A stretch of DNA of 64,000 nt from Lyngbya sp. CCAP 1446/10 (GTDB taxonomy: Bacteria > Cyanobacteriota > Cyanobacteriia > Cyanobacteriales > Microcoleaceae), in contig NZ_JAIGNI010000002.1 in assembly GCF_026130175.1 (NCBI RefSeq), positions 1 through 64,000 on the forward strand. The letters run 5' to 3'. Below are positions 1 to 64,000 of this stretch, one piece after another. The position numbers and the translations under genes are program-made. The notes below the pieces were generated by a model. It was not told where the DNA came from. It searched no databases and worked only from the letters and a program-made list of their open reading frames with translations. Numbering within the stretch: the stretch's first letter is position 1; each line of letters starts with the position of its first letter.

Positions 1-210
1 GAGAGTGGGAGAGGGGGAGAGTGGGAGAGGGGGAGAGTGGGAGAGGGGGAGACTTTTTCCTTTTTACTTCTTCGCTTTTTCTTCTGACTATTTCCCTCGT
101 CATTCTTCCTCATAATTCTTCCTCATAATTCTTCCTCATAATTCTTCCTTCTTCCCTCTTCCTTCTTCCCTCTTCCTTCTTCCCTCTTCCTTCTTCCCTC
201 TTCCTTCTGA
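1..210. repeat. Tandem repeats at the window edge
   Basis: Positions 1-53 are about three copies of a purine-rich 16-base unit (AGAGTGGGAGAGGGGG). From about 101 there are copies of a 14-base unit (CTCATAATTCTTCC), followed by a heptamer array of CTTCTTC/CTTCCTT type running to about 206. The 14-base unit is two heptamers long. The block lies just downstream of the 3' end of the minus-strand gene at 218-583. I see no gene in it. Confidence 0.85.
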
Positions 211-217
211 CTAATAA

Positions 218-583
218 CTAGCGATTTCTCGACGATTCTAACTTAGACAACCGCTCTTTAATTTTGAGCACATCCTGCTTAGTTTCAATTGCCAAAGTTG
301 CTAAATTGTCAAACATCGGGTCTCCCGAAAGCATTCTAGAATTTGTCCTGCCCGAACCAGGGCGGTTTGGAGACTGAGGCCGGTTCACTCCAGAACCTTG
401 AGACTGCAAACTGTAGATTTGTCCCCGGAGTTCAGCAATTTGACCTTCTAATTGAGTAATCCGAAAGTCTAATTGACTGGTCGATTGAGCTGGCGTAAAA
501 ATTGGCGAAATAGTAATTGCTAACAAGCAAGCAAGACACAGAAGACAGATTTTTGTGGCGCGATGGCGAATAATTTTTGGCAT
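218..583 (-). CDS. Small exported coiled-coil protein, unknown function
   Basis: 121 residues. Residues about 8-32 form a hydrophobic, Ala/Leu-rich stretch that looks like a signal peptide or membrane anchor. Residues about 38-62 (ITQLEGQIAELRGQIYSLQS) have clear heptad spacing and should form a coiled coil. A Pro/Gly/Ser/Asn-rich linker follows, then a second helix near the C terminus (IETKQDVLKIKERLSKLES). I recognise no named domain. Its 3' end abuts a tandem-repeat block, and the spacer on its 5' side holds R3 palindromes. An envelope-associated structural role is inference only. Confidence 0.6.
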   Translation of the reverse strand: MPKIIRHRATKICLLCLACLLAITISPIFTPAQSTSQLDFRITQLEGQIAELRGQIYSLQSQGSGVNRPQSPNRPGSGRTNSRMLSGDPMFDNLATLAIETKQDVLKIKERLSKLESSRNR

Positions 584-923
584 AGCTTGAATGATTTAAA
601 TTATACCATTTGTACAATAACAAATCGCTGATATTTTTGCTCTCTATCAGAAGTATGTTTTATGCCAACTAGGAACGTATTATTTGCATTAATATCAAAA
701 GTTACCAATATTTTGTCGCTTAACATGAGCCTCTCGATCCCCCCTAACCCCCCTTGAAAAGGGGGGGACAAGAGCTTCAAAGTCCCCCTTAACAACGGGG
801 GGACAAGAGCTTCAAATTCCCCCTTAACAACGGGGGATTTAGGGGGATCTACACTCAGATCAAAGCGAGATTTGTGATGGATTTTAGTCTTAACTTGACA
901 CCAATAGCTGTGTCCCTACCTAA
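584..923. repeat. Spacer with R3 palindrome cluster
   Basis: This 340-base spacer contains, at about 736-849, nested R3 repeats: C-runs and G-runs around CCCTTGAAAAGGGG, followed by two direct copies of a unit reading GGGGGGACAAGAGCTTCAAA and ending in CCCCCTTAACAACGGGGG. Near 875-893 is CTTAACTTGACACC, which resembles the outer end of the R3-containing palindromic element at 14315-14500. The open frames across it are repeat-derived and are not called as genes. Confidence 0.75.
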
Positions 924-1814
924 TTAAGAATCTTCGCCCCAAACTTTTAGCTGAACATAAACTAATATCAAAGCTATAGCCATCAGAAAAGTTGCGGCTG
1001 CGGCTGCATAGCCAAAATCAAATTGCGAAAAAGCTTGCTCGTAAATATAATAAACTAGCAAATTAGTAGAGTTCAAAGGGCCGCCGCCGGTGATGACGTA
1101 AACTTGCTCGAAACTCCGCAGGGTAAAAATAGCTGTAGTCACCGTAGCGAATACTAAAGTCGGCCGCAAACCGGGTAAAGTGATGTACCAAAATTGTTGC
1201 CAAGCATTAGCTCCATCCAATTCGGCTGCTTCGTAACGATTTACCGGAATTGCTTGCAATCCTGCTAAAAATACTACCATATTAAAGCCTAATTGTTTCC
1301 AAACACTGAGCAAGATTATGACTGGCATTGCCCAAACTGTGCTACTCAGCCAAGGAATTGGATTTAAGCCGATCGCCCTTAGCATATCATTCACCGGCCC
1401 ATCGGTTTGAAACAACCACCGCCAACCCAAGCCAACGGCAACTAAAGAGGTAATCGAAGGGATAAAATAAGCGGTGCGGAGAGCTCCGCGCCAAGCAAAC
1501 GAGCGATTTAGCAAAACTGCCAAACCCAACGGAATGACTAAACTGGGAATGACTGTGGCGGTAGTAAAATAGATCGTGTTTTGGAGAATTTGCCAAAAAT
1601 CCGGGTTAGTGACTAGGCGCGAGTAGTTGTTCAAACCAATCAAACGTACTCCCGACTGGGTAAAGCTGCCGCTGGTAAAGCTGAGGTAGAATAAATAGGC
1701 GATCGGCAAAATCAAAAAAGTACCCAAAAACAGTAAAGCTGGGGCTAGAAATGTCCAAGCTGCGATCGATTCATTGTCCAACCAGTTAAAACGCCCAGAT
1801 TTCATCGGAACCAT
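924..1814 (-). CDS. Sugar-type ABC transporter permease (MalF/UgpA-like), solitary
   Basis: 296 residues with six predicted membrane segments, the usual length for an inner-membrane subunit of a carbohydrate importer (CUT1 type). The EAA loop that docks the ATPase is visible at about residues 196-219 (EAAELDGANAWQQFWYITLP). A conserved C-terminal segment follows (YVITGGGPLNSTNLLVYYIY). The protein starts MVPMKS, so the second Met is an alternative start. No binding protein, second permease or ATPase is adjacent: the next gene is a divergent acetyltransferase and downstream is repeat DNA. It must therefore work with partners encoded elsewhere, possibly sharing the ATPase of the operon at 41249-45818. 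Substrate is not deducible. Confidence 0.85.
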   Translation of the reverse strand: MVPMKSGRFNWLDNESIAAWTFLAPALLFLGTFLILPIAYLFYLSFTSGSFTQSGVRLIGLNNYSRLVTNPDFWQILQNTIYFTTATVIPSLVIPLGLAVLLNRSFAWRGALRTAYFIPSITSLVAVGLGWRWLFQTDGPVNDMLRAIGLNPIPWLSSTVWAMPVIILLSVWKQLGFNMVVFLAGLQAIPVNRYEAAELDGANAWQQFWYITLPGLRPTLVFATVTTAIFTLRSFEQVYVITGGGPLNSTNLLVYYIYEQAFSQFDFGYAAAAATFLMAIALILVYVQLKVWGEDS

Positions 1815-1873
1815 TGGCTTATAAATTTTAGCTTTTAGTTTTAAATGGTATCACAATATAGGTCAATCTCACA

Positions 1874-2458
1874 ATGAATCTTCTCGATATATTGGCGAAT
1901 TTACCCACTATAGAAACTGAAAGGCTCCTGCTCCGAAAAATTACCTTAAACGATGCCAGTGATATGTTTGAGTATGCCTCAAATCCCGAAGTATCAGAAT
2001 ACACAATGTGGTCAACTCATGTCTCCATCGAAGACACTAAATACTTTCTCAAGTCTCTGACAAAAATGTACAAAAAACGAGAGCTTGTAGATTGGGGAAT
2101 TGTCCACAAAGCTGAGAAGAAATTGATCGGTACTTGCGGATTTGTGGAATGGAGCATGACGCACAGCCGCGGGGAAATTGGCTACGCACTTTCTGGGAGA
2201 TATTGGGGCGAAGGATACATGAGCGAGGCTGTCAATGCAATTATTGAATTCGGGTTTCGGGAAATGTTGTTAAATCGAATTGTGGGTAGATGTGAAGTTA
2301 ACAATATTGCTTCGGCGAGGGTGATGGAAAAGGTGGGGATGCAATTGGAAGGGATTTTGCGACAGCAGCTATTTGTTAAGGGCAGATATTGGGATCTCAA
2401 AATTTATTCGATTCTCAGGGAAGAGTTTTTTAATAATGTTGTTGTAGAATCTAATTGA
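1874..2458 (+). CDS. GNAT-family N-acetyltransferase (RimJ/RimL-like)
   Basis: 194 residues. The protein has the acetyltransferase_3 layout: N-terminal ETERLLLRKITLNDA, a central GTCGFVEWSMTHSRGEIGYAL strand pair, then WGEGYMSEAVNAIIEFGF with the acetyl-CoA pyrophosphate loop, and VNNIASARVMEKVGMQLEG near the end. Family members acetylate protein N termini or small amines with acetyl-CoA in the cytoplasm; the substrate here is unknown. It is transcribed divergently from the ABC permease gene, with 59 bases between the two start codons. Confidence 0.85.
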   Translation: MNLLDILANLPTIETERLLLRKITLNDASDMFEYASNPEVSEYTMWSTHVSIEDTKYFLKSLTKMYKKRELVDWGIVHKAEKKLIGTCGFVEWSMTHSRGEIGYALSGRYWGEGYMSEAVNAIIEFGFREMLLNRIVGRCEVNNIASARVMEKVGMQLEGILRQQLFVKGRYWDLKIYSILREEFFNNVVVESN

Positions 2459-2486
2459 TTATTTTTGATAGTATTTAAGTTGATCC

Positions 2487-2600
2487 ACCTAATTCAAGGT
2501 AAAATACGGATCGCTAAAAAGCTTTCTATGTCTGTCTTCTTCCTTCTTCCTTCTTCCTTCTTCCTTCTTCCTTCTTCCTTCTTCCTTCTTCCTTCTACTT
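2487..2600 (+). repeat. purN leader: conserved 38-bp block plus heptamer array
   Basis: A 38-base block (2487-2524, beginning ACCTAATTCAAGGTAAAATA) is followed by a CTTCTTC/CTTCCTT heptamer array that ends in CTACTT immediately before the purN ATG. The same block, with one mismatch, and the same array and CTACTT-ATG junction precede rsmD at 11941-12055. The pyrimidine array leaves no purine Shine-Dalgarno sequence in front of purN. Confidence 0.85.
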
Positions 2601-3272
2601 ATGACACTTAATCAAGCATCTGCTAATTCCTTCCCTAGCCTGATTTCTCCTGAGATTAGCTTTCCTTCTACCTCTCCGGCTCATCCGCCCTTAAAATTAG
2701 GAATTTTAGCTTCAGGTAGCGGCAGCAACTTCGAGGTAATTGCCGAAGCCATCCAAAAGGGACAACTTAATGTTCAAATCCCAGTATTAATTTACAACAA
2801 TCCCGAAGCGAAAGCCGCGGCCAGAGCCAAAAAATACGGCATTCCCTCGATTATGCTCAATCACCGCGATTGCAAAAGCCGCGAAGAATTGGATACAAAA
2901 ATTGTTAAAACTTTCCAATCTCATGATGTAGAATGGGTAGTGATGGCAGGTTGGATGCGTATCGTCACCAAAGTTTTGCTCGATGCTTTTCCAGACAAAG
3001 TTATTAACATTCACCCCAGTTTGCTGCCGAGTTTCCCAGGAATTCGCGCCGTCGAACAAGCACTCGCCGCCAAGGTGAAAATCACCGGATGTACGGTGCA
3101 CATCGCTCATTTGGAAGTAGACAGCGGGCCGATTTTAATGCAGGCTGCTGTGCCGATATTGCCTGATGATACGGCTGAAACGCTGCACGCGAGAATTCAG
3201 GTGCAAGAGCATAAAATTATGTTAGGCGCGATCGCACTTATTGCCGAATCCCATCAAAAACATTGTGACTAA
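2601..3272 (+). CDS. purN: Phosphoribosylglycinamide formyltransferase (GAR transformylase)
   Basis: 223 residues. Transfers a formyl group from 10-formyl-THF to GAR in de novo purine synthesis, in the cytoplasm. Visible hallmarks are the phosphate-binding loop LASGSGSNF (37-44), WMRIV, the active-site segment INIHPSLLPSFPG with Asn136 and His138, and VDSGPIL with Asp174. The enzyme proper begins near residue 31. The first 30 residues are a Ser/Pro-rich extension relative to the roughly 190-residue bacterial enzyme. The ATG at 2601 lies directly after a heptamer array and lacks a Shine-Dalgarno sequence. No other Met falls before the conserved region, so the start is likely right. The stop overlaps the start of the downstream methyltransferase gene. 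Confidence 0.95.
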   Translation: MTLNQASANSFPSLISPEISFPSTSPAHPPLKLGILASGSGSNFEVIAEAIQKGQLNVQIPVLIYNNPEAKAAARAKKYGIPSIMLNHRDCKSREELDTKIVKTFQSHDVEWVVMAGWMRIVTKVLLDAFPDKVINIHPSLLPSFPGIRAVEQALAAKVKITGCTVHIAHLEVDSGPILMQAAVPILPDDTAETLHARIQVQEHKIMLGAIALIAESHQKHCD

Positions 3273-4374
3273 AAACCTTGCCAGTGCTGCATCTGTCCCC
3301 GAATTGCCCGTCAGCGACTCACCCGAAAGTGGCCCGCCGCTGACTGATTCTAATCGCCTGAAATTAATACTCAAAGAAAGGCTGAAAAAGAACATCGGCA
3401 TCAAGGGAGAATTTTATCTGCCTTGCTTGCCATCAATGTTAGACGACTATTTTAAATTACTCTCAGACTTCCTAAATATCCTCGGACAAAACCTCGACGC
3501 TGCTCAATCCGAAAACTTGCGAACATTAATCGCCAACGCCTTAGTAGAAGGATTCAAAAATTCCCCCCACGCTAATCTCATAGTCTCATACTTTCCCGCC
3601 AATTCCCAAACCGGTTTAGCAGGCGGCATTACTCTCAATACCAAGATTGAAGTCGAATCAATGGCCCAGAAATATCATAGCTGGCCGGATATTCGTCCCG
3701 AACCTTTATTTGGTAGCCATCCTGATGCCAAAGTCATCGCTATTGCCGCCGAATTAGGCCAACCGGGTAAAGCAGCTATTTTAGATGTCGGTGCGGGCCC
3801 AGGGCGCAATAGTCTGCCTTTAGCAAGGTTAGGACATTCCGTGGATGCGATCGAGCTAACGCCCATATTTGCCGAAAAACTATCATCCGCAGCCACCGCC
3901 GAAAATTTGCCGATAAATGTCACCCAAGGCGACGTTTTAGATCCATTATTGAGGATGCAAACCTATCGGTATAAATTAGCGATTGCTACCGAAGTTCTCT
4001 CCCACTTCCGCTATCCCGAACAAGTCCGCTTATTCCTCGGCAAAATGTCCGATGCTGTGTTAAGTGGCGGCTTTATACTATTCAGCACTTTCTTAGCCGT
4101 CGATGGGTACGAACCCGATGAGATGGCAAAACAAATGTCTGAATTGTGTTGGTCTTATTTAATTACCAGACAAGAATTGCAAGCAGCAATCGAGGGTTTA
4201 CCGTTAGAAATTATTTCTGATGAATCGGTGATTGAATACGAACAAAAACATTTGGCTGATTCTGCGTGGCCGCCGACTCCTTGGTTTGTGAGTTGGGCCA
4301 GCGGGCGCGATTTATTTCCAGTGCAAGAAACGCCGCCGTTGGAGTTGCGGTGGATACTGGTTAAACGGTTGTAG
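3265..4374 (+). CDS. Class I SAM-dependent methyltransferase, substrate unknown
   Basis: I place the start at GTG 3265 (369 residues), which overlaps the purN stop by 8 bases and suggests translational coupling. A TTG at 3241 would add eight residues. The N-terminal half (about 150 residues) is helical and has no domain I recognise. The C-terminal half is a Rossmann methyltransferase: motif I ILDVGAGPGRNSLPLA, an acidic residue ending strand 2 (AIEL), a GDVLDP turn, and SGGFILFSTFL. The combination of a helical N domain and this core is seen in conserved cyanobacterial methyltransferases. The pairing with purN may be only positional. Confidence 0.8.
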   Translation: MTKNLASAASVPELPVSDSPESGPPLTDSNRLKLILKERLKKNIGIKGEFYLPCLPSMLDDYFKLLSDFLNILGQNLDAAQSENLRTLIANALVEGFKNSPHANLIVSYFPANSQTGLAGGITLNTKIEVESMAQKYHSWPDIRPEPLFGSHPDAKVIAIAAELGQPGKAAILDVGAGPGRNSLPLARLGHSVDAIELTPIFAEKLSSAATAENLPINVTQGDVLDPLLRMQTYRYKLAIATEVLSHFRYPEQVRLFLGKMSDAVLSGGFILFSTFLAVDGYEPDEMAKQMSELCWSYLITRQELQAAIEGLPLEIISDESVIEYEQKHLADSAWPPTPWFVSWASGRDLFPVQETPPLELRWILVKRL

Positions 4375-4376
4375 AG

Positions 4377-4524
4377 AGTAGTGCCTGTGTCAGATTGTAG
4401 CTGCTTGATGATTGATAAAATAACGCACTCGCTCCGCATCATCCGACAAATTTTAGCTAGTAAGGTGCGTCAGATTGTAGCTTGTCGATTTTTGATAAAA
4501 TCACGCACTCGCTCCGCACCCTAC
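4377..4524. repeat. Two R1 palindromic repeats in tandem
   Basis: A diverged copy at about 4377-4445 and a better copy at 4461-4524. The second runs from AAGGTGCGTCAGATTGTAGC to GCACTCGCTCCGCACCCTAC. The interior matches the copy at 5351-5414 closely (TTGTCGATTTTTnATAAAAT). The terminal inverted repeat is GTAGGGTGCG-like. No coding potential. Confidence 0.75.
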
Positions 4525-4585
4525 GGCAATTTTTCCTAATCTACCTAGTTTTATTTTTGGTTTTTCTTTAAATATGCTTTTGGCA

Positions 4586-5272
4586 CTAAAGCATCTCTTT
4601 CAAACTTGATAAATCAAAATTTTTTGTGCCCTGATAGTCAAAATACTTGCCTTTTCTATCGACTAAAACTGTTTTAATTCCCAACTGCTCAGCTCCCTCA
4701 ATATCATCTTCCATTGAGTCACCAACCATTAAAACTTGTGATGGTTCTATATTTAAATCATTCATAACAAATTCAAAAACTTTACAGCTAGGTTTGCAAA
4801 GGCCAATTTCTTCACTAATATAGATTTTCTTAATATATTGAGCTAGCTTTAAAGCCTTGATTTTATCCCTTTGCCCGTCCGAAGGTCCATTTGTAAGAAT
4901 AGCAGTATTAATTTCTTTTTCTTCTAAAGTTTTTAGTAAGGGAATCACATCATCAAATAATGTTATTGCGTGATTAGCCTCTTTCATGTAAATAGAATTC
5001 AGTGCTGAAGAAAACGCTAAAGGATTTTGGTGAGCGCCTTGTATAACATCAGCATAGCGACGCAACCTATACTCGTCCCTTGAAATAACTCCATTAATAA
5101 ATTGTCGGAACAACGTAGGTTCTATCAAGCTATAACTATTCCAGAATTGATTAACATCTATCCCAGATAATTCAATAACTCGATTAACAAGACTTATTGC
5201 GTTTTTTTTAGCTTTCTGATAATCACAAAGTGTATCATCTAGATCAAAAATGACGTATTTTATTATAGTCAA
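4586..5272 (-). CDS. HAD-superfamily hydrolase (YjjG/pyrimidine-nucleotidase-like)
   Basis: 228 residues. HAD motif I is FDLDDTLCDY (Asp nucleophile and Asp acid/base, residues about 9-11), with motif II TAILTNGPSDGQ, motif III Lys in GLCKPSCKVFEF, and motif IV MVGDSMEDDIEGAEQLGIKT. The helical cap between motifs I and II (about residues 15-95) makes it a subclass-I HAD. Family members dephosphorylate nucleotides or other small phosphoesters in the cytoplasm. The specific substrate cannot be told. R1 repeats flank both sides. The base composition is visibly more A+T-rich than its neighbours, which may indicate transfer. Confidence 0.85.
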   Translation of the reverse strand: MTIIKYVIFDLDDTLCDYQKAKKNAISLVNRVIELSGIDVNQFWNSYSLIEPTLFRQFINGVISRDEYRLRRYADVIQGAHQNPLAFSSALNSIYMKEANHAITLFDDVIPLLKTLEEKEINTAILTNGPSDGQRDKIKALKLAQYIKKIYISEEIGLCKPSCKVFEFVMNDLNIEPSQVLMVGDSMEDDIEGAEQLGIKTVLVDRKGKYFDYQGTKNFDLSSLKEML

Positions 5273-5350
5273 TTATTTCTTCTACCCTAATTGTTCATCC
5301 CAAATTATACAAAGTCCAACACCAACTGTTCCCGATCGATATAGCTCGTA

Positions 5351-5414
5351 GTAGGGTGCGTCAGATCGTAGCTTGTCGATTTTTAATAAAATCACGCACT
5401 CTGACGCACCCTAC
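5351..5414. repeat. R1 palindromic repeat
   Basis: A near-canonical 64-base R1 copy with ends GTAGGGTGCGTCAGA and CTGACGCACCCTACG and an A+T-rich centre. It lies between the 5' end of the HAD gene and the 3' end of rlmN, both on the minus strand. Confidence 0.8.
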
Positions 5415-5437
5415 GAGAATTTTTCGAGGTGAAAAAT

Positions 5438-6553
5438 CTAATTCTCAATCTCAGAAGCCCGCAATTGTCCGCAGGCTGCATCGGCTTCTAAGCCGCGAGA
5501 ATACCGCACACTAACTGCAATTTTCTTCTCCTTCAAAACCGTAACAAAATTGTTGATTCGATTGGGAGTTGGTCGCTGATATTCAGCTTCCTGAATCGGA
5601 TTGTAAGGAATTAGATTGACGTGACACTGAAAACCGCGCAACTGACTTGCTAACTCGGCTGCGTGTTCCGGTAAGTCATTTACATTAGCTAACAGCACGT
5701 ATTCAAAGCTTAATCTGCGTCCAGTCGATCGCACATACTCGCGGCATTCTGCCATTAACTCACCCAAAGGATAAGGGTGGGCGCTAGGAATCAACTCTTC
5801 GCGCAGTCTTTGATTGGAAGCGTGGAGGCTGACGGCGAGGGTAACTTGCAGTTGATGTTCGGCTAGTTGCGTGATGCGATTGCGGATTCCGACTGTGGAA
5901 ATGGTGATGTTTCGCTGTCCAATTCCTACGTCTTGATTCAAACACTTGACAGCAGCTACGACGTTATCGAAATTCAGCAGCGGTTCGCCCATACCCATAA
6001 ATACGATGTGGCTGACTCGGCGGCCGAAATCTTGCTGTACTGTCAGGACTTGATCGACAATTTCGTTTACTTCTAAATTGCGCTTGAAACCGCCTTTACC
6101 CGTAGCGCAAAAATCGCAGCCCATCGCGCAGCCAACTTGCGCCGAAACGCATACTGTCAGCCGTTTGTCGGTGGGAATGCCGACGGTTTCAATGATTTGA
6201 CCGTCTGCTAATTTTAGGAGATACTTTACTGTGGCATCCGGTGCGACCGATCGCAAATGAATAGTCGATCGCCCGATCGGGATTTTAGCAACAGTCTCGC
6301 GCCACTGTTTCGAGAATACAGAAATATCGGAGAGCGATCGCGCCCCTTTCTCATAAATCCATTGGTACAACTGCTTTCCGCGATAAGCCGGTTGTCCCTG
6401 CTGCTGTACCCACTCCGTTAACTCAGCCAAACTCGCGCCCAGCAAAGGCGGAATTTTACCAGACTCAACAGCCAAAGCAGCAGTCTTGCGAGACTGATTC
6501 GCATCCCTGGAATTACCAGAAGAGTACACCTGAGAAACGGAAGTAGAAGGCAT
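5438..6553 (-). CDS. rlmN: Dual-specificity 23S rRNA A2503 / tRNA A37 C2-methyltransferase
   Basis: 371 residues. A radical-SAM enzyme that methylates C2 of A2503 in 23S rRNA and of A37 in some tRNAs. The 4Fe-4S cluster motif CX3CX2C is at Cys142/146/149 ([12 protein letters not shown]). The intermediate-forming C-terminal Cys is Cys361 (DAACGQLR). GMGEPLLN and VSLHAS are standard RlmN segments. The first 30 residues (Ser/Gln-rich) are not conserved in the family, so the true start could be a little later. Both neighbouring spacers are filled with R1 or R2 repeats. Confidence 0.95.
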
Positions 6554-6960
6554 AGGTCATCAGAAAATTTACTGTCACTCTATATACTAAAACTTCTCGA
6601 CCAAAACTGCCGAGAATCCTCCTCAAGGTACTTATGCAGAAGACCGGGCGGTTGAAACCGCGTCTATACAGACAAAACCCGATCTCAGAGGGGTTGAAGA
6701 CCGGGCGGTTAAAATTGCGTTACTTTCTTCAGTCCCTCTGAGCTCGGACTTCGTTCGTGTAGACGCGGTTTCAACCGTACGTCCTCATTTGTGTAGACGC
6801 GGTTTCAACCGTACGTCCGATCTGTCCGCAACCAAGTTAAATTTTGGCAAAATTCCCGAAATATTGCATCTAAATGACCGCAGCCACCTAAAATAAACTC
6901 TGTAGTTTGTTAAAGGGTGTGCAAATTTGACAGCTTTCCAACACAATTAATGCAATTTCT
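6554..6960. repeat. Spacer with R2 palindrome cluster
   Basis: About 6640-6818 carries several R2 copies: GGGCGGTTGAAACCGCGTCTA, a decayed copy GGGCGGTTAAAATTGCG, then two near-identical GTGTAGACGCGGTTTCAACC units followed by GTACGTCC. They can fold into long hairpins. The remaining 140 bases up to lgt hold no gene; TTGACA at 6927-6932 is a possible -35 box without a convincing -10. Confidence 0.75.
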
Positions 6961-7854
6961 ATGGCGCTAAATATTCTCGCCCTACCCCTAGGGTTTCAAT
7001 TTACATCCCCAGGCCCGATTATCTTTCAACTCGGCCCCGTAGCTATCCGTTGGTACGGGCTGTTGATAGCTTCTGCCGTCTTGATTGGAGTCAGTCTGTC
7101 TCAATATTTGGCCGAAAAGCGCCGCGTTAACCCAGAATTGTTGGGCGATTTAGCAATTTGGTTGGTTTTGGGTGCTATTCCCTGCGCTCGAATTTACTAT
7201 GTGGCTTTTGAGTGGCAGCAATACGCCCAGAGGCCTGAAGATATTCTGGCGATTTGGAAAGGCGGAATTGCCATTCACGGGGCGATTTTGGGCGGCACGA
7301 TTGCAGCTTTAATTTTTGCGAAAATCCAGCGAGTTTCTTTTTGGCAATTAGCAGATTTAGTAGCGCCTTCGGCAATTCTTGGTCAGGCGATTGGACGCTG
7401 GGGAAATTTCTTTAACTCCGAAGCTTTTGGCAGTCCTACGGATTTGCCTTGGAAACTCTATATTCCGCCAAACAGCCGCCCGATCGGCTACGCTAATTTT
7501 GAATACTTCCACCCCACATTTCTCTACGAATCTTTGTGGAATTTGACAGTATTTGGGTTGCTTATAACTTTATTTTTCCGCGATTTGCAGGGCAAAATTC
7601 GCTTAAAAACTGGTGCTTTGTTTTTGGTTTACATCGCAGCTTACAGTTCCGGTCGAGTCTGGATTGAAGGGTTGCGAACTGATAGTTTGATGTTTGGGCC
7701 GCTGCGGACGGCGCAAATGGTAAGCTTGACTGGGATTGTTTTAGGATTGGGTGGGTTGGCTTGGCTTTATTTGCTCGATCGACCTTTGCCAGATGTGATA
7801 TCAGCCACGGGCGATCGGGCAAATTCCACTCACAAATCCCCAGAGGATCAATAA
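6961..7854 (+). CDS. lgt: Prolipoprotein diacylglyceryl transferase
   Basis: 297 residues. A membrane enzyme that moves diacylglycerol from phosphatidylglycerol onto the lipobox Cys of prolipoproteins. It has the usual seven membrane spans. Signature segments are [19 protein letters not shown] (the conserved His-Gly region), [17 protein letters not shown] with the conserved Arg/Asn, and [12 protein letters not shown]. The C-terminal 25 residues are polar and variable. The protein is slightly longer than typical bacterial Lgt. It appears monocistronic, with a hairpin just past the stop. Confidence 0.95.
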
Positions 7855-7856
7855 AA

Positions 7857-7884
7857 AACCCCAGAGAGGTTAGTCTCTAGGGTT
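7857..7884. terminator. Hairpin after lgt
   Basis: Stem AACCC-c-AGAGA / TCTCT-a-GGGTT with a six-base loop, three bases after the lgt stop codon. The run of six A on its 5' side reads as a T-run only on the minus strand, so it is a formal intrinsic terminator for minus-strand transcription and a weak one for lgt. Confidence 0.5.
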
Positions 7885-7974
7885 CAAACCAGGGTGCATC
7901 TACCATCCCTTACTTCCAGCCAAAATAGGTGCATCCGGAAGCGCCGGTAAATTTAGCAAACTTTTTTAGCAGCC

Positions 7975-8805
7975 ATGAGTTTGACAGAGATTCCATCCCT
8001 AATTCCAGGGGTATACATTGTAGGTGCAGGCCCCGGAGACCCGGATTTGTTGACTGTTAAGGCTCAAAAACTACTGGCTGCGGCCGATGTCATATTATTT
8101 GCCGATTCTCTAGTCCCTGAGCAAATTTTGGAGGGAGTGCGCGCGGATGCTGAAGTGATCCAAACAGCGGATAAGACTCTCGAAGAGATTGTACCTTTGA
8201 TGGTGGAGCGAGTGCGCGCCGGCAAAAGCGTCGTTCGCCTCCATTCCGGCGATCCCTGTCTCTACGGCGCAGTCGGTGAACAAATGCAGGCTTTGGCTGA
8301 AGCGGGAATTGCTTTTGAGGTAATTCCGGGAATTAGTGCTTTCCAACTTGCGGCAGCTAAACTTAAAATTGAGTTGACAGTTCCGGGAGTTGTGCAGACA
8401 ATTATTTTGACCAGAATTAGCGGCCGCACGGAAGTGCCGGAACGTGAAGAATTAGATAGTTTGGCGGCTCATCAAGCGAGTTTGTGTCTGTATTTGAGCG
8501 CGCGCCATGTCGATCGAGCTCAAGCTCAGTTGATGGAACATTACCCATCGGATTTACCAGTGGCGATTTGTTATCGTTTGGGCTGGCCGGATGAAAAAAT
8601 TGTCCTAGTTCCTCTTGACAAAATGGCGATCGCTACTCGCGAACATAATTTGATCAGAACGACGATGTATGTGATTAGTCCGGCTTTGGGTAAAGAGGCC
8701 CAAGGGCGATCGCGCTTGTACCATCCAGAGCACGATCGGCTTTTCCGATCGAAGGAAGAAGGAAGAAGGAAGAAGGAAGAAGGAAGAGGGAAGAAGGAAG
8801 ATTAA
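7975..8805 (+). CDS. cobM: Precorrin-4 / cobalt-precorrin-4 C11-methyltransferase
   Basis: 276 residues. Methylates C11 of (cobalt-)precorrin-4 with SAM in corrin ring synthesis for B12. Tetrapyrrole-methylase hallmarks are VYIVGAGPGDPDLLTVKAQ at the N terminus, VRLHSGDPCLYGAVGEQ, FEVIPGISAFQLAAAKL, and LYLSARHVDRAQAQL. The last 20 residues (KEEGRRKKEEGRGKKED) are encoded by a GAAGGAA heptamer array that has run into the 3' end of the gene, so this charged tail is not a family feature. The enzyme proper ends near residue 255. No other cob gene is nearby. Confidence 0.92.
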   Translation: MSLTEIPSLIPGVYIVGAGPGDPDLLTVKAQKLLAAADVILFADSLVPEQILEGVRADAEVIQTADKTLEEIVPLMVERVRAGKSVVRLHSGDPCLYGAVGEQMQALAEAGIAFEVIPGISAFQLAAAKLKIELTVPGVVQTIILTRISGRTEVPEREELDSLAAHQASLCLYLSARHVDRAQAQLMEHYPSDLPVAICYRLGWPDEKIVLVPLDKMAIATREHNLIRTTMYVISPALGKEAQGRSRLYHPEHDRLFRSKEEGRRKKEEGRGKKED

Positions 8806-8853
8806 TTCCCGATTACCAATTACCAATTACTAATTACCAATTACCCATTACCC
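8751..8853. repeat. Heptamer arrays across the cobM stop and the following spacer
   Basis: About 8751-8803 is a GAAGGAA-type array inside the cobM reading frame. After the stop, about 8812-8853 is a second array of a different heptamer (CAATTAC/TACCAAT) reaching the ATG of the next gene. Two unrelated 7-base units therefore abut. Confidence 0.85.
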
Positions 8854-9690
8854 ATGAAAGATTTAACTCGCAGAGAATTTATGACTATCACCGCATTAAC
8901 CGCCGGATTTGCCTTAGCAGTTCATCCGATTGCTGCGGCAACTATTACCACAGATACAACTAATTTAGTTGCAGGTGAAGTGAAAATCCCGGTGAAAGAC
9001 GAGTTCATTCCAGCCTACAGAGCCATGCCCGCTACTGGGAGCAATTTTCCAGTAATTTTAGTAATTCAAGAAATCTTCGGAGTTCACGCCCACCTTCAAG
9101 ATATTTGCCGCCGTTTTGCTAAATTGGGCTATTTAGCGATCGCCCCAGAAATGTTTGCCCGTCAAGGTGATGTTTCTAAAATCACCGACATTCAAGAAAT
9201 TATTAGTACAGTTGTCTCCAAAGTTCCCGACGCTCAAGTTATGTCCGATTTAGATGCTACCGTAGAGTGGGCGCAAAAGTCAGGAAAGGGCAATATTGAT
9301 AAGTTGGGAATTACCGGATTTTGCTGGGGAGGGCGAATTGTTTGGATGTATGCCGCCCACAACCCAAAAGTCAAAGCTGGCGTGGCTTGGTACGGGCGTT
9401 TGGTTGGCTCTTCTACGGCTTTGACTCCCAAACATCCGATAGACATTGCAGCAACTTTGAAAGTGCCTGTATTGGGGCTTTACGGCGACAAAGACGAGTC
9501 AATTCCCAACGATACCGTCGAGAAAATGCGGCAAGTTCTCAAAACAGGCAGCAGCGGTTACGAAATTGTGCTTTATGCAGATACGCCGCACGGTTTTAAC
9601 GCTGACTATCGCCCCAGTTACCGGGAAAAAGAAGCTGAGGATGCTTGGAAACGGATGCAAGATTGGTTTAAGAAGCACGGAGTTGTTTGA
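8854..9690 (+). CDS. Dienelactone hydrolase family protein, Tat-exported
   Basis: 278 residues. The N terminus [21 protein letters not shown] is a twin-arginine signal (RR at residues 6-7), so the folded protein should be exported to the periplasm or thylakoid lumen. The alpha/beta-hydrolase core shows the DLH-type Cys nucleophile in [13 protein letters not shown], the acid in [11 protein letters not shown] and the catalytic His in [10 protein letters not shown]. The family opens lactone rings; many cyanobacterial members have no assigned substrate. The start ATG directly follows a heptamer array. Confidence 0.87.
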
Positions 9691-9897
9691 GAGTTTTAAA
9701 TGTTGAGTTGTGAGTTAAAATTTACTAGCTTCTCGCTTAAAAATGTTTAGTTAACGAACCGCGAAGACGCGAAAAGCGCGAAGTTAGAGAAAGAAGAGAA
9801 AAAGGTAATATTGCCGATCGCTCTTAAGACAGTTGGGTTTGTGAGCCGGACATTGGTAAACTGGGCTGTGTAGAATTATCGATCGACAGGTAAGCCC

Positions 9898-10380
9898 GTG
9901 TTAGACGAACAAGCTAAAAAGACCATCCTCCGCAAAATCCCTCACGGATTGTACATCTGCGGTGTCAAAGACGGGGAGGAAGTCAACGGTTTCACCGCTA
10001 GCTGGGTGATGCAATCTTCCTTTACCCCTCCCTTAGTCGTCAATTGCGTCAAGCAAGACTCCAAATCCCACGCCATGATCAAAGCCAGCGGTGTCTTTGC
10101 TTTGAGTTTTCTGGAAGAGGGACAAAAAGAGTTAGCCCAGAAATTCTTTAAGCCGCAGCGCCGCGTTGGCAATAAATTTGAGGATGTAGAATTTTATGCT
10201 GGGGCGGAAACTGGCTGTCCGATTATTTCGGACTCTCTGGGTTACATCGAGTGCAATGTTGTCGGTGCTGTGGAACACGGGGATCACACGGTTTATGTGG
10301 GAGAAGTTATCGGTGCAGGGGTTCACCGCGAGGGATCTCCGTTGCAGTTAGAAACCACTGGTTGGAATTACGGCGGTTAA
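9898..10380 (+). CDS. Flavin reductase-like, FMN-binding protein
   Basis: 160 residues from a GTG start. The protein matches the flavin-reductase-like FMN-binding split barrel: N-terminal KIPHGLYICGVKDGEEVNGFTASWVMQSSF, the middle CVKQDSKSHAMI, and C-terminal GDHTVYVGEVIGAG. Members use NAD(P)H to reduce free flavin, or bind FMN as part of a partner oxygenase system. In cyanobacteria similar domains are also fused to flavodiiron proteins, but here the domain stands alone. No ATG lies upstream in frame near the conserved region, so GTG is the best start. Confidence 0.85.
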   Translation: MLDEQAKKTILRKIPHGLYICGVKDGEEVNGFTASWVMQSSFTPPLVVNCVKQDSKSHAMIKASGVFALSFLEEGQKELAQKFFKPQRRVGNKFEDVEFYAGAETGCPIISDSLGYIECNVVGAVEHGDHTVYVGEVIGAGVHREGSPLQLETTGWNYGG

Positions 10381-10384
10381 AGAC

Positions 10385-10441
10385 TTGGCAGTTGGTAACT
10401 GGCAGTTGGCAGTTGTCAGTTGTCAGTTGTCAGTTGTCAGT
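10385..10441. repeat. Heptamer array (GTTGTCA type)
   Basis: Variant units GTTGGTA/ACTGGCA grade into perfect GTTGTCA repeats. The array fills the whole spacer between two convergent genes. Confidence 0.85.
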
Positions 10442-10443
10442 TG

Positions 10444-10950
10444 TTAAGAAAGGCGAGTTAAAATTAATAAAAAATCGGCGATAATTTTGTCGGCATTTTC
10501 TTCTGTCAAAATTGGTACGTGTACGAAAATACATTTGGTGCTAAGTTGAGAATCTGCAAGGTGTTTTAAAACCGCATAATATAGGGCTTCGCATACAAAT
10601 TTTCCGGCTTCGTGACTGATTTCTGTGGTTGCTAAATCAGCGATTAATGATTCGAGATTGACTGCTGTTTTCAGCATATCTGTATCGCAGCAAGCGCAGG
10701 ATTCTATGGTTAATTTTTGTCTGCTTTCTGCCATGCCGCAGCAGATAATGGTGTCGGGTTGGATTTGGTTGATTTGGGCGATCGCCAAATTGGGCGCTGA
10801 CTGAAAATCTACGGGCAGTTTCCTCAAAAAAGTCAGGGAATCAGCCAAAGATTGAATTTGAGAAATCTTGGCTAATAAGTCGTCAGAAGAGTTTGATTTC
10901 TGATGGGGAAGCCAAGTATTAAATGATGTTAATAAAAATTTGGTTGTCAT
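10444..10950 (-). CDS. Pyroglutamyl-peptidase I-like protein (peptidase C15)
   Basis: 168 residues from the ATG at 10950. An upstream in-frame extension is encoded by a repeat array and is not believed. C15 features are the opening TKFLLTSFNTWLPH, CGMAESRQKL (the loop around residue 75), the catalytic Cys in AGKFVCEALYYAVLKHL, and the His in IFVHVPIL. Pcp cleaves N-terminal pyroglutamate in the cytoplasm. Loop segments are shorter and less conserved than in classical Pcp (about 215 residues), so activity is not certain. It is convergent with the flavin reductase gene. Confidence 0.7.
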   Translation of the reverse strand: MTTKFLLTSFNTWLPHQKSNSSDDLLAKISQIQSLADSLTFLRKLPVDFQSAPNLAIAQINQIQPDTIICCGMAESRQKLTIESCACCDTDMLKTAVNLESLIADLATTEISHEAGKFVCEALYYAVLKHLADSQLSTKCIFVHVPILTEENADKIIADFLLILTRLS

Positions 10951-11105
10951 AAATGATTGGGAATTGGGAATTGGGCATTGGGCATTGGGCATTGGGCATT
11001 GGAAGTAACAAATAACCATTCGACCCTTCGACTACGCGAGCGGGGACAGCACTAATGACTAATGACTAATGACTAATGACTAATGACTAATTACTAATTA
11101 CTGAT
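10951..11105. repeat. Heptamer arrays (GGGCATT, then TAATGAC)
   Basis: GGAATTGGGCATT-type heptamers at about 10957-11001 and a TAATGAC array at about 11052-11103, separated by a short stretch (CCCTTCGACTACGCGAGCGG) that resembles one at 61602-61622. No gene. Confidence 0.85.
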
Positions 11106-11155
11106 GACGTTTTGTGCAATAATACCGCTATCGATCATATAAGGCAAGTAAGTCA

Positions 11156-11791
11156 ATGTCTGTCATCGCAGTAGTAGACTATGACATGGGCAATCTGCAC
11201 TCGGTCTGTAAAGGCTTGGAAAATGTGGGTGCAGTGCCAAAAATTACGGATTCTCCGGCTATAATCGAGCAGGCGGATGCGGTGGTTTTGCCGGGAGTGG
11301 GTTCGTTTGACCCGGCAATGCAGAATTTACGATCGCGCAATTTGATAGAACCGATAAAAAGTGCGATCGCCTCTGGGAAACCTTTTTTAGGCATTTGTTT
11401 GGGTTTGCAAATTCTGTTTGAAAGTTCCGAAGAAGGCGTAGAACCGGGATTGGGCGTGATTGCGGGAAAAGTACGCAGGTTTCGCTCGGAACCGGGGTTG
11501 ACAATTCCACACATGGGATGGAATCAATTGGAATTTGCTCAGCCGAATCTGCCACTATGGGAAGGTTTACCCTCTGAACCTTGGGTTTATTTCGTGCATT
11601 CTTATTATGTTGATCCGGTTGATTTGGAAGTGCGATCGGCAATGGTGACTCACGGTAGTCAAAATGTGACGGCGGCTATCGCTAAAGGCAATCTGATGGC
11701 TGTGCAATTTCACCCGGAAAAGTCTTCGACTACGGGATTGCAAATGCTGTCAAATTTTGTCAGTCTGGTGAGGGCAAAGGTAGCTGCTTAG
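11156..11791 (+). CDS. hisH: Imidazole glycerol phosphate synthase, glutaminase subunit
   Basis: 211 residues, full length. Class-I glutamine amidotransferase that feeds ammonia to HisF in histidine and AICAR formation. The catalytic triad is visible: Cys81 in LGICLGLQ, and His186 and Glu188 in AVQFHPEKSS. The oxyanion strand is VLPGVGSFDPAM. HisF is not in the window, so the two subunits are encoded apart, which is common in cyanobacteria. A hairpin terminator follows. Confidence 0.96.
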   Translation: MSVIAVVDYDMGNLHSVCKGLENVGAVPKITDSPAIIEQADAVVLPGVGSFDPAMQNLRSRNLIEPIKSAIASGKPFLGICLGLQILFESSEEGVEPGLGVIAGKVRRFRSEPGLTIPHMGWNQLEFAQPNLPLWEGLPSEPWVYFVHSYYVDPVDLEVRSAMVTHGSQNVTAAIAKGNLMAVQFHPEKSSTTGLQMLSNFVSLVRAKVAA

Positions 11792-11803
11792 GCGATTTGT
11801 GCA

Positions 11804-11834
11804 AAACCCGGTTTGTGGTATGAACCGGGTTTTT
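11804..11834 (+). terminator. Intrinsic terminator of hisH
   Basis: Stem AACCCGGTT / AACCGGGTT around a loop of about 10 bases, ending in TTTTT on the plus strand, 12 bases after the hisH stop. The AACCCGG stem recurs in other hairpins of the window. Confidence 0.75.
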
Positions 11835-11940
11835 AGAGTTTTCAAGGATACCATGATCGAAAAAAAATGCAACTGTAAATCTGCTCCAAACCCATATCCA
11901 GTAATTCATCCATAATTCTAAATTTTGAAATAGTAAATCT

Positions 11941-12055
11941 ACCTAATTCAACGTAAAATACGGATCGCTAAAAAGCTTGATGTCTTCTTCCGTCTTCCTT
12001 CTTCCTTCTTCCTTCTTCCTTCTTCCTTCTTCCTTCTTCCTTCTTCCTTCTACTT
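11941..12055 (+). repeat. rsmD leader: conserved 38-bp block plus heptamer array
   Basis: 11941-11978 matches 2487-2524 in front of purN at 37 of 38 positions. It is followed by a CTTCTTC/CTTCCTT array (about 11983-12049) and the same CTACTT-ATG junction. No Shine-Dalgarno sequence is present before the start codon. Confidence 0.85.
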
Positions 12056-12604
12056 ATGAGTCTGAGAATTTGCGGCAACCGCCAAATCAAAACTCTGCCG
12101 GGACTGGCAACTCGCCCGACACTGGCGCGAGTCAGAGAGGCTTTATTTAATATTTGGCAGGGGACGATCGCAGATTGTAGATGGCTTGACATTTGTACCG
12201 GCAGTGGTTCGATGGGTGCAGAGGCTTTGTGTCGCCAAGCAGCGAGTGTTACTGGTATCGAACAGTCGGCGAAAGCTTGTGCAATTATCCGCGAAAACTG
12301 GGAAAAAATAGCAGATTCTTCTCAAGAAGTCCAAATATTGCGGGGAGACGCGATCGCAAAATTGACGGCACTAGCGGGACAGCAGTTCGATCGCATTTAC
12401 TTCGATCCGCCCTACGCCAGCGACTTGTACGAACCTGTGTTAAATGCGATCGCCAGCCAAGAAATGTTAGCACCACACGGCGAAATCGCGATCGAACACA
12501 GCCCGGAGCGATCGACACAACCGATACCTGGCCTAGAAATTTGCCGCCAGAAAGTGTACGGCAATACAGCATTAACCTTCTATAGCCCAATACGGTTCCG
12601 ATAA
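12056..12604 (+). CDS. rsmD: 16S rRNA (guanine966-N2)-methyltransferase
   Basis: 182 residues, normal length. Methylates N2 of G966 in the 30S subunit during assembly. Visible are RPTLARVREALFNIW (RsmD N-terminal signature), the SAM motif WLDICTGSGSMGAEAL, and the catalytic FDPPYASD (N6/N2-type DPPY motif). The start is the ATG that follows the shared pyrimidine leader. An R2 hairpin begins right after the stop and may end the transcript. Confidence 0.95.
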   Translation: MSLRICGNRQIKTLPGLATRPTLARVREALFNIWQGTIADCRWLDICTGSGSMGAEALCRQAASVTGIEQSAKACAIIRENWEKIADSSQEVQILRGDAIAKLTALAGQQFDRIYFDPPYASDLYEPVLNAIASQEMLAPHGEIAIEHSPERSTQPIPGLEICRQKVYGNTALTFYSPIRFR

Positions 12605-12693
12605 GAAGACGGGGCGGTTGAAACCGTACGTCTTATCTTCAGTCCGCGGAGGCGGACTTCGTTTGTGTAGACGCGGTTTCAACCGCCGTCTTA
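12605..12693. repeat. R2 palindrome after rsmD
   Basis: Long hairpin: AAGACGGGGCGGTTGAAACC pairs with GGTTTCAACCGCCGTCTT, enclosing a second stem AGTCCGC-ggAG-GCGGACT. It starts one base after the rsmD stop. Confidence 0.8.
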
Positions 12694-12796
12694 TTGTCAA
12701 CTGAACTGAGCAATCCCCGAAATAAATCGAGTTTACGCTGAAAATAAAGACTTTCAGTTGTAACATAAGTTGCAAAGTGTGAGTGTGAATATTCCT

Positions 12797-12803
12797 AAAG
12801 GAG
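12797..12803 (+). promoter_or_regulatory. Ribosome binding site deciding the glmM start
   Basis: AAAGGAG ends five bases before the ATG at 12809. This favours that ATG over the in-frame TTG at 12770, which has no such signal. Confidence 0.75.
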
Positions 12804-12808
12804 TGAAT

Positions 12809-14269
12809 ATGGTTCAGACACCTTCGCGCCATCGTGGTAGCGAATTTCCGGCTGCTAACTCAGTACAGCCAGCCAAACGCGATAGTATTCTGTTGGGAAA
12901 TAGCCTCTCCCTACCAAATACTAAACTCTTTGGCACAGACGGCATTCGCGGGAAAGTTGGAGAATTGCTGAATGCACCCCTAGCCCTGCAAGTTGGCTTC
13001 TGGGCTGGACAAATTATGCGCCAAAATGCCCCCAACCAGGGCCCGGTTATTTTAGGGCAAGACAGCAGGAATTCCAGCGATATGCTGGCAATGGCACTGT
13101 CAGCGGGTTTGACAGCCGCCGGTTTGGAAGTGTGGAATTTGGGATTGTGTCCGACTCCCTGCGTTGCTTATCTGGCAAGCATTTCGGATTCTGTCGGCGG
13201 TGTGATGATTTCGGCTTCTCACAATCCCCCAGAAGATAACGGGATTAAGTTTTTTGGCTCAAACGGCTCTAAGCTGTCGCAGCAGTTGCAGGAACAAATC
13301 GAAGCGGGAATCCGGGGGGCTAAGGTTCCGGTTGCTAGTTTTGCTTTGGGACAACACTACCACCGCCAGGAGTTGGTGAAAGATTATGCTGCTTCTGTCT
13401 CTGATTCGCTGCAACAGATGAATTTGTCGGGAATGCGGGTGGTTTTGGATTTGGCCTGGGGGGCGGCGGCGGGTTTAGCGCCGGCGGTGTTCGAGCAAAT
13501 GGGGGCGGATGTGATCTGTTTGCACAACTCTCCAGATGGATCTCGCATTAATGTTAACTGCGGTTCTACTCATCTCGAAAGTTTGCAAGCGGCGGTTTTG
13601 GAACACAATGCTGATTTGGGATTTGCTTTTGACGGTGATGCCGATCGAGTTTTGGGTGTTGACAACAAAGGTCGATCGATTGATGGCGATTACATTCTTT
13701 ATCTGTGGGGCCGGCAGTTGCGCGACTCCGAACAGTTACCGGATAATTTAATTATTTCTACTGTAATGGCTAACCTCGGCTTCGAGCGAGCTTGGGAAGA
13801 ATTGGGGGGCAAACTAACTAGAACGAACGTGGGAGATCAGCACGTTCATGCTGAAATGCAGCGCACGGGTGCGATGTTGGGCGGCGAACAGTCGGGGCAC
13901 ATTCTTTGTCCGCATTTCGGTATCAGTGGCGATGGTTTGCTGACAGCTTTGCATATAGCTTCGCTGGTGCGCCAATCCGGGGAATCTTTAGCGCAATTGG
14001 TCAGCGGCAGTTTCCAAACTTATCCGCAGTTGCTGGTAAATGTGCGGGTGGACGATCGCGAAAAACGGCTAAGATGGCACGAGTGCGAACCCATGCAAAA
14101 GGCGATCGATCGTGCTAACACTGCAATGGGAGAACAGGGACGGATTTTGGTTCGCGCTTCTGGCACTGAACCCCTGATCCGAGTTATGGTGGAAGCTGCC
14201 AACGCCGAATTGGCTAATTTCTGGACTGAAAATTTAGTCTTAGCTGTTCAGAAACACATAGCTATTTGA
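12809..14269 (+). CDS. glmM: Phosphoglucosamine mutase
   Basis: 486 residues from ATG 12809. Interconverts glucosamine-6-P and glucosamine-1-P on the way to UDP-GlcNAc for peptidoglycan and polysaccharide. Alpha-D-phosphohexomutase landmarks are [12 protein letters not shown] near residue 40, the phosphoserine loop [18 protein letters not shown] (Ser137), the metal site [12 protein letters not shown], the sugar loop GGEQSGHI, and the phosphate-binding [14 protein letters not shown] at the end. The first 35 residues are an extra Ser/Pro/Asn-rich lead. The stop codon merges into a heptamer array. Confidence 0.94.
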
Positions 14270-14305
14270 TGGAAGAAGGAAGAAGGAAGAAGGAAGAGGG
14301 AAGAA
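14269..14305. repeat. Heptamer array (GAAGGAA type) after glmM
   Basis: The array begins at the last base of the glmM stop codon and runs about 36 bases. Confidence 0.85.
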
Positions 14306-14314
14306 GCCTTCATC

Positions 14315-14500
14315 GTGTCAACTTAAGTCGGAAATCCTTTGTATTTCTCGTTTATCGCCGAGGCCTGATCCCCCTAAATTCCCCGGATAGTCGGGGAACT
14401 TTGAGAATATTCTTGTCCCCCCTTATTAAGGGGTTCCAGGGATATCTAGGCCTCGACAATAAACATTAGGCTAATATTAAGCTTGAGATTAAGTTGACAC
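14315..14500. repeat. Nested palindromic element with R3 core
   Basis: The outer ends are a perfect 12-base inverted repeat (GTGTCAACTTAA at 14315-14326, TTAAGTTGACAC at 14489-14500). Inside it is a second inverted repeat of 17 bases with two mismatches (GTTTATCGCCGAGGCCT at 14350-14366 against 14448-14464). The centre is an R3-type C-run/G-run block (14369-14440). The element is about 186 bases, non-coding, and structurally like a MITE. The last 130 bases before the next gene show nothing further. Confidence 0.65.
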
Positions 14501-14630
14501 AAATGGCAAGAATCCTCTAGAGAAATATAGGGAATATTGAAACCAATTTTTCATTCTTATTCCCTCATCCTGATTCCCTCTAGACTAAACAACTAAATCC
14601 TTCTTTCTTGATTTCCTCATTTTTGATTTT

Positions 14631-16265
14631 ATGAACAGCAAATCAATTCAAAATGGGCTGGTGCATCGAACTTCGTTAAAACTTTTAATTGTTATCATAT
14701 TAATAACTGGGATATTTTTTAGATTTACAAACCTCGATCACAAAGTCTACTCTTTCGACGAATCTATCACGTCGCTGCGAATTTCTGGCTATACCTGGAC
14801 GGAAATGGTACAGCAAGATTTTCAAGGAAAAATAATTAGCGTCGCCGATTTGCAGCAAAAATATCAGCAAATAAATTCCGAAAAAAGTTGGTTGGATACT
14901 GTTAAAGGTTTAGCTACAGAAGAACCTCAATTACCGCCGCTGTATTTTATATTAGCCAGATTCTGGGTGCAGTTGTTCGGCCCGCAAGTGGCGACTGTCA
15001 GAAGTCTTTCCGCTTGGATTAGTTTGCTAGTTTTTCCCAGCATTTATTGGCTATGCTGGGAATTATTTCGATCTACTTCTGTGGGATGGGTTGCTGTGAC
15101 AATCACCGCTGTGTCGCCGTTTCACGTCTTGTACGCGCAAGAAGCAAGACCGTACATGATGTTTGCAGTCCTTGTCTTGCTGTCGAATGCGATGCTGCTG
15201 CGGGCGATCGCCCTACAAAAAAATCCCGCCACATTTAAATCAAGATCTAAATTGAGCAAGGCTGTTTGGTCTATTTATGCGATCGCCCTGACGCTAGGAC
15301 TGTATTGTAGTTTATTATTTTTTATAGTAATATTAGCCCACGGTATCTACGTAATTATCAATGAAAATTGGCGTGTTAGCCAAACATTAATAGCTTATTT
15401 ACTAGCTTCAGCGGCAGCAACACTCATTTTCTTACCTTGGATTTTTGTATTAGTTTATAACTCGCCCAAAATCGCTGCCACAGTAGGCTTGCCCCGTCTT
15501 TCTCTCTCGGTCATGTCTTCACTTAAATCTTTGATTCTTATCACCTGCCGTAATTTTGTTGACACGCATTGGGCAGGCGGAATAATTAAATTAGGTGCGA
15601 ATAATATTAATGATTTACCGAGACTAATTGTAGCAGTTATATTAATGTTGTCGATCGTATATTCAATCTACTTCATTTGCTACTCAACTCCCAAGCGAGT
15701 TTGGCTGTTTGTCTTGACAGCCATCGCAATTACAGCGATAGTATTGATAGCAGTAGGAGGCGTCGCCGATCGCTATCTAGTTCCCTATATTTTAGGAATT
15801 CAGCTAGCTGTGGCTTACCTGTTTACCGCTAAAATTGTAGCCGCCACCAATCCCCGACAACAAAAGCTGTGGCAGCTCGGCTTAATAGCCCTAATATCAA
15901 GTGAAATAGTTTCTTGTGCCGTTAGCTCACAATCACAACTTTGGTGGAACAAGTATCCTTCTAGCACTAAATACAATCCCCAAGTAGCAGCGATTGTCAA
16001 TCAAGCCCAAAAACCTTTATTAATTAGTCACGGAGGCAACAACCTTACCGGAAAAATAATGTCTATCAGCTATTTACTGAAGCCACAAACACAGCTTTTA
16101 CTAGCAGTTAAACCAGAGCAAGTCAAAATCCCGGATGGTTTTAGCGATGTATTTATCTACCGAAGCACCGAACTATTGCAATTTGAACTAGAAAAAGTGC
16201 AAAAATATAAAATCATACCAATTTACAAACCGGGCGATGTGTGGCTTTGGCGTTTAGAGAAATAA
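14631..16265 (+). CDS. GT39-like polytopic glycosyltransferase
   Basis: 544 residues with about ten hydrophobic spans. After the first span comes FRFTNLDHKVYSFDESITSLRISGY, the extracytoplasmic Asp/Glu loop typical of the PMT/ArnT (GT39, GT-C fold) class. Next come ATEEPQLPPLYFILARFW and VSPFHVLYAQEARPYMMF, also standard in cyanobacterial GT39 proteins. Such enzymes use lipid-linked sugars to glycosylate proteins or lipids on the outer face of the membrane. It stands 18 bases upstream of the GT2 gene and is probably co-transcribed with the hps-type genes. Donor and acceptor are unknown. Confidence 0.8.
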   Translation: MNSKSIQNGLVHRTSLKLLIVIILITGIFFRFTNLDHKVYSFDESITSLRISGYTWTEMVQQDFQGKIISVADLQQKYQQINSEKSWLDTVKGLATEEPQLPPLYFILARFWVQLFGPQVATVRSLSAWISLLVFPSIYWLCWELFRSTSVGWVAVTITAVSPFHVLYAQEARPYMMFAVLVLLSNAMLLRAIALQKNPATFKSRSKLSKAVWSIYAIALTLGLYCSLLFFIVILAHGIYVIINENWRVSQTLIAYLLASAAATLIFLPWIFVLVYNSPKIAATVGLPRLSLSVMSSLKSLILITCRNFVDTHWAGGIIKLGANNINDLPRLIVAVILMLSIVYSIYFICYSTPKRVWLFVLTAIAITAIVLIAVGGVADRYLVPYILGIQLAVAYLFTAKIVAATNPRQQKLWQLGLIALISSEIVSCAVSSQSQLWWNKYPSSTKYNPQVAAIVNQAQKPLLISHGGNNLTGKIMSISYLLKPQTQLLLAVKPEQVKIPDGFSDVFIYRSTELLQFELEKVQKYKIIPIYKPGDVWLWRLEK

Positions 16266-16283
16266 CAAAAGTGGCAACTGCGA

Positions 16284-17258
16284 ATGATGATTTCTGTTGT
16301 GATACCTACCTACAATCGCGAGCAACCCCTGCGAGAGACATTGGCTGATACGATTCGGCAAAATTACCCGAATTTTGAAGTGTTGGTAATCGATCAAACT
16401 CGTACCCACGAATCGGAAACTCAAGTTTATTTAGAGGAATTGGCAAATGCGGGAAAAATTCGGTGGTTTCGGGTAAATTGGGCGAGTTTGCCGGCGGCGA
16501 GAAATTATGCCGTGCGACGCGCAGTTGGAGAGATTATTTTATTTCTTGATGATGATGTACAATTGCCGGATGGTTTTTTAGCTGCTCACGCTGCCAACTA
16601 TTTAGAAAAACCGGATGTGGGTTGTGTGGCGGGTAGGGTATTTGACAGAATGAAATTGGATTTTTCTGGAGGTGATTTGGCGATCGACTTTTTGCCCCCA
16701 GAAGCGATGGATGCGGGCATTGCTTGGTATTTTATCGATTTGGTGCATACAGTCAAAGCGCAGCAGGTGCTCTCGGCTAGAGGCTGTAATATGTCGTTTC
16801 GCAGGCAGGTTTTTGCCGAGTGGGGTTTGACGTTTGATGAGCGGTTTGTAGGGAGTGCGGTGCGGGAGGAGTCGGATTTTTGTTTGAGATTGCGATCGAC
16901 TGGCATGAAAATTTGGTACGATCCCAATGCCTGTTTAGTTCATTTGGGGGAGGAGAGCGGCGGATGTCACGATGTCAGCACGCGATCGATCGCATATCAA
17001 GTCACATTTTATCACAACCACTTTCTGATGGGATTGAAAAATTTAACGACCTTTGAATGCCTGCGATTTTTCGCCAAACTCTTTGACTGCCACGTTTTGG
17101 GGAAGCCACCTTGTCATAAAAGCCGATCGCCCATTAAAATTATTGTTCGACTTACTTTTTATATCCTCGGCTTGATTAGCGCCATCAATACATTAATTCA
17201 GTCCCTCTGGAACGACGGACAAATTTACACTCATCAAGATCACATTAACCTTAAATAA
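16284..17258 (+). CDS. GT2 glycosyltransferase, HpsN-like
   Basis: 324 residues. A GT-A fold family-2 enzyme: SVVIPTYNREQPLRETL at the N terminus, SLPAARNYAVRRA, and the metal/nucleotide site ILFLDDDVQLPDGFL. The segment around RGCNMSFRRQVFAEWG and the acidic VREESDFCLRLR probably form the acceptor side and catalytic base. Overall wording resembles the HpsN family of hormogonium polysaccharide synthesis as I remember it; that match is from memory, so I leave the symbol blank. The C terminus has a hydrophobic stretch (IVRLTFYILGLISAI) that may touch the membrane. Confidence 0.8.
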   Translation: MMISVVIPTYNREQPLRETLADTIRQNYPNFEVLVIDQTRTHESETQVYLEELANAGKIRWFRVNWASLPAARNYAVRRAVGEIILFLDDDVQLPDGFLAAHAANYLEKPDVGCVAGRVFDRMKLDFSGGDLAIDFLPPEAMDAGIAWYFIDLVHTVKAQQVLSARGCNMSFRRQVFAEWGLTFDERFVGSAVREESDFCLRLRSTGMKIWYDPNACLVHLGEESGGCHDVSTRSIAYQVTFYHNHFLMGLKNLTTFECLRFFAKLFDCHVLGKPPCHKSRSPIKIIVRLTFYILGLISAINTLIQSLWNDGQIYTHQDHINLK

Positions 17259-17295
17259 TTACAATTATCAACTACCAATTACCAATGACTGAACA

Positions 17296-18465
17296 ATGAG
17301 AATCTTGGTTGCCAGCCACACCTATATAGTTGACATAAATAGGGAAAAATATAAAATATTAGCCAACCTAGAACCAGGCATTGAAGTAACAATTGTAGTG
17401 CCGCGACGCTGGAAACCCGGAGGCGTACAAAATCAAACTATTGAAACCGAATTTTATCAAAAAGGCTCATTTAAAATAGTTCCCATATCCAATTTTAGTC
17501 AAAACAATCAAGGATTGCTAACATTTGGCACAGATATAATTAAACTATTGCAGGAATTCCAGCCGCAGATTATCCAAGTCGAACAGGGTTCAAAATCCCT
17601 AGCCTACACCCAATTAATTATACTCAATAAATTACTCAAACTCCAAGCCAAAAATATATTATTTACCTGGTGGAACCTGCCTTATAAATTGAAGTGGCCC
17701 GTTTCAGTCTTAGAAAATTACAATCTCAATCACACTGACGGAATTATTGTCGGCAACCTAGACGGATCTAAAATTTTGAGGCAGCGGGGCTACACAGGTG
17801 CGATGGCAGTAATGCCGCAACTCGGAGTAGATGAAACTTTGTTTCGCCGCACTGGTAAAGACGCTGATTTATCGCTAAAATTAGGCATTGAACCGACCGA
17901 TTTTGTGGTAGGATTTGTCGGGCGATTTGTCGAAGAAAAAGGACTATTAACTTTAGCTGAATCATTGGCGGGATTGAAAAAACTCCCTTGGAAGTGGCTG
18001 TTAGTAGGACAAGGGAAATTGCGATCGCAAATTGTCGAAAAATCGATTAAATGGGGCATCAGCGACCGAATAATCTGGGTAGAAAGCGTTTCCCACGAAG
18101 AGGTTCCCGCATATATCAACCTAATGAACTGCTTGGTATTACCCTCGCAAACCAGCTATAAATTCAAAACTTTGACTACTGTGGGTTGGAAAGAACAATT
18201 TGGTCACGTTTTAATTGAGGCGATGGCGTGTAAAATCCCGGTTATCGGTTCCGACTGCGGGGAAATTCCCCACGTCATCGGTGATGCGGGCTTAGTCTTC
18301 CCGGAGGGAAATGCAGCGGTTTTGCGCGAGTGTTTGCAGAAATTGATGGAGTTGCCGGAGTTGGCGGCTGATTTGGGCGATCGGGGTTATCATAGAGCCA
18401 TGACCAATTATACAAATCAAGCCTTAGCTGAGCAGTTGTTAGACTTTTACAAAGAATTGTTGTAA
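17296..18465 (+). CDS. hpsO: GT4 glycosyltransferase, HpsO-like
   Basis: 389 residues. A GT-B fold enzyme. The N-terminal domain begins MRILVASHTYIVDINREKYK and includes VVPRRWKPGGVQN. The C-terminal domain has FVGRFVEEKGLLTLAE, LLVGQGKLRS, and the EX7E region FGHVLIEAMACKIPVIGSDCGEIP. Retaining nucleotide-sugar transferase, cytoplasmic or membrane-associated. The N-terminal wording fits the HpsO family of hormogonium polysaccharide synthesis as I recall it, and the order GT2 - HpsO-like - HpsP-like supports that. In this genome the next gene of the set is displaced about 2.8 kb by inserted genes. Confidence 0.75.
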   Translation: MRILVASHTYIVDINREKYKILANLEPGIEVTIVVPRRWKPGGVQNQTIETEFYQKGSFKIVPISNFSQNNQGLLTFGTDIIKLLQEFQPQIIQVEQGSKSLAYTQLIILNKLLKLQAKNILFTWWNLPYKLKWPVSVLENYNLNHTDGIIVGNLDGSKILRQRGYTGAMAVMPQLGVDETLFRRTGKDADLSLKLGIEPTDFVVGFVGRFVEEKGLLTLAESLAGLKKLPWKWLLVGQGKLRSQIVEKSIKWGISDRIIWVESVSHEEVPAYINLMNCLVLPSQTSYKFKTLTTVGWKEQFGHVLIEAMACKIPVIGSDCGEIPHVIGDAGLVFPEGNAAVLRECLQKLMELPELAADLGDRGYHRAMTNYTNQALAEQLLDFYKELL

Positions 18466-18508
18466 CTTTTAGCAGTATAATCCAAGTATCAAATCACAAC
18501 TGTTGCAA

Positions 18509-18856
18509 ATGTCTATTCCTTCCGAAATACGACCTTTGGTTGAGCAGCTCTACGAGGTACTAAACGATACCGAGAGCCTTGCAACGCAGGGACTTTTTGC
18601 ACTTAGAACAGCAATGTCTCTTTTTCCAGAAAATGAAATACTGATGCAATACTTTTCTTCGATAACTAATTTTCAATTCTGTGTAATAGGTACTCGCTTA
18701 CAAGCAGAGAACATTGTGAGCAATATATTGATGGCTGGTGTTCCCGATGCAGATGTTCAAAAAGCAGGAGATTATTTAGCAGCCTTGCTACGTATAGCTC
18801 CTGAATCTAAAATGATGCTCGAAAAAGTAATTGAAAAATTAGAGGTATTGTCATGA
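18509..18856 (+). CDS. Small helical protein of unknown function, first of a coupled pair
   Basis: 115 residues from ATG 18509 (a TTG six bases earlier is possible). Predicted mainly helical, without signal peptide or membrane span. I recognise no domain. Its stop codon overlaps the start of the next gene in an ATGA quartet, so the two are translationally coupled. It sits between the hpsO-like gene and the direct-repeat-bounded rloAB cassette, where hpsP would be expected, and so probably arrived as accessory DNA. A small two-gene stress or toxin-antitoxin-like module is conceivable but unsupported by any motif. Confidence 0.6.
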   Translation: MSIPSEIRPLVEQLYEVLNDTESLATQGLFALRTAMSLFPENEILMQYFSSITNFQFCVIGTRLQAENIVSNILMAGVPDADVQKAGDYLAALLRIAPESKMMLEKVIEKLEVLS

Positions 18857-19032
18857 AACAATTACCAGATGAAAGCGTACTGCTGGAAATTCTTGAAATT
18901 GTGAAAGCTGCTGAAGCCAAAGCCAGTGAAATGTATGAATTTTCCAAGAAAATATCTCACAATACCCAAATTACAGCAACCAAGAGAGAGGAAGCTGAAC
19001 AGCTAAACGGGCAGCCTTTTCCAGATAATTAA
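18853..19032 (+). CDS. 59-residue helical protein of unknown function, second of a coupled pair
   Basis: 59 residues. Starts at the ATG of an ATGA overlap with the preceding stop. The sequence is charged and helical (VLLEILEIVKAAEAKASEMY, then ATKREEAEQLNGQ). No recognised domain. Coupling suggests a stoichiometric partner of the 115-residue protein. The 3' end is 47 bases before the left copy of the 36-bp direct repeat. Confidence 0.6.
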   Translation: MKQLPDESVLLEILEIVKAAEAKASEMYEFSKKISHNTQITATKREEAEQLNGQPFPDN

Positions 19033-19079
19033 ATTTGTAATGGGAGATGTTGGTATGTTGATGTAAAAAACGATCCTCC

Positions 19080-19114
19080 ATGCGAATTATCCAAATTATT
19101 CCCTCAATTTCCCT
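19080..19114 (+). pseudogene. Orphan 5' fragment of hpsP (left copy of the direct repeat)
   Basis: 35 bases identical to the first 35 bases of the hpsP-like gene at 21236. After CCCT the sequence changes to AAACCCGGGTTCC. Read from this ATG, the frame closes after 24 codons. The following DNA to about 19190 contains AACCCGGG/CCGGGTTT inverted repeats of the terminator-like type. Confidence 0.85.
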
Positions 19115-19221
19115 AAACCCGGGTTCCTACGAGTTTTGCGACGAGTCACGATAAATCACGCAAGAAACCGGGTTTGTGAGGTCTTTTGGTAATCAGATGT
19201 ATCTAGTGCTAAAATCATTCA

Positions 19222-19851
19222 TCAATCAGGAATAAAACTGTTAAGTTCTTCCACTAGCAGATGCACTGTTGTCAAAGGATTATCACTTTCAGGATTGGGG
19301 CGATCGTATTCCAATAAAAGCCGTTTTGCGTGTTTAATCGCATCCTGCTGTTTGCTTTTGAGTTCCTCGTAAATCGTCTCACTGTTTTTCTGATACTCGT
19401 GTTCCAATAACTTGGTTAGCATATTTTGATAATGCTTGCGAGAAATTCTAGTATTATAAAAATGGAAGTGTAGTAAATACCAAAGTTCAAAAGCATCATT
19501 AGAGTAAGCTACTTTAATGCCGTTATTTTTGGCAAGAGTCATAGCTGTATTAAAATTTTGCGCGTCGTGAGAATTTTTACCGTTAATATCGCGATCGAAC
19601 ACACACCAAAATCTGTCTGTTTCGTCGTATTCTGAGTCATTTTTCAACTCAATAGCTTTTTCTACTAAACTCCTCGTGTTTCTCCCTTCTCCCTTGATAT
19701 CCAGCTTAATTACCTTTGTGTCTACCGGAAAACTTCTAAAATAGTTTGGTTCTGTTTTCTCACCTTCGCACACAATTAAAAACCATTTTCTACTTTTAAC
19801 TTTTCGGTTATAGTAATCAATCTTTCTTCCAGACGAACTTTTTTTACCCAT
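19222..19851 (-). CDS. rloB: RloB-family protein (AbiLii-like, TOPRIM-type nuclease candidate)
   Basis: 209 residues from the ATG at 19851, which overlaps the rloA stop by 8 bases (ATGGGTAA); a GTG at 19860 is an alternative. RloB/OLD-like signatures are the basic N terminus, FLIVCEGEKTEPNYF (Glu29, Glu31) and the acidic pair FDRDING (Asp86, Asp88), followed by NDAFELWYLLHF. These fit a TOPRIM metal site. RloB is the partner of RloA ATPases and corresponds to the second gene of AbiL-type abortive infection systems. The likely role is phage-triggered nuclease or effector. Base composition is A+T-rich relative to flanking genes. Confidence 0.85.
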   Translation of the reverse strand: MGKKSSSGRKIDYYNRKVKSRKWFLIVCEGEKTEPNYFRSFPVDTKVIKLDIKGEGRNTRSLVEKAIELKNDSEYDETDRFWCVFDRDINGKNSHDAQNFNTAMTLAKNNGIKVAYSNDAFELWYLLHFHFYNTRISRKHYQNMLTKLLEHEYQKNSETIYEELKSKQQDAIKHAKRLLLEYDRPNPESDNPLTTVHLLVEELNSFIPD

Positions 19852-21136
19852 GAAGTTCACCTATAAGTTCTTTAAAATTACCAATAAAAGGGATAGCGCC
19901 ATACTTACCAATAATGTAATCGCGCTCAAATGAGGCATTTTTTCCTACTTTATACTCCACCAAAGAGTACAAATCAGTAGCCCCCTTATTGTCCTTCTCG
20001 GTAAACCATATTTGATCCTTGCGAAAAGTCTTGCTGCTGAGCAAGTTTGTGTCGTGTGTCGTGAATATAAGCTGTGCGTTGTGCGGATTAGTCTCATTAG
20101 AATTGAATAAGCAGATTAATTCGCGAGTAATCAGCGGATGAAGTCTGGCATCAAGTTCATCTATGAATAAAATTTTTCCTGTCCTCAAAGTATCGAGAAG
20201 CAGCCCTGCTAATGCAAACAATTTGTTTGTTCCCTCAGACTCATGTTTTTCGATATCGAATATTTCTATAGCAGTCTGCTTACCGTCAGCATCATATTTT
20301 CGATGAACTGTTTTTACGGTTGGTTTGCTTTCAGGATTAAGAGATAAACTACCGCCGTAGTAACTAGCATATAATACCTTATTATTGGAAAGAATAAATC
20401 CAGGTTGATTTGTGATTTGGATATCAGCAATACCCAAGTCTAATTTTTTGATGAATTCAATAATATCATGCCTGTGGCGATCGTTCTCAAAAGAGTCTAA
20501 AGTTTCCTTGCGGTATTGTGTATCTTGCAAGCCTGATATCAATTGCAAAGTTTTACTGAACCACAGCAGAATTTTGCCAGAAACTTTACCATTAAATTGT
20601 GCAACAACAGAAAGAAATAAAGCATTACTTCTGGTTTTATCGCTAATGCCTTGCCCCTCCGGGAAATCATCTAATATAAAATTGTCAAAATCCCGTTCAA
20701 AAAGAAGTTTTTCTGCATTGTTATCAGTTTGAAACAACCACTCAGAAACCACCTGCTCAGTGTTTACCTCAAAGCCATATCTAAAGGTAGTGCCTTTGAG
20801 CAGGAAAACGATTTCAAAGAAGGATGGCTCTTTTTCTGTCTCTGTACTTAGCCTGAATGCTTCAATATCGATCGCCTCTGAAACTTGCGTTTCTTTGGAT
20901 GAGTTGAGGACAAACCACTTCATAAAGCGCAGGGCAGCAACAAGATTGCTTTTGCCACTGGCATTGGCTCCATAAATAGCAGCACTTTTAAGCAATTTTA
21001 ATTTACTACGCTCAATTTCAAAGAGATTGTTTTCGTCAAGCTCTCGATCGTCCTCAGTAATTGACGAAGCTACCATGCTGAGGGTGACAGTTTCTTTAAA
21101 AGATTTGTAGTTACCTACGCTGAATCCAATCAGCAT
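19844..21136 (-). CDS. rloA: RloA-like AAA15-family ATPase (AbiLi-like)
   Basis: 430 residues from ATG 21136, which has GGAGG seven bases upstream; a longer frame to 21250 would read through the direct repeat and is not believed. ABC/SMC-like ATPase of the AAA15/21 group: N-terminal MLIGFSVGNYKSFKETVTLS, Walker A GANASGKS (56-63), Walker B ILFIDELDARLHP (Asp326-Glu327) and the switch His in FTTHDTNLLS (about 361). The long middle carries the coiled-coil/substrate part. It overlaps rloB, giving a two-gene operon as in RloAB/AbiL systems. The product would sense infection and gate RloB; that role is inferred from the family. Confidence 0.87.
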   Translation of the reverse strand: MLIGFSVGNYKSFKETVTLSMVASSITEDDRELDENNLFEIERSKLKLLKSAAIYGANASGKSNLVAALRFMKWFVLNSSKETQVSEAIDIEAFRLSTETEKEPSFFEIVFLLKGTTFRYGFEVNTEQVVSEWLFQTDNNAEKLLFERDFDNFILDDFPEGQGISDKTRSNALFLSVVAQFNGKVSGKILLWFSKTLQLISGLQDTQYRKETLDSFENDRHRHDIIEFIKKLDLGIADIQITNQPGFILSNNKVLYASYYGGSLSLNPESKPTVKTVHRKYDADGKQTAIEIFDIEKHESEGTNKLFALAGLLLDTLRTGKILFIDELDARLHPLITRELICLFNSNETNPHNAQLIFTTHDTNLLSSKTFRKDQIWFTEKDNKGATDLYSLVEYKVGKNASFERDYIIGKYGAIPFIGNFKELIGELHG

Positions 21137-21160
21137 AAAGTGCCTCCGCTCGCCTAAATT

Positions 21161-21183
21161 AGTATAAGGTGCAAAACTTGCAC
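21161..21183 (-). promoter_or_regulatory. Candidate rloAB promoter/operator
   Basis: Inverted repeat GTGCAA-AAC-TTGCAC at 21169-21183, two bases from a TATACT on the minus strand (21161-21166). That is 25-47 bases upstream of the rloA ATG. A good -35 box is not obvious. The dyad could bind a repressor that keeps the cassette silent; this is inference. Confidence 0.4.
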
Positions 21184-21235
21184 TTATTTCTATAATAACA
21201 CAACAAGCTACCCCAACTAATAACAAGTGGTAATC

Positions 21236-22519
21236 ATGCGAATTATCCAAATTATTCCCTCAATTTCCCTCGTCTACGGCGGCCCGAGTCAAATGGTATT
21301 GGAACTTTCGGCCGCCCTAGCTTCCCAAGGCGTTGATGTCACAATTATCACCACAGATTCTAATGGAGATATCGGTCAACCTCCCTTAGATGTGCCATTA
21401 AATCAACCAATCAAACAAAACGGTTATCAGATTATTTATTTCCGCTGTTTTCCGTTTCGTAGATATAAGTTTTCCCTGAGTTTATTACAGTGGTTGAATG
21501 AAAATATCGAACAATTTGACCTCGCTCACATTCACGCTTTGTTTTCGCCAGTAACTACTTTCGCTGCTACAATTGCCCGATATCATAAGTTGCCGTATAT
21601 TATCCGTCCCTGCGGTATGCTTGATCCCGCAGATTTGCAGAAAAAAAAGTGCTTGAAACAGATTTATGCTGCACTTTTAGAACGCCCTAATTTGGCAGGT
21701 GCGGCAGCAATTCATTTCACTAGCAAACAAGAAGCTAAAATTTCAGAAAGATTTGGTTTGGAGAGCACAGGCAAGATGCCTGTGCCACAGGATTTTGTGC
21801 CACAAGATAGCACAGGCAAGATGTCTGTGCCACAGGATTTTGTGCCACAGGATAGCACAGGCAAGATGCCTGTGCCACAAGATTTTTTGTCACTAGATTT
21901 GGTGATTCCATTGGGAGTGACGGCAGATTTTTCTCCTGAACTATTGCGGAATTCTGAAATACCAATCATATTATTTATGTCGCGGATCGAACCAAAAAAA
22001 GGATTAGATTTGCTTATCCCGGCACTGGAAAGTGTTTTAGAAGATGGCATAATATTTCATTTTATTTTGGCAGGCTCCAATCCGCAAGATGCTGATTATG
22101 AAACAAAAATTAAACAAAAAATACAAAGTTTAAGTTTAGGAAAATCTACCATAATCACTGGCTTTGTTAGCGGTGATTTAAAAGCGGAAGTGTTGAGAAA
22201 GGCAGACTTATTTGTGTTGCCTTCCTATTATGAAAACTTTGGTATTGCTGTAGCAGAAGCGATGGCGGCTGGTGTACCTGTTGCTATTTCCGATCGCGTA
22301 CACATCTCCGACGACATCCAGCAAGCAGAGGCTGGGTGGGTTGCGCCTCTGGAGGTAGGGGCGATCGCCTCCACGATCAAATCAGCACTCCTGGCACCAC
22401 AGGAACGCCAGCGCCGGGGCTTGAACGCGCAAGCTTATGCCAAAAAGCACTACAATTGGGAGGCGATCGCCCAACAAACCATCGAAGCTTACCAGCACAT
22501 TTTGGCATCGATTAACTAA
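21236..22519 (+). CDS. hpsP: GT4 glycosyltransferase, HpsP-like, with in-frame repeat insertion
   Basis: 427 residues from ATG 21236. GT-B fold: the N-terminal MRIIQIIPSISLVYGGPSQM through HIHALFSPV and IIRPCGMLDPADLQKKK matches HpsP of hormogonium polysaccharide synthesis as I recall it. The C-terminal domain shows FMSRIEPKKGLDLLIPAL and the EX7E-type ENFGIAVAEAMAAGVPVAIS. Residues about 177-221 are three tandem 15-residue units (STGKMPVPQDFVPQD), encoded by an invading palindromic repeat at the linker between the two GT-B domains and absent from the family. The 5' end is duplicated at 19080. Function is probably retained. Confidence 0.82.
   Translation: MRIIQIIPSISLVYGGPSQMVLELSAALASQGVDVTIITTDSNGDIGQPPLDVPLNQPIKQNGYQIIYFRCFPFRRYKFSLSLLQWLNENIEQFDLAHIHALFSPVTTFAATIARYHKLPYIIRPCGMLDPADLQKKKCLKQIYAALLERPNLAGAAAIHFTSKQEAKISERFGLESTGKMPVPQDFVPQDSTGKMSVPQDFVPQDSTGKMPVPQDFLSLDLVIPLGVTADFSPELLRNSEIPIILFMSRIEPKKGLDLLIPALESVLEDGIIFHFILAGSNPQDADYETKIKQKIQSLSLGKSTIITGFVSGDLKAEVLRKADLFVLPSYYENFGIAVAEAMAAGVPVAISDRVHISDDIQQAEAGWVAPLEVGAIASTIKSALLAPQERQRRGLNAQAYAKKHYNWEAIAQQTIEAYQHILASIN
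21764..21898 (+). repeat. Three in-frame 45-bp tandem repeats inside hpsP (R4-related)
   Basis: Units at 21764-21808, 21809-21853 and 21854-21898. Each contains CACAGGCAAGATGCCTGTG, an almost perfect palindrome equal to the core of the R4 dispersed repeat found at 29190 and 44390. Unit 2 has a T in the palindrome and unit 3 is diverged at its end. Confidence 0.9.
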
Positions 22520-22634
22520 CGTAACTGAAATTTACCTTTTACTTCTTTTCCTGCGGCGAGTTTTTGTGCTGCTGCTATCAGAATCTGTCGGCGATATTTG
22601 GGCATCGCTGCTTTGAAGCAGTGTTATTGCTATT

Positions 22635-23216
22635 TCAGCTACAATACTTGTCAACAAAACTCTGCAATCCAGCTTGATATCCTTCTCCTACCGCCTGAAA
22701 TCTCCACTCTCCATTCTTTCTATACAAACGACCAAATTCTATAGCAGTTTCTCGCGTAAAATTCTCTTTTAATTCATACCGAACAAGTTCGATTCCCGTA
22801 TCCAAATTGACAATCTTGACAAAAGAATTTATGATATTGCTAAAATTTGCATTAACTTTCTGTGCTTCGTGAATAGTGACAACAAAAGTTATTTCCACAA
22901 TTTCAGGATTAACTTTTTCTAAGATAACGCCGTAAATAGTCTTATTTTCTTTACCTGGGTTGTTGTTTTCAGGAATCGATTGCAGTACCGAACCGTCACT
23001 GGATTGCAGATTATTGTAAAATATCAAATATTTATCGTTAGGTACTTTGCCGTCAGCACCTAGCATAAACGCAGAGACATCAATCTCGTAGCTTTTTCCT
23101 GCCTCTGTCAACTGCCAACCGAGGGCGATCGCCATTTTTTTTAAATCCGGCGCTTCTTTAGAGATATTAAATCTCTCACCCTTACTTAATTGCATTGCCA
23201 TCTGCTTATTTGTCAA
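22635..23216 (-). CDS. TerD-family tellurium-resistance/stress protein
   Basis: 193 residues (the Met at residues 6 or 8 may be the true start). TerD-type calcium-binding beta-sandwich: QLSKGERFNISKEAPDLKKMAIALGW, VSAFMLGADGKVPNDKYLIFYNN, VEITFVVTIHEAQ, FVKIVNLDTGIELVRYEL, and FGRLYRKNGEWRFQAVGEG, all in family order. TerD proteins are cytoplasmic and linked to tellurite, oxidative and phage resistance, normally in ter clusters. No other ter gene is here. Confidence 0.88.
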   Translation of the reverse strand: MTNKQMAMQLSKGERFNISKEAPDLKKMAIALGWQLTEAGKSYEIDVSAFMLGADGKVPNDKYLIFYNNLQSSDGSVLQSIPENNNPGKENKTIYGVILEKVNPEIVEITFVVTIHEAQKVNANFSNIINSFVKIVNLDTGIELVRYELKENFTRETAIEFGRLYRKNGEWRFQAVGEGYQAGLQSFVDKYCS

Positions 23217-23376
23217 ACATAAACTTTTATAGTACCAATGTTAATATTAAGTGGCACAAGAACTTTTCATCTTTAATAAAACTTAATATTTTGCGTCTCA
23301 GAGCGGGCTTGATTAAAAATATGTGCTGCCTGTATCCGAATTTATTGAGATTGACTTACATAAAATTACGTAAGTA

Positions 23377-23406
23377 AAAACCGGGCTTTATCCAAAACCC
23401 GGTTTC
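23377..23406 (-). terminator. Intrinsic terminator of the DUF4359-like gene
   Basis: Perfect 8-bp stem AAACCGGG/CCCGGTTT around a 12-base loop. On the minus strand it ends in a T-run, 22 bases past the stop of the gene at 23429. Confidence 0.65.
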
Positions 23407-23428
23407 TACAATTGAACTTAATTTGACT

Positions 23429-23833
23429 CTACTTTTGAGCATTTTCAGAACTAGGTGGCAGGGTAACAAAATTCCCAAAAGCTCCAACTGTTTGATAGCT
23501 TTTTTTGCCCAGTTGAGTTGTGTAAATGCTGACAATGCCTAAGTTCTGACGTTCCGTTGTATTGTCGAGCAAGTGTTCGATCGATCCGCGCTGCGAAGTC
23601 AGCAAAGTCTCTGCAACGCCACTCAAAGCTTTGGGTACGCGAGAATCATTGCGCACAGTGTTTTTAAACTCGGTTTCGAGCACGCCGGAAGCATAAGTTA
23701 GGTATTTGTCTCTCGGAGGATTTGTAAATACCATGCCAGCAGCCAGAACAGTTAGGGCGATCGCAACTTTGCCCACATTACCGAAAAAATTAGAAGTTGG
23801 TTTGTTAGTATTCATGGCTTTATCAATAATCAT
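23429..23833 (-). CDS. DUF4359-like membrane-anchored protein
   Basis: 134 residues; a start at the Met at residue 7 would give 128. One hydrophobic segment at about residues 22-40 (VAIALTVLAAGMVF) is followed by TNPPRDKYLTYASGVLETEF, the pattern I associate with cyanobacterial DUF4359 proteins (membrane segment, FTNP-x-D-x-Y, then SIYTTQ near the end). The bulk is predicted extracytoplasmic. Function unknown. Family assignment is from memory. Confidence 0.65.
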   Translation of the reverse strand: MIIDKAMNTNKPTSNFFGNVGKVAIALTVLAAGMVFTNPPRDKYLTYASGVLETEFKNTVRNDSRVPKALSGVAETLLTSQRGSIEHLLDNTTERQNLGIVSIYTTQLGKKSYQTVGAFGNFVTLPPSSENAQK

Positions 23834-24075
23834 TTTTTCTTAGCCCGGTTGAGTTATAAGCTGATCTTAATTTAAACTACACCTCCTCAGAAACAGATTT
23901 CAGAAAGGAGAGGACAGTTTTTAGATTGGAGGCCAGTTGCGAGTAAGTCTCTCACTAGCCTGTCTTCCTTATACTTTCCTCCCTCACCCAAATCCGGTAA
24001 ATTTTCCCAGACTTACGCAAACAGTGGTTGAAGGCGCTAATTATAGCCGCTAGGTGCTTGCGGCACACACTAAAG
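23834..24075. other. Spacer without visible genes
   Basis: Between the DUF4359-like gene's 5' end and the M48 gene's 3' end. I see no repeat family, convincing terminator or reading frame of quality here. Confidence 0.5.
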
Positions 24076-25041
24076 TTATTTTTGGTTAGATTTTTGTCGA
24101 TCGATCTCCCGCTGCAATTCTTCAATCTGACGGCGCAAAGCCTCCGTCTCACTGTTAGATGTTTGGGACTTCACATCAACCGCACCCTCAGCCACAGCCC
24201 GCTTGTAGTTTCCCAGCTTAATTTGGCGATATTCTTCCGAACTCGCCCAATCTCGCAAATACCGCAAACGTTCCACCGGGAAAGGGTGACTCAGCATCAC
24301 ACCTTGGCCGCCGTTGTAAAGTAAAAATTTATACACTTGATTGAGATTGTCGCGATCGAGTTCTTGATAATTGTCAGACTGGCGGATAAACTCTTGCAAA
24401 CTGCATTGGTCAGCATATTTACTGCTAACTCCCGCAAGTTTCATCATCGTCTTCATCACCCCGTTCAAATCATCCGTCACCAACAAAGCCGCCCGATCCG
24501 CCGACAATTCCGCCTTGCGCCGCCACTCATAAAAAGCAAAAATTAAACCGCTACCGACAATATTTCCCAGCCCAAAAGTCATCTCACCAATTGTCGATGC
24601 AATGCTCATCGCCCACATCGCCATTTGATTTAAAGTTGGATGCCCGCATTTAATGTGTCCCAACTCGTGAGCCAGCACTACCTTGATTTCTGCCTCGTCC
24701 AACAAGTCTAAAAGACCTGTGTTTAACACTATGTAGGGCTGATTTTTTCCGAGAGCATAGCTGTTAACGGCGGGATTTTGAGAAACAAACAAACCGGGTT
24801 CTGGAAAAATATCTAAGTCCTGCACGCACTCCCGAAAAATGTGATAAATGCTGGCATATTGGCGCGGGCCGACTTGGATGCTATTTCCCATTAGGTAAAC
24901 GAATTGCGGTCGTTCGTAGACAAATTCTACAAATTTGCTGGCAATTAAGTCAAATCCAGGTACGCTGCGTAATGCTGTCTCGGCTTGGCGATCGAGCGGA
25001 TGCTGAAATGCTTCGCTAGAAATTCCAGTATAAGTAGGCAT
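24076..25041 (-). CDS. M48-family zinc metallopeptidase
   Basis: 321 residues. The zinc site is HELGH (His125/His129) with the third ligand Glu178 in RRKAELSADRAALLV, the M48 arrangement. SQNPAVNSYALGKNQPYIVLNTGLLDLL upstream is typical of the YcaL/HtpX-like group. Two weakly hydrophobic segments lie around residues 140-172, so the protein may be membrane-associated. The last 45 residues form a charged coiled coil (EALRRQIEELQREIDRQK). A role in protein quality control is likely by family; the substrate is unknown. Confidence 0.88.
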   Translation of the reverse strand: MPTYTGISSEAFQHPLDRQAETALRSVPGFDLIASKFVEFVYERPQFVYLMGNSIQVGPRQYASIYHIFRECVQDLDIFPEPGLFVSQNPAVNSYALGKNQPYIVLNTGLLDLLDEAEIKVVLAHELGHIKCGHPTLNQMAMWAMSIASTIGEMTFGLGNIVGSGLIFAFYEWRRKAELSADRAALLVTDDLNGVMKTMMKLAGVSSKYADQCSLQEFIRQSDNYQELDRDNLNQVYKFLLYNGGQGVMLSHPFPVERLRYLRDWASSEEYRQIKLGNYKRAVAEGAVDVKSQTSNSETEALRRQIEELQREIDRQKSNQK

Positions 25042-25264
25042 AGTTGTTGCAAAAATTACATGAAAAAGGTCAGTATGGCGATCGCCCGGTGCAGACAGAC
25101 ACCTAACTTATCAATCTTATCGCGACAAAATTGAACTCTTGTCGAACAGGCCGTTGGTGTCTGTGCAAATCAGAGTTAAAATGGTTTTTCAGCGGCAGGC
25201 GCGATCGACAAAGGTATTTCGCCGTGTCTGTTTATCAGAAAATTGGGTCTAAAACCCCGTCCTT

Positions 25265-25465
25265 TTAGGACGGCTTTGCGTTAAGATATTGATGGTCACT
25301 GACCCGCCCGGATTTAAGATACTTCAAAACAAATAACAAGGTTGAAAGTCCTGTCAAAGTTGCGATCAGAAACAGGGGAAGCAGAAAGGGCAACGGTGGA
25401 ATCCGACCTTGGATGCAATCAAGTATTTTACTTGAGCTACAAAAACGATAGTCGCCATAGGGCAT
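25265..25465 (-). CDS. Possible small membrane protein next to IS relic
   Basis: 66 codons with one hydrophobic span (LPFLLPLFLIATLTGLSTLL). Its 3' end runs into the hairpin CCGTCCTTTTAGGACGG at about 25257-25273, which with the following T-run reads as a minus-strand terminator. Its 5' end abuts the relic IS right end. It may be real, or a frame within transposon-derived DNA. Low confidence. Confidence 0.3.
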   Translation of the reverse strand: MPYGDYRFCSSSKILDCIQGRIPPLPFLLPLFLIATLTGLSTLLFVLKYLKSGRVSDHQYLNAKPS

Positions 25466-25569
25466 TGGGAGACTTAAAACGAACGTAGAGGCTGGATAAG
25501 ACTTGCTTGCAAGCGTCGGTCTGTGAAGCGTTAAGAATCACTGCGCCTTTAGGACAGTGAGTATGTCAA
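25466..25569 (+). mobile_element. Relic IS200/IS605-type right end with putative omega (right-end) RNA segment
   Basis: The block from GACTTAAAACGAACGTAGAG through TCTGTGAAGCGTTAAGAATC, the hairpin CACTG-cgCCTTTAGGa-CAGTG and the terminal GAGTATGTCAA matches my memory of the 3' ends of cyanobacterial tnpB-carrying IS200/IS605 elements, where this region is the scaffold of the TnpB guide RNA. No tnpA or tnpB frame is present upstream, so only the right end survives. The mtnD gene starts 25 bases downstream. Confidence 0.55.
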
Positions 25570-25593
25570 CGCCAAAAATTGGAACGTGCAAAA

Positions 25594-26145
25594 ATGGCTA
25601 TCCTGCGACACGAAAACGGTACAACCTACACTCAACTCAGCGACATTACCCGCGAACTCGCTCCCTTAAACATTCAACTCAACCGCTGGCCAGTGGGTGA
25701 GAGTCCAGAAATTCACAATTTGTTAGCGAAAGATGCGCTTAGCGACACCGAAAAAGAGCAAATCCTGCAAGCCCTCGACGGCTACTTCCAACAACTCCAG
25801 GAAACCGCAGGCTATCAAGAGCGCGACTTAATCGTACTGCACCCAGATATTCCCAACATCGACACCATGCTGTCCAAATTCAACAAGTGCCACATCCACG
25901 CTGACGATGAAGTGCGTTATATCGTAGCAGGCGAGGGCATTTTCGGCTTCGTGCGGCCAGATGGCAGCCAAGTCGAGCTCACTGTGCAGCCGGAAGAATT
26001 TATCAACGTACCGGCGAATACGGAACACTGGTTTTATTTGACAGCGGCCCGGAAAGTTAAAGCTGTGCGATATTTTACCACTACGACTGGCTGGACGCCG
26101 GAATACACGGATACGGAAATTCGATCGCGCTTAGCTACTGTTTGA
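25594..26145 (+). CDS. mtnD: Acireductone dioxygenase (methionine salvage)
   Basis: 183 residues from ATG 25594; a TTG at 25579 would add five. A cupin enzyme that oxidises 1,2-dihydroxy-3-keto-5-methylthiopentene to the 2-keto acid precursor of methionine (Fe form) or an off-path product (Ni form). Metal ligands are visible: His100, His102 and Glu106 in KCHIHADDEVRYI, and His145 in ANTEHWFYL. The residues around GIFGFV and DGSQVELTVQPEEFINVP are family-typical. No other mtn gene lies alongside. The upstream sequence is the relic IS end, which must now contain its promoter. Confidence 0.92.
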   Translation: MAILRHENGTTYTQLSDITRELAPLNIQLNRWPVGESPEIHNLLAKDALSDTEKEQILQALDGYFQQLQETAGYQERDLIVLHPDIPNIDTMLSKFNKCHIHADDEVRYIVAGEGIFGFVRPDGSQVELTVQPEEFINVPANTEHWFYLTAARKVKAVRYFTTTTGWTPEYTDTEIRSRLATV

Positions 26146-26162
26146 AAAGGTTCGCAGTATTC

Positions 26163-26409
26163 GTAGGGTGTGTCGCCATGATTAATCCCTAAATTCTCTC
26201 GACAATCTCATGGCGACGAACCTTACAGATGGCAAATTAAACTTGAATTGTATAAGTAGTCGTAGAGTGTGTCGCCTGCGATCAATCGTCGCATTAAATC
26301 GACAATTGCACGGGCGACGCACCTTATTCGGGCGATTGCAGATATCAGGTGCGTCGCTATCAGATTGTGGAATTTTATTCAGAGATTTATCGCAAGCGAC
26401 GCACCCTAC
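26163..26409. repeat. Three R1 palindromes in tandem
   Basis: Copies at 26163-26226 (GTAGGGTGTGTCGCCATG to CATGGCGACGAACCTTAC), 26262-26326 (CGTAGAGTGTGTCGCC to GGGCGACGCACCTTA) and 26347-26409 (AGGTGCGTCGC to GCGACGCACCCTAC). Arms pair within each copy. A short TGCGGACTGAAGTCCTC hairpin follows at about 26421. The spacer 26146-26484 is otherwise empty. Confidence 0.8.
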
Positions 26410-26484
26410 AACTCTGATTTTATGCGGACTGAAGTCCTCACTACGAACCACTTTTATTGAGGTTTTTTAAATTTAAACTTACAT

Positions 26485-28107
26485 CTAAATTTTGTGATTT
26501 GAAGATTGCAAAATACTCAAAGCCACAGCCTCCGCTACCTTAATTCCATCAATCCCCGCCGACAGGATTCCACCCGCATATCCCGCACCTTCCCCAGCCG
26601 GATAAAGACCTTCTGTATTCAAACTCTGATAATCCTCCTTGCGCTTAATCCGAATTGGTGAAGAAGTGCGCGTTTCCACCCCAGTCAAAACCGCATCATC
26701 CATCGCAAATCCTTTAATCTGTTTGTCAAAAGCCGGAAGTGCTTCGCGGATGGCGGCGATCGCATAATCCGGCAAACTTTCGCTCAAATCAGTCATCACA
26801 ACTCCCGGCGTATAAGACGGCTGCACGCTTCCTAGCGCGATCGAAGGGCGATTCGCTAAAAAATCTCCCACAAGCTGCCCCGGCGCGTTGTAAGTGCCAC
26901 CTCCTAACTCAAATGCCCGTTCTTCTAGGCGACGTTGAAGCTCAATTCCCGCCAAGGGATGACCGGGATAATCTTCCGGCGTGATACCCACGACAATCCC
27001 ACTGTTAGCATTGCGTTCATTGCGAGAATATTGACTCATCCCGTTAGTGACAAGTCGCCCCGGTTCCGATGCAGCCGCCACTACCAAACCACCGGGACAC
27101 ATACAGAAACTGTAAACAGAACGGCCATTTTGGCAATGGTGCACCAGTTTGTAATCGGCGGCACCTAAAAGTTTGTGGGCCGCGCGATCGCCAAAACGAC
27201 AGCGATCGATCAACTGCTGCGGATGTTCCACCCGAAAACCAATAGAAAAAGGTTTAGCCTCGATGTAAACACCGCGCGAAAATAACATTTCAAAAGTATC
27301 GCGGGCGCTGTGTCCCACCGCTAAAACAATATGATTACTCGCAATATATTCTCCGCTGGCTGTGGTAATTCCCTGCACTTTGCCATTTTCGATGTGGATA
27401 TCTTCGACACGAGTTTGAAAACGAAATTCTCCGCCTAACGATTCAATTTTTGCCCGCATACTTTGGACAAGTCCCACCAGCTTAAATGTACCAATATGCG
27501 GCTTATTAATATATAAAATTTCCGGTGAAGCTCCCGCATTCACGAGTTCCGTTAGCACCTTGCGCCCGTAATGCTGGGTATCTTTAACTTGGCTGTAGAG
27601 TTTTCCATCGGAAAAAGTACCCGCACCACCTTCGCCAAACTGAGCGTTAGATTCTGGGTTAAATTCGATTTTTTTCTTCCAAAATCCAAAGGTGTCAACT
27701 GTGCGATCGCGCACTGCTTTGCCGCGTTCTAAAAGGATGGGGCGAAATCCCATTTGTGCCAGCATCAGCCCTGCAAAGATACCGCAGGGCCCCGTACCGA
27801 TCACAATGGGGCGGGGAATCGTCAAATTGCTGGGGGCTTGCGCTACATAGCGATAACTCGTGTCTGGTGTTACCATCACATGAGGATCTTTTTTGAAGCG
27901 TTGGAGAAGTTGTTTTTCCTGTGTTGCCTCTACATCCACAATATAGACAAGGAGGATTTCTGCTTTTTTGCGAGCATCGTAGCTGCGCTTAAAAATGCTA
28001 TAGCTGAGCAATTCTTCGGGGAGAATTTGCAGCTTTTTGACTATGGCGCTGGCGATCGCACTTTCAGGATGATCTAAGGGAAGTTTGATTTCGGTTATTC
28101 GTAACAT
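26485..28107 (-). CDS. FAD-dependent dehydrogenase of the COG2509 type
   Basis: 540 residues. After a roughly 90-residue alpha/beta N domain comes the Rossmann FAD site PIVIGTGPCGIFAGLMLAQMG and ERGKAVRDRTVDTF. The family hallmarks follow: NAQFGEGGAGTFSDGKLYS, HIVLAVGHSARDTFEML, YSFCMCPGGLVVAA, and the C-terminal FAD loop YPAGEGAGYAGGILSAGIDGIKVAEA. Members are soluble oxidoreductases of unknown substrate, widespread in cyanobacteria and plastids. No partner gene is adjacent. The 5' side is filled by heptamer arrays. Confidence 0.87.
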   Translation of the reverse strand: MLRITEIKLPLDHPESAIASAIVKKLQILPEELLSYSIFKRSYDARKKAEILLVYIVDVEATQEKQLLQRFKKDPHVMVTPDTSYRYVAQAPSNLTIPRPIVIGTGPCGIFAGLMLAQMGFRPILLERGKAVRDRTVDTFGFWKKKIEFNPESNAQFGEGGAGTFSDGKLYSQVKDTQHYGRKVLTELVNAGASPEILYINKPHIGTFKLVGLVQSMRAKIESLGGEFRFQTRVEDIHIENGKVQGITTASGEYIASNHIVLAVGHSARDTFEMLFSRGVYIEAKPFSIGFRVEHPQQLIDRCRFGDRAAHKLLGAADYKLVHHCQNGRSVYSFCMCPGGLVVAAASEPGRLVTNGMSQYSRNERNANSGIVVGITPEDYPGHPLAGIELQRRLEERAFELGGGTYNAPGQLVGDFLANRPSIALGSVQPSYTPGVVMTDLSESLPDYAIAAIREALPAFDKQIKGFAMDDAVLTGVETRTSSPIRIKRKEDYQSLNTEGLYPAGEGAGYAGGILSAGIDGIKVAEAVALSILQSSNHKI

Positions 28108-28501
28108 ATGGTAGTTGTCTGTTGTCTGTTAACTGTTAACTGTTAACTGTTGTCTGTTAACTGTTGTCTGTTAACTGTTGTCTGTTAACTGTTGTCTGTT
28201 GTCAGTAGAAAAATAGACTAAAATCAGTCTAATAAAAGTATTTAAGAATTATAGCCTTTCTCACATTCGTGAGGTACGAATTTTGACATAAAAAGCTTGC
28301 TATTGTAAGGGTTGTAGCATAACTCAGCATACCTCATCTTTCTGAGAAACGCTATATGCACTGGTAGCTAAAAAGGGTTTTTTTCGTCCAAAACCCGGTT
28401 ATGAGAGTCGGAGTGCGATCGCGAAGTTTATTATAACTATTTGACTTGAGATAATTGCAGAAGCGTTATAATAAACAAAAAATTAAGTTTTGTAAAGACC
28501 C
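28108..28501. repeat. Spacer with mixed heptamer arrays (GTTGTCT/GTTAACT)
   Basis: 28108-28206 alternates GTTGTCT and GTTAACT heptamers. The remaining 295 bases contain CCAAAACCCGG fragments of the terminator-like family at about 28371-28400 and otherwise nothing I can assign. The promoter of the chorismate lyase gene must lie here. Confidence 0.75.
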
Positions 28502-29107
28502 TTGACTGCAACATTTACACCCAAAAACAGCCAAACCTGGCACGCTCTCAACCCCCTGTGGAAAGGAGCAGAAGACGCAGTACAGAAGGGTTTGCCCCAC
28601 ACTAAGCTAGCGCCGGCATGGCAAATACTGCTCCTGGGCGACGGTTCCCCCACCCGTCACCTGCAACTGCTGACAGGGGAACGGACAGAAGTAGACGTAA
28701 TCGATATGTCCTTGGTGGGTGACGATGCAGACGGCGCGCCCCAGCAAATTGTCGCGGTTCCGGGGCCCCGCCTGCGCCGCCAAGTGTGGCTGCGGACAGC
28801 TTCGGGACAGCGCCTCGCCTACGCGACTTCTTGGTGGGAAGCGAGTCACGTAGATGAATATTTAGAAAATAAATCTTTGCCAATATGGGCTAGTTTAGGG
28901 CGGCTGCGGACAGAGTTGTATCGCGACGTACAAGGCATTTATTTCGGCGATTCGGCGGTTTTGGAGTCTGCTTTTGAACAATCGGGGCCTTTTTGGGGGC
29001 GACATTATTTGTTTTGGCATCACGGAAAGCCATTGACTCTGATTTATGAGGTGTTTTCGCCTTATTTAACTAAGTATTTGGGGCCGATGCAATTGGATGT
29101 TGATTGA
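28502..29107 (+). CDS. Chorismate lyase (cyanobacterial UbiC-type), plastoquinone synthesis
   Basis: 201 residues from a TTG start; no earlier or nearby ATG fits. Converts chorismate to 4-hydroxybenzoate and pyruvate, the entry to plastoquinone in cyanobacteria. Visible are the TWHALNPLWKG start, LLLGDGSPTRHLQLLTGERTEV, the core PRLRRQVWLRTASGQRLAYATSWW containing the conserved Arg and the S-W-W strand, PIWASLGRLRTELYRDV, and FWHHGKPLTLIYEVFSP with the terminal Glu. These match the UbiC-like fold. Monocistronic; an R4 repeat follows. Confidence 0.85.
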   Translation: MTATFTPKNSQTWHALNPLWKGAEDAVQKGLPHTKLAPAWQILLLGDGSPTRHLQLLTGERTEVDVIDMSLVGDDADGAPQQIVAVPGPRLRRQVWLRTASGQRLAYATSWWEASHVDEYLENKSLPIWASLGRLRTELYRDVQGIYFGDSAVLESAFEQSGPFWGRHYLFWHHGKPLTLIYEVFSPYLTKYLGPMQLDVD

Positions 29108-29129
29108 GACTGAGATCTTGCACCATTAC

Positions 29130-29215
29130 CAATAAGGCTTTCAGGGCGGGCTAGGAGCAACGCCCCACAAGAAAATTTACCCGATTGTGGAACAGGCATC
29201 TTGCCTGTTCTTAAG
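29130..29215. repeat. R4 dispersed repeat
   Basis: GGGCGGGCTAGGAGCAACGC is followed by CCCCACA and then GTGGAACAGGCATCTTGCCT. The same order occurs at 44345-44412. The core ACAGGCATCTTGCCTGT is palindromic. It runs into the stop codon of the P450 gene (AATAG at 29211). Confidence 0.8.
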
Positions 29216-30509
29216 AATAGTTCCGCCGAAACTTCACTCGCAAACCGTCGCGAGGATGAGGCATCGGTATTGTGATCAAATTCAAATCTTGATCCGGTAA
29301 CAGATCCCACTCGTACTCCCGAACCATCTTTGCTGCAAACAACTTCATCTCTAATCGGGCAAATTCTTTGCCCAAACATTCTCGCAAACCGCCGCCAAAG
29401 GGCACGTAACTGAAAGGTTTAGCCGATCGCTCCGAGCTAAATCGATCGGGGTCGAATCGCTCGGGTTCAGGATAAAGTTGACTATCCTGATGGGTTTGAG
29501 TAATCCCAGAAACCACGCTCCAACCCTTGGGAATTTCATAGCCGCCGAACTCACAAGCATTAATTACTGTCCGAAAAACACCTCCAGCCGGTGGAACTAA
29601 ACGCAGCACTTCTCGCATAACCTGTTCTAAATAAGTCATTTGTTTGAGCTGTTCCAATGTTAGGGGTTCAGTTGCGGGGAACTGCTGCTGTTCGGCCCGC
29701 ACTTTTGCCATTACATCGGGGTTTTGAGCCACGAGAAGACAAAAAGAGGCGATCGCCGAAGTTAAAGTTTCGTGTCCCGCAAACAACAGCAACAGCACTT
29801 GATCTTTTAACTCATCCAAACTCAAACTATTTCCCTCGTCATCGCGAGCCGAAATCAGCAAACTCAAAGCATCATTGCCGCTAGGGGTTCCTTGTTGGCG
29901 ATCGCGAATAATCTTTTCCAGTTCTGCTAACAGTAACTTTCTGCTATTTTTCGCTTTGCCAAACAGAGTCCAAGGCAGATCTAAAGGAATCGAAAATAAA
30001 CCCTTAGACCAAGTTTCAAAATAATGTCCTAGCGCCGTTTCCGAACCCTTTTCTATCCCTACTAACAACTTACCCGCCACATCAAAAGTATAATTTTTCA
30101 GTTCAGGATACCAAGTCATGGTTTCCATTTTGACCCATTTTTCCAAATAGCGCTGAGTGATATCTTCCATCGCGCCGATGTAGCCGGCTAAAGCTCGTGG
30201 CTGAAACGCTTGGTACAGCAACTTGCGCCGATTTTGGTGGTTAGCACCCGTTTGCAGCGACAAGGAAAGCGGCCCTAAAAGCGCTTTCGTGCTCGGAGGA
30301 AAACTCACAACAAAATATTGGTTGTCATTGCTTAAAACAAACAAATTCGCCTCTTGGCCACGCACAAACACGGTAGGCTCTCCGAAAATGCTAGTTTTGA
30401 AAATGGGCCCGTACTGCTGGTGGCGTTTTTTGGCAAATTGGGAATCTTGCAAAAAGTTGAGGGTATCGCCAATTAGGGGTAAACCTAAACTGCCGGGAGG
30501 TAATGCCAT
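29211..30509 (-). CDS. Cytochrome P450, CYP120-like
   Basis: 432 residues, soluble type without a membrane anchor. All P450 landmarks are present: proline-rich N terminus LPPGSLGLPLIGDTLNF, I-helix AGHET (244-248), ExxR (Glu300/Arg303), PERFDPDRF, and heme loop PFGGGLRECLGKE with Cys378. Overall it resembles cyanobacterial CYP120 (a retinoic-acid/apocarotenoid hydroxylase in Synechocystis) and CYP26-type enzymes. The substrate here is therefore plausibly a retinoid or carotenoid cleavage product, by inference. No redox partner is adjacent. Confidence 0.9.
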   Translation of the reverse strand: MALPPGSLGLPLIGDTLNFLQDSQFAKKRHQQYGPIFKTSIFGEPTVFVRGQEANLFVLSNDNQYFVVSFPPSTKALLGPLSLSLQTGANHQNRRKLLYQAFQPRALAGYIGAMEDITQRYLEKWVKMETMTWYPELKNYTFDVAGKLLVGIEKGSETALGHYFETWSKGLFSIPLDLPWTLFGKAKNSRKLLLAELEKIIRDRQQGTPSGNDALSLLISARDDEGNSLSLDELKDQVLLLLFAGHETLTSAIASFCLLVAQNPDVMAKVRAEQQQFPATEPLTLEQLKQMTYLEQVMREVLRLVPPAGGVFRTVINACEFGGYEIPKGWSVVSGITQTHQDSQLYPEPERFDPDRFSSERSAKPFSYVPFGGGLRECLGKEFARLEMKLFAAKMVREYEWDLLPDQDLNLITIPMPHPRDGLRVKFRRNYS

Positions 30510-30625
30510 ATCTGATTTGTGATTTTTGATTTGTGATTTTTAATATCATATCAATTTTAGTTGGAGAGTGGGTAATACGCACCAGACAAATTTATGGTAA
30601 AATAACTTTTATCTGTTGGGAGCCT

Positions 30626-30688
30626 GTAGGGTGCGTCAGTTTTAAGGTTAGTACCAAAAAATCGGGTTTTCCAACTGACGCACCTTAG
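30626..30688. repeat. R1 palindromic repeat
   Basis: Ends GTAGGGTGCGTCAGTTT and AACTGACGCACCTTAG. It lies in the 200-base spacer between the P450 5' end and the kinase 3' end. Just past the P450 start a TGATTTGTGATTTT repeat is also seen (about 30510-30545). Confidence 0.75.
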
Positions 30689-30709
30689 TAATTTTGCCGA
30701 CAAACCAAT

Positions 30710-33700
30710 TTAATTCTCTGTCCTTTTAATCGGAATCTCGATCGCAAATTCAGTACCTTTCCCGATCGCCGAAAAACAGTTGATTTTACCTTTGTGTTTT
30801 TCGACAATAATTGAATGGGAAATTGCTAAACCCATTCCCGTTCCCGAACCGATCGGTTTTGTAGTATAGAAAGGGTCGAATATCCGCTGCTTGATTTGAT
30901 CGGCGATACCTGAACCGTTGTCAGCAATTCTAATCGCAACGCAATTACCTTCTACCTCTGTACGAATGCGGATACTTCCCGGATTTTTGGGCGGATGTTG
31001 TAAAGCATCGATCGCGTTAGCGATAATATTCATAAATACCTGATTCAACAGTCCGGCGTAGCACTCCACCAGCGGCAATTCTCCGTATTCTTTAACGAGT
31101 TGAATGGCTGGGCGATCGGGCTGAGCTTTCAGACGGTGTTCTAAAATCATTAATGTACTGTCGATGCCTTCGTGAATGTTAACATTTTTCATGTCAGATT
31201 CATCGAGACGAGAGAAATTTCGCAAACTCAGCACGATATCCCGAATACGAGTTGCTCCTACCTGCATCGAAGATAGCATTTTTGGCAAGTCGTCTAGCAA
31301 GAAATCCAGATCTAAAGCCTCTATTTCCTGCTGAATAACTTGACCAGGTTGCGGGTATTCATCTCGATACATTTGCAACAGTTTCATCAGGCTTCCGGTG
31401 TATTCTTCGGTGTAGGTAAGATTGCCGAAAATAAAGCTGACCGGGTTATTGATTTCGTGGGCAATTCCTGCTACCATCTGACCGAGACTCGACATTTTTT
31501 CTGCTTGCACGAGTTGGGTTTGAGCTTGCTGGAGTTCGCACAGAGTTGCTTCTAGTTGGGTAGTTTGTTCTTGCGCTATCCGGGCTGAATCGACGCTTTG
31601 TGTGTAAAGTTCCGCTTGATTAATGGCGATCGCCAATTGATTGCCCACCGCCACTAATAGTTCCACTTCCTCATCGCTCCAACACCGCACAGCGCTACAA
31701 GCGCTACAGCAAATTGCCCCTATTTTACCTGAAGATGTCTGAAGGGGAATCTCCAGCAGAGACTGTAATCCTATACACCTGAAAAAATCCCGCTCTACTG
31801 GATCGGGAACAGTCTCAAAATCATCGATACGAATTATTTCTAAATTGGCAATTCGCTCGGCTTGAGAACCAGTTGCACTAATAGGAAATGCACCTAACAG
31901 CGAAGATAAATAGGCATTTTTTGCTTCGTATTGCACGTCCCAAACAGGCGGCGAGGTGTCTGGGATATACCAAATAAACACGCAGCGATCGAGCATCAGC
32001 AAGTCGCGAATTTGCTGCACGGTTGTTGCCAAAATAGTATCTAAATCCAAAGATTGGCGGATGTTGCTAGCTAGTTGGTTAAGCAATGTTTCCTGCTCCG
32101 CTAATTTGCGAAATCTCGCTTCCGACTCTTGCAACTGTCTTTGAGATTCTTTTTGTTTTGTAACGTCCAAACCCAAACCTATCAAGCCGATCGCCCTGCC
32201 ACAATCATCTTTTACCTGAGTTTTAATTGTCTCCAAGTGGTGATACTCGCCGTCAGCCAACTGGAGCAATTCTTCTGAATAACAGGGAGTATCTTGGCTC
32301 CACGCTTGGATGTCAGATTCCATGCAGTTAGCAGATGCTTCTAATCCTAAAACTTCGGAATAGTGAGAGGCTGCCAAAAATTTATCTTCGGATACAGCCA
32401 CATCTTCGCAGAAAGTTTTGTTGACTAATAACATCCGCCCGCTAGGATTTGCCATCCACACCCAGATCGGAGCGTTGTCAATAATTGTCCTCATAGTTTG
32501 CTTTTGGGCGGCGAGAGCCATTTCTGTTTGTTTGCGCTTGATTCCCAGGGCGATCGAATCAACACTTGATGCTAAAGCAATTAGTATTGATTCCTGCAAC
32601 TCATGGCGAGCAAACATCACGATTACTCCAAGCAACTGATTGTCAACAATTAGCGGATATCCAGCAAAAGCTACCATTCCTTCTCGTTTCGCCCATTCTT
32701 TGTCACTGACTCTGGGATCTGTTTCCACAGAATTAGTGATGTGAGGTTTTCGCTCTCGGGCGATTAAACCAATCTTGAACTGGCCGACAGCAATGCGGCT
32801 GTGAGCGCCGTCAATGTGAGTATACATCCCCCCGCTTGCTTGCAATTCCAAGACATTTCCCTGTTCGTTCAGCGTCCAAATCCGAGCAAACGCAGCATCC
32901 AAATGGCGCACAACTGCATCGGTGCATTTTTGCAAAGTTGCAGGTAAACTCTGGTTTTGAGTGAGAGCAATTCCAATATCTGCTGTGAATAAAGAAATTT
33001 TCAATTGTTCTGCTAAACTTTGTTCTGCTTTTTTGCGATCTGTAACATCCGTAGCAGCACCGAGACGCTGCTGGATTTTTCCCTCTGCTGTTCTGCTAAA
33101 TATAATTTCGCGGCTGACGAACCAGTGCCAATTATTTTGTTTGTCGCGCACCCGATATTCGTATTCAACAACCTCGTCGTCGGGAGTATTTTTTAATTGC
33201 TGCAAATATTCGGGAAATTGAGCTAAATCTTCAGGGTGGATAATGGTCGGCAACAGATTGCTGCCCATTGTGGCAACTTCTTCGAGGCTATAGCCTAGAG
33301 TGCCAGCAAGTTCGCGGTTGCTGTAGACATTTCGCTGCTCGATATCATCGTAAACATAGAGAATATTTGGAGTGGCATTAGCAATGCGCTCCACAAAATG
33401 CTGGCTCTCTTGCAGGGCTGTTTCTGCTTGTTTGCGATCCGTAATGTCGATCGAATTACCAATTATGCGGTAGATGCTGCCAGAGGCATCCCGCAGCGGT
33501 GTCAGAGTGACGATATACCAGCGTTCTGCGCCTTCTAACTCGGCGCTGGTTTCGTAAGCAATCGAGCTGCCGGCTGTCAAACAATCTACGTAACTTTGTC
33601 GAAAAATTGCTGCTATTTGCGGGGGAAAAATTTCTTCTGGGGTTTTGCCTTTGAAATCGGCACTCACAATACCTGTAGACGCTTCTGCAGCAGCATTCCA

Positions 33701-36028
33701 GCCAGCGTAGCGAAACTCTCCTTCTGCGCCGACATCTACTACGAAAATAGGTTGATTAGAGCCGTTATAGATGCTGTTTAAAAATTCTTCTTGTTCGCAC
33801 AATTGTGCTTCGACTTTTTTGCGTTCTGTAATGTCGGTGGAACTGCCGACAACGCGATAAATTTTGCCGGAGGCATCCCGCAGGGGAGTCAAAGTTGTCA
33901 TAAACCAGAATTCTGCACCGTCAAAACTAACGGGATATTCGCGGGAAATCGAGCTACCTTTTTCCAAACAGTCGATCAAATTCTGCCGGAACCTTGCTGC
34001 TGTAAATGGATCGAAAAATTCTTCGGGAGTTTTGCCACGTCCGAATTCGCTGCTGATGCCGCTGAGTAAGTCGGCTGCTGGGTTCCAACCGGCGTAGCGA
34101 AATTCTCCGTCTTCGCCGATATCTATTACGAAAATACTGTACTCTACGCCGTCGTAAATGCTGCCCAAAAATTCTTTTTGCTGCAGCATTTCTTGTTCTG
34201 TGATTTTGCTCTCTGTAATATCCGAGTGTATTCCCACCCACTGGCGAACGCTGCCGTCTGCGTTCAATAGGGGCACAGCGCGCACCCTCATGTACCTGTA
34301 CTCGCCGTCGTGCCGCAGCAAGCGGTGTTCTATTGCGAATAAAATGCAGTTGGCAACTGCATCAGACCACATCCTGGCAGTATATTCTCTGTCGTCTGGA
34401 TGGACGTGATTGAGCCACCCCCAGCCTTTAAGTTCGTGGTAAGTCGCTCCTGTGAATGCACTCAATCCTGTTTGTTCGCCGATAACTTCGCCGGCGGCTG
34501 TAGTATCCCAAACAATTTGGGATGTGGCTTCAATTAAGCAGCGGTAGCGTTCCTCGCTTTCTTGCAGGGCTTGTTCTGCTTGTTTGCGATCGCTAATATT
34601 GCGAGTAACTCCGACTACACCGATGATGTTTGCGGCTCGATCGCGCAAAGGACTTTTGGTAGAAAGAAATGTCAGGATGTTACCATCGCTATCTTTTCCT
34701 GCTTCCTCGATCGTTTCGTCAATCCCCGATTGCCGCACCCGGCGGTCATTTTCCACCAGCATATCTGTAATCTCCGGCGGAAATAATTCTGCATCTTTTT
34801 TGCCAATAATTTCCGATTTTGGCAAGCCAATAATGGCTGCTGCCTGAGAATTTACCAATAGGTGGCGGCCCTGAATATCTTTGACAAAAATGCTGTCGCC
34901 TGTACTTTCGATGACGCTTTCAAATAGGATGTTTTTCTCTAGTAGCACTGCTTCTATTTCTTTGCGATCGCTGATGTCGCGAGATATGGCAACTAGGCCG
35001 ATAATATTTTCCTGAGAGTCGCGCCAAGGGTATTTCGCTGTTAGAAACGTTCGCACAGCCCCGTTTTGTGGTATATCTTCTTCATAAGTCAAACATTGTC
35101 CGGTAGCAGTCACTCTGCGGTCTTCTTCGATAATTTTAGTGGCTATTTCAGCGGGAAATAATGCTGCATCGTCTTTGCCTATAATTGCCTCGATCGGTTT
35201 TCCTAAAAATTGAGTTCCCGCAGAATTTGCGATCGCGTACCGGCCTTGAATATCCTTGACAAAAATGAGATCCGGCGTACTTTCTATCACGGAACGCAAA
35301 ATAGAATTGCTCTGCTGGAGCGACTCTTGGACTTGTTGGCGATCGGTAACGTCGCGACCGATCGCATACATCAATTCTTCCTCGCAGAAAGGGCTAGCAT
35401 TCCAGGCTATCCACTTGTAAGACCCATTTTGACACCGCCAGCGGTTTTCAAACCCAACGGTATTGTTTCCCGTAGCAATGCTTTCAGCTTGTTTTAAAGT
35501 AGTTTCGCGATCGTCTGGATGCACGAATTCAATGAAGAGTTGGCCAACCATTTCGGCTGGGGAATAGCCGAGGATTTTTTCGGCTGCTGGGTTGATGCGT
35601 TTGAAATAACCGTCAAAACCAATGACGCACAGCATATCTGGCGAGAGACTAAAAAAGCGATCGCCACCGTCGGATTTGCCCGATCGGCGATCGTTTTTCT
35701 TAGCAGCAGAGGCTTTCCATCCCGCCGCCGCTGCCGCCAGCAGGACAATATTTGCTATTGCCAAAAATGCCAGGGCGATCGGGCGATCGTACAAACCACA
35801 GGCACCGCCAGCTACCAGCAACCCATTTAGTACAAGCAGTACAACTATCAAAACTGAGAATGCGCTGCTGCGGGCGATCGTCCCTAAGCTAATGTTGTTT
35901 TTATACAGCATTCTGGATTTGGTCTTTTGTTTTCTGTTGACTGCCGCAGCCGTGATTTCTCTCAACCGCATTTGCAGAAAGTGCAACAATTTATTATTTG
36001 TTTTTTTGATATAAACTGAATCTGTCAT
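30710..36028 (-). CDS. Multi-PAS/GAF hybrid sensor histidine kinase
   Basis: 1772 residues. Order: cytoplasmic start; two membrane segments at about 50-110; seven consecutive PAS domains (about 125-1045; several end in the DIT/DR linker signature such as DITERKKVE); a GAF domain (about 1055-1200); an eighth PAS; a second GAF (about 1345-1500); the dimerisation/phosphoacceptor helix MVAGIAHEINNPVSF with His near 1520; and an ATPase domain with N-box IIANAIDALQ, ADNGSGIA and GSGTGMGLAIS. There is no receiver domain. PAS2/PAS3 and PAS5/PAS6 look like tandem duplications. Neither GAF shows a bilin-binding Cys motif I can defend. No response regulator is adjacent. Confidence 0.9.
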   Translation of the reverse strand: MTDSVYIKKTNNKLLHFLQMRLREITAAAVNRKQKTKSRMLYKNNISLGTIARSSAFSVLIVVLLVLNGLLVAGGACGLYDRPIALAFLAIANIVLLAAAAAGWKASAAKKNDRRSGKSDGGDRFFSLSPDMLCVIGFDGYFKRINPAAEKILGYSPAEMVGQLFIEFVHPDDRETTLKQAESIATGNNTVGFENRWRCQNGSYKWIAWNASPFCEEELMYAIGRDVTDRQQVQESLQQSNSILRSVIESTPDLIFVKDIQGRYAIANSAGTQFLGKPIEAIIGKDDAALFPAEIATKIIEEDRRVTATGQCLTYEEDIPQNGAVRTFLTAKYPWRDSQENIIGLVAISRDISDRKEIEAVLLEKNILFESVIESTGDSIFVKDIQGRHLLVNSQAAAIIGLPKSEIIGKKDAELFPPEITDMLVENDRRVRQSGIDETIEEAGKDSDGNILTFLSTKSPLRDRAANIIGVVGVTRNISDRKQAEQALQESEERYRCLIEATSQIVWDTTAAGEVIGEQTGLSAFTGATYHELKGWGWLNHVHPDDREYTARMWSDAVANCILFAIEHRLLRHDGEYRYMRVRAVPLLNADGSVRQWVGIHSDITESKITEQEMLQQKEFLGSIYDGVEYSIFVIDIGEDGEFRYAGWNPAADLLSGISSEFGRGKTPEEFFDPFTAARFRQNLIDCLEKGSSISREYPVSFDGAEFWFMTTLTPLRDASGKIYRVVGSSTDITERKKVEAQLCEQEEFLNSIYNGSNQPIFVVDVGAEGEFRYAGWNAAAEASTGIVSADFKGKTPEEIFPPQIAAIFRQSYVDCLTAGSSIAYETSAELEGAERWYIVTLTPLRDASGSIYRIIGNSIDITDRKQAETALQESQHFVERIANATPNILYVYDDIEQRNVYSNRELAGTLGYSLEEVATMGSNLLPTIIHPEDLAQFPEYLQQLKNTPDDEVVEYEYRVRDKQNNWHWFVSREIIFSRTAEGKIQQRLGAATDVTDRKKAEQSLAEQLKISLFTADIGIALTQNQSLPATLQKCTDAVVRHLDAAFARIWTLNEQGNVLELQASGGMYTHIDGAHSRIAVGQFKIGLIARERKPHITNSVETDPRVSDKEWAKREGMVAFAGYPLIVDNQLLGVIVMFARHELQESILIALASSVDSIALGIKRKQTEMALAAQKQTMRTIIDNAPIWVWMANPSGRMLLVNKTFCEDVAVSEDKFLAASHYSEVLGLEASANCMESDIQAWSQDTPCYSEELLQLADGEYHHLETIKTQVKDDCGRAIGLIGLGLDVTKQKESQRQLQESEARFRKLAEQETLLNQLASNIRQSLDLDTILATTVQQIRDLLMLDRCVFIWYIPDTSPPVWDVQYEAKNAYLSSLLGAFPISATGSQAERIANLEIIRIDDFETVPDPVERDFFRCIGLQSLLEIPLQTSSGKIGAICCSACSAVRCWSDEEVELLVAVGNQLAIAINQAELYTQSVDSARIAQEQTTQLEATLCELQQAQTQLVQAEKMSSLGQMVAGIAHEINNPVSFIFGNLTYTEEYTGSLMKLLQMYRDEYPQPGQVIQQEIEALDLDFLLDDLPKMLSSMQVGATRIRDIVLSLRNFSRLDESDMKNVNIHEGIDSTLMILEHRLKAQPDRPAIQLVKEYGELPLVECYAGLLNQVFMNIIANAIDALQHPPKNPGSIRIRTEVEGNCVAIRIADNGSGIADQIKQRIFDPFYTTKPIGSGTGMGLAISHSIIVEKHKGKINCFSAIGKGTEFAIEIPIKRTEN

Positions 36029-36555
36029 TTGTTCACTCCAAAATTAAGAGGAATATTGGCTGTTGAAAACTTACAATAAAAATGTTTAAATAGTGTAAAA
36101 TTTTTTAAAATTGCGAATTTTAGCATTGTAAGTCTTACCTAAATCTCAGCACTCCAACAAGCAAATTCAGTATATTTACGCAATTAGCTAGTGATTTTTG
36201 ATAGCTAACTCACAGATTTTATAATTTTTTCAACAGGCCTAGAGGGTTTATTTCTCATCATGCACTAAACATTGGTGTCAGTCATTGGACATTTGGCCTA
36301 ATATAGCTAGTCCCGACACAAAAATTAATTATCTACAGTAAATTAGAAGCGCATTATTAAATGATATCATGTCCGGTCGATTACCAAAACAAAAAGGGTT
36401 CGTAGCGCGGAATGCGAGTCCGCACTACGAAAGCGGAATGCGAGTCCGCACTACGAACCAAATCTTATCGAGGTACGCGGGTGAGAAATTCCCGATAAAA
36501 TTGCCAATCGCAGGCAGATATTGAAATAATCTGCGTTAATCTGTGTTAATCTGCC
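36029..36555. repeat. Spacer with short tandem repeats
   Basis: The first 350 bases are A+T-rich with nothing I can assign. At 36408-36431 and 36434-36457 is a perfect 24-base direct repeat (CGGAATGCGAGTCCGCACTA...), each copy holding a GCGGA/TCCGC stem. About 36528-36560 is an ATCTGCGTTA-type 10-base repeat, also seen diverged near 54188. The next gene's stop codon lies at the end of this. Confidence 0.7.
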
Positions 36556-38568
36556 TTAATCGGCGGTAAACCTCGCGATCGCAGATTTGGCACTCTTGTC
36601 TGCTGCTTCGCGCCCTAATTGCTGTTGCCGAATTCGTTCCAAATTCCCGGCGGGAATAGCAGCTATAAGTTGCTTGGTGTAAGCTTGTTGCGGTTGGCGG
36701 TAAATGCGCTCGGCTGTGCCAATTTCCTCGATTTTACCTTTGTTCATGACGATCGCGCGATCGCTCATAAACTTAACCACGCTCAAATCGTGAGAAATAA
36801 AAATATAAGTCAGTCCAAACTCTGTTTGCAACTCCTTGAGCAAATTTAAAACTTGCGCCTGCACCGACACATCTAATGCGGAAACCGACTCATCGCAAAT
36901 AATAAACTTAGGATTCAAAGCCAAAGCTCTAGCAATACAAATGCGCTGCCGCTGTCCGCCAGAAAACTCGTGAGGGTAGCGCCGCATAATATCGGGATTC
37001 AAACCCACTCTATCCAACAAATAAGCCGCGCGATCGCGCTGTTCTTTCTGGTTCTTACCAAAGCTGTGAATTACCATCGGTTCCATCACCGCATCCCCAA
37101 CACTCAGGCGCGGATCGAGAGAACTAAAAGGGTCTTGAAAGATAATTTGCAAGTCGCGTCGTAGCCACCGCAATTTGCGATCGTACTCTTTTTTGATTCG
37201 ATAATTAGCCATCCACTGCAATCCCGAACTACTTTTCGCAGGAGGAGTAATTTCTTGACCTTCAAAAAATACTTGACCGCTGGCGATCGGAATTAATTGC
37301 AACAAAGCTCTCGCTAAAGTTGATTTACCGCAGCCGGATTCGCCCACCAAACCCAAAGTTTCGCCAGGGTAAACCTCAAAAGAAATATCGTTTACCGCTA
37401 TAAACAAACGTTTAGTTTCGCCAAACATTCCCTGCATGGGAAAACCTACTCGCAAGTTATTAACAGCTAGCAAAGGCTGGGAAATATTCGGCAGCCGGGG
37501 CGGTTTTCCGGCGACAAAAGCGGAAAGTCCGCCGCTGCTGTCGCCGTCTAAATCGATATTTTTCTCGACAATTACCAATTCGCCGCTGGCATTTGTGGTG
37601 ACATCCATAAAATCGGAAACCGTCGGCAAGCGGCGCATTTGCCGATCGAGAGTTGGGCGGCAAGCTAGCAGACCTTTTGTGTAAGGATGTTGGGGATTGC
37701 TGAAAATTTGTTCGATCGCACCACACTCAACAATTTTGCCTCGGTACATCACCGCCACGGTATCGCCAATTTCCGCAATGACACCCAAATCGTGGGTAAT
37801 AAAAATCATTGCCATGCCTCTAGAGTCCCGCAACTCCCGCAGCAAAGCTAAGATTGTTGCCTGCACGGTTACGTCTAAGGCGGTTGTTGGTTCGTCAGCA
37901 ATTAATAAAATTGGATTGCAGGAAATGGCCATTGCAATCATCACGCGCTGGATTTGACCGCCGGAGAGTTCGTGGGGATAGCGATCGAGCATAGCTTGTT
38001 TTTGGCCGTTGATGAGCTGCATCAAATCGCGATCGTCCTCCCGAACAGCTTCTTGCCGCCGGGCCAAACAGGTTTGCCGGAGTTCTTCGTCGCCCGGTAG
38101 CAGCTTCACCTCTTGCAGCAGCGAAGCAGCTTTGCGCCGCGCTGCTGTCTGAGACACCTTTTGGTGCAGACAAATGGCTTCTGTGAGTTGAAATCCGATC
38201 GTATAAACAGGATTCAGCGAACTCATCGGTTCTTGAAAAATCGTTGCAATCTGGCTTCCCCGGTAGGTTTGTTTTTCCCGATCGGGCATTTCCAGCAGAT
38301 TAACCGGCCCATTGCTAGCGCCCTCTGTTGTCGGAGAAAACCAAATTTCGCCCTGGATTTTTGTTGACGAACTCGACAGCAAACCCATCACAGCCAGGGA
38401 TGTTACGGATTTTCCTGACCCCGATTCTCCCACAATTCCCAGAGTTCGCCCTCGCTTCACCTCAAAGGAAATGCCGTCAACAGCTTTGACTGTTGCGGAC
38501 GCATTGCCTGCGTCCGCAGATTGAAATTCAACCCGCAGGTTGCGAACTTCTAGGACGGTTTCACTCAT
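36556..38568 (-). CDS. Oligopeptide-type ABC transporter, fused double ATP-binding protein (DppD-DppF/GsiA-like)
   Basis: 670 residues with two complete ABC cassettes. Cassette 1: Walker A GESGSGKS near 48, signature LSGGQIQRVMIAMAIS, Walker B LLIADEPTTALD. Cassette 2: GESGCGKS near 410, FSGGQRQRICIARAL, FIICDESVSALD. Each is followed by the oligopeptide-transporter C-terminal region (NPQHPYTKGLL and QPQQAYTKQLI). Such fusions energise peptide, glutathione or nickel importers. Permease and binding-protein genes are not adjacent. Between Walker A and the signature of cassette 1 there is an extra charged stretch (LARRQEAVREDDRDLMQL) of uncertain origin. Confidence 0.9.
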   Translation of the reverse strand: MSETVLEVRNLRVEFQSADAGNASATVKAVDGISFEVKRGRTLGIVGESGSGKSVTSLAVMGLLSSSSTKIQGEIWFSPTTEGASNGPVNLLEMPDREKQTYRGSQIATIFQEPMSSLNPVYTIGFQLTEAICLHQKVSQTAARRKAASLLQEVKLLPGDEELRQTCLARRQEAVREDDRDLMQLINGQKQAMLDRYPHELSGGQIQRVMIAMAISCNPILLIADEPTTALDVTVQATILALLRELRDSRGMAMIFITHDLGVIAEIGDTVAVMYRGKIVECGAIEQIFSNPQHPYTKGLLACRPTLDRQMRRLPTVSDFMDVTTNASGELVIVEKNIDLDGDSSGGLSAFVAGKPPRLPNISQPLLAVNNLRVGFPMQGMFGETKRLFIAVNDISFEVYPGETLGLVGESGCGKSTLARALLQLIPIASGQVFFEGQEITPPAKSSSGLQWMANYRIKKEYDRKLRWLRRDLQIIFQDPFSSLDPRLSVGDAVMEPMVIHSFGKNQKEQRDRAAYLLDRVGLNPDIMRRYPHEFSGGQRQRICIARALALNPKFIICDESVSALDVSVQAQVLNLLKELQTEFGLTYIFISHDLSVVKFMSDRAIVMNKGKIEEIGTAERIYRQPQQAYTKQLIAAIPAGNLERIRQQQLGREAADKSAKSAIARFTAD

Positions 38569-38777
38569 GAGGTCTACTGCAAAAATTAAAGGGAGATTAA
38601 ATGGATTGTAGCAGGGTCGATCGAACGAAGAAGGAAGTTCGGCAACGAAGCAGTGTACGGGATGTAACGGAGGTCAGGAAGAAGGAAGAGGAACTTTTTT
38701 GTTGGAACTCCAAACAAGGAAAATTCTTGAATTCTGCCTTCTGCCTTTTTCCTTCACAAGCCTGTTGCCGAATGCCT

Positions 38778-39287
38778 TCAATAACCGATGAGTTGAGTGT
38801 CGGCGGGCAGTGCAGTGGCCTCGGAGACCTTTTTAAACACCGTTGCCTGTTCGTTTAACGAATTAGGCCGCGCCTGTCCGGGATTCGTGCCTTGCAACTG
38901 AAGGCGCATTTGACCTTCAGGAGTTAACTCAAAAACAGTTTCAACGGTTTCTGTGCTGCTGAGGCCGACATCCAAGTGCATCGGTTTTTCACCGAGATTA
39001 ACTTTGTACCTCATTTCTTTGGCGCGGGCAGCTCCGTCGGGGCCTTTAGCCATGAGGAACAATTTGCCTTCTGGGGCAAAGACGAAGGTGAAAGACTGAC
39101 CGGATGGGACTGTGCCTTGCCATTGACCTAGGAGTTGCTTGTCGAGGTTGCTAGCTGCCGGAGCTGCTGCTTCAGCAATTGTTGGTGCTGCTGCGGATGC
39201 GGGGCCTGGCGTGGCGTTTAAGCTGGCTAGGATGCCGAAGCAAATGCCACCTGCGATCGCTTTACCAATCATTTTTGAATTAGACAT
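38778..39287 (-). CDS. Exported protein of unknown function
   Basis: 169 residues from the ATG at 39287 (the longer frame lacks a signal-like start). Signal peptide MSNSKMIGKAIAGGICFGIL with probable cleavage after the ASA region. The mature part has LLGQWQGTVPSGQSFTFVFAPEGKLFLM and later VFELTPEGQMRLQLQGTNPG, a beta-rich fold like small lipocalin-type or META-type domains. I do not recognise a named family. First of a run of four small minus-strand genes up to 40918, separated by 200-base spacers, so probably not one operon. Confidence 0.7.
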   Translation of the reverse strand: MSNSKMIGKAIAGGICFGILASLNATPGPASAAAPTIAEAAAPAASNLDKQLLGQWQGTVPSGQSFTFVFAPEGKLFLMAKGPDGAARAKEMRYKVNLGEKPMHLDVGLSSTETVETVFELTPEGQMRLQLQGTNPGQARPNSLNEQATVFKKVSEATALPADTQLIGY

Positions 39288-39541
39288 GAGACCGATATCA
39301 AAATTGGTTGTTTGTTTTGTACACTGTAGCCGTAAAACCGTACTTTGTTTAATTTGAATCCCTTTTGGGAAATAAAATTTATTTAGGTAACATTGCATAC
39401 AAACCGCTGCAATTTGGGGGATTTGCCGAAAAAGTCGCCTCCAATCTGCTCGTTCGCGATGATTGTGATGGTTCGCCGATGCGTTAGCAATTGCTTGTCT
39501 TTAGAGCAAAGCAATCGCGCTGTTTTCGCAGCGGCGGATGT

Positions 39542-39736
39542 CTAAGATTCTGGTTGAGATTCGGGTTGAGATTCGGGCGTAGATTTCTGTTCTTTTTCAG
39601 CGCGTTTCGTTCGCTCCAAAGCCTCTGCGTAAGACCAAGCCACGCTCACAATCAAAGCTTTCCCTATACCGTCCAATTTTTTTTTCAAATCCTCGTTATC
39701 CGGCGTTTGGGCTTTTGGGTTGCCATCGTTGGTCAT
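39542..39736 (-). CDS. Small acidic protein of unknown function
   Basis: 64 residues from the Met at 39736 (85 if started at 39799). A central helix IGKALIVSVAWSYAEALERTKRAEKEQ is followed by a Gln-Pro-Glu-Ser repeat tail made by a 12-base tandem repeat. No recognised domain or signal peptide. Confidence 0.45.
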   Translation of the reverse strand: MTNDGNPKAQTPDNEDLKKKLDGIGKALIVSVAWSYAEALERTKRAEKEQKSTPESQPESQPES

Positions 39737-39892
39737 ATTTTTGTTTTCTCCCGGGCTGGTTTTTCTGGCGATTTTTTGCAGTGTGCGATCGATACCCACA
39801 AATTATGATTTTCATTGCACCCTACTTATCTTTGAAGGTATGACCTTGATTACTACGAATAATATCATAAATACGCTGATTGGATGAGCGAA

Positions 39893-40333
39893 TCAGAAAG
39901 AAACCTTAACTTCGCTGGTCGTCCGCAGCACTGACTCCTGCTGAAATCTGCGCTTATAATTTTCGATAATTTCCTGAATAGCTCGATTATTTTTCTGGCT
40001 GTTTTCATGAATCAAAATAACTATTTTAGACTTTTCTCGAATCAGAATTCCCGAACTGTTAAGAAACTGCCCGGAGCCGTCTAATACCGTTAGTCCTTCC
40101 CGAAAACTAGGGGTAATAACTTCCTTGACAAAATCCTGCCACTCTGATTCAGCAATTGTCTCGCCTCCGGGTTTATTTAAGCCAAAATACAGTTCATCTT
40201 TGAGGAAGGTTTTTGGGCTGGCGTTAGTATCGGAAGTTTCGGGAATTTGAGCGCGGGCAATTGTCCCCGGACAAACAGGCACGATCAACAGCAGGCTGGC
40301 CAAGCAAAGACTGTTAAGATGTTTGTTCTTCAT
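39893..40333 (-). CDS. DUF3574-family exported protein
   Basis: 146 residues. Signal peptide with hydrophobic core CLASLLLIVPVCPG and likely cleavage after ARA. The mature part matches DUF3574: KDELYFGLNKPGGETIAESEWQDFVKEVITPSF, GLTVLDGSGQFLN, and SKIVILIHENS. Function unknown; the domain is small and alpha/beta. A T-rich spacer with an R1 repeat lies upstream. Confidence 0.8.
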   Translation of the reverse strand: MKNKHLNSLCLASLLLIVPVCPGTIARAQIPETSDTNASPKTFLKDELYFGLNKPGGETIAESEWQDFVKEVITPSFREGLTVLDGSGQFLNSSGILIREKSKIVILIHENSQKNNRAIQEIIENYKRRFQQESVLRTTSEVKVSF

Positions 40334-40357
40334 GTCATTATTTTCACAAATAAGTAG

Positions 40358-40427
40358 TAGGGTGGGTGAGTGCGATAAATCTTCAAATCTCTACTCTGAG
40401 AGTATTGACGCTCACGCACCGTCCCAA
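40358..40427. repeat. Diverged R1 palindrome
   Basis: GTAGGGTGGGTGAGTGCG and TGACGCTCACGCACCGTCCC form imperfect arms around CTACTCTGAGAGTA. Confidence 0.6.
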
Positions 40428-40485
40428 CGATCGCACAATACGGATGCTATCGTTCGCGATATAATTTAACATAAAATTATGCCAA

Positions 40486-40525
40486 CTCAAAAACCCAGTT
40501 TCTCATGAGAAACTGGGTTTTTGAG
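40486..40525. terminator. Perfect 40-bp palindrome, bidirectional terminator
   Basis: 20 + 20 bases without mismatch or loop (CTCAAAAACCCAGTTTCTCA and its complement), with A5/T5 runs flanking a CCCAGTTTCTCA stem. It lies 27 bases past the stop of the minus-strand gene at 40553 and fits a rho-independent terminator read from either side. Confidence 0.8.
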
Positions 40526-40552
40526 CGTCAGTCGTAGTTTATTTGCGATCGT

Positions 40553-40918
40553 CTACTTGCTGGCGTCTGGGGTATTATCCTTCAATTCGCGGATACTTCT
40601 ATCAGCAGTGTCTTGGTACATCTCCCCGAATTCTTTCACGGCTGCTCCCGCCTCTTGCCCAATCTTCTGAAATCTTTCGCCCGGAGAGTCAGAGGTTTCG
40701 CGAGCTTCTTTCCTCCATTCCCGAGTTGTTTGGGGTCTTTCGGGATTGTTTAGCTCCGCGTTTGAACCCAGTTGCGTCCCATAAGCTTTGTTACTTCCAG
40801 AATCAACATTTGCCGTCAGCAGCATAAAACCGACTAGAACAACACTCAAAAAACTCTTGATTTGAAAGCCCTTAAGCAGGGAACTGATGCGAGCGATAGC
40901 TGTAGAAATCAAATTCAT
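40553..40918 (-). CDS. Small exported protein, unknown function
   Basis: 121 residues. An N-terminal amphipathic helix is followed by a hydrophobic core SFLSVVLVGFMLLTANVDS, probably a signal peptide or anchor. The mature part is hydrophilic with a helical tail (ERFQKIGQEAGAAVKEFGEM), repeat-free. Similar small proteins are common in cyanobacteria without assigned function. Confidence 0.65.
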   Translation of the reverse strand: MNLISTAIARISSLLKGFQIKSFLSVVLVGFMLLTANVDSGSNKAYGTQLGSNAELNNPERPQTTREWRKEARETSDSPGERFQKIGQEAGAAVKEFGEMYQDTADRSIRELKDNTPDASK

Positions 40919-41248
40919 CTCGGTAATACTCCCTAAGTTAATTGGTGATAATTTTCAACATTTTTTCATCTAATTGACTCGCTCTAGAATCAGCTAGCGC
41001 CAGGGCAAGCCAAACTTAACTGCCACTTGCCATTAGCCACATCAATAGAGTCATAGGTAAGCGATGAATCTGGTAAACACTCAACCAATGTGTCAGTCAA
41101 TTAGTTTTTTCAAACACAAGTATCACGTTAACAGCAGCAAAACACTTCTACCTCTTACTAAAGTCATAACTTAATTAGAAGCAGAAAATCTATTTTTCAG
41201 CACAGGGTTAGACTATTTTCAATCAATCATGTTATATATGGCAAATTA
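40919..41248. other. Spacer, nothing assigned
   Basis: 330 A+T-rich bases between the unknown exported protein's 5' end and the 3' end of the sugar ABC operon. I see no repeat family, clear hairpin-plus-T-run or good frame. Confidence 0.5.
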
Positions 41249-42331
41249 TTATTGCAAGCGATCGCCAGTTTTGACATCAAACCAGTGCAGCAAGTGAGGC
41301 GGAAACACCAATTCGACAATTTCTGAACTCCACTGGCGGTCATTTGGCAGCAAAACCCGCACAGTTACTGGCTCCAAACCCTTAACTCGGACACTAACTA
41401 AATTTTGCATTCCCAAGTTTTCCACTAAATAAACCTCACCTTTAATTGCTTCTGGATTGGGCATCTTGCCAGTCTCTGCATCTGCAAAGCTGAGGTGTTC
41501 GGGGCGAATTCCCAAGACGATTTCTGGTGGGACAGTGGGCAGATTTGGCAAAGGAACCCCAGAATCGCCCAACATTGCAAAATTGCCCTGGCATTTAAGC
41601 ACTAGCAAATTCATTTGCGGGCTGCCCACAAAACCCGCTACAAACTGATTGGCAGGACGGTTATAAATTAAGTGTGGCGGATCTAGTTGTTGCACGCTGC
41701 CATTATTAAGAACTGCGACTTTTGTTGAAAGTGTCATTGCTTCGGTTTGGTCGTGAGTAACGTAGACTACAGGGGCTTTTTGGGAGGAAAATAATTGTTT
41801 GAGTTCGGCCCTAACTTTTTCTCGCAATAATGCGTCTAGATTGCTCAAAGGTTCGTCGAGCAAAAATACTTCCGGTTGGCGGACTAAGGCGCGTCCTAGG
41901 GCTACTCTTTGCCGCTGTCCGCCTGATAATTTCCCTGGTTTGCGATCGGCTAATTCGGTCAATCCGAGGGATGCTGCAACTTCTGTCACTAACCGATTGA
42001 TTTCGCCGGAGGAGATTTTGCGAAGTTTGAGGCTCGATGCCATATTCTCGTATACTGTCATGTGCGGATATAGCGCGTAACTTTGAAAAACCATTGCAAT
42101 ATCCCGATCGCCCGGTCTGAGATATGTCACATCGCGATCGCCAATTCTAATCTCGCCGCGAGTCGGCTGTTCCAATCCTGCAATCAACCGCAGTGTGGTA
42201 GATTTGCCGCACCCAGAGGGCCCCAGCAATGTCAGAAATTCGCCCTCGCTGACTTCTAAGCTAATGTCTTTTACTGGTACAACTTTGGGGCTGTAGGTTT
42301 TATTGAGGTTTTTTAGTTGCAGTTTTGCCAT
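41249..42331 (-). CDS. Carbohydrate ABC transporter ATP-binding protein (MalK/UgpC/MsmX type)
   Basis: 360 residues, last gene of a four-gene importer operon. Walker A GPSGCGKS (about 37), Q-loop MVFQSYALYPHMTVYENM, signature LSGGQRQRVALGRAL, Walker B VFLLDEPLSNLD, switch VTHDQTEAMT. The C-terminal TOBE/regulatory barrel (NQFVAGFVGSPQMN, VLGIRPEHL) is that of sugar ATPases. A 146-base spacer with a long heptamer array separates it from the upstream permease gene. Could also serve the orphan permease at 924. Confidence 0.93.
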   Translation of the reverse strand: MAKLQLKNLNKTYSPKVVPVKDISLEVSEGEFLTLLGPSGCGKSTTLRLIAGLEQPTRGEIRIGDRDVTYLRPGDRDIAMVFQSYALYPHMTVYENMASSLKLRKISSGEINRLVTEVAASLGLTELADRKPGKLSGGQRQRVALGRALVRQPEVFLLDEPLSNLDALLREKVRAELKQLFSSQKAPVVYVTHDQTEAMTLSTKVAVLNNGSVQQLDPPHLIYNRPANQFVAGFVGSPQMNLLVLKCQGNFAMLGDSGVPLPNLPTVPPEIVLGIRPEHLSFADAETGKMPNPEAIKGEVYLVENLGMQNLVSVRVKGLEPVTVRVLLPNDRQWSSEIVELVFPPHLLHWFDVKTGDRLQ

Positions 42332-42340
42332 GATTTTTAT

Positions 42341-42440
42341 AAGAAGGAAGAAGGAAGAAGGAAGAAGGAAGAAGGAAGAAGGAAAGAAGGGAAGAGGAAG
42401 AAGGAAGAAGGAAGAAGGAAGAAGGAAAGAAGGGAAGAGG
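42341..42440. repeat. Long GAAGGAA-type heptamer array inside the sugar operon
   Basis: About 100 bases of AGAAGGAAGA units with two internal GAAAGAAGGGAAGAGG interruptions, which are themselves repeated. It lies between the MalG-like and ATPase genes. Confidence 0.85.
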
Positions 42441-42477
42441 AAGTGTTTAGGATGCTAGGATTATTTAGAGTTACAAA

Positions 42478-43356
42478 TCATCCTTTGACTGCCCCGGCTG
42501 TTAAACCTTGAACTATGCGCCGCTGGAACACCAAAACTAGCAAAACCAAGGGTAAGGTTCCTAAAACTGTGGCTGCTGCGATCGGGCCATAGGGAATATC
42601 AAAGACTGACACACCGCTGAGTTGAGCCGTAGCAACGGGAATTGTTTTCATGGATTCGCGAGTTATAAATGTCAGGGCAAATATAAACTCGTTCCAAGCT
42701 GAAATAAATGTCAAAATCCCGGTTGTGACTAAGGCGGGAAATGTCATCGGTAGCACGATTTGCCACAGCATTTGAAAAGTGTTGTATCCGTCAACTTTAG
42801 CCGCATCTTCTAAATCTTTTGGTAATTGTTGAAAGAAACTCCGCATTACCAAAATTGTCAAGGGCAAATTGATAGCTGTGTAAGGAATAATCAAGGCTAA
42901 ATAATTATTTCCTAAACTCAAAGCTTTGACTATTTCCAACAAACCCAAAAATAGCAGCACTGCCGGAAATAGCGTCACAATCGTCACAATTGCCAAAATG
43001 ATTCTCTCGCCCCACAGCCGCAACCGAGCTAAAGCGTAAGCTGCGGGCGCGCCTACAGCTAAACACAGAAATGTGGAAGTAATGGAAACAAAAGCGCTAT
43101 TTAAAATGTAAAGTGCAAACGGGCGGCGCTGGAACAAGGAGATGTAATGCTCGAAAGTAATTCGTTTGGGTATGTAGACGTTGGGAATTGCTGAAATATC
43201 TGCATTTACTTTGAAAGATGTCAGTACCTGCCAGATGATGGGTGCGAGGAAATATGCGACAATTAATATCGCTGAGATGGGCAAGATTAATTGCCGGATG
43301 TTAAATGTTTTTTTTCTGGGGTGTTCGCGGGCGATCGACATAATTTTTTGTACCAA
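42478..43356 (-). CDS. Carbohydrate ABC transporter permease (MalG-like)
   Basis: 292 residues with six predicted spans. EAA loop at about 198-217 (DAAKVDGYNTFQMLWQIVLP), then ISAWNEFIFALTFI, the CUT1 MalG signature. Third gene of the operon, 64 bases after the MalF-like gene. Together the two permeases form the channel for the binding protein at 44502. Confidence 0.93.
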   Translation of the reverse strand: MVQKIMSIAREHPRKKTFNIRQLILPISAILIVAYFLAPIIWQVLTSFKVNADISAIPNVYIPKRITFEHYISLFQRRPFALYILNSAFVSITSTFLCLAVGAPAAYALARLRLWGERIILAIVTIVTLFPAVLLFLGLLEIVKALSLGNNYLALIIPYTAINLPLTILVMRSFFQQLPKDLEDAAKVDGYNTFQMLWQIVLPMTFPALVTTGILTFISAWNEFIFALTFITRESMKTIPVATAQLSGVSVFDIPYGPIAAATVLGTLPLVLLVLVFQRRIVQGLTAGAVKG

Positions 43357-43420
43357 TGAAAGGAAAGCGATCGGCTATTCGGCATTTAGATTGAATTTTT
43401 GGGGTGTGCGGGCGACAAAT

Positions 43421-44320
43421 CTACAATTGACTGGCGCGGGCTCTGGATAATAGATAAGCGGCGATCGCAACTGCGGCCACTAACAGCAAAAAAGTACACA
43501 CCACCAAAGCCGCCCCGTACCCAAAGTCTAAATACCTCATTACCGTGCTGTAAATGTAGATAGAAACCGTCTCCGTCGCCCCCGCCGGCCCCCCTCCCGT
43601 CATCACCTGAATCAAGTCAAAAATGCCGAAAGCTTGGGCAAATCGAAACAGCAAAGCAATCACAATTTGGGGCATCAACAGCGGCAATGTAACTTGACGG
43701 AAACTCTGCCAGCTACTCGCGCCGTCAATCGCGTGGGCTTCGTACAAATCACCGGGAATCGATTGCAATCCTGCTAGCAAAAGCAAGCTGACAAAGGGCG
43801 TAGTTTTCCACACATCCGCTGTAATCACTGCCATCATTGCCAAAGTCGGATCTCCCAGCCAGCTAATACTATTTTTAATCAATCCCAAGCGTAGCAAAAT
43901 ATCATTAATTACGCCGTATTGGTCGTTAAAAATCCACGCCCAAGCTACTCCCATCAGTGCAGTTGGTAGCGCCCAAGGCAGCAGGGAAATTGTGCGGACA
44001 ATGCCACGCCCTGTGAAAGATTGATTCAAAACTAAAGCAATACCCATGCCGAGAATTAATTCCAGCACAACGGAAGCGCTAGTAAATACTGCGGTATTCC
44101 CTAAAGTTTGCCAGAAACGCCCGTCACCTACAATTCGACTGTAGTTAGCAAAACCAGAAAAAACCAGTTTTAATTCAGTACCGAGATTTTGGGTAAATAA
44201 ACTCAGCCAAAAAGCACGCAATATTGGGTAAGCAAATACTAGCAGCAGAATTATCAATGCTGGTGCTACTAATATCCATCCGGTTTGTTGTTCGCGCTGT
44301 CGCATCTTGTCTAATTGCAT
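43421..44320 (-). CDS. Carbohydrate ABC transporter permease (MalF-like)
   Basis: 299 residues from the ATG at 44320. The frame stays open to 44491, but the added 57 residues (ETGKMPVPQ..., WASCPPEQARCLF) are translated R4 repeat and are not protein. Six spans; EAA loop EAHAIDGASSWQSFRQVTLP; TGGGPAGATETVSIYIYST is the conserved periplasmic/transmembrane stretch of the family. The 181-base gap to the binding-protein gene is all repeat, which may reduce co-transcription or supply an mRNA hairpin. Confidence 0.92.
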   Translation of the reverse strand: MQLDKMRQREQQTGWILVAPALIILLLVFAYPILRAFWLSLFTQNLGTELKLVFSGFANYSRIVGDGRFWQTLGNTAVFTSASVVLELILGMGIALVLNQSFTGRGIVRTISLLPWALPTALMGVAWAWIFNDQYGVINDILLRLGLIKNSISWLGDPTLAMMAVITADVWKTTPFVSLLLLAGLQSIPGDLYEAHAIDGASSWQSFRQVTLPLLMPQIVIALLFRFAQAFGIFDLIQVMTGGGPAGATETVSIYIYSTVMRYLDFGYGAALVVCTFLLLVAAVAIAAYLLSRARASQL

Positions 44321-44344
44321 ATTTCTCACCTTTAATTTATTTTT

Positions 44345-44498
44345 GGGCGGGCTAGGAGCAACGCCCCACAATTGAATTAACTTTTTGTGGAACAGGCATC
44401 TTGCCTGTTCGGGCGGGCAAGATGCCCACCCCACAATAAAAAAATTCACTCTTTGTGGAACAGGCATCTTCCCTGTTTCTGACAGAGGCAAGATGTCA
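44345..44498. repeat. R4 repeat cluster between sugar operon genes
   Basis: GGGCGGGCTAGGAGCAACGC, then GTGGAACAGGCATCTTGCCT, GGGCGGGCAAGATGCCCACC and a third copy GTGGAACAGGCATCTTCCCT. Palindromic arms allow strong mRNA hairpins between the binding-protein and permease genes. Confidence 0.85.
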
Positions 44499-44501
44499 AA
44501 C

Positions 44502-45818
44502 TTACGAAGCTTTGGCTGGTTTCAAACTGCCTAATAAATTGCGAGTTTCGCTAGCTGCTGCTTTCATTGCTTGTTCTGCACTCATTCTCCCGGTAAAAGC
44601 AGAACTCAAATAGCGCTGCAAAATATCAGAAGCTTGAGCGTATTGTGCGATGGGCGGGCGCAAAACTGGCTGTTCCACTACTTTTAGCAGTTGCGGGTAG
44701 TGGGGATATTTTGCGACTATTTCTTTGTCTGTAAATAGAGATTTGTAACTGGGAACTAAACCTGTTTCTAAAATAAATTTACGCTGGGTTTCTTCGCTAG
44801 TAAGGTATTTAATTGCTTTCCATGCTTGTTCTGGATGTTTTGAAGTTTTGGCGATTCCCCAGCCCCAGCCGCCCAAGCAGGAACCGCCTGTTTTACCGAT
44901 ACTGCTGAGCATTGGCTCGATCGCAATTTTGCCTCTCACCTTAGATCCCTCAGCATTTGCTAGCTTCCAAACATAGGGCCAATTTCGCAAAAACAGCGCT
45001 TTCCCATTTTGAAACAACAGCCTAGTTTCTTCTTCGCCGTAGGTAGTAACACCCGGTGGAGAGATGCCAGAGGCGATCGTATTTTTGAGAAATTCCACTG
45101 CTTTAATTGCCTCCGGTTGATCTAACCCAACTTCAAAAGTTTGAGGGTTAGCCCAAAAGCCACCGAAACCGGAGAGCACTTCGACAAACATCGCAGATAC
45201 TCCCTCGTATTGTTTGCCTTGCCACAAATAACCCCAAGTTATTTTTCCCTGTTTCTGCAAATTTTGAGAGATTTTTACCATTTCTTCAAAGGTTTTCGGC
45301 GCTGGAATTCCCGCTTGTTTTAAAATGTCTTTGCGGTAATAAAGCATTCCGGCATCGGAAGCGTGGGGAATTCGGTAAAGTTTGCCTCGATACCGCCCGC
45401 CTTCGACGTTACCTGGGATGAACTTTGAAAGTTGTGCGGGGGAAATTCTGTCTGTTAAATCCATTACCCAACCTGCGGCGGCAAATTTGGGAACCCAAAC
45501 AATATCCATGTTGATAATGTCGTAGGGCGAGTCGCCTAAAAGAAAGGCAGATGTATAAAGATTTTCTACCAGGTTTGTGTCAAATGGCCCTTCTACGAGA
45601 TTGATGCGAATATCGGGGTTTTTCTGTTCAAATTCTTTGACAAATGGTTTCCAGTTAACAATGTCTTGGCCTTGCATTAACATGGTGAGCACGACGGGCT
45701 GTTTAGTCAGTGCGGGCAGAATGAATACAAACAAGACGGCGGCTAATGTGACGGCGAATAAAGCTAAAAGACGGGGGTGTTTTTGCCTTCGCTGGGGCGG
45801 AGAATTTATTTTTGGCAT
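44502..45818 (-). CDS. Sugar ABC transporter substrate-binding protein
   Basis: 438 residues. Signal anchor at about 17-36 (LFAVTLAAVLFVFILPAL) without a lipobox Cys at the usual place. Family-1 binding protein: FEQKNPDIRINLVEG, YDIINMDIVWVPKFAAAGWVMDLTDR, LYRIPHASDAGMLYYRKDILKQAGI, LFQNGKALFLRNWPYVW, and GGWGWGIAKTSKHPEQAW. First gene of the four-gene importer. Oligosaccharide or disaccharide substrates (trehalose, sucrose, glucosylglycerol or alpha-glucosides) are possible by analogy with Ggt/Mal systems, but none can be chosen from sequence. Confidence 0.92.
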   Translation of the reverse strand: MPKINSPPQRRQKHPRLLALFAVTLAAVLFVFILPALTKQPVVLTMLMQGQDIVNWKPFVKEFEQKNPDIRINLVEGPFDTNLVENLYTSAFLLGDSPYDIINMDIVWVPKFAAAGWVMDLTDRISPAQLSKFIPGNVEGGRYRGKLYRIPHASDAGMLYYRKDILKQAGIPAPKTFEEMVKISQNLQKQGKITWGYLWQGKQYEGVSAMFVEVLSGFGGFWANPQTFEVGLDQPEAIKAVEFLKNTIASGISPPGVTTYGEEETRLLFQNGKALFLRNWPYVWKLANAEGSKVRGKIAIEPMLSSIGKTGGSCLGGWGWGIAKTSKHPEQAWKAIKYLTSEETQRKFILETGLVPSYKSLFTDKEIVAKYPHYPQLLKVVEQPVLRPPIAQYAQASDILQRYLSSAFTGRMSAEQAMKAAASETRNLLGSLKPAKAS

Positions 45819-45912
45819 TGGCTTTTGAGAAGTGGCTGTGCGATCGCCTTATTGATTTCATAACTTGCTTTCTTTTGTTTCACGAGATTTAGCGAGTTTG
45901 TTCAATAAAAAT

Positions 45913-45936
45913 TTAAGTAAACTTTAGCTTACTTAA
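45913..45936 (-). promoter_or_regulatory. Palindromic operator candidate upstream of the sugar operon
   Basis: TTAAGTAA-(8)-TTACTTAA, a perfect 8-base inverted repeat, 95-118 bases upstream of the binding-protein start codon. It could bind a LacI- or GntR-type regulator, none of which is encoded nearby. Confidence 0.4.
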
Positions 45937-46365
45937 TAATCGTTGAGTGAAGAGTGCAAATTTTGATTTAACGAGATAGCTCGCGAGTTGAATCAACATC
46001 TATCTACAGACAGATATTGAGAGCATTATCAAATATCGTTTCCGCTGGCATTTGGCATGGGCATGATTCAATCGTTGGGGCGGTGCGTGAGTGATAGTAT
46101 CGGGGTCTGGATTTAAAGATTTCTCGCCCTCACGCACCCTACAAATCAATAATTCTTCTTCCTTCTTCCTTCTTCCTTCTTCCCTCTTCCTTCGGATACA
46201 AAAAACACCGCTCCTCAAAACAGGAGAACGGTGCATAGGGGGTGTTATGGGTTGTTGTCTGGGATTAACCTTAACAAATCATGATCTGCTCAGGCTATGC
46301 CTTGTGATGGTTAAAAAATTGGCACAAACCTGCACAGCTACCCGGATCGCGATCGACCATTACTG
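45937..46365. repeat. Spacer with R1 palindrome and heptamer array
   Basis: An R1 copy at about 46078-46142 (GGCGGTGCGTGAGTG to CCTCACGCACCCTAC) and a CTTCTTC/CTTCCTT array at about 46148-46194. The rest is unassigned apart from the terminator at 46206-46233. Confidence 0.75.
46206..46233 (-). terminator. Intrinsic terminator of the DUF4912 gene
   Basis: CACCG-CTCCT / AGGAG-aa-CGGTG stem. On the minus strand it is followed by six T. It lies about 130 bases past the stop of the DUF4912 gene at 46366. Confidence 0.7.
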
Positions 46366-47784
46366 TTAGCCCAACCACTCCACAACAGCATCTTCCTTGG
46401 TATTGGTGTGGCGTTCTGGGGTTTCGCGCTCGAATTTCATGTGGACAGCGCGGTTTTGTTCGCCGTCTGCTGCTACTGCAAAAATCGGATAGTCGATTAA
46501 GCCGTCTTGGAAAGACATCTGGAAGCGGAAAGTACCGTCAGCATTGAGTTTAATCGGCTGTCCGCCTACATAGACGGTGGCGTCTGGTTCGGTAGCGCCG
46601 TAAACTATCAGTTCAGCGTCAGCAACTAACCAGAACTGGCGGGGGCGCATCGGGGCGGCAAAGCCAACTCCCGACATACCGACACCGGACATACCGAAAC
46701 CCGACATGGTGAGGCCGGACATCCCGACACCGGACATGGTGAGGCCGGACATTCCGACACCGGACATACCGACACCCGACGCGGTGAGGCCGGACATTCC
46801 GACACCGGACATTCCGACACCGGACATGGTGAGGCCGGACATCCCCGCCCCAGCCCACATTCCAACGCCGGAGGGGAATACGTAGGAACTCAAAGCTTGT
46901 TCGTGAATGCCGACTTGCTGGATGGAACCGGCGACGTGCTGCATGGAACCGGCGACGTGCTGCATGGAACCGAAGATGGAACCATCTACACGCATGGATT
47001 CTGCCGATTCTGCCATGCCGAAGATTTGTTCGTAGATGGCGTTGCCGGTGCTGTAACCAACACTCGCGCCGTTGGTTTGTGCGATTTTCTTGGCAGGGGG
47101 AACCAGTTCGGCGAAGGTTTTGCCCGCTAAGTCTTCTTCCCATTCGAGGGTGATGAATTTGTCTTCAATCCAGTCGCTGGGATAGATGGGCGGGACTCGG
47201 ACTTCGGCCGATCGCGCTAATACCAACCAGCGGCCGTCTGCACAGCGGTAGCCGATGTCGATCGCATAATCCCGATCGCTGACTGGGATTGGCACGTACC
47301 ATTCCCGCGCCAGTTCGTCGCAGGGATATTCTTGAATGCTGTGGGGGCTTTGGATGTCGAGGTTAACATCTGTCACGTCGTAGATCCGCAGGGCGAGTTG
47401 CTGTCCGCCTTGGCGGCGCAATTCTTGTTTGCGATCGTTCGAGATGTCCCAATAAGTGTAGGCCCATTCTGGATCGCGGGGCATCAAAACAACTCGACTT
47501 TCGCCGTAGCCGTTGGGCAAATCTGCTAAACCTTCATCTACAGACGACAAGGAACCGCCTGTTCTATCTTCTTGACCGAGTTCAAACTTTGCTGCTTCCA
47601 CTGCTTCTTGTGCCTCTAGTTTGCGAGATGGACTGTATGAAAATTTGTTGCGCTGAATTTCTTGAATTGATGCCAGAAGTTGCGATTTCCGCATCCGGCT
47701 GTAGCGAGACACTCCACATTCGCTAGCAACTCTGCGGAGTTGTCGCAAAGTCATCTCTTCTAATGGTGGGCGTTCTTTTGCCAT
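46366..47784 (-). CDS. DUF4912 protein with Rho-N/SAP-like start and pentapeptide repeat
   Basis: 472 residues from ATG 47784, which follows an AGAGGAG ribosome site; the longer frame to 47907 lacks one. Residues about 8-46 (EEMTLRQLRRVASECGVSRY) resemble a Rho-N/SAP helix pair that may bind nucleic acid. Residues about 95-225 are DUF4912 (SRVVLMPRDPEWAYTYWDIS, LALRIYDVT, SDRDYAIDIGYR). Then come a short MQHVAGS repeat, about 13 pentapeptides of MSGVG/MSGLT type, and a C-terminal beta domain with VADAELIVYGATEPDATVYVGG. Function unknown. Confidence 0.82.
   Translation of the reverse strand: MAKERPPLEEMTLRQLRRVASECGVSRYSRMRKSQLLASIQEIQRNKFSYSPSRKLEAQEAVEAAKFELGQEDRTGGSLSSVDEGLADLPNGYGESRVVLMPRDPEWAYTYWDISNDRKQELRRQGGQQLALRIYDVTDVNLDIQSPHSIQEYPCDELAREWYVPIPVSDRDYAIDIGYRCADGRWLVLARSAEVRVPPIYPSDWIEDKFITLEWEEDLAGKTFAELVPPAKKIAQTNGASVGYSTGNAIYEQIFGMAESAESMRVDGSIFGSMQHVAGSMQHVAGSIQQVGIHEQALSSYVFPSGVGMWAGAGMSGLTMSGVGMSGVGMSGLTASGVGMSGVGMSGLTMSGVGMSGLTMSGFGMSGVGMSGVGFAAPMRPRQFWLVADAELIVYGATEPDATVYVGGQPIKLNADGTFRFQMSFQDGLIDYPIFAVAADGEQNRAVHMKFERETPERHTNTKEDAVVEWLG
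46661..46846 (-). repeat. 15-bp tandem repeats coding MSGVG/MSGLT pentapeptides
   Basis: About 13 units, mostly CCGACACCGGACATA/T and GTGAGGCCGGACAT variants in plus-strand reading. Units alternate VG and LT in a higher-order 30-base pattern. Because the unit is 15 bases, other frames stay open too. Just upstream in the gene, a 24-base repeat (GGAACCGGCGACGTGCTGCAT) occurs twice at about 46925-46970. Confidence 0.85.
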
Positions 47785-48535
47785 GAGTTTGTTCTCCTCT
47801 AATTTGGGATGGCGGGTTAGATTTTTCGTTTCAACACAAATGTGTTGACTTTTCGAGCTAGAAACTCTTTTAAATGCAAATATTATCGAGCTTCTGGATC
47901 TCTCCAACCTTTGAAGCCTTGCTGGTTTTTAGCTTGTCTTGTCCCCAATTGCGATCGGGGTTTGTGACTTTTTGGGCTTCTGCGCGCACCGTCGGATCTA
48001 AATAAAGCTTTATCTGTCGATTCTTGATTGACAAGATCGATTTTGCGAGTGCGATCGGTGCTGCTAGCAACGCTGTGCCGGCAGCACACGCGCTATTTGA
48101 CTCCCAGAGTTGCTCAATCAAAGCATTTCTTTGGGATCGCTTTGTCATGACTCAATGTTGCAGACAACTTGCGATCGGGTCAAGGGGTCTTTTGCCTCAA
48201 TCATGGGTACTTATACGCATTTTGGGGCATCTGGGGATCAATATGTCAAAATTTGATGACAATAGAATGCTTATAGGGCTCTATCACGAACAAAATGTCA
48301 AGGTTTCATGACAAAATGCTCCCAGGGGGCGATTTCCTTTGGGATAGTTCCGTTTCAAGGGTTTGTTGATGAGTCTGGGAGTAGCTGTAGGGTGCGTCGC
48401 CATTCACAATCCCTTGCATAAAAATCGACTTTTCGAGTAGCGACGCACCAGTGCCATAGCCGCCGAGTATAAACAAACCCAAAAATTATGTTGTAGCAAG
48501 ACTTCAGAGAAATGGCATAGCTTGATATTTCTGAT
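47785..48535. repeat. Spacer with one R1 palindrome
   Basis: This 750-base gap holds an R1 copy at 48387-48449 (GTAGGGTGCGTCGCCATTC to GTAGCGACGCACC). Open frames at 47870-48148 (minus) lack a ribosome site and family features. I see no gene that I would call. The DUF4912 promoter is presumably close to 47850. Confidence 0.6.
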
Positions 48536-48826
48536 TCATTGCGGATTGTCTAGCTGATCAAACAGTTGATTAAAAAAATCTTCTACTTTTTGCCCTTGGC
48601 CTCGATCCATTTGTTCCAAACCCAGTTTAATTCCCTTTAAAGTCTCCAATAACTCAACCGCATCTAAAAGTTTCTGATAGGATTCAGCATCTTGAACAAC
48701 TAACTCTGCTTTCCCATTGACAGTTAGAACTAAAGGATGTTTTGTTTGCTTGAGGCGCTGCACAAACTCAGTCGTATTACGTTTGAAATCGGTGAGAGAA
48801 TGTATGTCTCTTGAAAGGTTTATCAT
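48536..48826 (-). CDS. Phd/YefM-type antitoxin, solitary
   Basis: 96 residues. The N-terminal dimerisation/DNA-binding part INLSRDIHSLTDFKRNTTEF and KHPLVLTVNGKAELVVQDAESYQKLLD are typical of Phd/YefM antitoxins. The C-terminal third, which would cap the toxin, is helical and acidic. No RelE/ParE or Doc toxin frame lies downstream before 48300 or upstream, so the antitoxin is orphan or its toxin has been lost. A near-perfect palindrome starts one base upstream of its start codon. Confidence 0.87.
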   Translation of the reverse strand: MINLSRDIHSLTDFKRNTTEFVQRLKQTKHPLVLTVNGKAELVVQDAESYQKLLDAVELLETLKGIKLGLEQMDRGQGQKVEDFFNQLFDQLDNPQ

Positions 48827-48827
48827 A

Positions 48828-48860
48828 ATAACATTAAATTAGCATCTAATTCAATGTTAT
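48828..48860 (-). promoter_or_regulatory. Palindromic operator of the Phd-type antitoxin
   Basis: 15-base arms ATAACATTAAATTAG and CTAATTCAATGTTAT match at 14 of 15 positions around a CAT spacer. The dyad begins one base before the antitoxin start codon. This is the expected place for autoregulation by a Phd/YefM dimer. Confidence 0.65.
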
Positions 48861-48890
48861 ATGGTATTTGCGGAGTTTGTTAATCAAATT

Positions 48891-48919
48891 TTGATAGTAA
48901 AAAAAGACTGTGATATAAT
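48891..48919 (+). promoter_or_regulatory. Sigma70-type promoter of the Uma2 gene
   Basis: TTGATA (48891-48896), 17-base spacer, TATAAT (48914-48919), 35 bases before the ATG at 48955. It is 31 bases from the antitoxin operator, so the two divergent genes may be co-regulated. Confidence 0.65.
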
Positions 48920-48954
48920 AGAATAGGTAATAGCCGATCGCGAGGCCGCACAGT

Positions 48955-49530
48955 ATGCTCAAAACTACCATTACCATTCCCCAGACCTTCAAAGTAACTC
49001 ACGAACAGTTCCAGCAAATTGCGGCCGTCAACCGTGACTTAAGGCTAGAGAGAACTGCTACAGGAGAATTAATCATTATGGCACCCACTGGAAGTGAGAC
49101 AGGCAATCGAAACCTAGATATTGAAGGACAACTCTGGCTGTGGAATCGCCAAACCAAGCTGGGAGTAGCATTTAACTCTTCTAGCGGTTTTAAACTGCCC
49201 AATGGTGCCGATCGCTCCCCAGACGCTTCCTGGGTTAAATTAGAACGGTGGCAAACTCTCACACCCAAAGAACAAGAAGGCTTTGCTCCCCTTTGTCCAG
49301 ACTTTGTTGTAGAATTGCGATCTAAGTCCGACAACATGGAACCATTGCGAGAAAAAATGCGAGAATACATCGCAAATGGAGCTCGTTTGGGTTGGTTAAT
49401 CGATCGCAAAAACCAGAAAGTCGAGATATACAGACAAAATCAGGATGTGGAAATATTAAATAACCCCAGCACTTTATCCGGGGAAAATGTATTACCGGGA
49501 TTTGTCTTAGATTTAACAGATGTTTGGTAA
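48955..49530 (+). CDS. Uma2-family (DUF820) putative endonuclease
   Basis: 191 residues. DUF820/Uma2 fold of the PD-(D/E)XK class: ELIIMAPTGSETGNRN, LPNGADRSPDASWVKLERW (the Pro-Asp of the metal site), FAPLCPDFVVELRSKSD (Asp...Glu-x-Arg in place of Glu-x-Lys), and MREYIANGARLGWLIDRKNQKVEIYR. These proteins are hugely expanded in filamentous cyanobacteria; nuclease activity is predicted, and biological role is unknown. Divergent from the antitoxin gene. Confidence 0.9.
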   Translation: MLKTTITIPQTFKVTHEQFQQIAAVNRDLRLERTATGELIIMAPTGSETGNRNLDIEGQLWLWNRQTKLGVAFNSSSGFKLPNGADRSPDASWVKLERWQTLTPKEQEGFAPLCPDFVVELRSKSDNMEPLREKMREYIANGARLGWLIDRKNQKVEIYRQNQDVEILNNPSTLSGENVLPGFVLDLTDVW

Positions 49531-49566
49531 TCCTTCTAAATCCTGAATAATTATCTCTTACTCTTA

Positions 49567-49682
49567 GTCTGCGGAGGCAGACTTTGTATGTGTAGACGCG
49601 GTTTCAACCGCCGGGTTAATTTGTGTGTGTAGACGCGGTTTCAACCGCCGAGTGTGTGTAGACGCGGTTTCAACGACCGAGT
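49567..49682. repeat. R2 repeat cluster upstream of cysS
   Basis: One AGTCTGCGGAGGCAGACTTT stem followed by three copies of GTGTAGACGCGGTTTCAAC, the third with a diverged CGACCG end. The remaining 85 bases to cysS are A+T-rich and may hold its promoter. Confidence 0.85.
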
Positions 49683-49769
49683 TAATCATATTTGGTAATA
49701 ACATCAAAAGATTCACCAACCGCAATATAATAAATTACAGTAGTACATCAATCCCAAATCCAAAATCCC

Positions 49770-51356
49770 ATGCCCCTAACGCTTTACAACAGCTTGACCC
49801 GCCGCGAATCACCTTTCGAGCCCCTCGAACCCTCAAAGGTGCGGATGTACTGTTGCGGCGTTACGGTATACGATTACTGCCACGTCGGCCACGCCCGCGC
49901 CTACATTGTTTGGGATATGGTGCGCCGATATTTGATGTGGCGCGGATACGATGTGCGCTACGTTCAGAATTTTACAGATATTGACGACAAAATTCTCAAC
50001 CGCGCCCGCGAAACAAATTCCACAATGGAAGCCGTAGCCGAACGCTTCATCAAGGCATATTTGGCCGACATGGACAAACTAAATATTCTCAGGGCTGATG
50101 AATATCCCCGCGCCACACACTCAATGGACGGCATCAAACGGCTGATTCACGAGTTAGAAAACAAAGGCTTTGCTTATGCGAACAGCGGCGACGTTTACTA
50201 CAGCGTCCGCAAGTTTGACAACTACGGAAAGCTTTCTGGCCGCAAGTTAGAAGAAATGGAATCCGGGGCTAGCGGTAGAATAGAAACCGCCGAAATAGAA
50301 GCTCAAAAAAAGCAAGATTCATCAGATTTTGCCCTGTGGAAAAGTGCAAAACCCGGTGAACCTTTTTGGGATTCATCTTGGGGAAAAGGTCGCCCCGGAT
50401 GGCACATTGAATGTTCGGCGATGGTGCGCGATTGCTTGGGGGAAACAATTGATATTCACTGCGGCGGTTCCGATTTAATTTTTCCGCACCACGAAAACGA
50501 AATTGCTCAATCTGAAGCCGCGACTGGTAAGTCTCTGGCTAATTATTGGATGCACAATGCTTTTGTGACTGTCAATGGCAGAAAGATGTCAAAGTCTTTG
50601 CACAATTTTATTACTATTCGCGATTTGTTGGAGGGGAATTGGTCGGGCGATTTGGAATCTGACCCCCCCCAGCCCCCCCTTGCTAAGGGGGGGAGTAAGA
50701 GTGATAAGTCAAAAGCGGTGGAACCGATGGCGGTGAGGCTGTTTGTTTTGATGGCGCAGTATCGCAGTCAGATTGATTTTACTGAAGAGGCGATCGCTAG
50801 CGCTCGAAATGGCTGGCATACTCTTGAAGAAAGCCTCGCTTTTGGTGATTCGCACGGTTCCCAATTGGGCTGGGATTCAGAAAAAACTCTGAAATTGCCC
50901 ATAATGGAGAGTGAGGCTGTACAGCAATTTAGAGCAGCGATGGATGATGATTTCAATACTCCTAATGCTTTAGCTGTTCTGTTTGAATTGGCGAAGGAAT
51001 TGCGGCGCGAAAGCAATATAATTGTACATGGGGGAAAAACGGAAATACCTTCGGAAGTGTTGCAACAAAAGTGGCAGAATCTGGTTAAGTTATCCGAAGT
51101 TTTAGGATTTAGAAAACCCAAACTCGTCCCGCTAAGTGCGACTATCAATATCCCTTCCGCATCTTTCAGTATTAATACATTTGAAATCATTAGCGGATTA
51201 ACTGATGAGGAGATTGAGGTGATGATTCAGCAGAGGAAAGATGCCCGAAAAGCTAAGAATTTCGCTGAGGGCGATCGCCTTCGTGATGAACTTAAGGATA
51301 ATGGGATTACTCTAATCGATCAAAAGGATGGTACTACCATCTGGCACCGTGGTTGA
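49770..51356 (+). CDS. cysS: Cysteinyl-tRNA synthetase with an in-frame repeat insertion
   Basis: 528 residues, longer than the usual 465-490. Class-I synthetase charging tRNA-Cys. HIGH motif is HVGH (38-41), with Zn-binding Cys near 29-30 and in HIECSAM, the second zinc segment IFPHHENEIAQSEA, and KMSKS at 272-276. At about 298-315 the sequence DPPQPPLAKGGSKSDKSK is encoded by an R3 palindrome (50661-50694) that has entered in frame shortly after KMSKS, where other CysS proteins read straight through. The extra segment is flexible and presumably tolerated, since a cell needs one working CysS. The C-terminal anticodon-binding part is normal. Confidence 0.93.
   Translation: MPLTLYNSLTRRESPFEPLEPSKVRMYCCGVTVYDYCHVGHARAYIVWDMVRRYLMWRGYDVRYVQNFTDIDDKILNRARETNSTMEAVAERFIKAYLADMDKLNILRADEYPRATHSMDGIKRLIHELENKGFAYANSGDVYYSVRKFDNYGKLSGRKLEEMESGASGRIETAEIEAQKKQDSSDFALWKSAKPGEPFWDSSWGKGRPGWHIECSAMVRDCLGETIDIHCGGSDLIFPHHENEIAQSEAATGKSLANYWMHNAFVTVNGRKMSKSLHNFITIRDLLEGNWSGDLESDPPQPPLAKGGSKSDKSKAVEPMAVRLFVLMAQYRSQIDFTEEAIASARNGWHTLEESLAFGDSHGSQLGWDSEKTLKLPIMESEAVQQFRAAMDDDFNTPNALAVLFELAKELRRESNIIVHGGKTEIPSEVLQQKWQNLVKLSEVLGFRKPKLVPLSATINIPSASFSINTFEIISGLTDEEIEVMIQQRKDARKAKNFAEGDRLRDELKDNGITLIDQKDGTTIWHRG
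50661..50694. repeat. R3 palindrome inside cysS
   Basis: CCCCCCCTTGCTAAGGGGGG core preceded by a C-run and AG. Same core as at 755-770. Length plus flank keeps the frame of cysS. Confidence 0.9.
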
Positions 51357-51365
51357 AACTCAATT

Positions 51366-51417
51366 CATAGTCTGCGGAGGCAGACTTTGTTTGACAAAAA
51401 GCGGTTTCAACCGCCGA
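51366..51417. repeat. R2 repeat that cuts into the DUF433 gene
   Basis: AGTCTGCGGAGGCAGACTTT then GCGGTTTCAACCGCCG. Its end supplies the last codons and stop of the minus-strand gene at 51407. Confidence 0.8.
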
Positions 51418-51598
51418 ATTCTAAACACGCTCTAATATCTTCCTCCGTCAACTCTGGAAAGTCGTCGATAATCTCTGCATGAGACATTCCCGCAGCTAGC
51501 CAACCTAACACATCATATACCGTAATTCGCATTCGCCTGATGCAAGGCTTTCCACCGCGTTTACCTGGTTCGATCGTAATGATGTTGCGATAGCTCAT
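51407..51598 (-). CDS. DUF433 protein (VapB-like antitoxin family), C-terminally clipped
   Basis: 63 residues. DUF433 helix-turn-helix-like protein: ITIEPGKRGGKPCIRRMRITVYDVLGWLAAGMSHAEIIDDFPELTEEDIRACL. Family members usually continue for another 10-15 residues after this helix. Here the frame runs into an R2 repeat and stops at EFGG. The N terminus is intact. A DUF5615-type PIN toxin, the common partner, is not present on either side. Confidence 0.8.
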   Translation of the reverse strand: MSYRNIITIEPGKRGGKPCIRRMRITVYDVLGWLAAGMSHAEIIDDFPELTEEDIRACLEFGG

Positions 51599-51652
51599 GA
51601 CAAGACCGAGTTGAGTACACTTTTCTTTAAGTTTAGCTTAGTCCTGGAAAAG

Positions 51653-52609
51653 TTATATCGGCTTTAACTTATTCGCAAATTCGGCAACAGCCTCGACAAA
51701 TTCTGCGGTTGATTCGTAGGGTAAAACGTTGCGCCCCGGCATTAATAAACCCTCTGCGTTGGAAAAGTTAGCCAAATATTGCGCTAGTCTTTCCTCCGGT
51801 TTTTCCTCTTTACCCGATTGACTGATGCTTGAGGCTTTTTCCCCCATGACAACGAGTACGGGAGGTTCAAATTTTTGAATTGTACCGCTGTAATCCTTGC
51901 GCCAAAACCCCGCCAAAAACGAGTAAACTGCGTGGCGGCTGTCAGGATTTGCCGCCCCAGCCTGCAAAGCCTCCAACCATTCGCTATCAACATTTGCCGC
52001 ATCGCCAAACAGTTGTTTAACAGAAAAAGATCGCAAAAATTCAGCGCGTCTGGCGTAGCGATAAAAAGCGTTTCCCAAGGGAGAATCTAACAAATTCCAG
52101 ACGATTCTTTGCTGTCTCTCTGTCGAATGTTTGTTCATCACCGCCCAAGCTGGAGGCCCGGCGAGGATTAATCCGTGGATCAAATTAGAACCGCTTTCCT
52201 GCTGGATTTTGGCTAATTCCAAGGCTACACACAGTAAAGCACCTTGCACGATTACGATCGCAGGTTTTTTTACTACAGTCTCCAAGAAAAACTGCAACTG
52301 TGCCGCCCAATCGTCAGGATAGCAAGCCACAGCAGGCATTTCGGAATCGCCGCATCCCAAAAGATCGGGATTGTAAATCGGATTTGTGTTCCCCGATGTG
52401 TACCAATTTTCGCAAAATCTCTGCCAAAATACTTTTGACAATCCAACTCCTACGGGATGGATTAATAACAAAGGAATGCTATCTTCTGTCGCATTAGTTG
52501 GTTGATAAACATCATAAGCACAGCGATAATTTTGCCATTCGTAAAACAGCGTTGGTGATTTTATAGACGAAATGGGAGATAATTGTGGGGTTGAATATTG
52601 GGGCTGCAT
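51653..52609 (-). CDS. Alpha/beta-hydrolase fold protein lacking the usual catalytic residues
   Basis: 318 residues. Fold markers are LLLIHPVGVGLSKVFW (oxyanion region), YNPDLLGCGDS, and VVMGEKASSISQ. At the nucleophile elbow the sequence is AIVIVQGALLCVALELA, with Ala124 where Ser is expected. Near the C terminus PGRNVLPYESTAEFVEAV has Arg and Tyr where GH...PH-x-E normally supplies the catalytic His. It is therefore probably a non-hydrolytic or altered member; similar sequences occur in cyanobacteria. It precedes no recognisable partner. Confidence 0.75.
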   Translation of the reverse strand: MQPQYSTPQLSPISSIKSPTLFYEWQNYRCAYDVYQPTNATEDSIPLLLIHPVGVGLSKVFWQRFCENWYTSGNTNPIYNPDLLGCGDSEMPAVACYPDDWAAQLQFFLETVVKKPAIVIVQGALLCVALELAKIQQESGSNLIHGLILAGPPAWAVMNKHSTERQQRIVWNLLDSPLGNAFYRYARRAEFLRSFSVKQLFGDAANVDSEWLEALQAGAANPDSRHAVYSFLAGFWRKDYSGTIQKFEPPVLVVMGEKASSISQSGKEEKPEERLAQYLANFSNAEGLLMPGRNVLPYESTAEFVEAVAEFANKLKPI

Positions 52610-52633
52610 ATTAATCTTTTAATTTTTTATGTA

Positions 52634-52948
52634 CTATGCTAGGACAATGCGAGTTTGACCTTGGACATTTGGTTGCGAGTGGGCAATACGAATCTCTACA
52701 TTGCTGCCGAGTGCGTTGATAAAACGAAATAGGCTTTCTATAGAGAAGTCGGATAATTTGCCGCGCATCAATGCTGATATCTGGGGTTGAGTGATTCCTA
52801 AAATCTTTGCTGCTTCAATCTGGGTTACTTTGCGTTCCGAGATTAACTCACTGATTTGATGAGCTAGTTCTGCCTTAATCAATAGTTCATCAGGATTCGG
52901 GAGCCCTAAGTCAGCAAAGACATTCCCACTGCTTGAATGCACTTTCAT
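52634..52948 (-). CDS. XRE-family HTH protein, HigA-like, solitary
   Basis: 104 residues. The helix-turn-helix is at about 48-75 (TQIEAAKILGITQPQISALMRGKLSDFSIESLFRFINALG). This is the HTH type that partners Gp49/HigB-like RelE toxins, whose gene normally lies just upstream. Here the 80 upstream bases run to a divergent gene and hold no toxin. The start is the ATG at 52948. A promoter is visible at 52963-52992. Confidence 0.85.
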   Translation of the reverse strand: MKVHSSSGNVFADLGLPNPDELLIKAELAHQISELISERKVTQIEAAKILGITQPQISALMRGKLSDFSIESLFRFINALGSNVEIRIAHSQPNVQGQTRIVLA

Positions 52949-52962
52949 TGTCTTATTTATAA

Positions 52963-52992
52963 TTTATATCGTATAGTTTATTATAACATCAA
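52963..52992 (-). promoter_or_regulatory. Promoter candidate of the XRE gene
   Basis: TTGATG (-35, 52987-52992), 18-base spacer, TATAAA (-10, 52963-52968) on the minus strand, 15 bases from the start codon. The A+T-rich spacer contains TATACGATATA. Confidence 0.45.
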
Positions 52993-53028
52993 GGGTAACA
53001 GATTCGGCAACAATATAATTACTCAATC

Positions 53029-54135
53029 ATGTCAGAACAGCGGATTACAATTTCCATACCAAACTTGCTGCTCATTGTAGCATCGTCCTTGCTGCTAGTG
53101 CTGCTGTGGCAATTACGCAGCCTGCTAGTAATTTTGATGATATCAGTCGTGCTCGCCGCTTCGATCGTCCCGATCGTCAATTGGGCCGAAACCCTGCGCC
53201 TCCCCCGCTGGCTGGCGGTAATTCTGGTTTATCTAAGTCTGATTGGCGGATTCAGCGGGACTGTAGTGTTAATCGGCCCGACAATCATCGAACAAATCCA
53301 GTTACTCGTGCGACTGTTACCAGTTTATACTGAAAGCCTGAAAACCTTAGCAACTAATCTATTGAGTCGCTTAACCGACGACGCCCCAACCTTGGTTGGT
53401 CAGTTTGTGGACACTCAATCGCTGACGAATTGGCTGATTCGATCGAGTCAACAACTGATTTTGCGATCGTACAGTTTAACTAGAGGCATTTTAGGAGGTG
53501 TTTTCAGCTTAATTTTGGCATTATTTATTTCAGGTTATATGGTTGCTGATAGCAACACATTAATTAAAAGTTTGGTGCAGTTTTTCCCGAAACCTTGGGA
53601 TGAAAGATTAGCCGCCCAAGCAACTCCCATCGGTCAAAGAATGGGGAGTTATATTCGGGGACGGGTGTTAGTTTCGGGAATTTTAGGGATATTTATTACC
53701 ACAGGTTTGAGCGTTTTGGGAATGCCGGAATTTGCTTTGGGCTTAGGTGCGATCGCAGGTGTGACAAATCTGATTCCCTTCATCGGCCCAGTTTTGGGCG
53801 CAGTACCAGCATTAATCGTAGCGTTAGCTAAAGGCGGCTGGATACTTTTGTGGGTATTGCTCTTATTTGTATTTATCCAAAACTTGGAAACTTACGTGCT
53901 CGATCCTTTGCTGGTTGGTTCCTCGGTTGGCGTGCATCCCTTATATCAATTGTTGTCCGTCCTCGGAGGCGTGCAAGTATTGGGAATTATCGGCGCAATA
54001 ATTGTGCCGCCTTGGTTTGCGGGAGTGGCGGCTTTAGTTGAGAACTTGTATTTAAAACCGAAGCTGAGGAGTGAACATCGAGAGACAATAAATCAAGCTA
54101 AAAATAATTCTGACTTACCGTCTATAACACCTTGA
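53029..54135 (+). CDS. AI-2E/PerM-family transporter
   Basis: 368 residues with about eight membrane spans. Family wording: LLLVLLWQLRSLLVILMISVVLAASIVPIVNW, RMGSYIRGRVLVSGILGIFITTGL, GVTNLIPFIGPVLGAVPALIVAL, and LVGSSVGVHPLYQLLSVLGG. Members are uncharacterised permeases or Na+/H+-antiporter-like proteins; the AI-2 export role rests on few cases. Divergent from the XRE gene. The polar C-terminal tail is non-conserved. Confidence 0.9.
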   Translation: MSEQRITISIPNLLLIVASSLLLVLLWQLRSLLVILMISVVLAASIVPIVNWAETLRLPRWLAVILVYLSLIGGFSGTVVLIGPTIIEQIQLLVRLLPVYTESLKTLATNLLSRLTDDAPTLVGQFVDTQSLTNWLIRSSQQLILRSYSLTRGILGGVFSLILALFISGYMVADSNTLIKSLVQFFPKPWDERLAAQATPIGQRMGSYIRGRVLVSGILGIFITTGLSVLGMPEFALGLGAIAGVTNLIPFIGPVLGAVPALIVALAKGGWILLWVLLLFVFIQNLETYVLDPLLVGSSVGVHPLYQLLSVLGGVQVLGIIGAIIVPPWFAGVAALVENLYLKPKLRSEHRETINQAKNNSDLPSITP

Positions 54136-54289
54136 ACATTCAACACAGTAGACTTGAATTGTCAGAATTCACAAACTATATTGAAATCATCTGCGTTGAT
54201 CTGTGTTTATCCGCTCATATCTGCGGTCGATCTATCAATCAAAGACTTAGGAAATAAGTCTAGTATCTAGAAGCCCGCTAACTAATGAC
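54136..54289. other. Spacer left of the MITE
   Basis: Contains a diverged ATCTGCGTTGATCTGTGTTT repeat (about 54188-54215), the same type as near 36530. It ends in CTAATGAC, the left target duplication of the element. Confidence 0.55.
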
Positions 54290-54502
54290 GTAAGGATTCA
54301 GGTGACTGAACTCCTTGCTGGGCAAAGACTTTAGATCTGGAGCTTGATACTAAATCAATCTCTATTCTCAATAAGCCGCGAAAAACTGTCACTTTTCCTC
54401 GTTTATTGACAATTAACCACGAAAGACAAAAACCCTTATTTTGCCCTAAAACCCTCACCAGACAAGCGTTGGAGCCGCAAGTTTTTAGACCTGAATCCTT
54501 AC
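54290..54502. mobile_element. 213-bp MITE with 14-bp terminal inverted repeats
   Basis: GTAAGGATTCAGGT at 54290-54303 is exactly inverted at 54489-54502. Both outer sides carry CTAATGAC (54282-54289 and 54503-54510), an 8-base duplication. It inserted next to or within a TAATGAC heptamer array. No coding frame. GTAA-starting ends with 8-base duplications are the rule for IS66-family elements, so mobilisation by an IS66-type transposase is a reasonable guess. Confidence 0.7.
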
Positions 54503-54613
54503 CTAATGACCAATGACTAATGACTAATGACCAATGACTAATGACTAATGACTAATGCCCAATGCCCAATGCCCAATGCCCAATGCCCAATGCCCAATGC
54601 CCAATGCCCAATG
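54503..54613. repeat. Heptamer arrays (TAATGAC, then ATGCCCA)
   Basis: A TAATGAC/CAATGAC array grading into an AATGCCC array and back, ending at the stop codon of the OmpA-family gene. Confidence 0.85.
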
Positions 54614-54614
54614 A

Positions 54615-55529
54615 CTAAGGACTAATTGCCACTTCAATGCGGCGGTTGCGCTGCCGATTGATATCAGAACTATTATCCACCGAAGGGCGACTTTCCCCGT
54701 AGCCGATCGCCACCCAATGATAACTCTGACCGAGGACACCAGACAAATACTGCACCACAGCCTGAGCCCGCGCCAACGAGACATTGCGATTTTCCGCCTC
54801 TTCCCCCACGTCGTCAGTGTGGCCCGCAACCCGCACCGTCGCCCCCTCAGAACTGCGCAACTCCGCCACCAAATTGTCCAAAATCGCACTGGTTCCAGCC
54901 CGCAGAGAAATGCTGCCCGTATCAAACAAAACATCGCTGGGGAGAGTTACCATCAGCCCATCCCCTCCAAACGGATTTTTCGCATTCTGCGGCTGCGCGT
55001 TGGCATTTCCAGGGCTTAATGTGGGTAAAGCCAGAGGAGAAGCGGTTGCAGTTGCGGTTGCAGCCAATTCCCGCGACATCAACTGCAACCGCTTTTCCAA
55101 AGTTTCCGTCGGGCGACTGCTACCCAACTGACTCTCTAAAGCCGCTGTGCGCCCAATTAGCGCGTTGAGCTCGCCCTGCAACTGTCTCAAATCTCCTTGC
55201 AATTTCTCTCTTTGGGCTGGGCTAACTTTTGACTGGGGAGTGGGTGTAACGGTTGGTGTTGGAAGCGCCGGAATTTGCTTTGCTGGGGCGCGTTTCGGGC
55301 TGGGGGTCAAATTTTGAGTTAGGCGCAGCAATCTCTCGGCGATCGGCATTTCCGTGGCGCGTGAGGGGTAAATTTGGGCGATCGTCATCCCCAAAACCCA
55401 CGCAAAACCGCTGCCTACTCCCAGCAGCAGCAATCGAAATATCAGCGACAGTACAAGCAAGCCTTTTCCCCGCGACTTGGAGGCGCGAGTCGGGGGGATT
55501 GAAGGTATTTGTTTAGAAGTTCGCGTCAT
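54615..55529 (-). CDS. OmpA-family protein
   Basis: 304 residues from ATG 55529, which has GGGAGGTAAC just upstream; the longer frame to 55667 reads through repeat DNA. One membrane anchor at about 18-42 (LLVLSLIFRLLLLGVGSGFAWVLG). A Pro/Thr-rich linker and a coiled coil (EKLQGDLRQLQGELNALIGR) follow. The C-terminal OmpA/MotB peptidoglycan-binding domain has VLFDTGSISLRAGTSAILDNL, VRVAGHTDDVG and NRNVSLARAQAVVQYL. Probably tethers the cytoplasmic membrane to peptidoglycan; MotB-like ion-channel residues are absent. Confidence 0.88.
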   Translation of the reverse strand: MTRTSKQIPSIPPTRASKSRGKGLLVLSLIFRLLLLGVGSGFAWVLGMTIAQIYPSRATEMPIAERLLRLTQNLTPSPKRAPAKQIPALPTPTVTPTPQSKVSPAQREKLQGDLRQLQGELNALIGRTAALESQLGSSRPTETLEKRLQLMSRELAATATATASPLALPTLSPGNANAQPQNAKNPFGGDGLMVTLPSDVLFDTGSISLRAGTSAILDNLVAELRSSEGATVRVAGHTDDVGEEAENRNVSLARAQAVVQYLSGVLGQSYHWVAIGYGESRPSVDNSSDINRQRNRRIEVAISP

Positions 55530-55885
55530 GTTACCTCCCTCTCGGTGCACATACCAGATTAATTTCGATACTATCCTATCTGATTTGAGATTTGAGATTT
55601 GAGATTTTTTCTCCAATCTCAAATAGACAAGATTGCAAAAGTAGCTGGGACGGGATCTCCGGCCCATCCCACAAAAATCTTTCTTTCTTGTGGGATGGGC
55701 TTCTAGCCCGTCCTAAAATTTAATTAAAAGGACTTTTGCAAGATGTCTAATCTAAAAAAGAAATCCGGTTTCTAGAAATCTGGGGTTTAGCCGCGCAGCA
55801 TCTGCTGAGAAACCGGATTTCTAGTCCCCCGCGTGTAAGCCTAAATCTGTTAGATAATACTGTAGACCTTCTGGACAAAAAACCG
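55530..55885. repeat. Spacer with three hairpin or tandem repeats
   Basis: GAGATTT heptamers (about 55578-55605). A long inverted repeat at 55647-55713 (GGGACGGGAT and GGCCCATCCCACAA pairing with TTGTGGGATGGGC and CCCGTCC). A second at 55760-55821 (GAAATCCGGTTTC with GAAACCGGATTTC). No gene. Confidence 0.75.
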
Positions 55886-56557
55886 ATGACCGACCCTTTA
55901 AATAGCGCCTATCCCGTTCCTTGGGAATGGATTAGTGACACTCACGCTAAGGTTAGTTCAACTAGCGGCACGGGCCTCCGTTACTATCGCAGTCCTTCCT
56001 TAGTTTCAACTAACGGCCAATACGCGGCTTACAGTCGAATTGAGTTGCAAGTACAGCCGGAATTAGCCGAGTGTCGGGTTAGTAGCGTCATGTTTGTGGA
56101 AAATCTCAAAACCGGGGAACTGCAAACGGTGGCGGCTGCTTCGCCGCTGGCGGAAAGCGGAATGTATGCTAGCGATGACACAGATATGTCCGGGACGATC
56201 GCCATTTTAGTGCCTGTTTCTTGGAATCAAGACGGTTCCCGCGTTCTCGCCCGCGAATTTGAAGCGCTGTTCAACTCTTCCGATATGTCCGACTACGCGG
56301 TCATTTGGGATAAAAATGATAATTACACTTATACCGTTGCTCCGGCTCGCAGTCTTTACACTCATGCTGTATTGTTGGGTTGGAGTCAAGTTTGTCCGGG
56401 ACAAGTTCTGTTCCGTGCCGGCAATTTGGGCGATCGATCTTGGCCTCTTTGTGCAGTCGATATCACTGGCCAAACAGTAGCTGTCAGCGAAGACAAACCC
56501 TTAGTTTTCGGCACTCAAGCCAGCACAGACTGGATCGAACCTAAAACTCGTTTTTAG
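55886..56557 (+). CDS. Conserved-looking protein of unknown function, operon with the next gene
   Basis: 223 residues, no signal peptide. Opens MTDPLNSAYPVPWEWI and contains beta-strand-rich segments (YRSPSLVSTNGQYAAYSRIELQ, SVMFVENLKTGELQ, AILVPVSWNQDGSRVLAREF) reminiscent of TolB/beta-propeller blades, but no motif I can name. The stop is five bases before the ATG of the 692-residue gene, so the two are almost certainly co-transcribed. Confidence 0.7.
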   Translation: MTDPLNSAYPVPWEWISDTHAKVSSTSGTGLRYYRSPSLVSTNGQYAAYSRIELQVQPELAECRVSSVMFVENLKTGELQTVAAASPLAESGMYASDDTDMSGTIAILVPVSWNQDGSRVLAREFEALFNSSDMSDYAVIWDKNDNYTYTVAPARSLYTHAVLLGWSQVCPGQVLFRAGNLGDRSWPLCAVDITGQTVAVSEDKPLVFGTQASTDWIEPKTRF

Positions 56558-56562
56558 ATATT

Positions 56563-58641
56563 ATGGCGGCATCTTCTTCGATCAAACCCACAATTCTTTT
56601 ACTTGCAGGTCAATTTTTCGAGCAATTTCTTTTGACTCTGCTGCTGACTGTTTTGGCTGTTGTTTTCGGTCTAACAGTTTTTATTTGTATTCGGATTTTT
56701 ATCAATTGGTTGCAGAATAATCTGGAGGAAAATCGCCATTCTTTTAGACCAAAATTAGCCAAAAAATCGCCATATTCAAATGCCAATTTTACCGCAAGTA
56801 AAAACGTTTTTTTAGAGCCGCAGTTTGTTGAAAATGATGCAAGTTATACGGCGGCTTTTTGGGGAGGAGAAAGCGAGATTTCAGAACCGCTTGAGCCAGA
56901 GATCGTCTGCGAAGATTCAGCAGCAGTTGCCTATCTATACAACCCGATCGCACTTTGGCATGGGCGCTTAATTTTACCATTAAGCGAACAGCGCGAGACC
57001 TATGGATCAGTATTTTTTGAAGTAATAAATGCACCAAAAAAATATCAAAATTTTATTGGGAAAATAGCATTGTTGAAGTGGAGTACAAATCGTCAAGTAC
57101 AGTTTTTTGTCCACGCCGTCAGTCAAGATATCAGTTTCACCAAGCAAACTCAAAAAAGTCAAAAATCAGGCAACATTCATCCAGATAGATTGAACGGTTG
57201 GCGAAATGTCGGCCCTCTAGAAACTCTAGCAGGTAGCAGACGCGAAGACAGCGTGACTGTGATGCTACGCAGGCCAGTGATTGTCATCAACGACAGCAGC
57301 AGCGATCGGCAAGAACTAATTATCGATCGCGAACCAGTACAAATTATCGGACGTTTGTGTGCATTAGTCTCAATTTTACAGCGCCAAAAACCCGACAGCG
57401 ACAAATTTATTGTCCGGCATTTCAGCAAAACATCCCAACAATTTGACGGCGCGGCCGAAATCATTCGGATTCCGCAAGTACAGCCAGATAAAAATGGCAT
57501 AGCGAGGTCTACCAATCACCTGATCGAACAATCGCCATTAAATCCAGACGGCTGGTACATTTACGGCGAAAGAGACGAAGACAGTATTTTTGTAGTGCAA
57601 GCAATCGAGCCTCGCAAAATTGCCCAATTAACACCGGATGAAACACATTTCGGACTGAAAAAATCTCTCGCTTATTTAAGTAGCGAAAACTGGCAAAATA
57701 CCACCGCTGAAAAAGGACAAGCAAAAAGAGTATTGTTATCGCCAAATGACGCTACAGAAAACACTGCAATCTCGCCTTGGGAAGAAGGAGACATCGGCAT
57801 CGTGATTCACAGTTTCGGCGGTATCGGTGGCAAAAAAGGCGAATCGGCACCGCTGGGAATTGTTACCGGACATTTTGCTTTTGGAGTAGCAAAAGTTGTG
57901 CGCGATCGCTTTACCAGCGAACTACGTTTTGACATAGAATACAAACAAGTTTATGCCCACAACCCCGATGGAATTGTGGCTGGTTCGAGCAAATGGCAAA
58001 GTTACATGGGAGACTTGCAGCGCGGCTGGTTGGGCGATCGCCCGGTGTGCGATATTATTTGTAAATTAGACTGCGTGTGTTACGACTACGATTTTGACGG
58101 CATCATTTTGTCGCCTTTAACCGAATTAAACCAGCAACTAGATATCATGATGGCGCGCTACCGCAGCGGAGACGGCACCGGTGCAACTTTAGTCACGCCA
58201 GCAACTTCTTGCGTCCAAGATTCCAGTCAGGCAATTTACGCGACAATTAAAAAAATTACTTCCGAAGTTGAGTCAAATTCTCAAATTCAAGACTGGCTAA
58301 AAACAAATCCTACCCACGCACAAACCGAAAGATTTCATCAGTTAGTAGCTTTGGGAGAGAGTTTAGAAAAAGTATTAATTCCCCTTGGTATTGTCCGTCC
58401 AGATTGGCGCAAAAATACGAGATTGGCGGGGATTGATTCGGAACTGAAAAAAACCTTTTTTGCTGGTATCATGAACTTGATCAAAGCTGCGATTAGTTAC
58501 CGAACAATGCTACCCAAGCGAACTCAAGATGAAATTGCCAAAGTTTTATTGAAACAAGGAGCATTTTTGTGGATCATTCGCACCAATCAAGTCGGGGGAT
58601 TTGATCCAGATATTGAGCCGATCGCACCGACAGGAATTTGA
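56563..58641 (+). CDS. Large membrane-anchored protein of unknown function
   Basis: 692 residues. Hydrophobic N terminus (two overlapping spans at about 8-50, LLTVLAVVFGLTVFICIRIF), then a long soluble part. Segments that look conserved are ALWHGRLILPLSEQRETYGSV, NPDGWYIYGERDEDSIFVVQAIEPR, VIHSFGGIGGKKGES, CYDYDFDGIILSPLTELN and GATLVTPATSCVQDSSQA. The last vaguely recalls proteins annotated as predicted Abi/CAAX proteases in cyanobacteria, but I see no HExxH or EExxR protease motif and do not assign one. Transcribed with the preceding gene. Confidence 0.7.
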   Translation: MAASSSIKPTILLLAGQFFEQFLLTLLLTVLAVVFGLTVFICIRIFINWLQNNLEENRHSFRPKLAKKSPYSNANFTASKNVFLEPQFVENDASYTAAFWGGESEISEPLEPEIVCEDSAAVAYLYNPIALWHGRLILPLSEQRETYGSVFFEVINAPKKYQNFIGKIALLKWSTNRQVQFFVHAVSQDISFTKQTQKSQKSGNIHPDRLNGWRNVGPLETLAGSRREDSVTVMLRRPVIVINDSSSDRQELIIDREPVQIIGRLCALVSILQRQKPDSDKFIVRHFSKTSQQFDGAAEIIRIPQVQPDKNGIARSTNHLIEQSPLNPDGWYIYGERDEDSIFVVQAIEPRKIAQLTPDETHFGLKKSLAYLSSENWQNTTAEKGQAKRVLLSPNDATENTAISPWEEGDIGIVIHSFGGIGGKKGESAPLGIVTGHFAFGVAKVVRDRFTSELRFDIEYKQVYAHNPDGIVAGSSKWQSYMGDLQRGWLGDRPVCDIICKLDCVCYDYDFDGIILSPLTELNQQLDIMMARYRSGDGTGATLVTPATSCVQDSSQAIYATIKKITSEVESNSQIQDWLKTNPTHAQTERFHQLVALGESLEKVLIPLGIVRPDWRKNTRLAGIDSELKKTFFAGIMNLIKAAISYRTMLPKRTQDEIAKVLLKQGAFLWIIRTNQVGGFDPDIEPIAPTGI

Positions 58642-58659
58642 ATCAGCAATCGGTTTGTA

Positions 58660-58828
58660 GATGATTCGGCGATTGAAATCGCTACTAGAAAAACCAAGTC
58701 TGCCTCCGCAGACTAAGAGATTGAGGGAGCATTTAAGCGGGATTTGGTATCAGTCAACAGTCAACCGTTAACAGTCAACCGTTAACAGTCAACAGTCAAC
58801 AATCAACAGTCAACAATCAACCATTACC
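58660..58828. repeat. R2 variant and ACAGTCA heptamer array
   Basis: A diverged R2 copy (about 58668-58721: TCGGCGATTGAAATCGCTAC, then AGTCTGCCTCCGCAGACT). Then CAGTCAACCGTTAA/CAGTCAA heptamers at about 58747-58822 run up to the stop codon of the DUF4335 gene. Confidence 0.8.
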
Positions 58829-60029
58829 AAGGAGTGACTGCCACAGTGCCACCCGGTGCAAAAACTACTCGGAAATCAGCCAGCGGTTCCGCAGGTGGCC
58901 TGGTGCCAACCGGTTTGTAAAGCAACTCCGACAACGGCGCATCCGCGGATCTCGCGACTGCTGCGGAATTCTCCGACTTATAACCGACAATCGCGCCGTC
59001 TTTACCCACACTCACCCGATAAACCAACTCCGCATCAACAGCACGCTGATTCTTCAAAACTCCGTCAATTTGTTGGGAAAGTTTACCCTTCAACACCTCA
59101 ATTTCTGCCGCATCTGTAATCGGCACGGCTGCTGCCCCAGGGCTGGGCGAACCTTCGGAAACAGGACTGGGCGTGCTTTCCGGTGAAATGCTCGACTGCG
59201 GTGTGGACAAGGGTGAAATGCTCGACTGCGGTGTGGCCAAGGGTGAAGTGTCCGACTGCGGCGAAGTGCTCGGAGTTGGTGAACTCGATTCAGCTTTCGG
59301 AGTTTTATCCCCAGGTAGCAAACCGTCAGCCGCAGGTGTGGGATTGGGATTCGGCGAACCTGAACCACCCGGATTGGGCGTTCCCAGATTCTGGCCGGCA
59401 GCATTGGGCTGTGGTACCGGATCTCTGGGGCGCTGGACTTCGGGGACTGGTACCAAGAAAAACGCCATTGCCGCTAAAGCCAAACTCGACACCCCCACCA
59501 CCGCGGGCAAACTCCGCTGCGCCAAAGGTTCGGCAGACTTGATATAACGCTTGGAAATGGGGGTTAATTGCAGCGACAATTCCGGTAGCGTCTGAGTGTC
59601 GGCAAAAAATTGGTCGATCGCCTCTACCAAGTCAAATAGCTGTACCGTCGTCAAATCTACGACCGCCGACAGTTCTGTTTTTTGATCTATTTGGGTGGTG
59701 CTGCCTGTGGAGGCGGGTAGAACGGTCAAACGGTGCGAATTCCCATCAATTCTGTGGAACTGTACCATGCTCAAATTCGGGCCGTAGCGATCGGGATAAT
59801 GGACTCCGCTCATAAATTCTTGAGCGTAGCTACTGACGGCCCTCACTAAGCTTTCAAAAAATTCTCGTCCCCCCGTCAGGGGCTCTCCGATCCCTGTCAC
59901 ATAGCATTCAGCACTCATTAGTATGGAAAGCACTGGCCGTGTCTCTAACTGGCTGGCTGCCGATCCATCGCTCAACCCTTCTAGAACTAGGGTGCAATTT
60001 GGCAGACTGTACTGACGCCTAATAGTCAT
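58824..60029 (-). CDS. DUF4335-family protein
   Basis: 401 residues. N-terminal DUF4335 (TIRRQYSLPNCTLVLEGLSD, ARPVLSILMSAECYVTG-type strand, LTGGREFFESLVRAVSSYAQEF, FHRIDGNSHRLTV, VDLTTVQLFDLVEAIDQFFAD), about residues 1-165. One membrane span at about 175-195 (LPAVVGVSSLALAAMAFFLV). A long Ser/Pro/Thr-rich linker made of near-repeats (SPLSTPQSSISP) and a C-terminal domain (IDGVLKNQRAVDAELVYRVSVG) follow. Function unknown. Its start lies three bases after the stop of the DUF3038 gene, the usual cyanobacterial partner. Confidence 0.85.
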   Translation of the reverse strand: MTIRRQYSLPNCTLVLEGLSDGSAASQLETRPVLSILMSAECYVTGIGEPLTGGREFFESLVRAVSSYAQEFMSGVHYPDRYGPNLSMVQFHRIDGNSHRLTVLPASTGSTTQIDQKTELSAVVDLTTVQLFDLVEAIDQFFADTQTLPELSLQLTPISKRYIKSAEPLAQRSLPAVVGVSSLALAAMAFFLVPVPEVQRPRDPVPQPNAAGQNLGTPNPGGSGSPNPNPTPAADGLLPGDKTPKAESSSPTPSTSPQSDTSPLATPQSSISPLSTPQSSISPESTPSPVSEGSPSPGAAAVPITDAAEIEVLKGKLSQQIDGVLKNQRAVDAELVYRVSVGKDGAIVGYKSENSAAVARSADAPLSELLYKPVGTRPPAEPLADFRVVFAPGGTVAVTPW

Positions 60030-60031
60030 TT

Positions 60032-60667
60032 TTACTCCACTTCTCCATCAAACAGGCTAACCCAGAAGCGCTGCATTCCGGCTGTTCCTGTACAAAATAG
60101 CAGTTTGCTCAACAAGTTTAAAGCTAGTTCGTCCAGCTTTTCGTCGGAATCATAAGCTACAACTACTGATCGCTTGGGGTTCATGCGCGATCGAAAGTGA
60201 GCTCGAAAACGTTCTAAATACTCGAAAAGCACCAAGTTCTGATTTAGGGGTATATTTCTCGATCGCAACTGCTGCGAATCTAGCAGCAACTGCCGAATTG
60301 TCGCAGTTAACTTGCGCGCCATATTACAGGCGATCGCCACCAGCGCCTTTGCCTCCACAACAGTCAGGGAGCGGCGCTGGGTATAGCGTCTCAGCGGGTT
60401 AGTATTGCGCATCAGCCAAAAGGCAACCCGATTTTTGATAATTGACTCCAATTCCAACTCCTTCGACACTGCCAGCATTTCTTCAGCACCTCCGAGATAC
60501 AAGGCCTCGATCGCCAGCAACATCAAATCAATTTGCAATCTAGCCCGGCGGGGACACCCGCCATCGTTCGGCGACAAGTCTGGCAAACTGTCTAAAATCA
60601 ACGGGTTTGACTCGGTAAGCGAAGTTTCTGACGGCATTAAGATCACGGCAACATCCATTCCAAACAA
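60032..60667 (-). CDS. DUF3038-family protein
   Basis: 211 residues, soluble, helical. Wording typical of DUF3038: RRARLQIDLMLLAIEALYLGGAEEMLAVSKELELESII, NRVAFWLMRNTNPLRR, VEAKALVAIACNMARKLTATIRQLL. Forms a two-gene operon with the DUF4335 gene. The pair is conserved in cyanobacteria; no biochemical role is known to me. N-terminal 25 residues are variable. Confidence 0.87.
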   Translation of the reverse strand: MFGMDVAVILMPSETSLTESNPLILDSLPDLSPNDGGCPRRARLQIDLMLLAIEALYLGGAEEMLAVSKELELESIIKNRVAFWLMRNTNPLRRYTQRRSLTVVEAKALVAIACNMARKLTATIRQLLLDSQQLRSRNIPLNQNLVLFEYLERFRAHFRSRMNPKRSVVVAYDSDEKLDELALNLLSKLLFCTGTAGMQRFWVSLFDGEVE

Positions 60668-60949
60668 ACTATACGGTTATGCGGGGTCTTTGGCATGACA
60701 AATTCTGAACCAAGGACTTCTCAGAGATACTTTATTTTTATCATTCACTTTTAAGTATATTTATCAATCTACCAGCAACCGACCGTCGCAGGCGAGTTCC
60801 GGTGGCGGGAGTTCGATCGTCCACTCCCCCGCCCCCGCCGCCGGAGCTTTTTGATTCCTTGCTTCGCCACGCCAGAAGCGGAGAGTCGGAGAGAGACAAA
60901 GAATTTGACAATTACCCATTCCCGATTCTCGATTCCCGATGGCGATCGA
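60668..60949. other. Spacer without visible genes
   Basis: G+C-rich in the middle (CCCCCGCCCCCGCCGCCGG, about 60825-60843). CGCCACGCCAGAAGCGGAGAG resembles fragments of other cyanobacterial spacers. No frame I would call. Confidence 0.5.
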
Positions 60950-61456
60950 TCAATGTTCCTGCTTCTGGGGTTTCGCCGCCACTTCTCTTTGAGCCGTAAA
61001 ATCACTAGCCGCCGCCCGATCCGTCAGACTAATTTTTCCCTTGAGGCTTTCTCCGTCCACAATCCCTCGCAGTTTAACAGAACTGTTTTGACCGATCGCT
61101 GTGGAGTCGCTGCAACCCTCTAAATTAGGAACCGCACCCGACAAACTCAACCCTTGATTTTCCCATTTCCCAACTAGAGAAGGTTTCTCCTCGGCTATTT
61201 TTTCCCGATCGGCCTCGCTGTTACCCGATCGCAAATGACCGCTCAAATAAACACCCGATTGCTCAATTGTCAATACCAAAGCATCAGATTTCAGGCAATC
61301 GGGCAAATTTTTAGCATCAAAGCGATAACTTCCAGCAATTGCCGGAGGAGCCTTTAAATTTGTTTCTCCGTAAGCAGTTACTACCTTAAACAGCACGGCA
61401 ACCAAGGCGATCGAAATACCATAAAATGATAACAACTTGACATTTAAATTAATCAT
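60950..61456 (-). CDS. Exported protein of unknown function
   Basis: 168 residues from the ATG at 61456; the frame extends upstream only through a heptamer array (PNAQFPIPN...), which is not protein. Signal peptide [23 protein letters not shown]. The mature part has [56 protein letters not shown] and [18 protein letters not shown], an up-and-down beta fold. No named family recognised. A ferredoxin-like or lipocalin-like role would be guesswork. Confidence 0.7.
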
Positions 61457-61462
61457 AATTTG

Positions 61463-61662
61463 GGGAATGGGGAATTGGGAATTGGGAATTGGGCATTGGG
61501 CATTGGGAATTGGGAATTGGGCATTGGGCATTGGGCATTGGGGATTTGTAGCACCTCACAAATAACCAATAACAAATAACCAATAACAAATAACCAATAA
61601 CCCTTCGACGCTTTGACTACGCACAGTCAACAGTCAACAGTCAACAGTCAACAGTCAACAAA
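61463..61662. repeat. Heptamer arrays (GGGCATT/GGGAATT, TAACAAA, CAGTCAA)
   Basis: Three different 7- or 14-base units in succession: GGGAATT/GGGCATT (61463-61545), AACAAATAACCAAT (61559-61601) and CAGTCAA (61625-61660). They fill the spacer between two minus-strand genes. Confidence 0.85.
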
Positions 61663-63867
61663 CTACCCTTGAGTGAGTACCGACGCTAAGTGCGATCGCA
61701 CTTTAACGTAACACCGTGCAATCAGCAGCGAAGAATGACACTGCACCGCCAACTCATCAGTATACTGTCCCAAAGTTTGGCGTTCAATTCCCCACTCCCG
61801 ACTCGTACCCGCAATCGTCAAATCAGCATTAGCAGAAGCAGCAATCACCGCTTGAATTGGCTCAGCAGCCTCCACAATCGGAGTTTCAATGCGCGATCGC
61901 ACCTCAGCCGGCAACTGCTCCATCACTCGCTGAAACTCGTAACTCAGCTCATTTCCCTCTTCCCCCTCAACCGCCACCCGCAGCACCGTCAAACGGCGTT
62001 CTTCGCTATTAACTAACAGTCTCAGCGCCAATTCCAACCCCAAATCATCATGAATATTTGCCGCATAAGGCACTAACAAATTATTCAACTGTTCCCGGCC
62101 TCTGTCCACAAAAATTGCTACATCCACCTTAGCGCTGCTGAGAATTTGGCCGACACGTCCTCCCAAACGGTTGCTGCTAAAAGTAGGCCTGTGCCATCCT
62201 ACCAAAATCAAATCCGCGCGATCGATTTCCGCGATTTGCGCCGTTTCCCGCGCCACATCCTTAGTAACCCGAATAATGGGATGCACGAATTTTCTCGCAT
62301 CCGGCAATTCCAAACTCTCAATCAATTCTGATAATTTCGAGCGGCGTTCCTGGATAATGCGATCGGCTTCTGCGGGCGTACTTTGAAAGGCATAATCCTC
62401 ATTTAATTCAATCAAACTCAGAGGATGAACCGCCGCCGACTGCAAATCACTACCACCCGTACCTGCCGCAGGCTGCGCCAGGGCGATCGCCAGTTGCAGC
62501 AAACCTTTCTGCGTACTAGGATTAGCAACAGGCACTAAAATTCGATAAGTTGGCAGCAATTTATTGTTGATTTCTGCGCTTTCTCCAGCCATTGGCGAAT
62601 CTTTTAATTCTGAATCCTCCGAACTCACTTCTGAGATATCTAACCGAATTAATCGTTTTGGATAAGTCCACTCCAACAGTGGCGAAGTCATGAAAGTTGT
62701 GACTAAAGCCATAATCACCAACATCGTAAACAATAGCGGCGAAATTACACCCAGAGACAGACCGATATTCAGCACAATTAGTTCAGTCAAACCGCGAGTA
62801 TTCATCATCCAACCAAGCGCCGAAGCTTCGCGATTGCTAATGCCACAAACTCTAGCAGCAACGTAAGTGCCGACATATTTTCCAATAATTGCTACTCCTA
62901 AAACTGCGGCGCACAGCAGCCACAATTCGGGACTGTTGAGCAGGCCGATTTGAGTACGCAAACCGCTGTAAGCAAAAAAGATTGGCAGCAGAAATATCAG
63001 GACAAAATCTTCGGTTTTTTCAGCTAATTCTCTGGTGAGTCCGGCATTTTTTGGCATAGCCACACCAAGCAAAAATGCACCGAAGATTAAATGAATGCCG
63101 ATCAATTCAGTAATTAAGGCAGAAGCTACAACTCCCATGTAAATTCCCGCCAGCACTAACTGCGTTAATCTGCCCGTGCGGTTGTAGTGCTTGGAAAGCC
63201 GCTGCAAGAACCAGCGCACTACAGTCAACATAAAACCGATGTAAATTATAGATTCAATAATGGTCGGCAAAGCGCCGATCATCGAGTTAGTGCGCGTAAC
63301 TGCGATCGCCACCGCTAACAAACACCACGCCGTCACATCGTCTACAGCAGCGCAAGTTAGGGCTAGCGTCCCTAATTTTGTATTTTGCAAGTTGTGTTCT
63401 GTAATAATTCTGGCCAGCACTGGAAAGGCAGTAATTGACATCGCAGCGCCTAAAAATAGGGCAAAGGCTGTAAATGAAACGCTATTATTTGAAACGATCG
63501 GATACAGCAGCAGTGCTAGGATGCTGCCCAGGGAAAACGGCACTAAAATGCTGACGTGGGAAGTTAATATCGCTATATCTAAATTGTTTTTGAGATACTT
63601 GGGATTCAGTTCTAAACCAATCAAGAACATGAAAAATATCAGCCCCACCTCAGACAGCACGTTGAGGAAGGGAACGGCTTCGGCTGGAAAAAGTGCTGTT
63701 GCTAAATCTGGTGCGACCAAACCGAAAAGAGAAGGCCCTAGCATAATTCCTGCTACAATTTCTCCAATGACTTGAGGTTGTTTGATCGCTCGAAATCCTA
63801 AGCCGACAAGTCGGGAAAGTGCGATCACAATTAGAACTTCCAGCAGGACGAGAATGGGGATGGGCAT
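61663..63867 (-). CDS. CPA2-type cation:proton antiporter with universal-stress tail
   Basis: 734 residues from ATG 63867 (the longer frame is repeat-derived). Residues about 1-395 are a twelve- to thirteen-span Na+/H+ exchanger domain: VGLGFRAIKQPQVIGEIVAGIMLGPSLFG, MFLIGLELNPKYLKNNL, LGAAMSITAFPVLARI, LTCAAVDDVTAWCLLAVAIA with the paired Asp of the CPA2 ion site, and MMNTRGLTELIVLNIGL. The C-terminal 300 residues hold one or two UspA-like domains (TYRILVPVANPSTQKGLL; LIVGWHRPTFSSNR; LTIAGTSREWGIERQTLG). KefB/NhaS3-like; K+ versus Na+ cannot be told. Confidence 0.92.
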   Translation of the reverse strand: MPIPILVLLEVLIVIALSRLVGLGFRAIKQPQVIGEIVAGIMLGPSLFGLVAPDLATALFPAEAVPFLNVLSEVGLIFFMFLIGLELNPKYLKNNLDIAILTSHVSILVPFSLGSILALLLYPIVSNNSVSFTAFALFLGAAMSITAFPVLARIITEHNLQNTKLGTLALTCAAVDDVTAWCLLAVAIAVTRTNSMIGALPTIIESIIYIGFMLTVVRWFLQRLSKHYNRTGRLTQLVLAGIYMGVVASALITELIGIHLIFGAFLLGVAMPKNAGLTRELAEKTEDFVLIFLLPIFFAYSGLRTQIGLLNSPELWLLCAAVLGVAIIGKYVGTYVAARVCGISNREASALGWMMNTRGLTELIVLNIGLSLGVISPLLFTMLVIMALVTTFMTSPLLEWTYPKRLIRLDISEVSSEDSELKDSPMAGESAEINNKLLPTYRILVPVANPSTQKGLLQLAIALAQPAAGTGGSDLQSAAVHPLSLIELNEDYAFQSTPAEADRIIQERRSKLSELIESLELPDARKFVHPIIRVTKDVARETAQIAEIDRADLILVGWHRPTFSSNRLGGRVGQILSSAKVDVAIFVDRGREQLNNLLVPYAANIHDDLGLELALRLLVNSEERRLTVLRVAVEGEEGNELSYEFQRVMEQLPAEVRSRIETPIVEAAEPIQAVIAASANADLTIAGTSREWGIERQTLGQYTDELAVQCHSSLLIARCYVKVRSHLASVLTQG

Positions 63868-64000
63868 GGCGTTTTTAGCTTTAGGGTTTTTGCGGATCGA
63901 GAAGGGACGGCATTCAGTTGACAGTTGACAGTTGACAGTTGACAGTTGACAGCTTGCCCGCTCGCAAGGGATAAGGGTTGACAGCACTTGACAAAATAAG
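63868..64000. repeat. Spacer with GACAGTT heptamers at the window edge
   Basis: GACAGTT units at about 63915-63951. Sequence resumes CGCTCGCAAGGGATAAGGG to the edge. No gene seen. Confidence 0.75.

Follow-up and report, generated by a model that had tools for sequence, protein, structure and literature searches.

A perfect short repeat around an rloAB pair upstream of hpsP, probably the scar of recombination between two haplotypes in the Microcoleus group

AbiL of Lactococcus lactis and RloAB are described in part of PMC10440598 as two overlapping genes for an ATPase and an RloB protein with TOPRIM-like motifs, and the gene pair considered here has the same composition. PARIS likewise consists of a separate ABC ATPase sensor and a TOPRIM effector, AriA and AriB (according to a section of PMC12409363). 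As to how such a pair may come to lie where it does, the closest described cases are MGE-free recombination hotspots and homology-facilitated illegitimate recombination. The setting is the filamentous cyanobacteria of the Microcoleus group, where a phage-defence-like pair comes and goes 5' of a polysaccharide gene. Homologous recombination between Microcoleus lineages has been published (a portion of PMC10923798 deals with it).

The window, that is, the whole stretch of DNA analyzed, comprises 64,000 nucleotides of Lyngbya sp. CCAP 1446/10 (contig NZ_JAIGNI010000002.1). Its hpsO-hpsP interval contains the following features.

17296–18465, plus strand: hpsO, the left flanking glycosyltransferase (NCBIfam EPS_HpsO, 704.2 bits; cut-off 575)
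18506–18856, plus strand: sm1, small gene of the sm1-sm2 haplotype, present according to tblastn at 15 of 27 hpsP loci, counting that of the window
18853–19032, plus strand: sm2, small gene overlapping sm1 by 4 nt
19033–19079, plus strand: sm2-type leader, 47 nt; seven of the 15 empty-site relatives have it directly 5' of an intact hpsP
19080–19114, plus strand: putative remnant of hpsP on the left side, 35 nt (as first reported, the repeat also takes in the shared C at 19079)
19115–19177, no strand: degenerate copy of a palindromic (REP-like) repeat that is abundant in the genome, the right end of the presumed remnant-shortening deletion
19222–19851, minus strand: rloB, RloB/AbiLii-like, with TOPRIM-like motifs (Pfam, PADLOC)
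19844–21136, minus strand: rloA, AbiLi-like ATPase (PADLOC, Pfam)
21137–21235, no strand: rloA-type leader, 99 nt, common to the divergent rloA and hpsP, carrying the inverted repeat TGCAA-N3-TTGCA
21236–22519, plus strand: hpsP, intact (NCBIfam EPS_HpsP, 641.9 bits; cut-off 550), the first 35 nt being the right copy of the repeat

The rloB coordinates count from the ATG; the list of ORFs has a GTG start at 19860. Neither sm1 nor sm2 matched a family in Pfam, PADLOC or NCBIfam, and no sigma-70-like site was recognized when the rloA-hpsP leader was scanned for promoters. This leader is 99 nt long in 10 and 98 nt long in one of the 11 readable filled loci. The REP-like repeat, AGAAACCSGGTTTCT, has 530 sites in the genome at one mismatch or fewer.

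The preliminary description took rloA and rloB for an AbiL-like pair, and matches in PADLOC and Pfam bear this out. RloA matches the PADLOC AbiLi model [349.5 bits, E 4.1e-105] and Pfam AAA_21 [158.2 bits]; the AriA model also matches it, with a score lower than that of AbiLi [144.7 bits]. Its Walker A residues G56, S60, G61 and K62 are invariant among 17 aligned sequences. RloB lies above the curated cut-off of Pfam RloB [171.1 bits, E 4.3e-50] and matches PADLOC AbiLii [102.4 bits]; its residues E29, D86 and D88 are invariant among 15 aligned sequences. Strands and helices alternate in its predicted model (pLDDT 84.1), for which a fold search against the PDB returned no match at E ≤0.001, and sequence searches of the PDB gave weak matches only (best E 0.0016 for RloA and 0.0044 for RloB). 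Two features of AbiL membership are present, namely an ATPase with an intact nucleotide-binding motif and an adjacent RloB/AbiLii partner, and judged by sequence an AbiL-like mode of action is the most likely one for RloAB. The ATPase RloA would restrain and sense, and the TOPRIM-like nuclease RloB would stop the infected cell; the pair is presumably active in defence.

Direct comparison confirms that the 36-mers at 19079–19114 and 21235–21270 are identical, at a spacing of 2156 bp. At three mismatches or fewer the 36-mer occurs at just two sites in the 6.75-Mb genome, and its reversed pattern, which served as the control, at none; the repeat is therefore not a product of chance. The preliminary description had proposed looking for the same core elsewhere, and within the window's genome this search gave no third site. 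The right copy consists of a C followed by the 35 nt with which intact hpsP (427 aa) opens, and is indeed the true 5' end of an hpsP-like gene, as had been suggested. The left piece starts 47 nt past the stop codon of the upstream small gene, and intact hpsP is spaced alike in 7 of the 15 empty-site relatives, which agrees with its description as an orphan piece of the hpsP start. Between the copies lie rloA and rloB alone, both on the minus strand and overlapping by 8 nt when rloB is read from its ATG, again as first described.

A comparison with relatives had been proposed as the means of recognizing an insertion. Among 27 same-genus genomes with an hpsP locus, rloAB is present at this locus in 12 (filled) and absent from 15 (empty), and the empty sites have a single hpsP start; two further genomes without a close hpsP, G016 and G022, were left out. 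The preliminary description was also right that the host gene hpsP is intact; its further suggestion was that the surface polysaccharide made with this gene might be bound by phages. On a backbone tree of 26 rows (G011 is missing from it, its upstream genes lying outside the stretch fetched) the state changes at least seven times, and the two states are not clearly clustered, 62 and 78 of 500 shuffles being as low. The contig of G024 ends inside rloB, and its rloA and right hpsP are outside view. The leader of hpsP is of the rloA type in all 11 readable filled loci, where it runs up to the hpsP ATG; six of the 15 empty loci have an rloA-like leader and seven have sm2 at 47 nt. Since blastn (E 0.01) found no piece of rloAB in the six empty loci with an rloA-like leader, these may predate the cassette. 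G020, without rloAB, has the sm2 leader followed by an hpsP start which groups with the right copy of G013. An rloA of at least 85% identity occurs only beside hpsP (59 genomes), so that nothing points to its having moved to other sites.

The left hpsP piece comes in three lengths within like flanks. It measures ~258 bp and contains stop codons in G013 and G024, it is 35 bp long in the window, G010 and G021, which have one common junction against a genome-wide repeat, and it is absent from G027 and G028. The preliminary description supposed entry by an event that duplicates 36 bases; with a left piece of such different lengths between the same flanks this was not borne out, and a transposon target duplication is ruled out on the same ground. 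Given this variation, the repeat is most likely what deletion has left of a longer piece, as opposed to a target duplication of 36 bp, and the length of 36 bp itself means little. The linking sequence that follows the long scar, TTGCAGGRCTTACGCA, was considered as a high-copy repeat, which it is not in the window's own genome (three sites at one mismatch).

In the hpsP tree the G013 and G024 left pieces group, at support 91/94, with alleles from empty sites in their own clade. Holding the left pieces together with the G013 right copy was narrowly rejected by the AU test (p 0.044 for G013 left and right, p 0.028 with G024 left added), at p-values near 0.05 and with groups named after the tree was seen. 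In the best tree the two left pieces are not sisters, and their sisterhood is not rejected (p 0.255). Twenty-one sites split G006/G025/G003 from G002/G019/G012. The G013 right copy agrees with the first group at nine of these, five of them in one cluster (columns 91–96), and with the second at 12, which weakens the proposal that the whole right hpsP of G013 is a foreign allele; the G013 left copy agrees with the first group at two and with the second at eight of the 10 sites it covers. A separate origin of the left and right copies thus leans on few sites. A simplified test of our own gave a recombination signal in glmM, GT2, hpsO, rloA and rloB (p 0.001–0.002) and none of significance in hpsP itself (p 0.82), partial rows having been dropped (two each for glmM, hpsO and hpsP, one for rloB). 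The nearest relatives change along the genes of the locus.

The best reading is a variable spot of the ordinary kind, driven by recombination, whose traces are unusually well preserved: this spot probably works without a recombinase, two hpsP haplotypes having been joined by homologous recombination with the old gene start left as a scar. What follows is our inference as to the sequence of events, the route of recombination, the donor and excision. The genus has two haplotypes, hpsO-sm1-sm2-hpsP and hpsO-rloB-rloA-hpsP, the latter with a different leader of 99 nt 5' of hpsP. These would have been joined by homologous recombination in or beside hpsP combined with illegitimate joining on the side of rloB; the sm2-linked hpsP would thereby have left its start behind as a scar of ~258 bp to the left of rloAB, with intact hpsP to the right. 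Later deletion would have cut the scar to 35 bp (as in the window) or removed it altogether, and the arrangement may have spread between species by allelic exchange. Recombination across both gene starts could remove rloAB and restore the sm2-hpsP state. Neither a donor molecule nor an excision junction came to light in the sequences compared.

The preliminary description instead suggested a site-specific island with a recombinase acting in trans, the hpsP start serving as att core and the 36-bp copies as attL and attR. Left and right agree over the full 35 nt in both the window and G021, though only 18 of 325 allele pairs in the genus are identical there, and this would suit an island, as would the existence of precise empty sites and of an rloA-type leader that reaches the hpsP ATG in 11 of 11 readable filled loci. 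A constant core at both ends is, however, not what the loci have, with a left piece of ~258, 35 or 0 bp in the same flanks and copies that differ at 1 of 35 nt in G010 and 2 of 35 nt in G013. Nor is a recombinase encoded between the copies, where rloA and rloB stand alone; the core lacks a third site in the window's genome, and no such rloA lies away from hpsP in the 59 genomes. An island of this kind is very unlikely, and the proposal was not upheld. Closer to our preferred reading, indeed its cousin, is a single crossover of the Campbell type, by which RecA would integrate, through hpsP, a DNA circle carrying rloAB together with the start of hpsP, leaving a truncated left and a full right hpsP. 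The geometry of truncated start, cargo and whole gene fits, and single crossovers of circularised DNA are reported for E. coli in part of PMC3240628; but there is no plasmid backbone between the copies, and the 180 plasmid records matching RloA are all below 60% identity (as are all eight phage records with RloA relatives), so that we consider it improbable.

It is also doubtful, to a high degree, that rloAB and the left fragment were ancestral in the genus and have only been lost. By eye, rloA and the flanking genes have similar branch lengths and agree in part in their grouping. Against this, the branch of G007/G009/G015, deepest under midpoint rooting, is without rloAB, in G007 hpsP comes 47 nt after sm2, and at least seven losses would be needed if the tree is right. 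Finally, the paired gene starts might form a RecA-driven switch of populations between sm1-sm2-hpsP and an rloAB-inserted state in which hpsP is run from the divergent rloA leader, short exchange tracts keeping both starts alike, as in the window and G021. We regard such a switch as unlikely; if it were true, gain or loss of the defence pair would also reset control of the surface polysaccharide gene.

A perfect short repeat flanking a defence cassette can pass for an att site or a target duplication. On the reading by recombination of two haplotypes, the hpsP loci would offer a stepwise record of how a recombination scar erodes, from ~258 through 35 to 0 bp. They would also mark a place at which a change of defence genes is accompanied by a change in the leader of a polysaccharide gene, a link open to testing in the large published Microcoleus strain set (291 genomes, PMC10923798).

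The locus resembles MGE-free recombination hotspots in that variable cargo lies between fixed genes, with no integrase between the copies; the recombination signal that the simplified test gave in neighbouring genes may be a further resemblance. Unlike these it holds just one or a few small modules, and the scar series of one flanking gene start would record the event. Homology-facilitated illegitimate recombination, with one homologous and one illegitimate end as treated in part of PMC3240628, would give such a scar, whereas here the process is deduced from anatomy alone. Unlike AbiL of L. lactis, the rloAB genes described here, known from sequence, belong to a cluster for hormogonium polysaccharide and run divergently from hpsP, and unlike in PARIS, the ATPase scores higher with AbiLi than with AriA and has RloB as its partner.

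The presence or absence of rloAB at hpsP is a real polymorphism. A search of 59 genomes placed the hpsP locus in 27 of the 29 genomes of the genus, the window included; 26 of these hold an hpsP gene (cut by contig ends in genomes G027 and G028) and G024 holds it in part, while the same search found no close hpsP in G016 and G022. In the 26 other genomes the locus and its surroundings, up to 15.5 kb in all, were read with the proteins of the window. Of the 27 loci, 12 have the rloAB pair immediately upstream of hpsP ("filled": G000, G001, G006, G008, G010, G013, G017, G021, G025, G027, G028 and, counted on part of rloB alone, G024) and 15 lack it ("empty"). The features of the window are as follows.

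18506–19032, plus strand: sm1–sm2, overlapping small-gene pair, in 15 of the 27 hpsP loci
19079–19114: left 36-mer
19115–19177 and genome-wide: REP-like palindrome AGAAACCSGGTTTCT, 530 sites with at most one mismatch
19222–19851, minus strand: rloB, RloB (Pfam) or AbiLii (PADLOC)
19844–21136, minus strand: rloA, AAA_21 (Pfam) or AbiLi (PADLOC)
21170–21182: inverted repeat TGCAA-N3-TTGCA in the divergent rloA–hpsP leader
21235–21270: right 36-mer, a C followed by nt 1–35 of hpsP
21236–22519, plus strand: hpsP, product HpsP above the NCBIfam cut-off
21765–21898: genome-wide palindromic repeat, three in-frame copies of 45 bp, within the linker between the two domains of hpsP

The preliminary description of the repeat that encloses rloB and rloA is right: the two 36-mers are identical and, with up to three mismatches allowed, a third site is absent from the whole genome (6.75 Mb, 171 contigs). 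That lack of a third site, together with the confinement of rloA of at least 85% identity to a place beside hpsP (11 of the 59 genomes, always there), leaves unsupported the proposal that the gene start serves as an attachment site. The next relatives of rloA in the 59 genomes have at most 59% identity. Among these more distant relatives rloB adjoins rloA in all six loci taken, and no match to hpsP, hpsO or other flanking proteins was found within those stretches.

Two leaders precede hpsP. In seven of the 15 empty loci the gene starts 47 nt after sm2, the exact position at which the left remnant of the window starts; the other leader, of 98–99 nt up to rloA, is found in all 11 readable filled loci. 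In six empty loci (G003, G004, G011, G018, G023 and G026, not all mutually independent) the leader is like the final 24 nt of the rloA-type leader, a likeness that 0 to 8 of 200 shuffles equal, and unlike the sm2 type. Since these six gave no blastn match (E 0.01) to any part of rloAB, they may either have lost rloAB or represent a state older than its arrival. The inverted repeat of the rloA-type leader, a possible operator, is intact by eye in 10 of the 11 readable filled loci and altered on both arms in G028; it was also detected as a terminator-like stem.

The left side of rloAB forms a series. Among the filled genomes, seven have sm1 and sm2 as well. G013 and G024 have the order sm2, an hpsP start of about 258 bp that contains two TGA stops in each, a short link, the REP-like repeat and rloB. 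The window, G010 and G021 keep 35 bp of hpsP joined directly to the REP-like repeat that G013 and G024 carry, and in G027 and G028 nothing is left between the sm2 stop and a position some 30 nt short of rloB. The left leader and the right repeat are shared, which makes these one site in three stages; the simplest reading is that the long form gave the 35-bp form through one shared deletion of about 250 bp. Many of the REP-like sites, among the places listed, occur in pairs about 49 nt apart.

In the tree of hpsP starts G013 and G024 have left pieces that cluster with alleles from the empty sites of G012, G002 and G019, members of their own backbone clade (support 90/94 on the first 264 bp, 91/94 on 258 bp), and the right copy of G013 groups with G020, G006, G025, G003 and others. 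Forcing both copies of G013 together was narrowly rejected (AU p 0.044; 0.028 with the G024 left piece added), with groups picked after the tree was seen. The best tree does not join these left pieces as sisters, though a sister grouping is not rejected (p 0.255). At the 21 sites which split G006/G025/G003 from G002/G019/G012, the G013 right copy has nine of the first type, five of them clustered at columns 91–96, and 12 of the second, a mixture that argues against a simple donor story. Left and right copies are identical over 35 nt in the window and G021, as are only 18 of 325 allele pairs of the genus, and differ there once in G010 and twice in G013. Such identity would be explained by short-tract exchange between the copies or, alternatively, by crossovers within the hpsP start during allelic exchange.

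On a backbone tree of 26 rows (glmM, GT2 and hpsO; built with a quick method and rooted at its midpoint) the filled and empty states require at least seven changes; as 62 and 78 of 500 shuffles were as low, the state is not clearly clustered. The hpsP tree requires eight changes, its genes ungrouped by state, and the rloA tree agrees only partly with the backbone. Our own simplified pairwise incompatibility test (two-letter sites, pairs within 100 columns, 1000 shuffles) gave a recombination signal in glmM, GT2, hpsO, rloA and rloB (p 0.001 to 0.002) and none in hpsP (p 0.82), and closest relatives switch along the genes. The locus is best classed as a variable spot that is driven by recombination and carries an AbiL-like pair; among the titles listed for RloAB, AbiL and hpsP in the library searched, none deals with it.

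Other elements occur here. The sm1–sm2 pair, with no family match in Pfam, PADLOC or NCBIfam, resembles a second small module of the spot. A further module between hpsO and hpsP, an opposite-strand gene (loci L033, L041, L044 and L031), occurs with rloAB in G001, G017 and G008 and without it in G004; its product looks, by eye, like a putative secreted protein. The repeat of the hpsP linker, GCACAGGCAAGATGCCTGTGC, has 36 sites in the genome (up to two mismatches), and its 45-bp copies differ in number among relatives.

The Walker A motif of RloA is intact in 17 of 17 aligned sequences, and E29, D86 and D88 of RloB, kept in 15 of 15, lie in the structure model where predicted strands one and three end, the places that hold the catalytic residues in TOPRIM domains. 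A fold search of the RloB model against the PDB gave no significant match, so the TOPRIM fold is putative. A paper on toxin-antitoxin networks relates RloB to OLD-TOPRIM domains and names AbiLii as the toxic effector of AbiL (PMC10440598). By analogy we infer that RloA would hold RloB back until infection; for a separate ATPase and TOPRIM tRNase, a worked mechanism is that of PARIS (PMC12409363).
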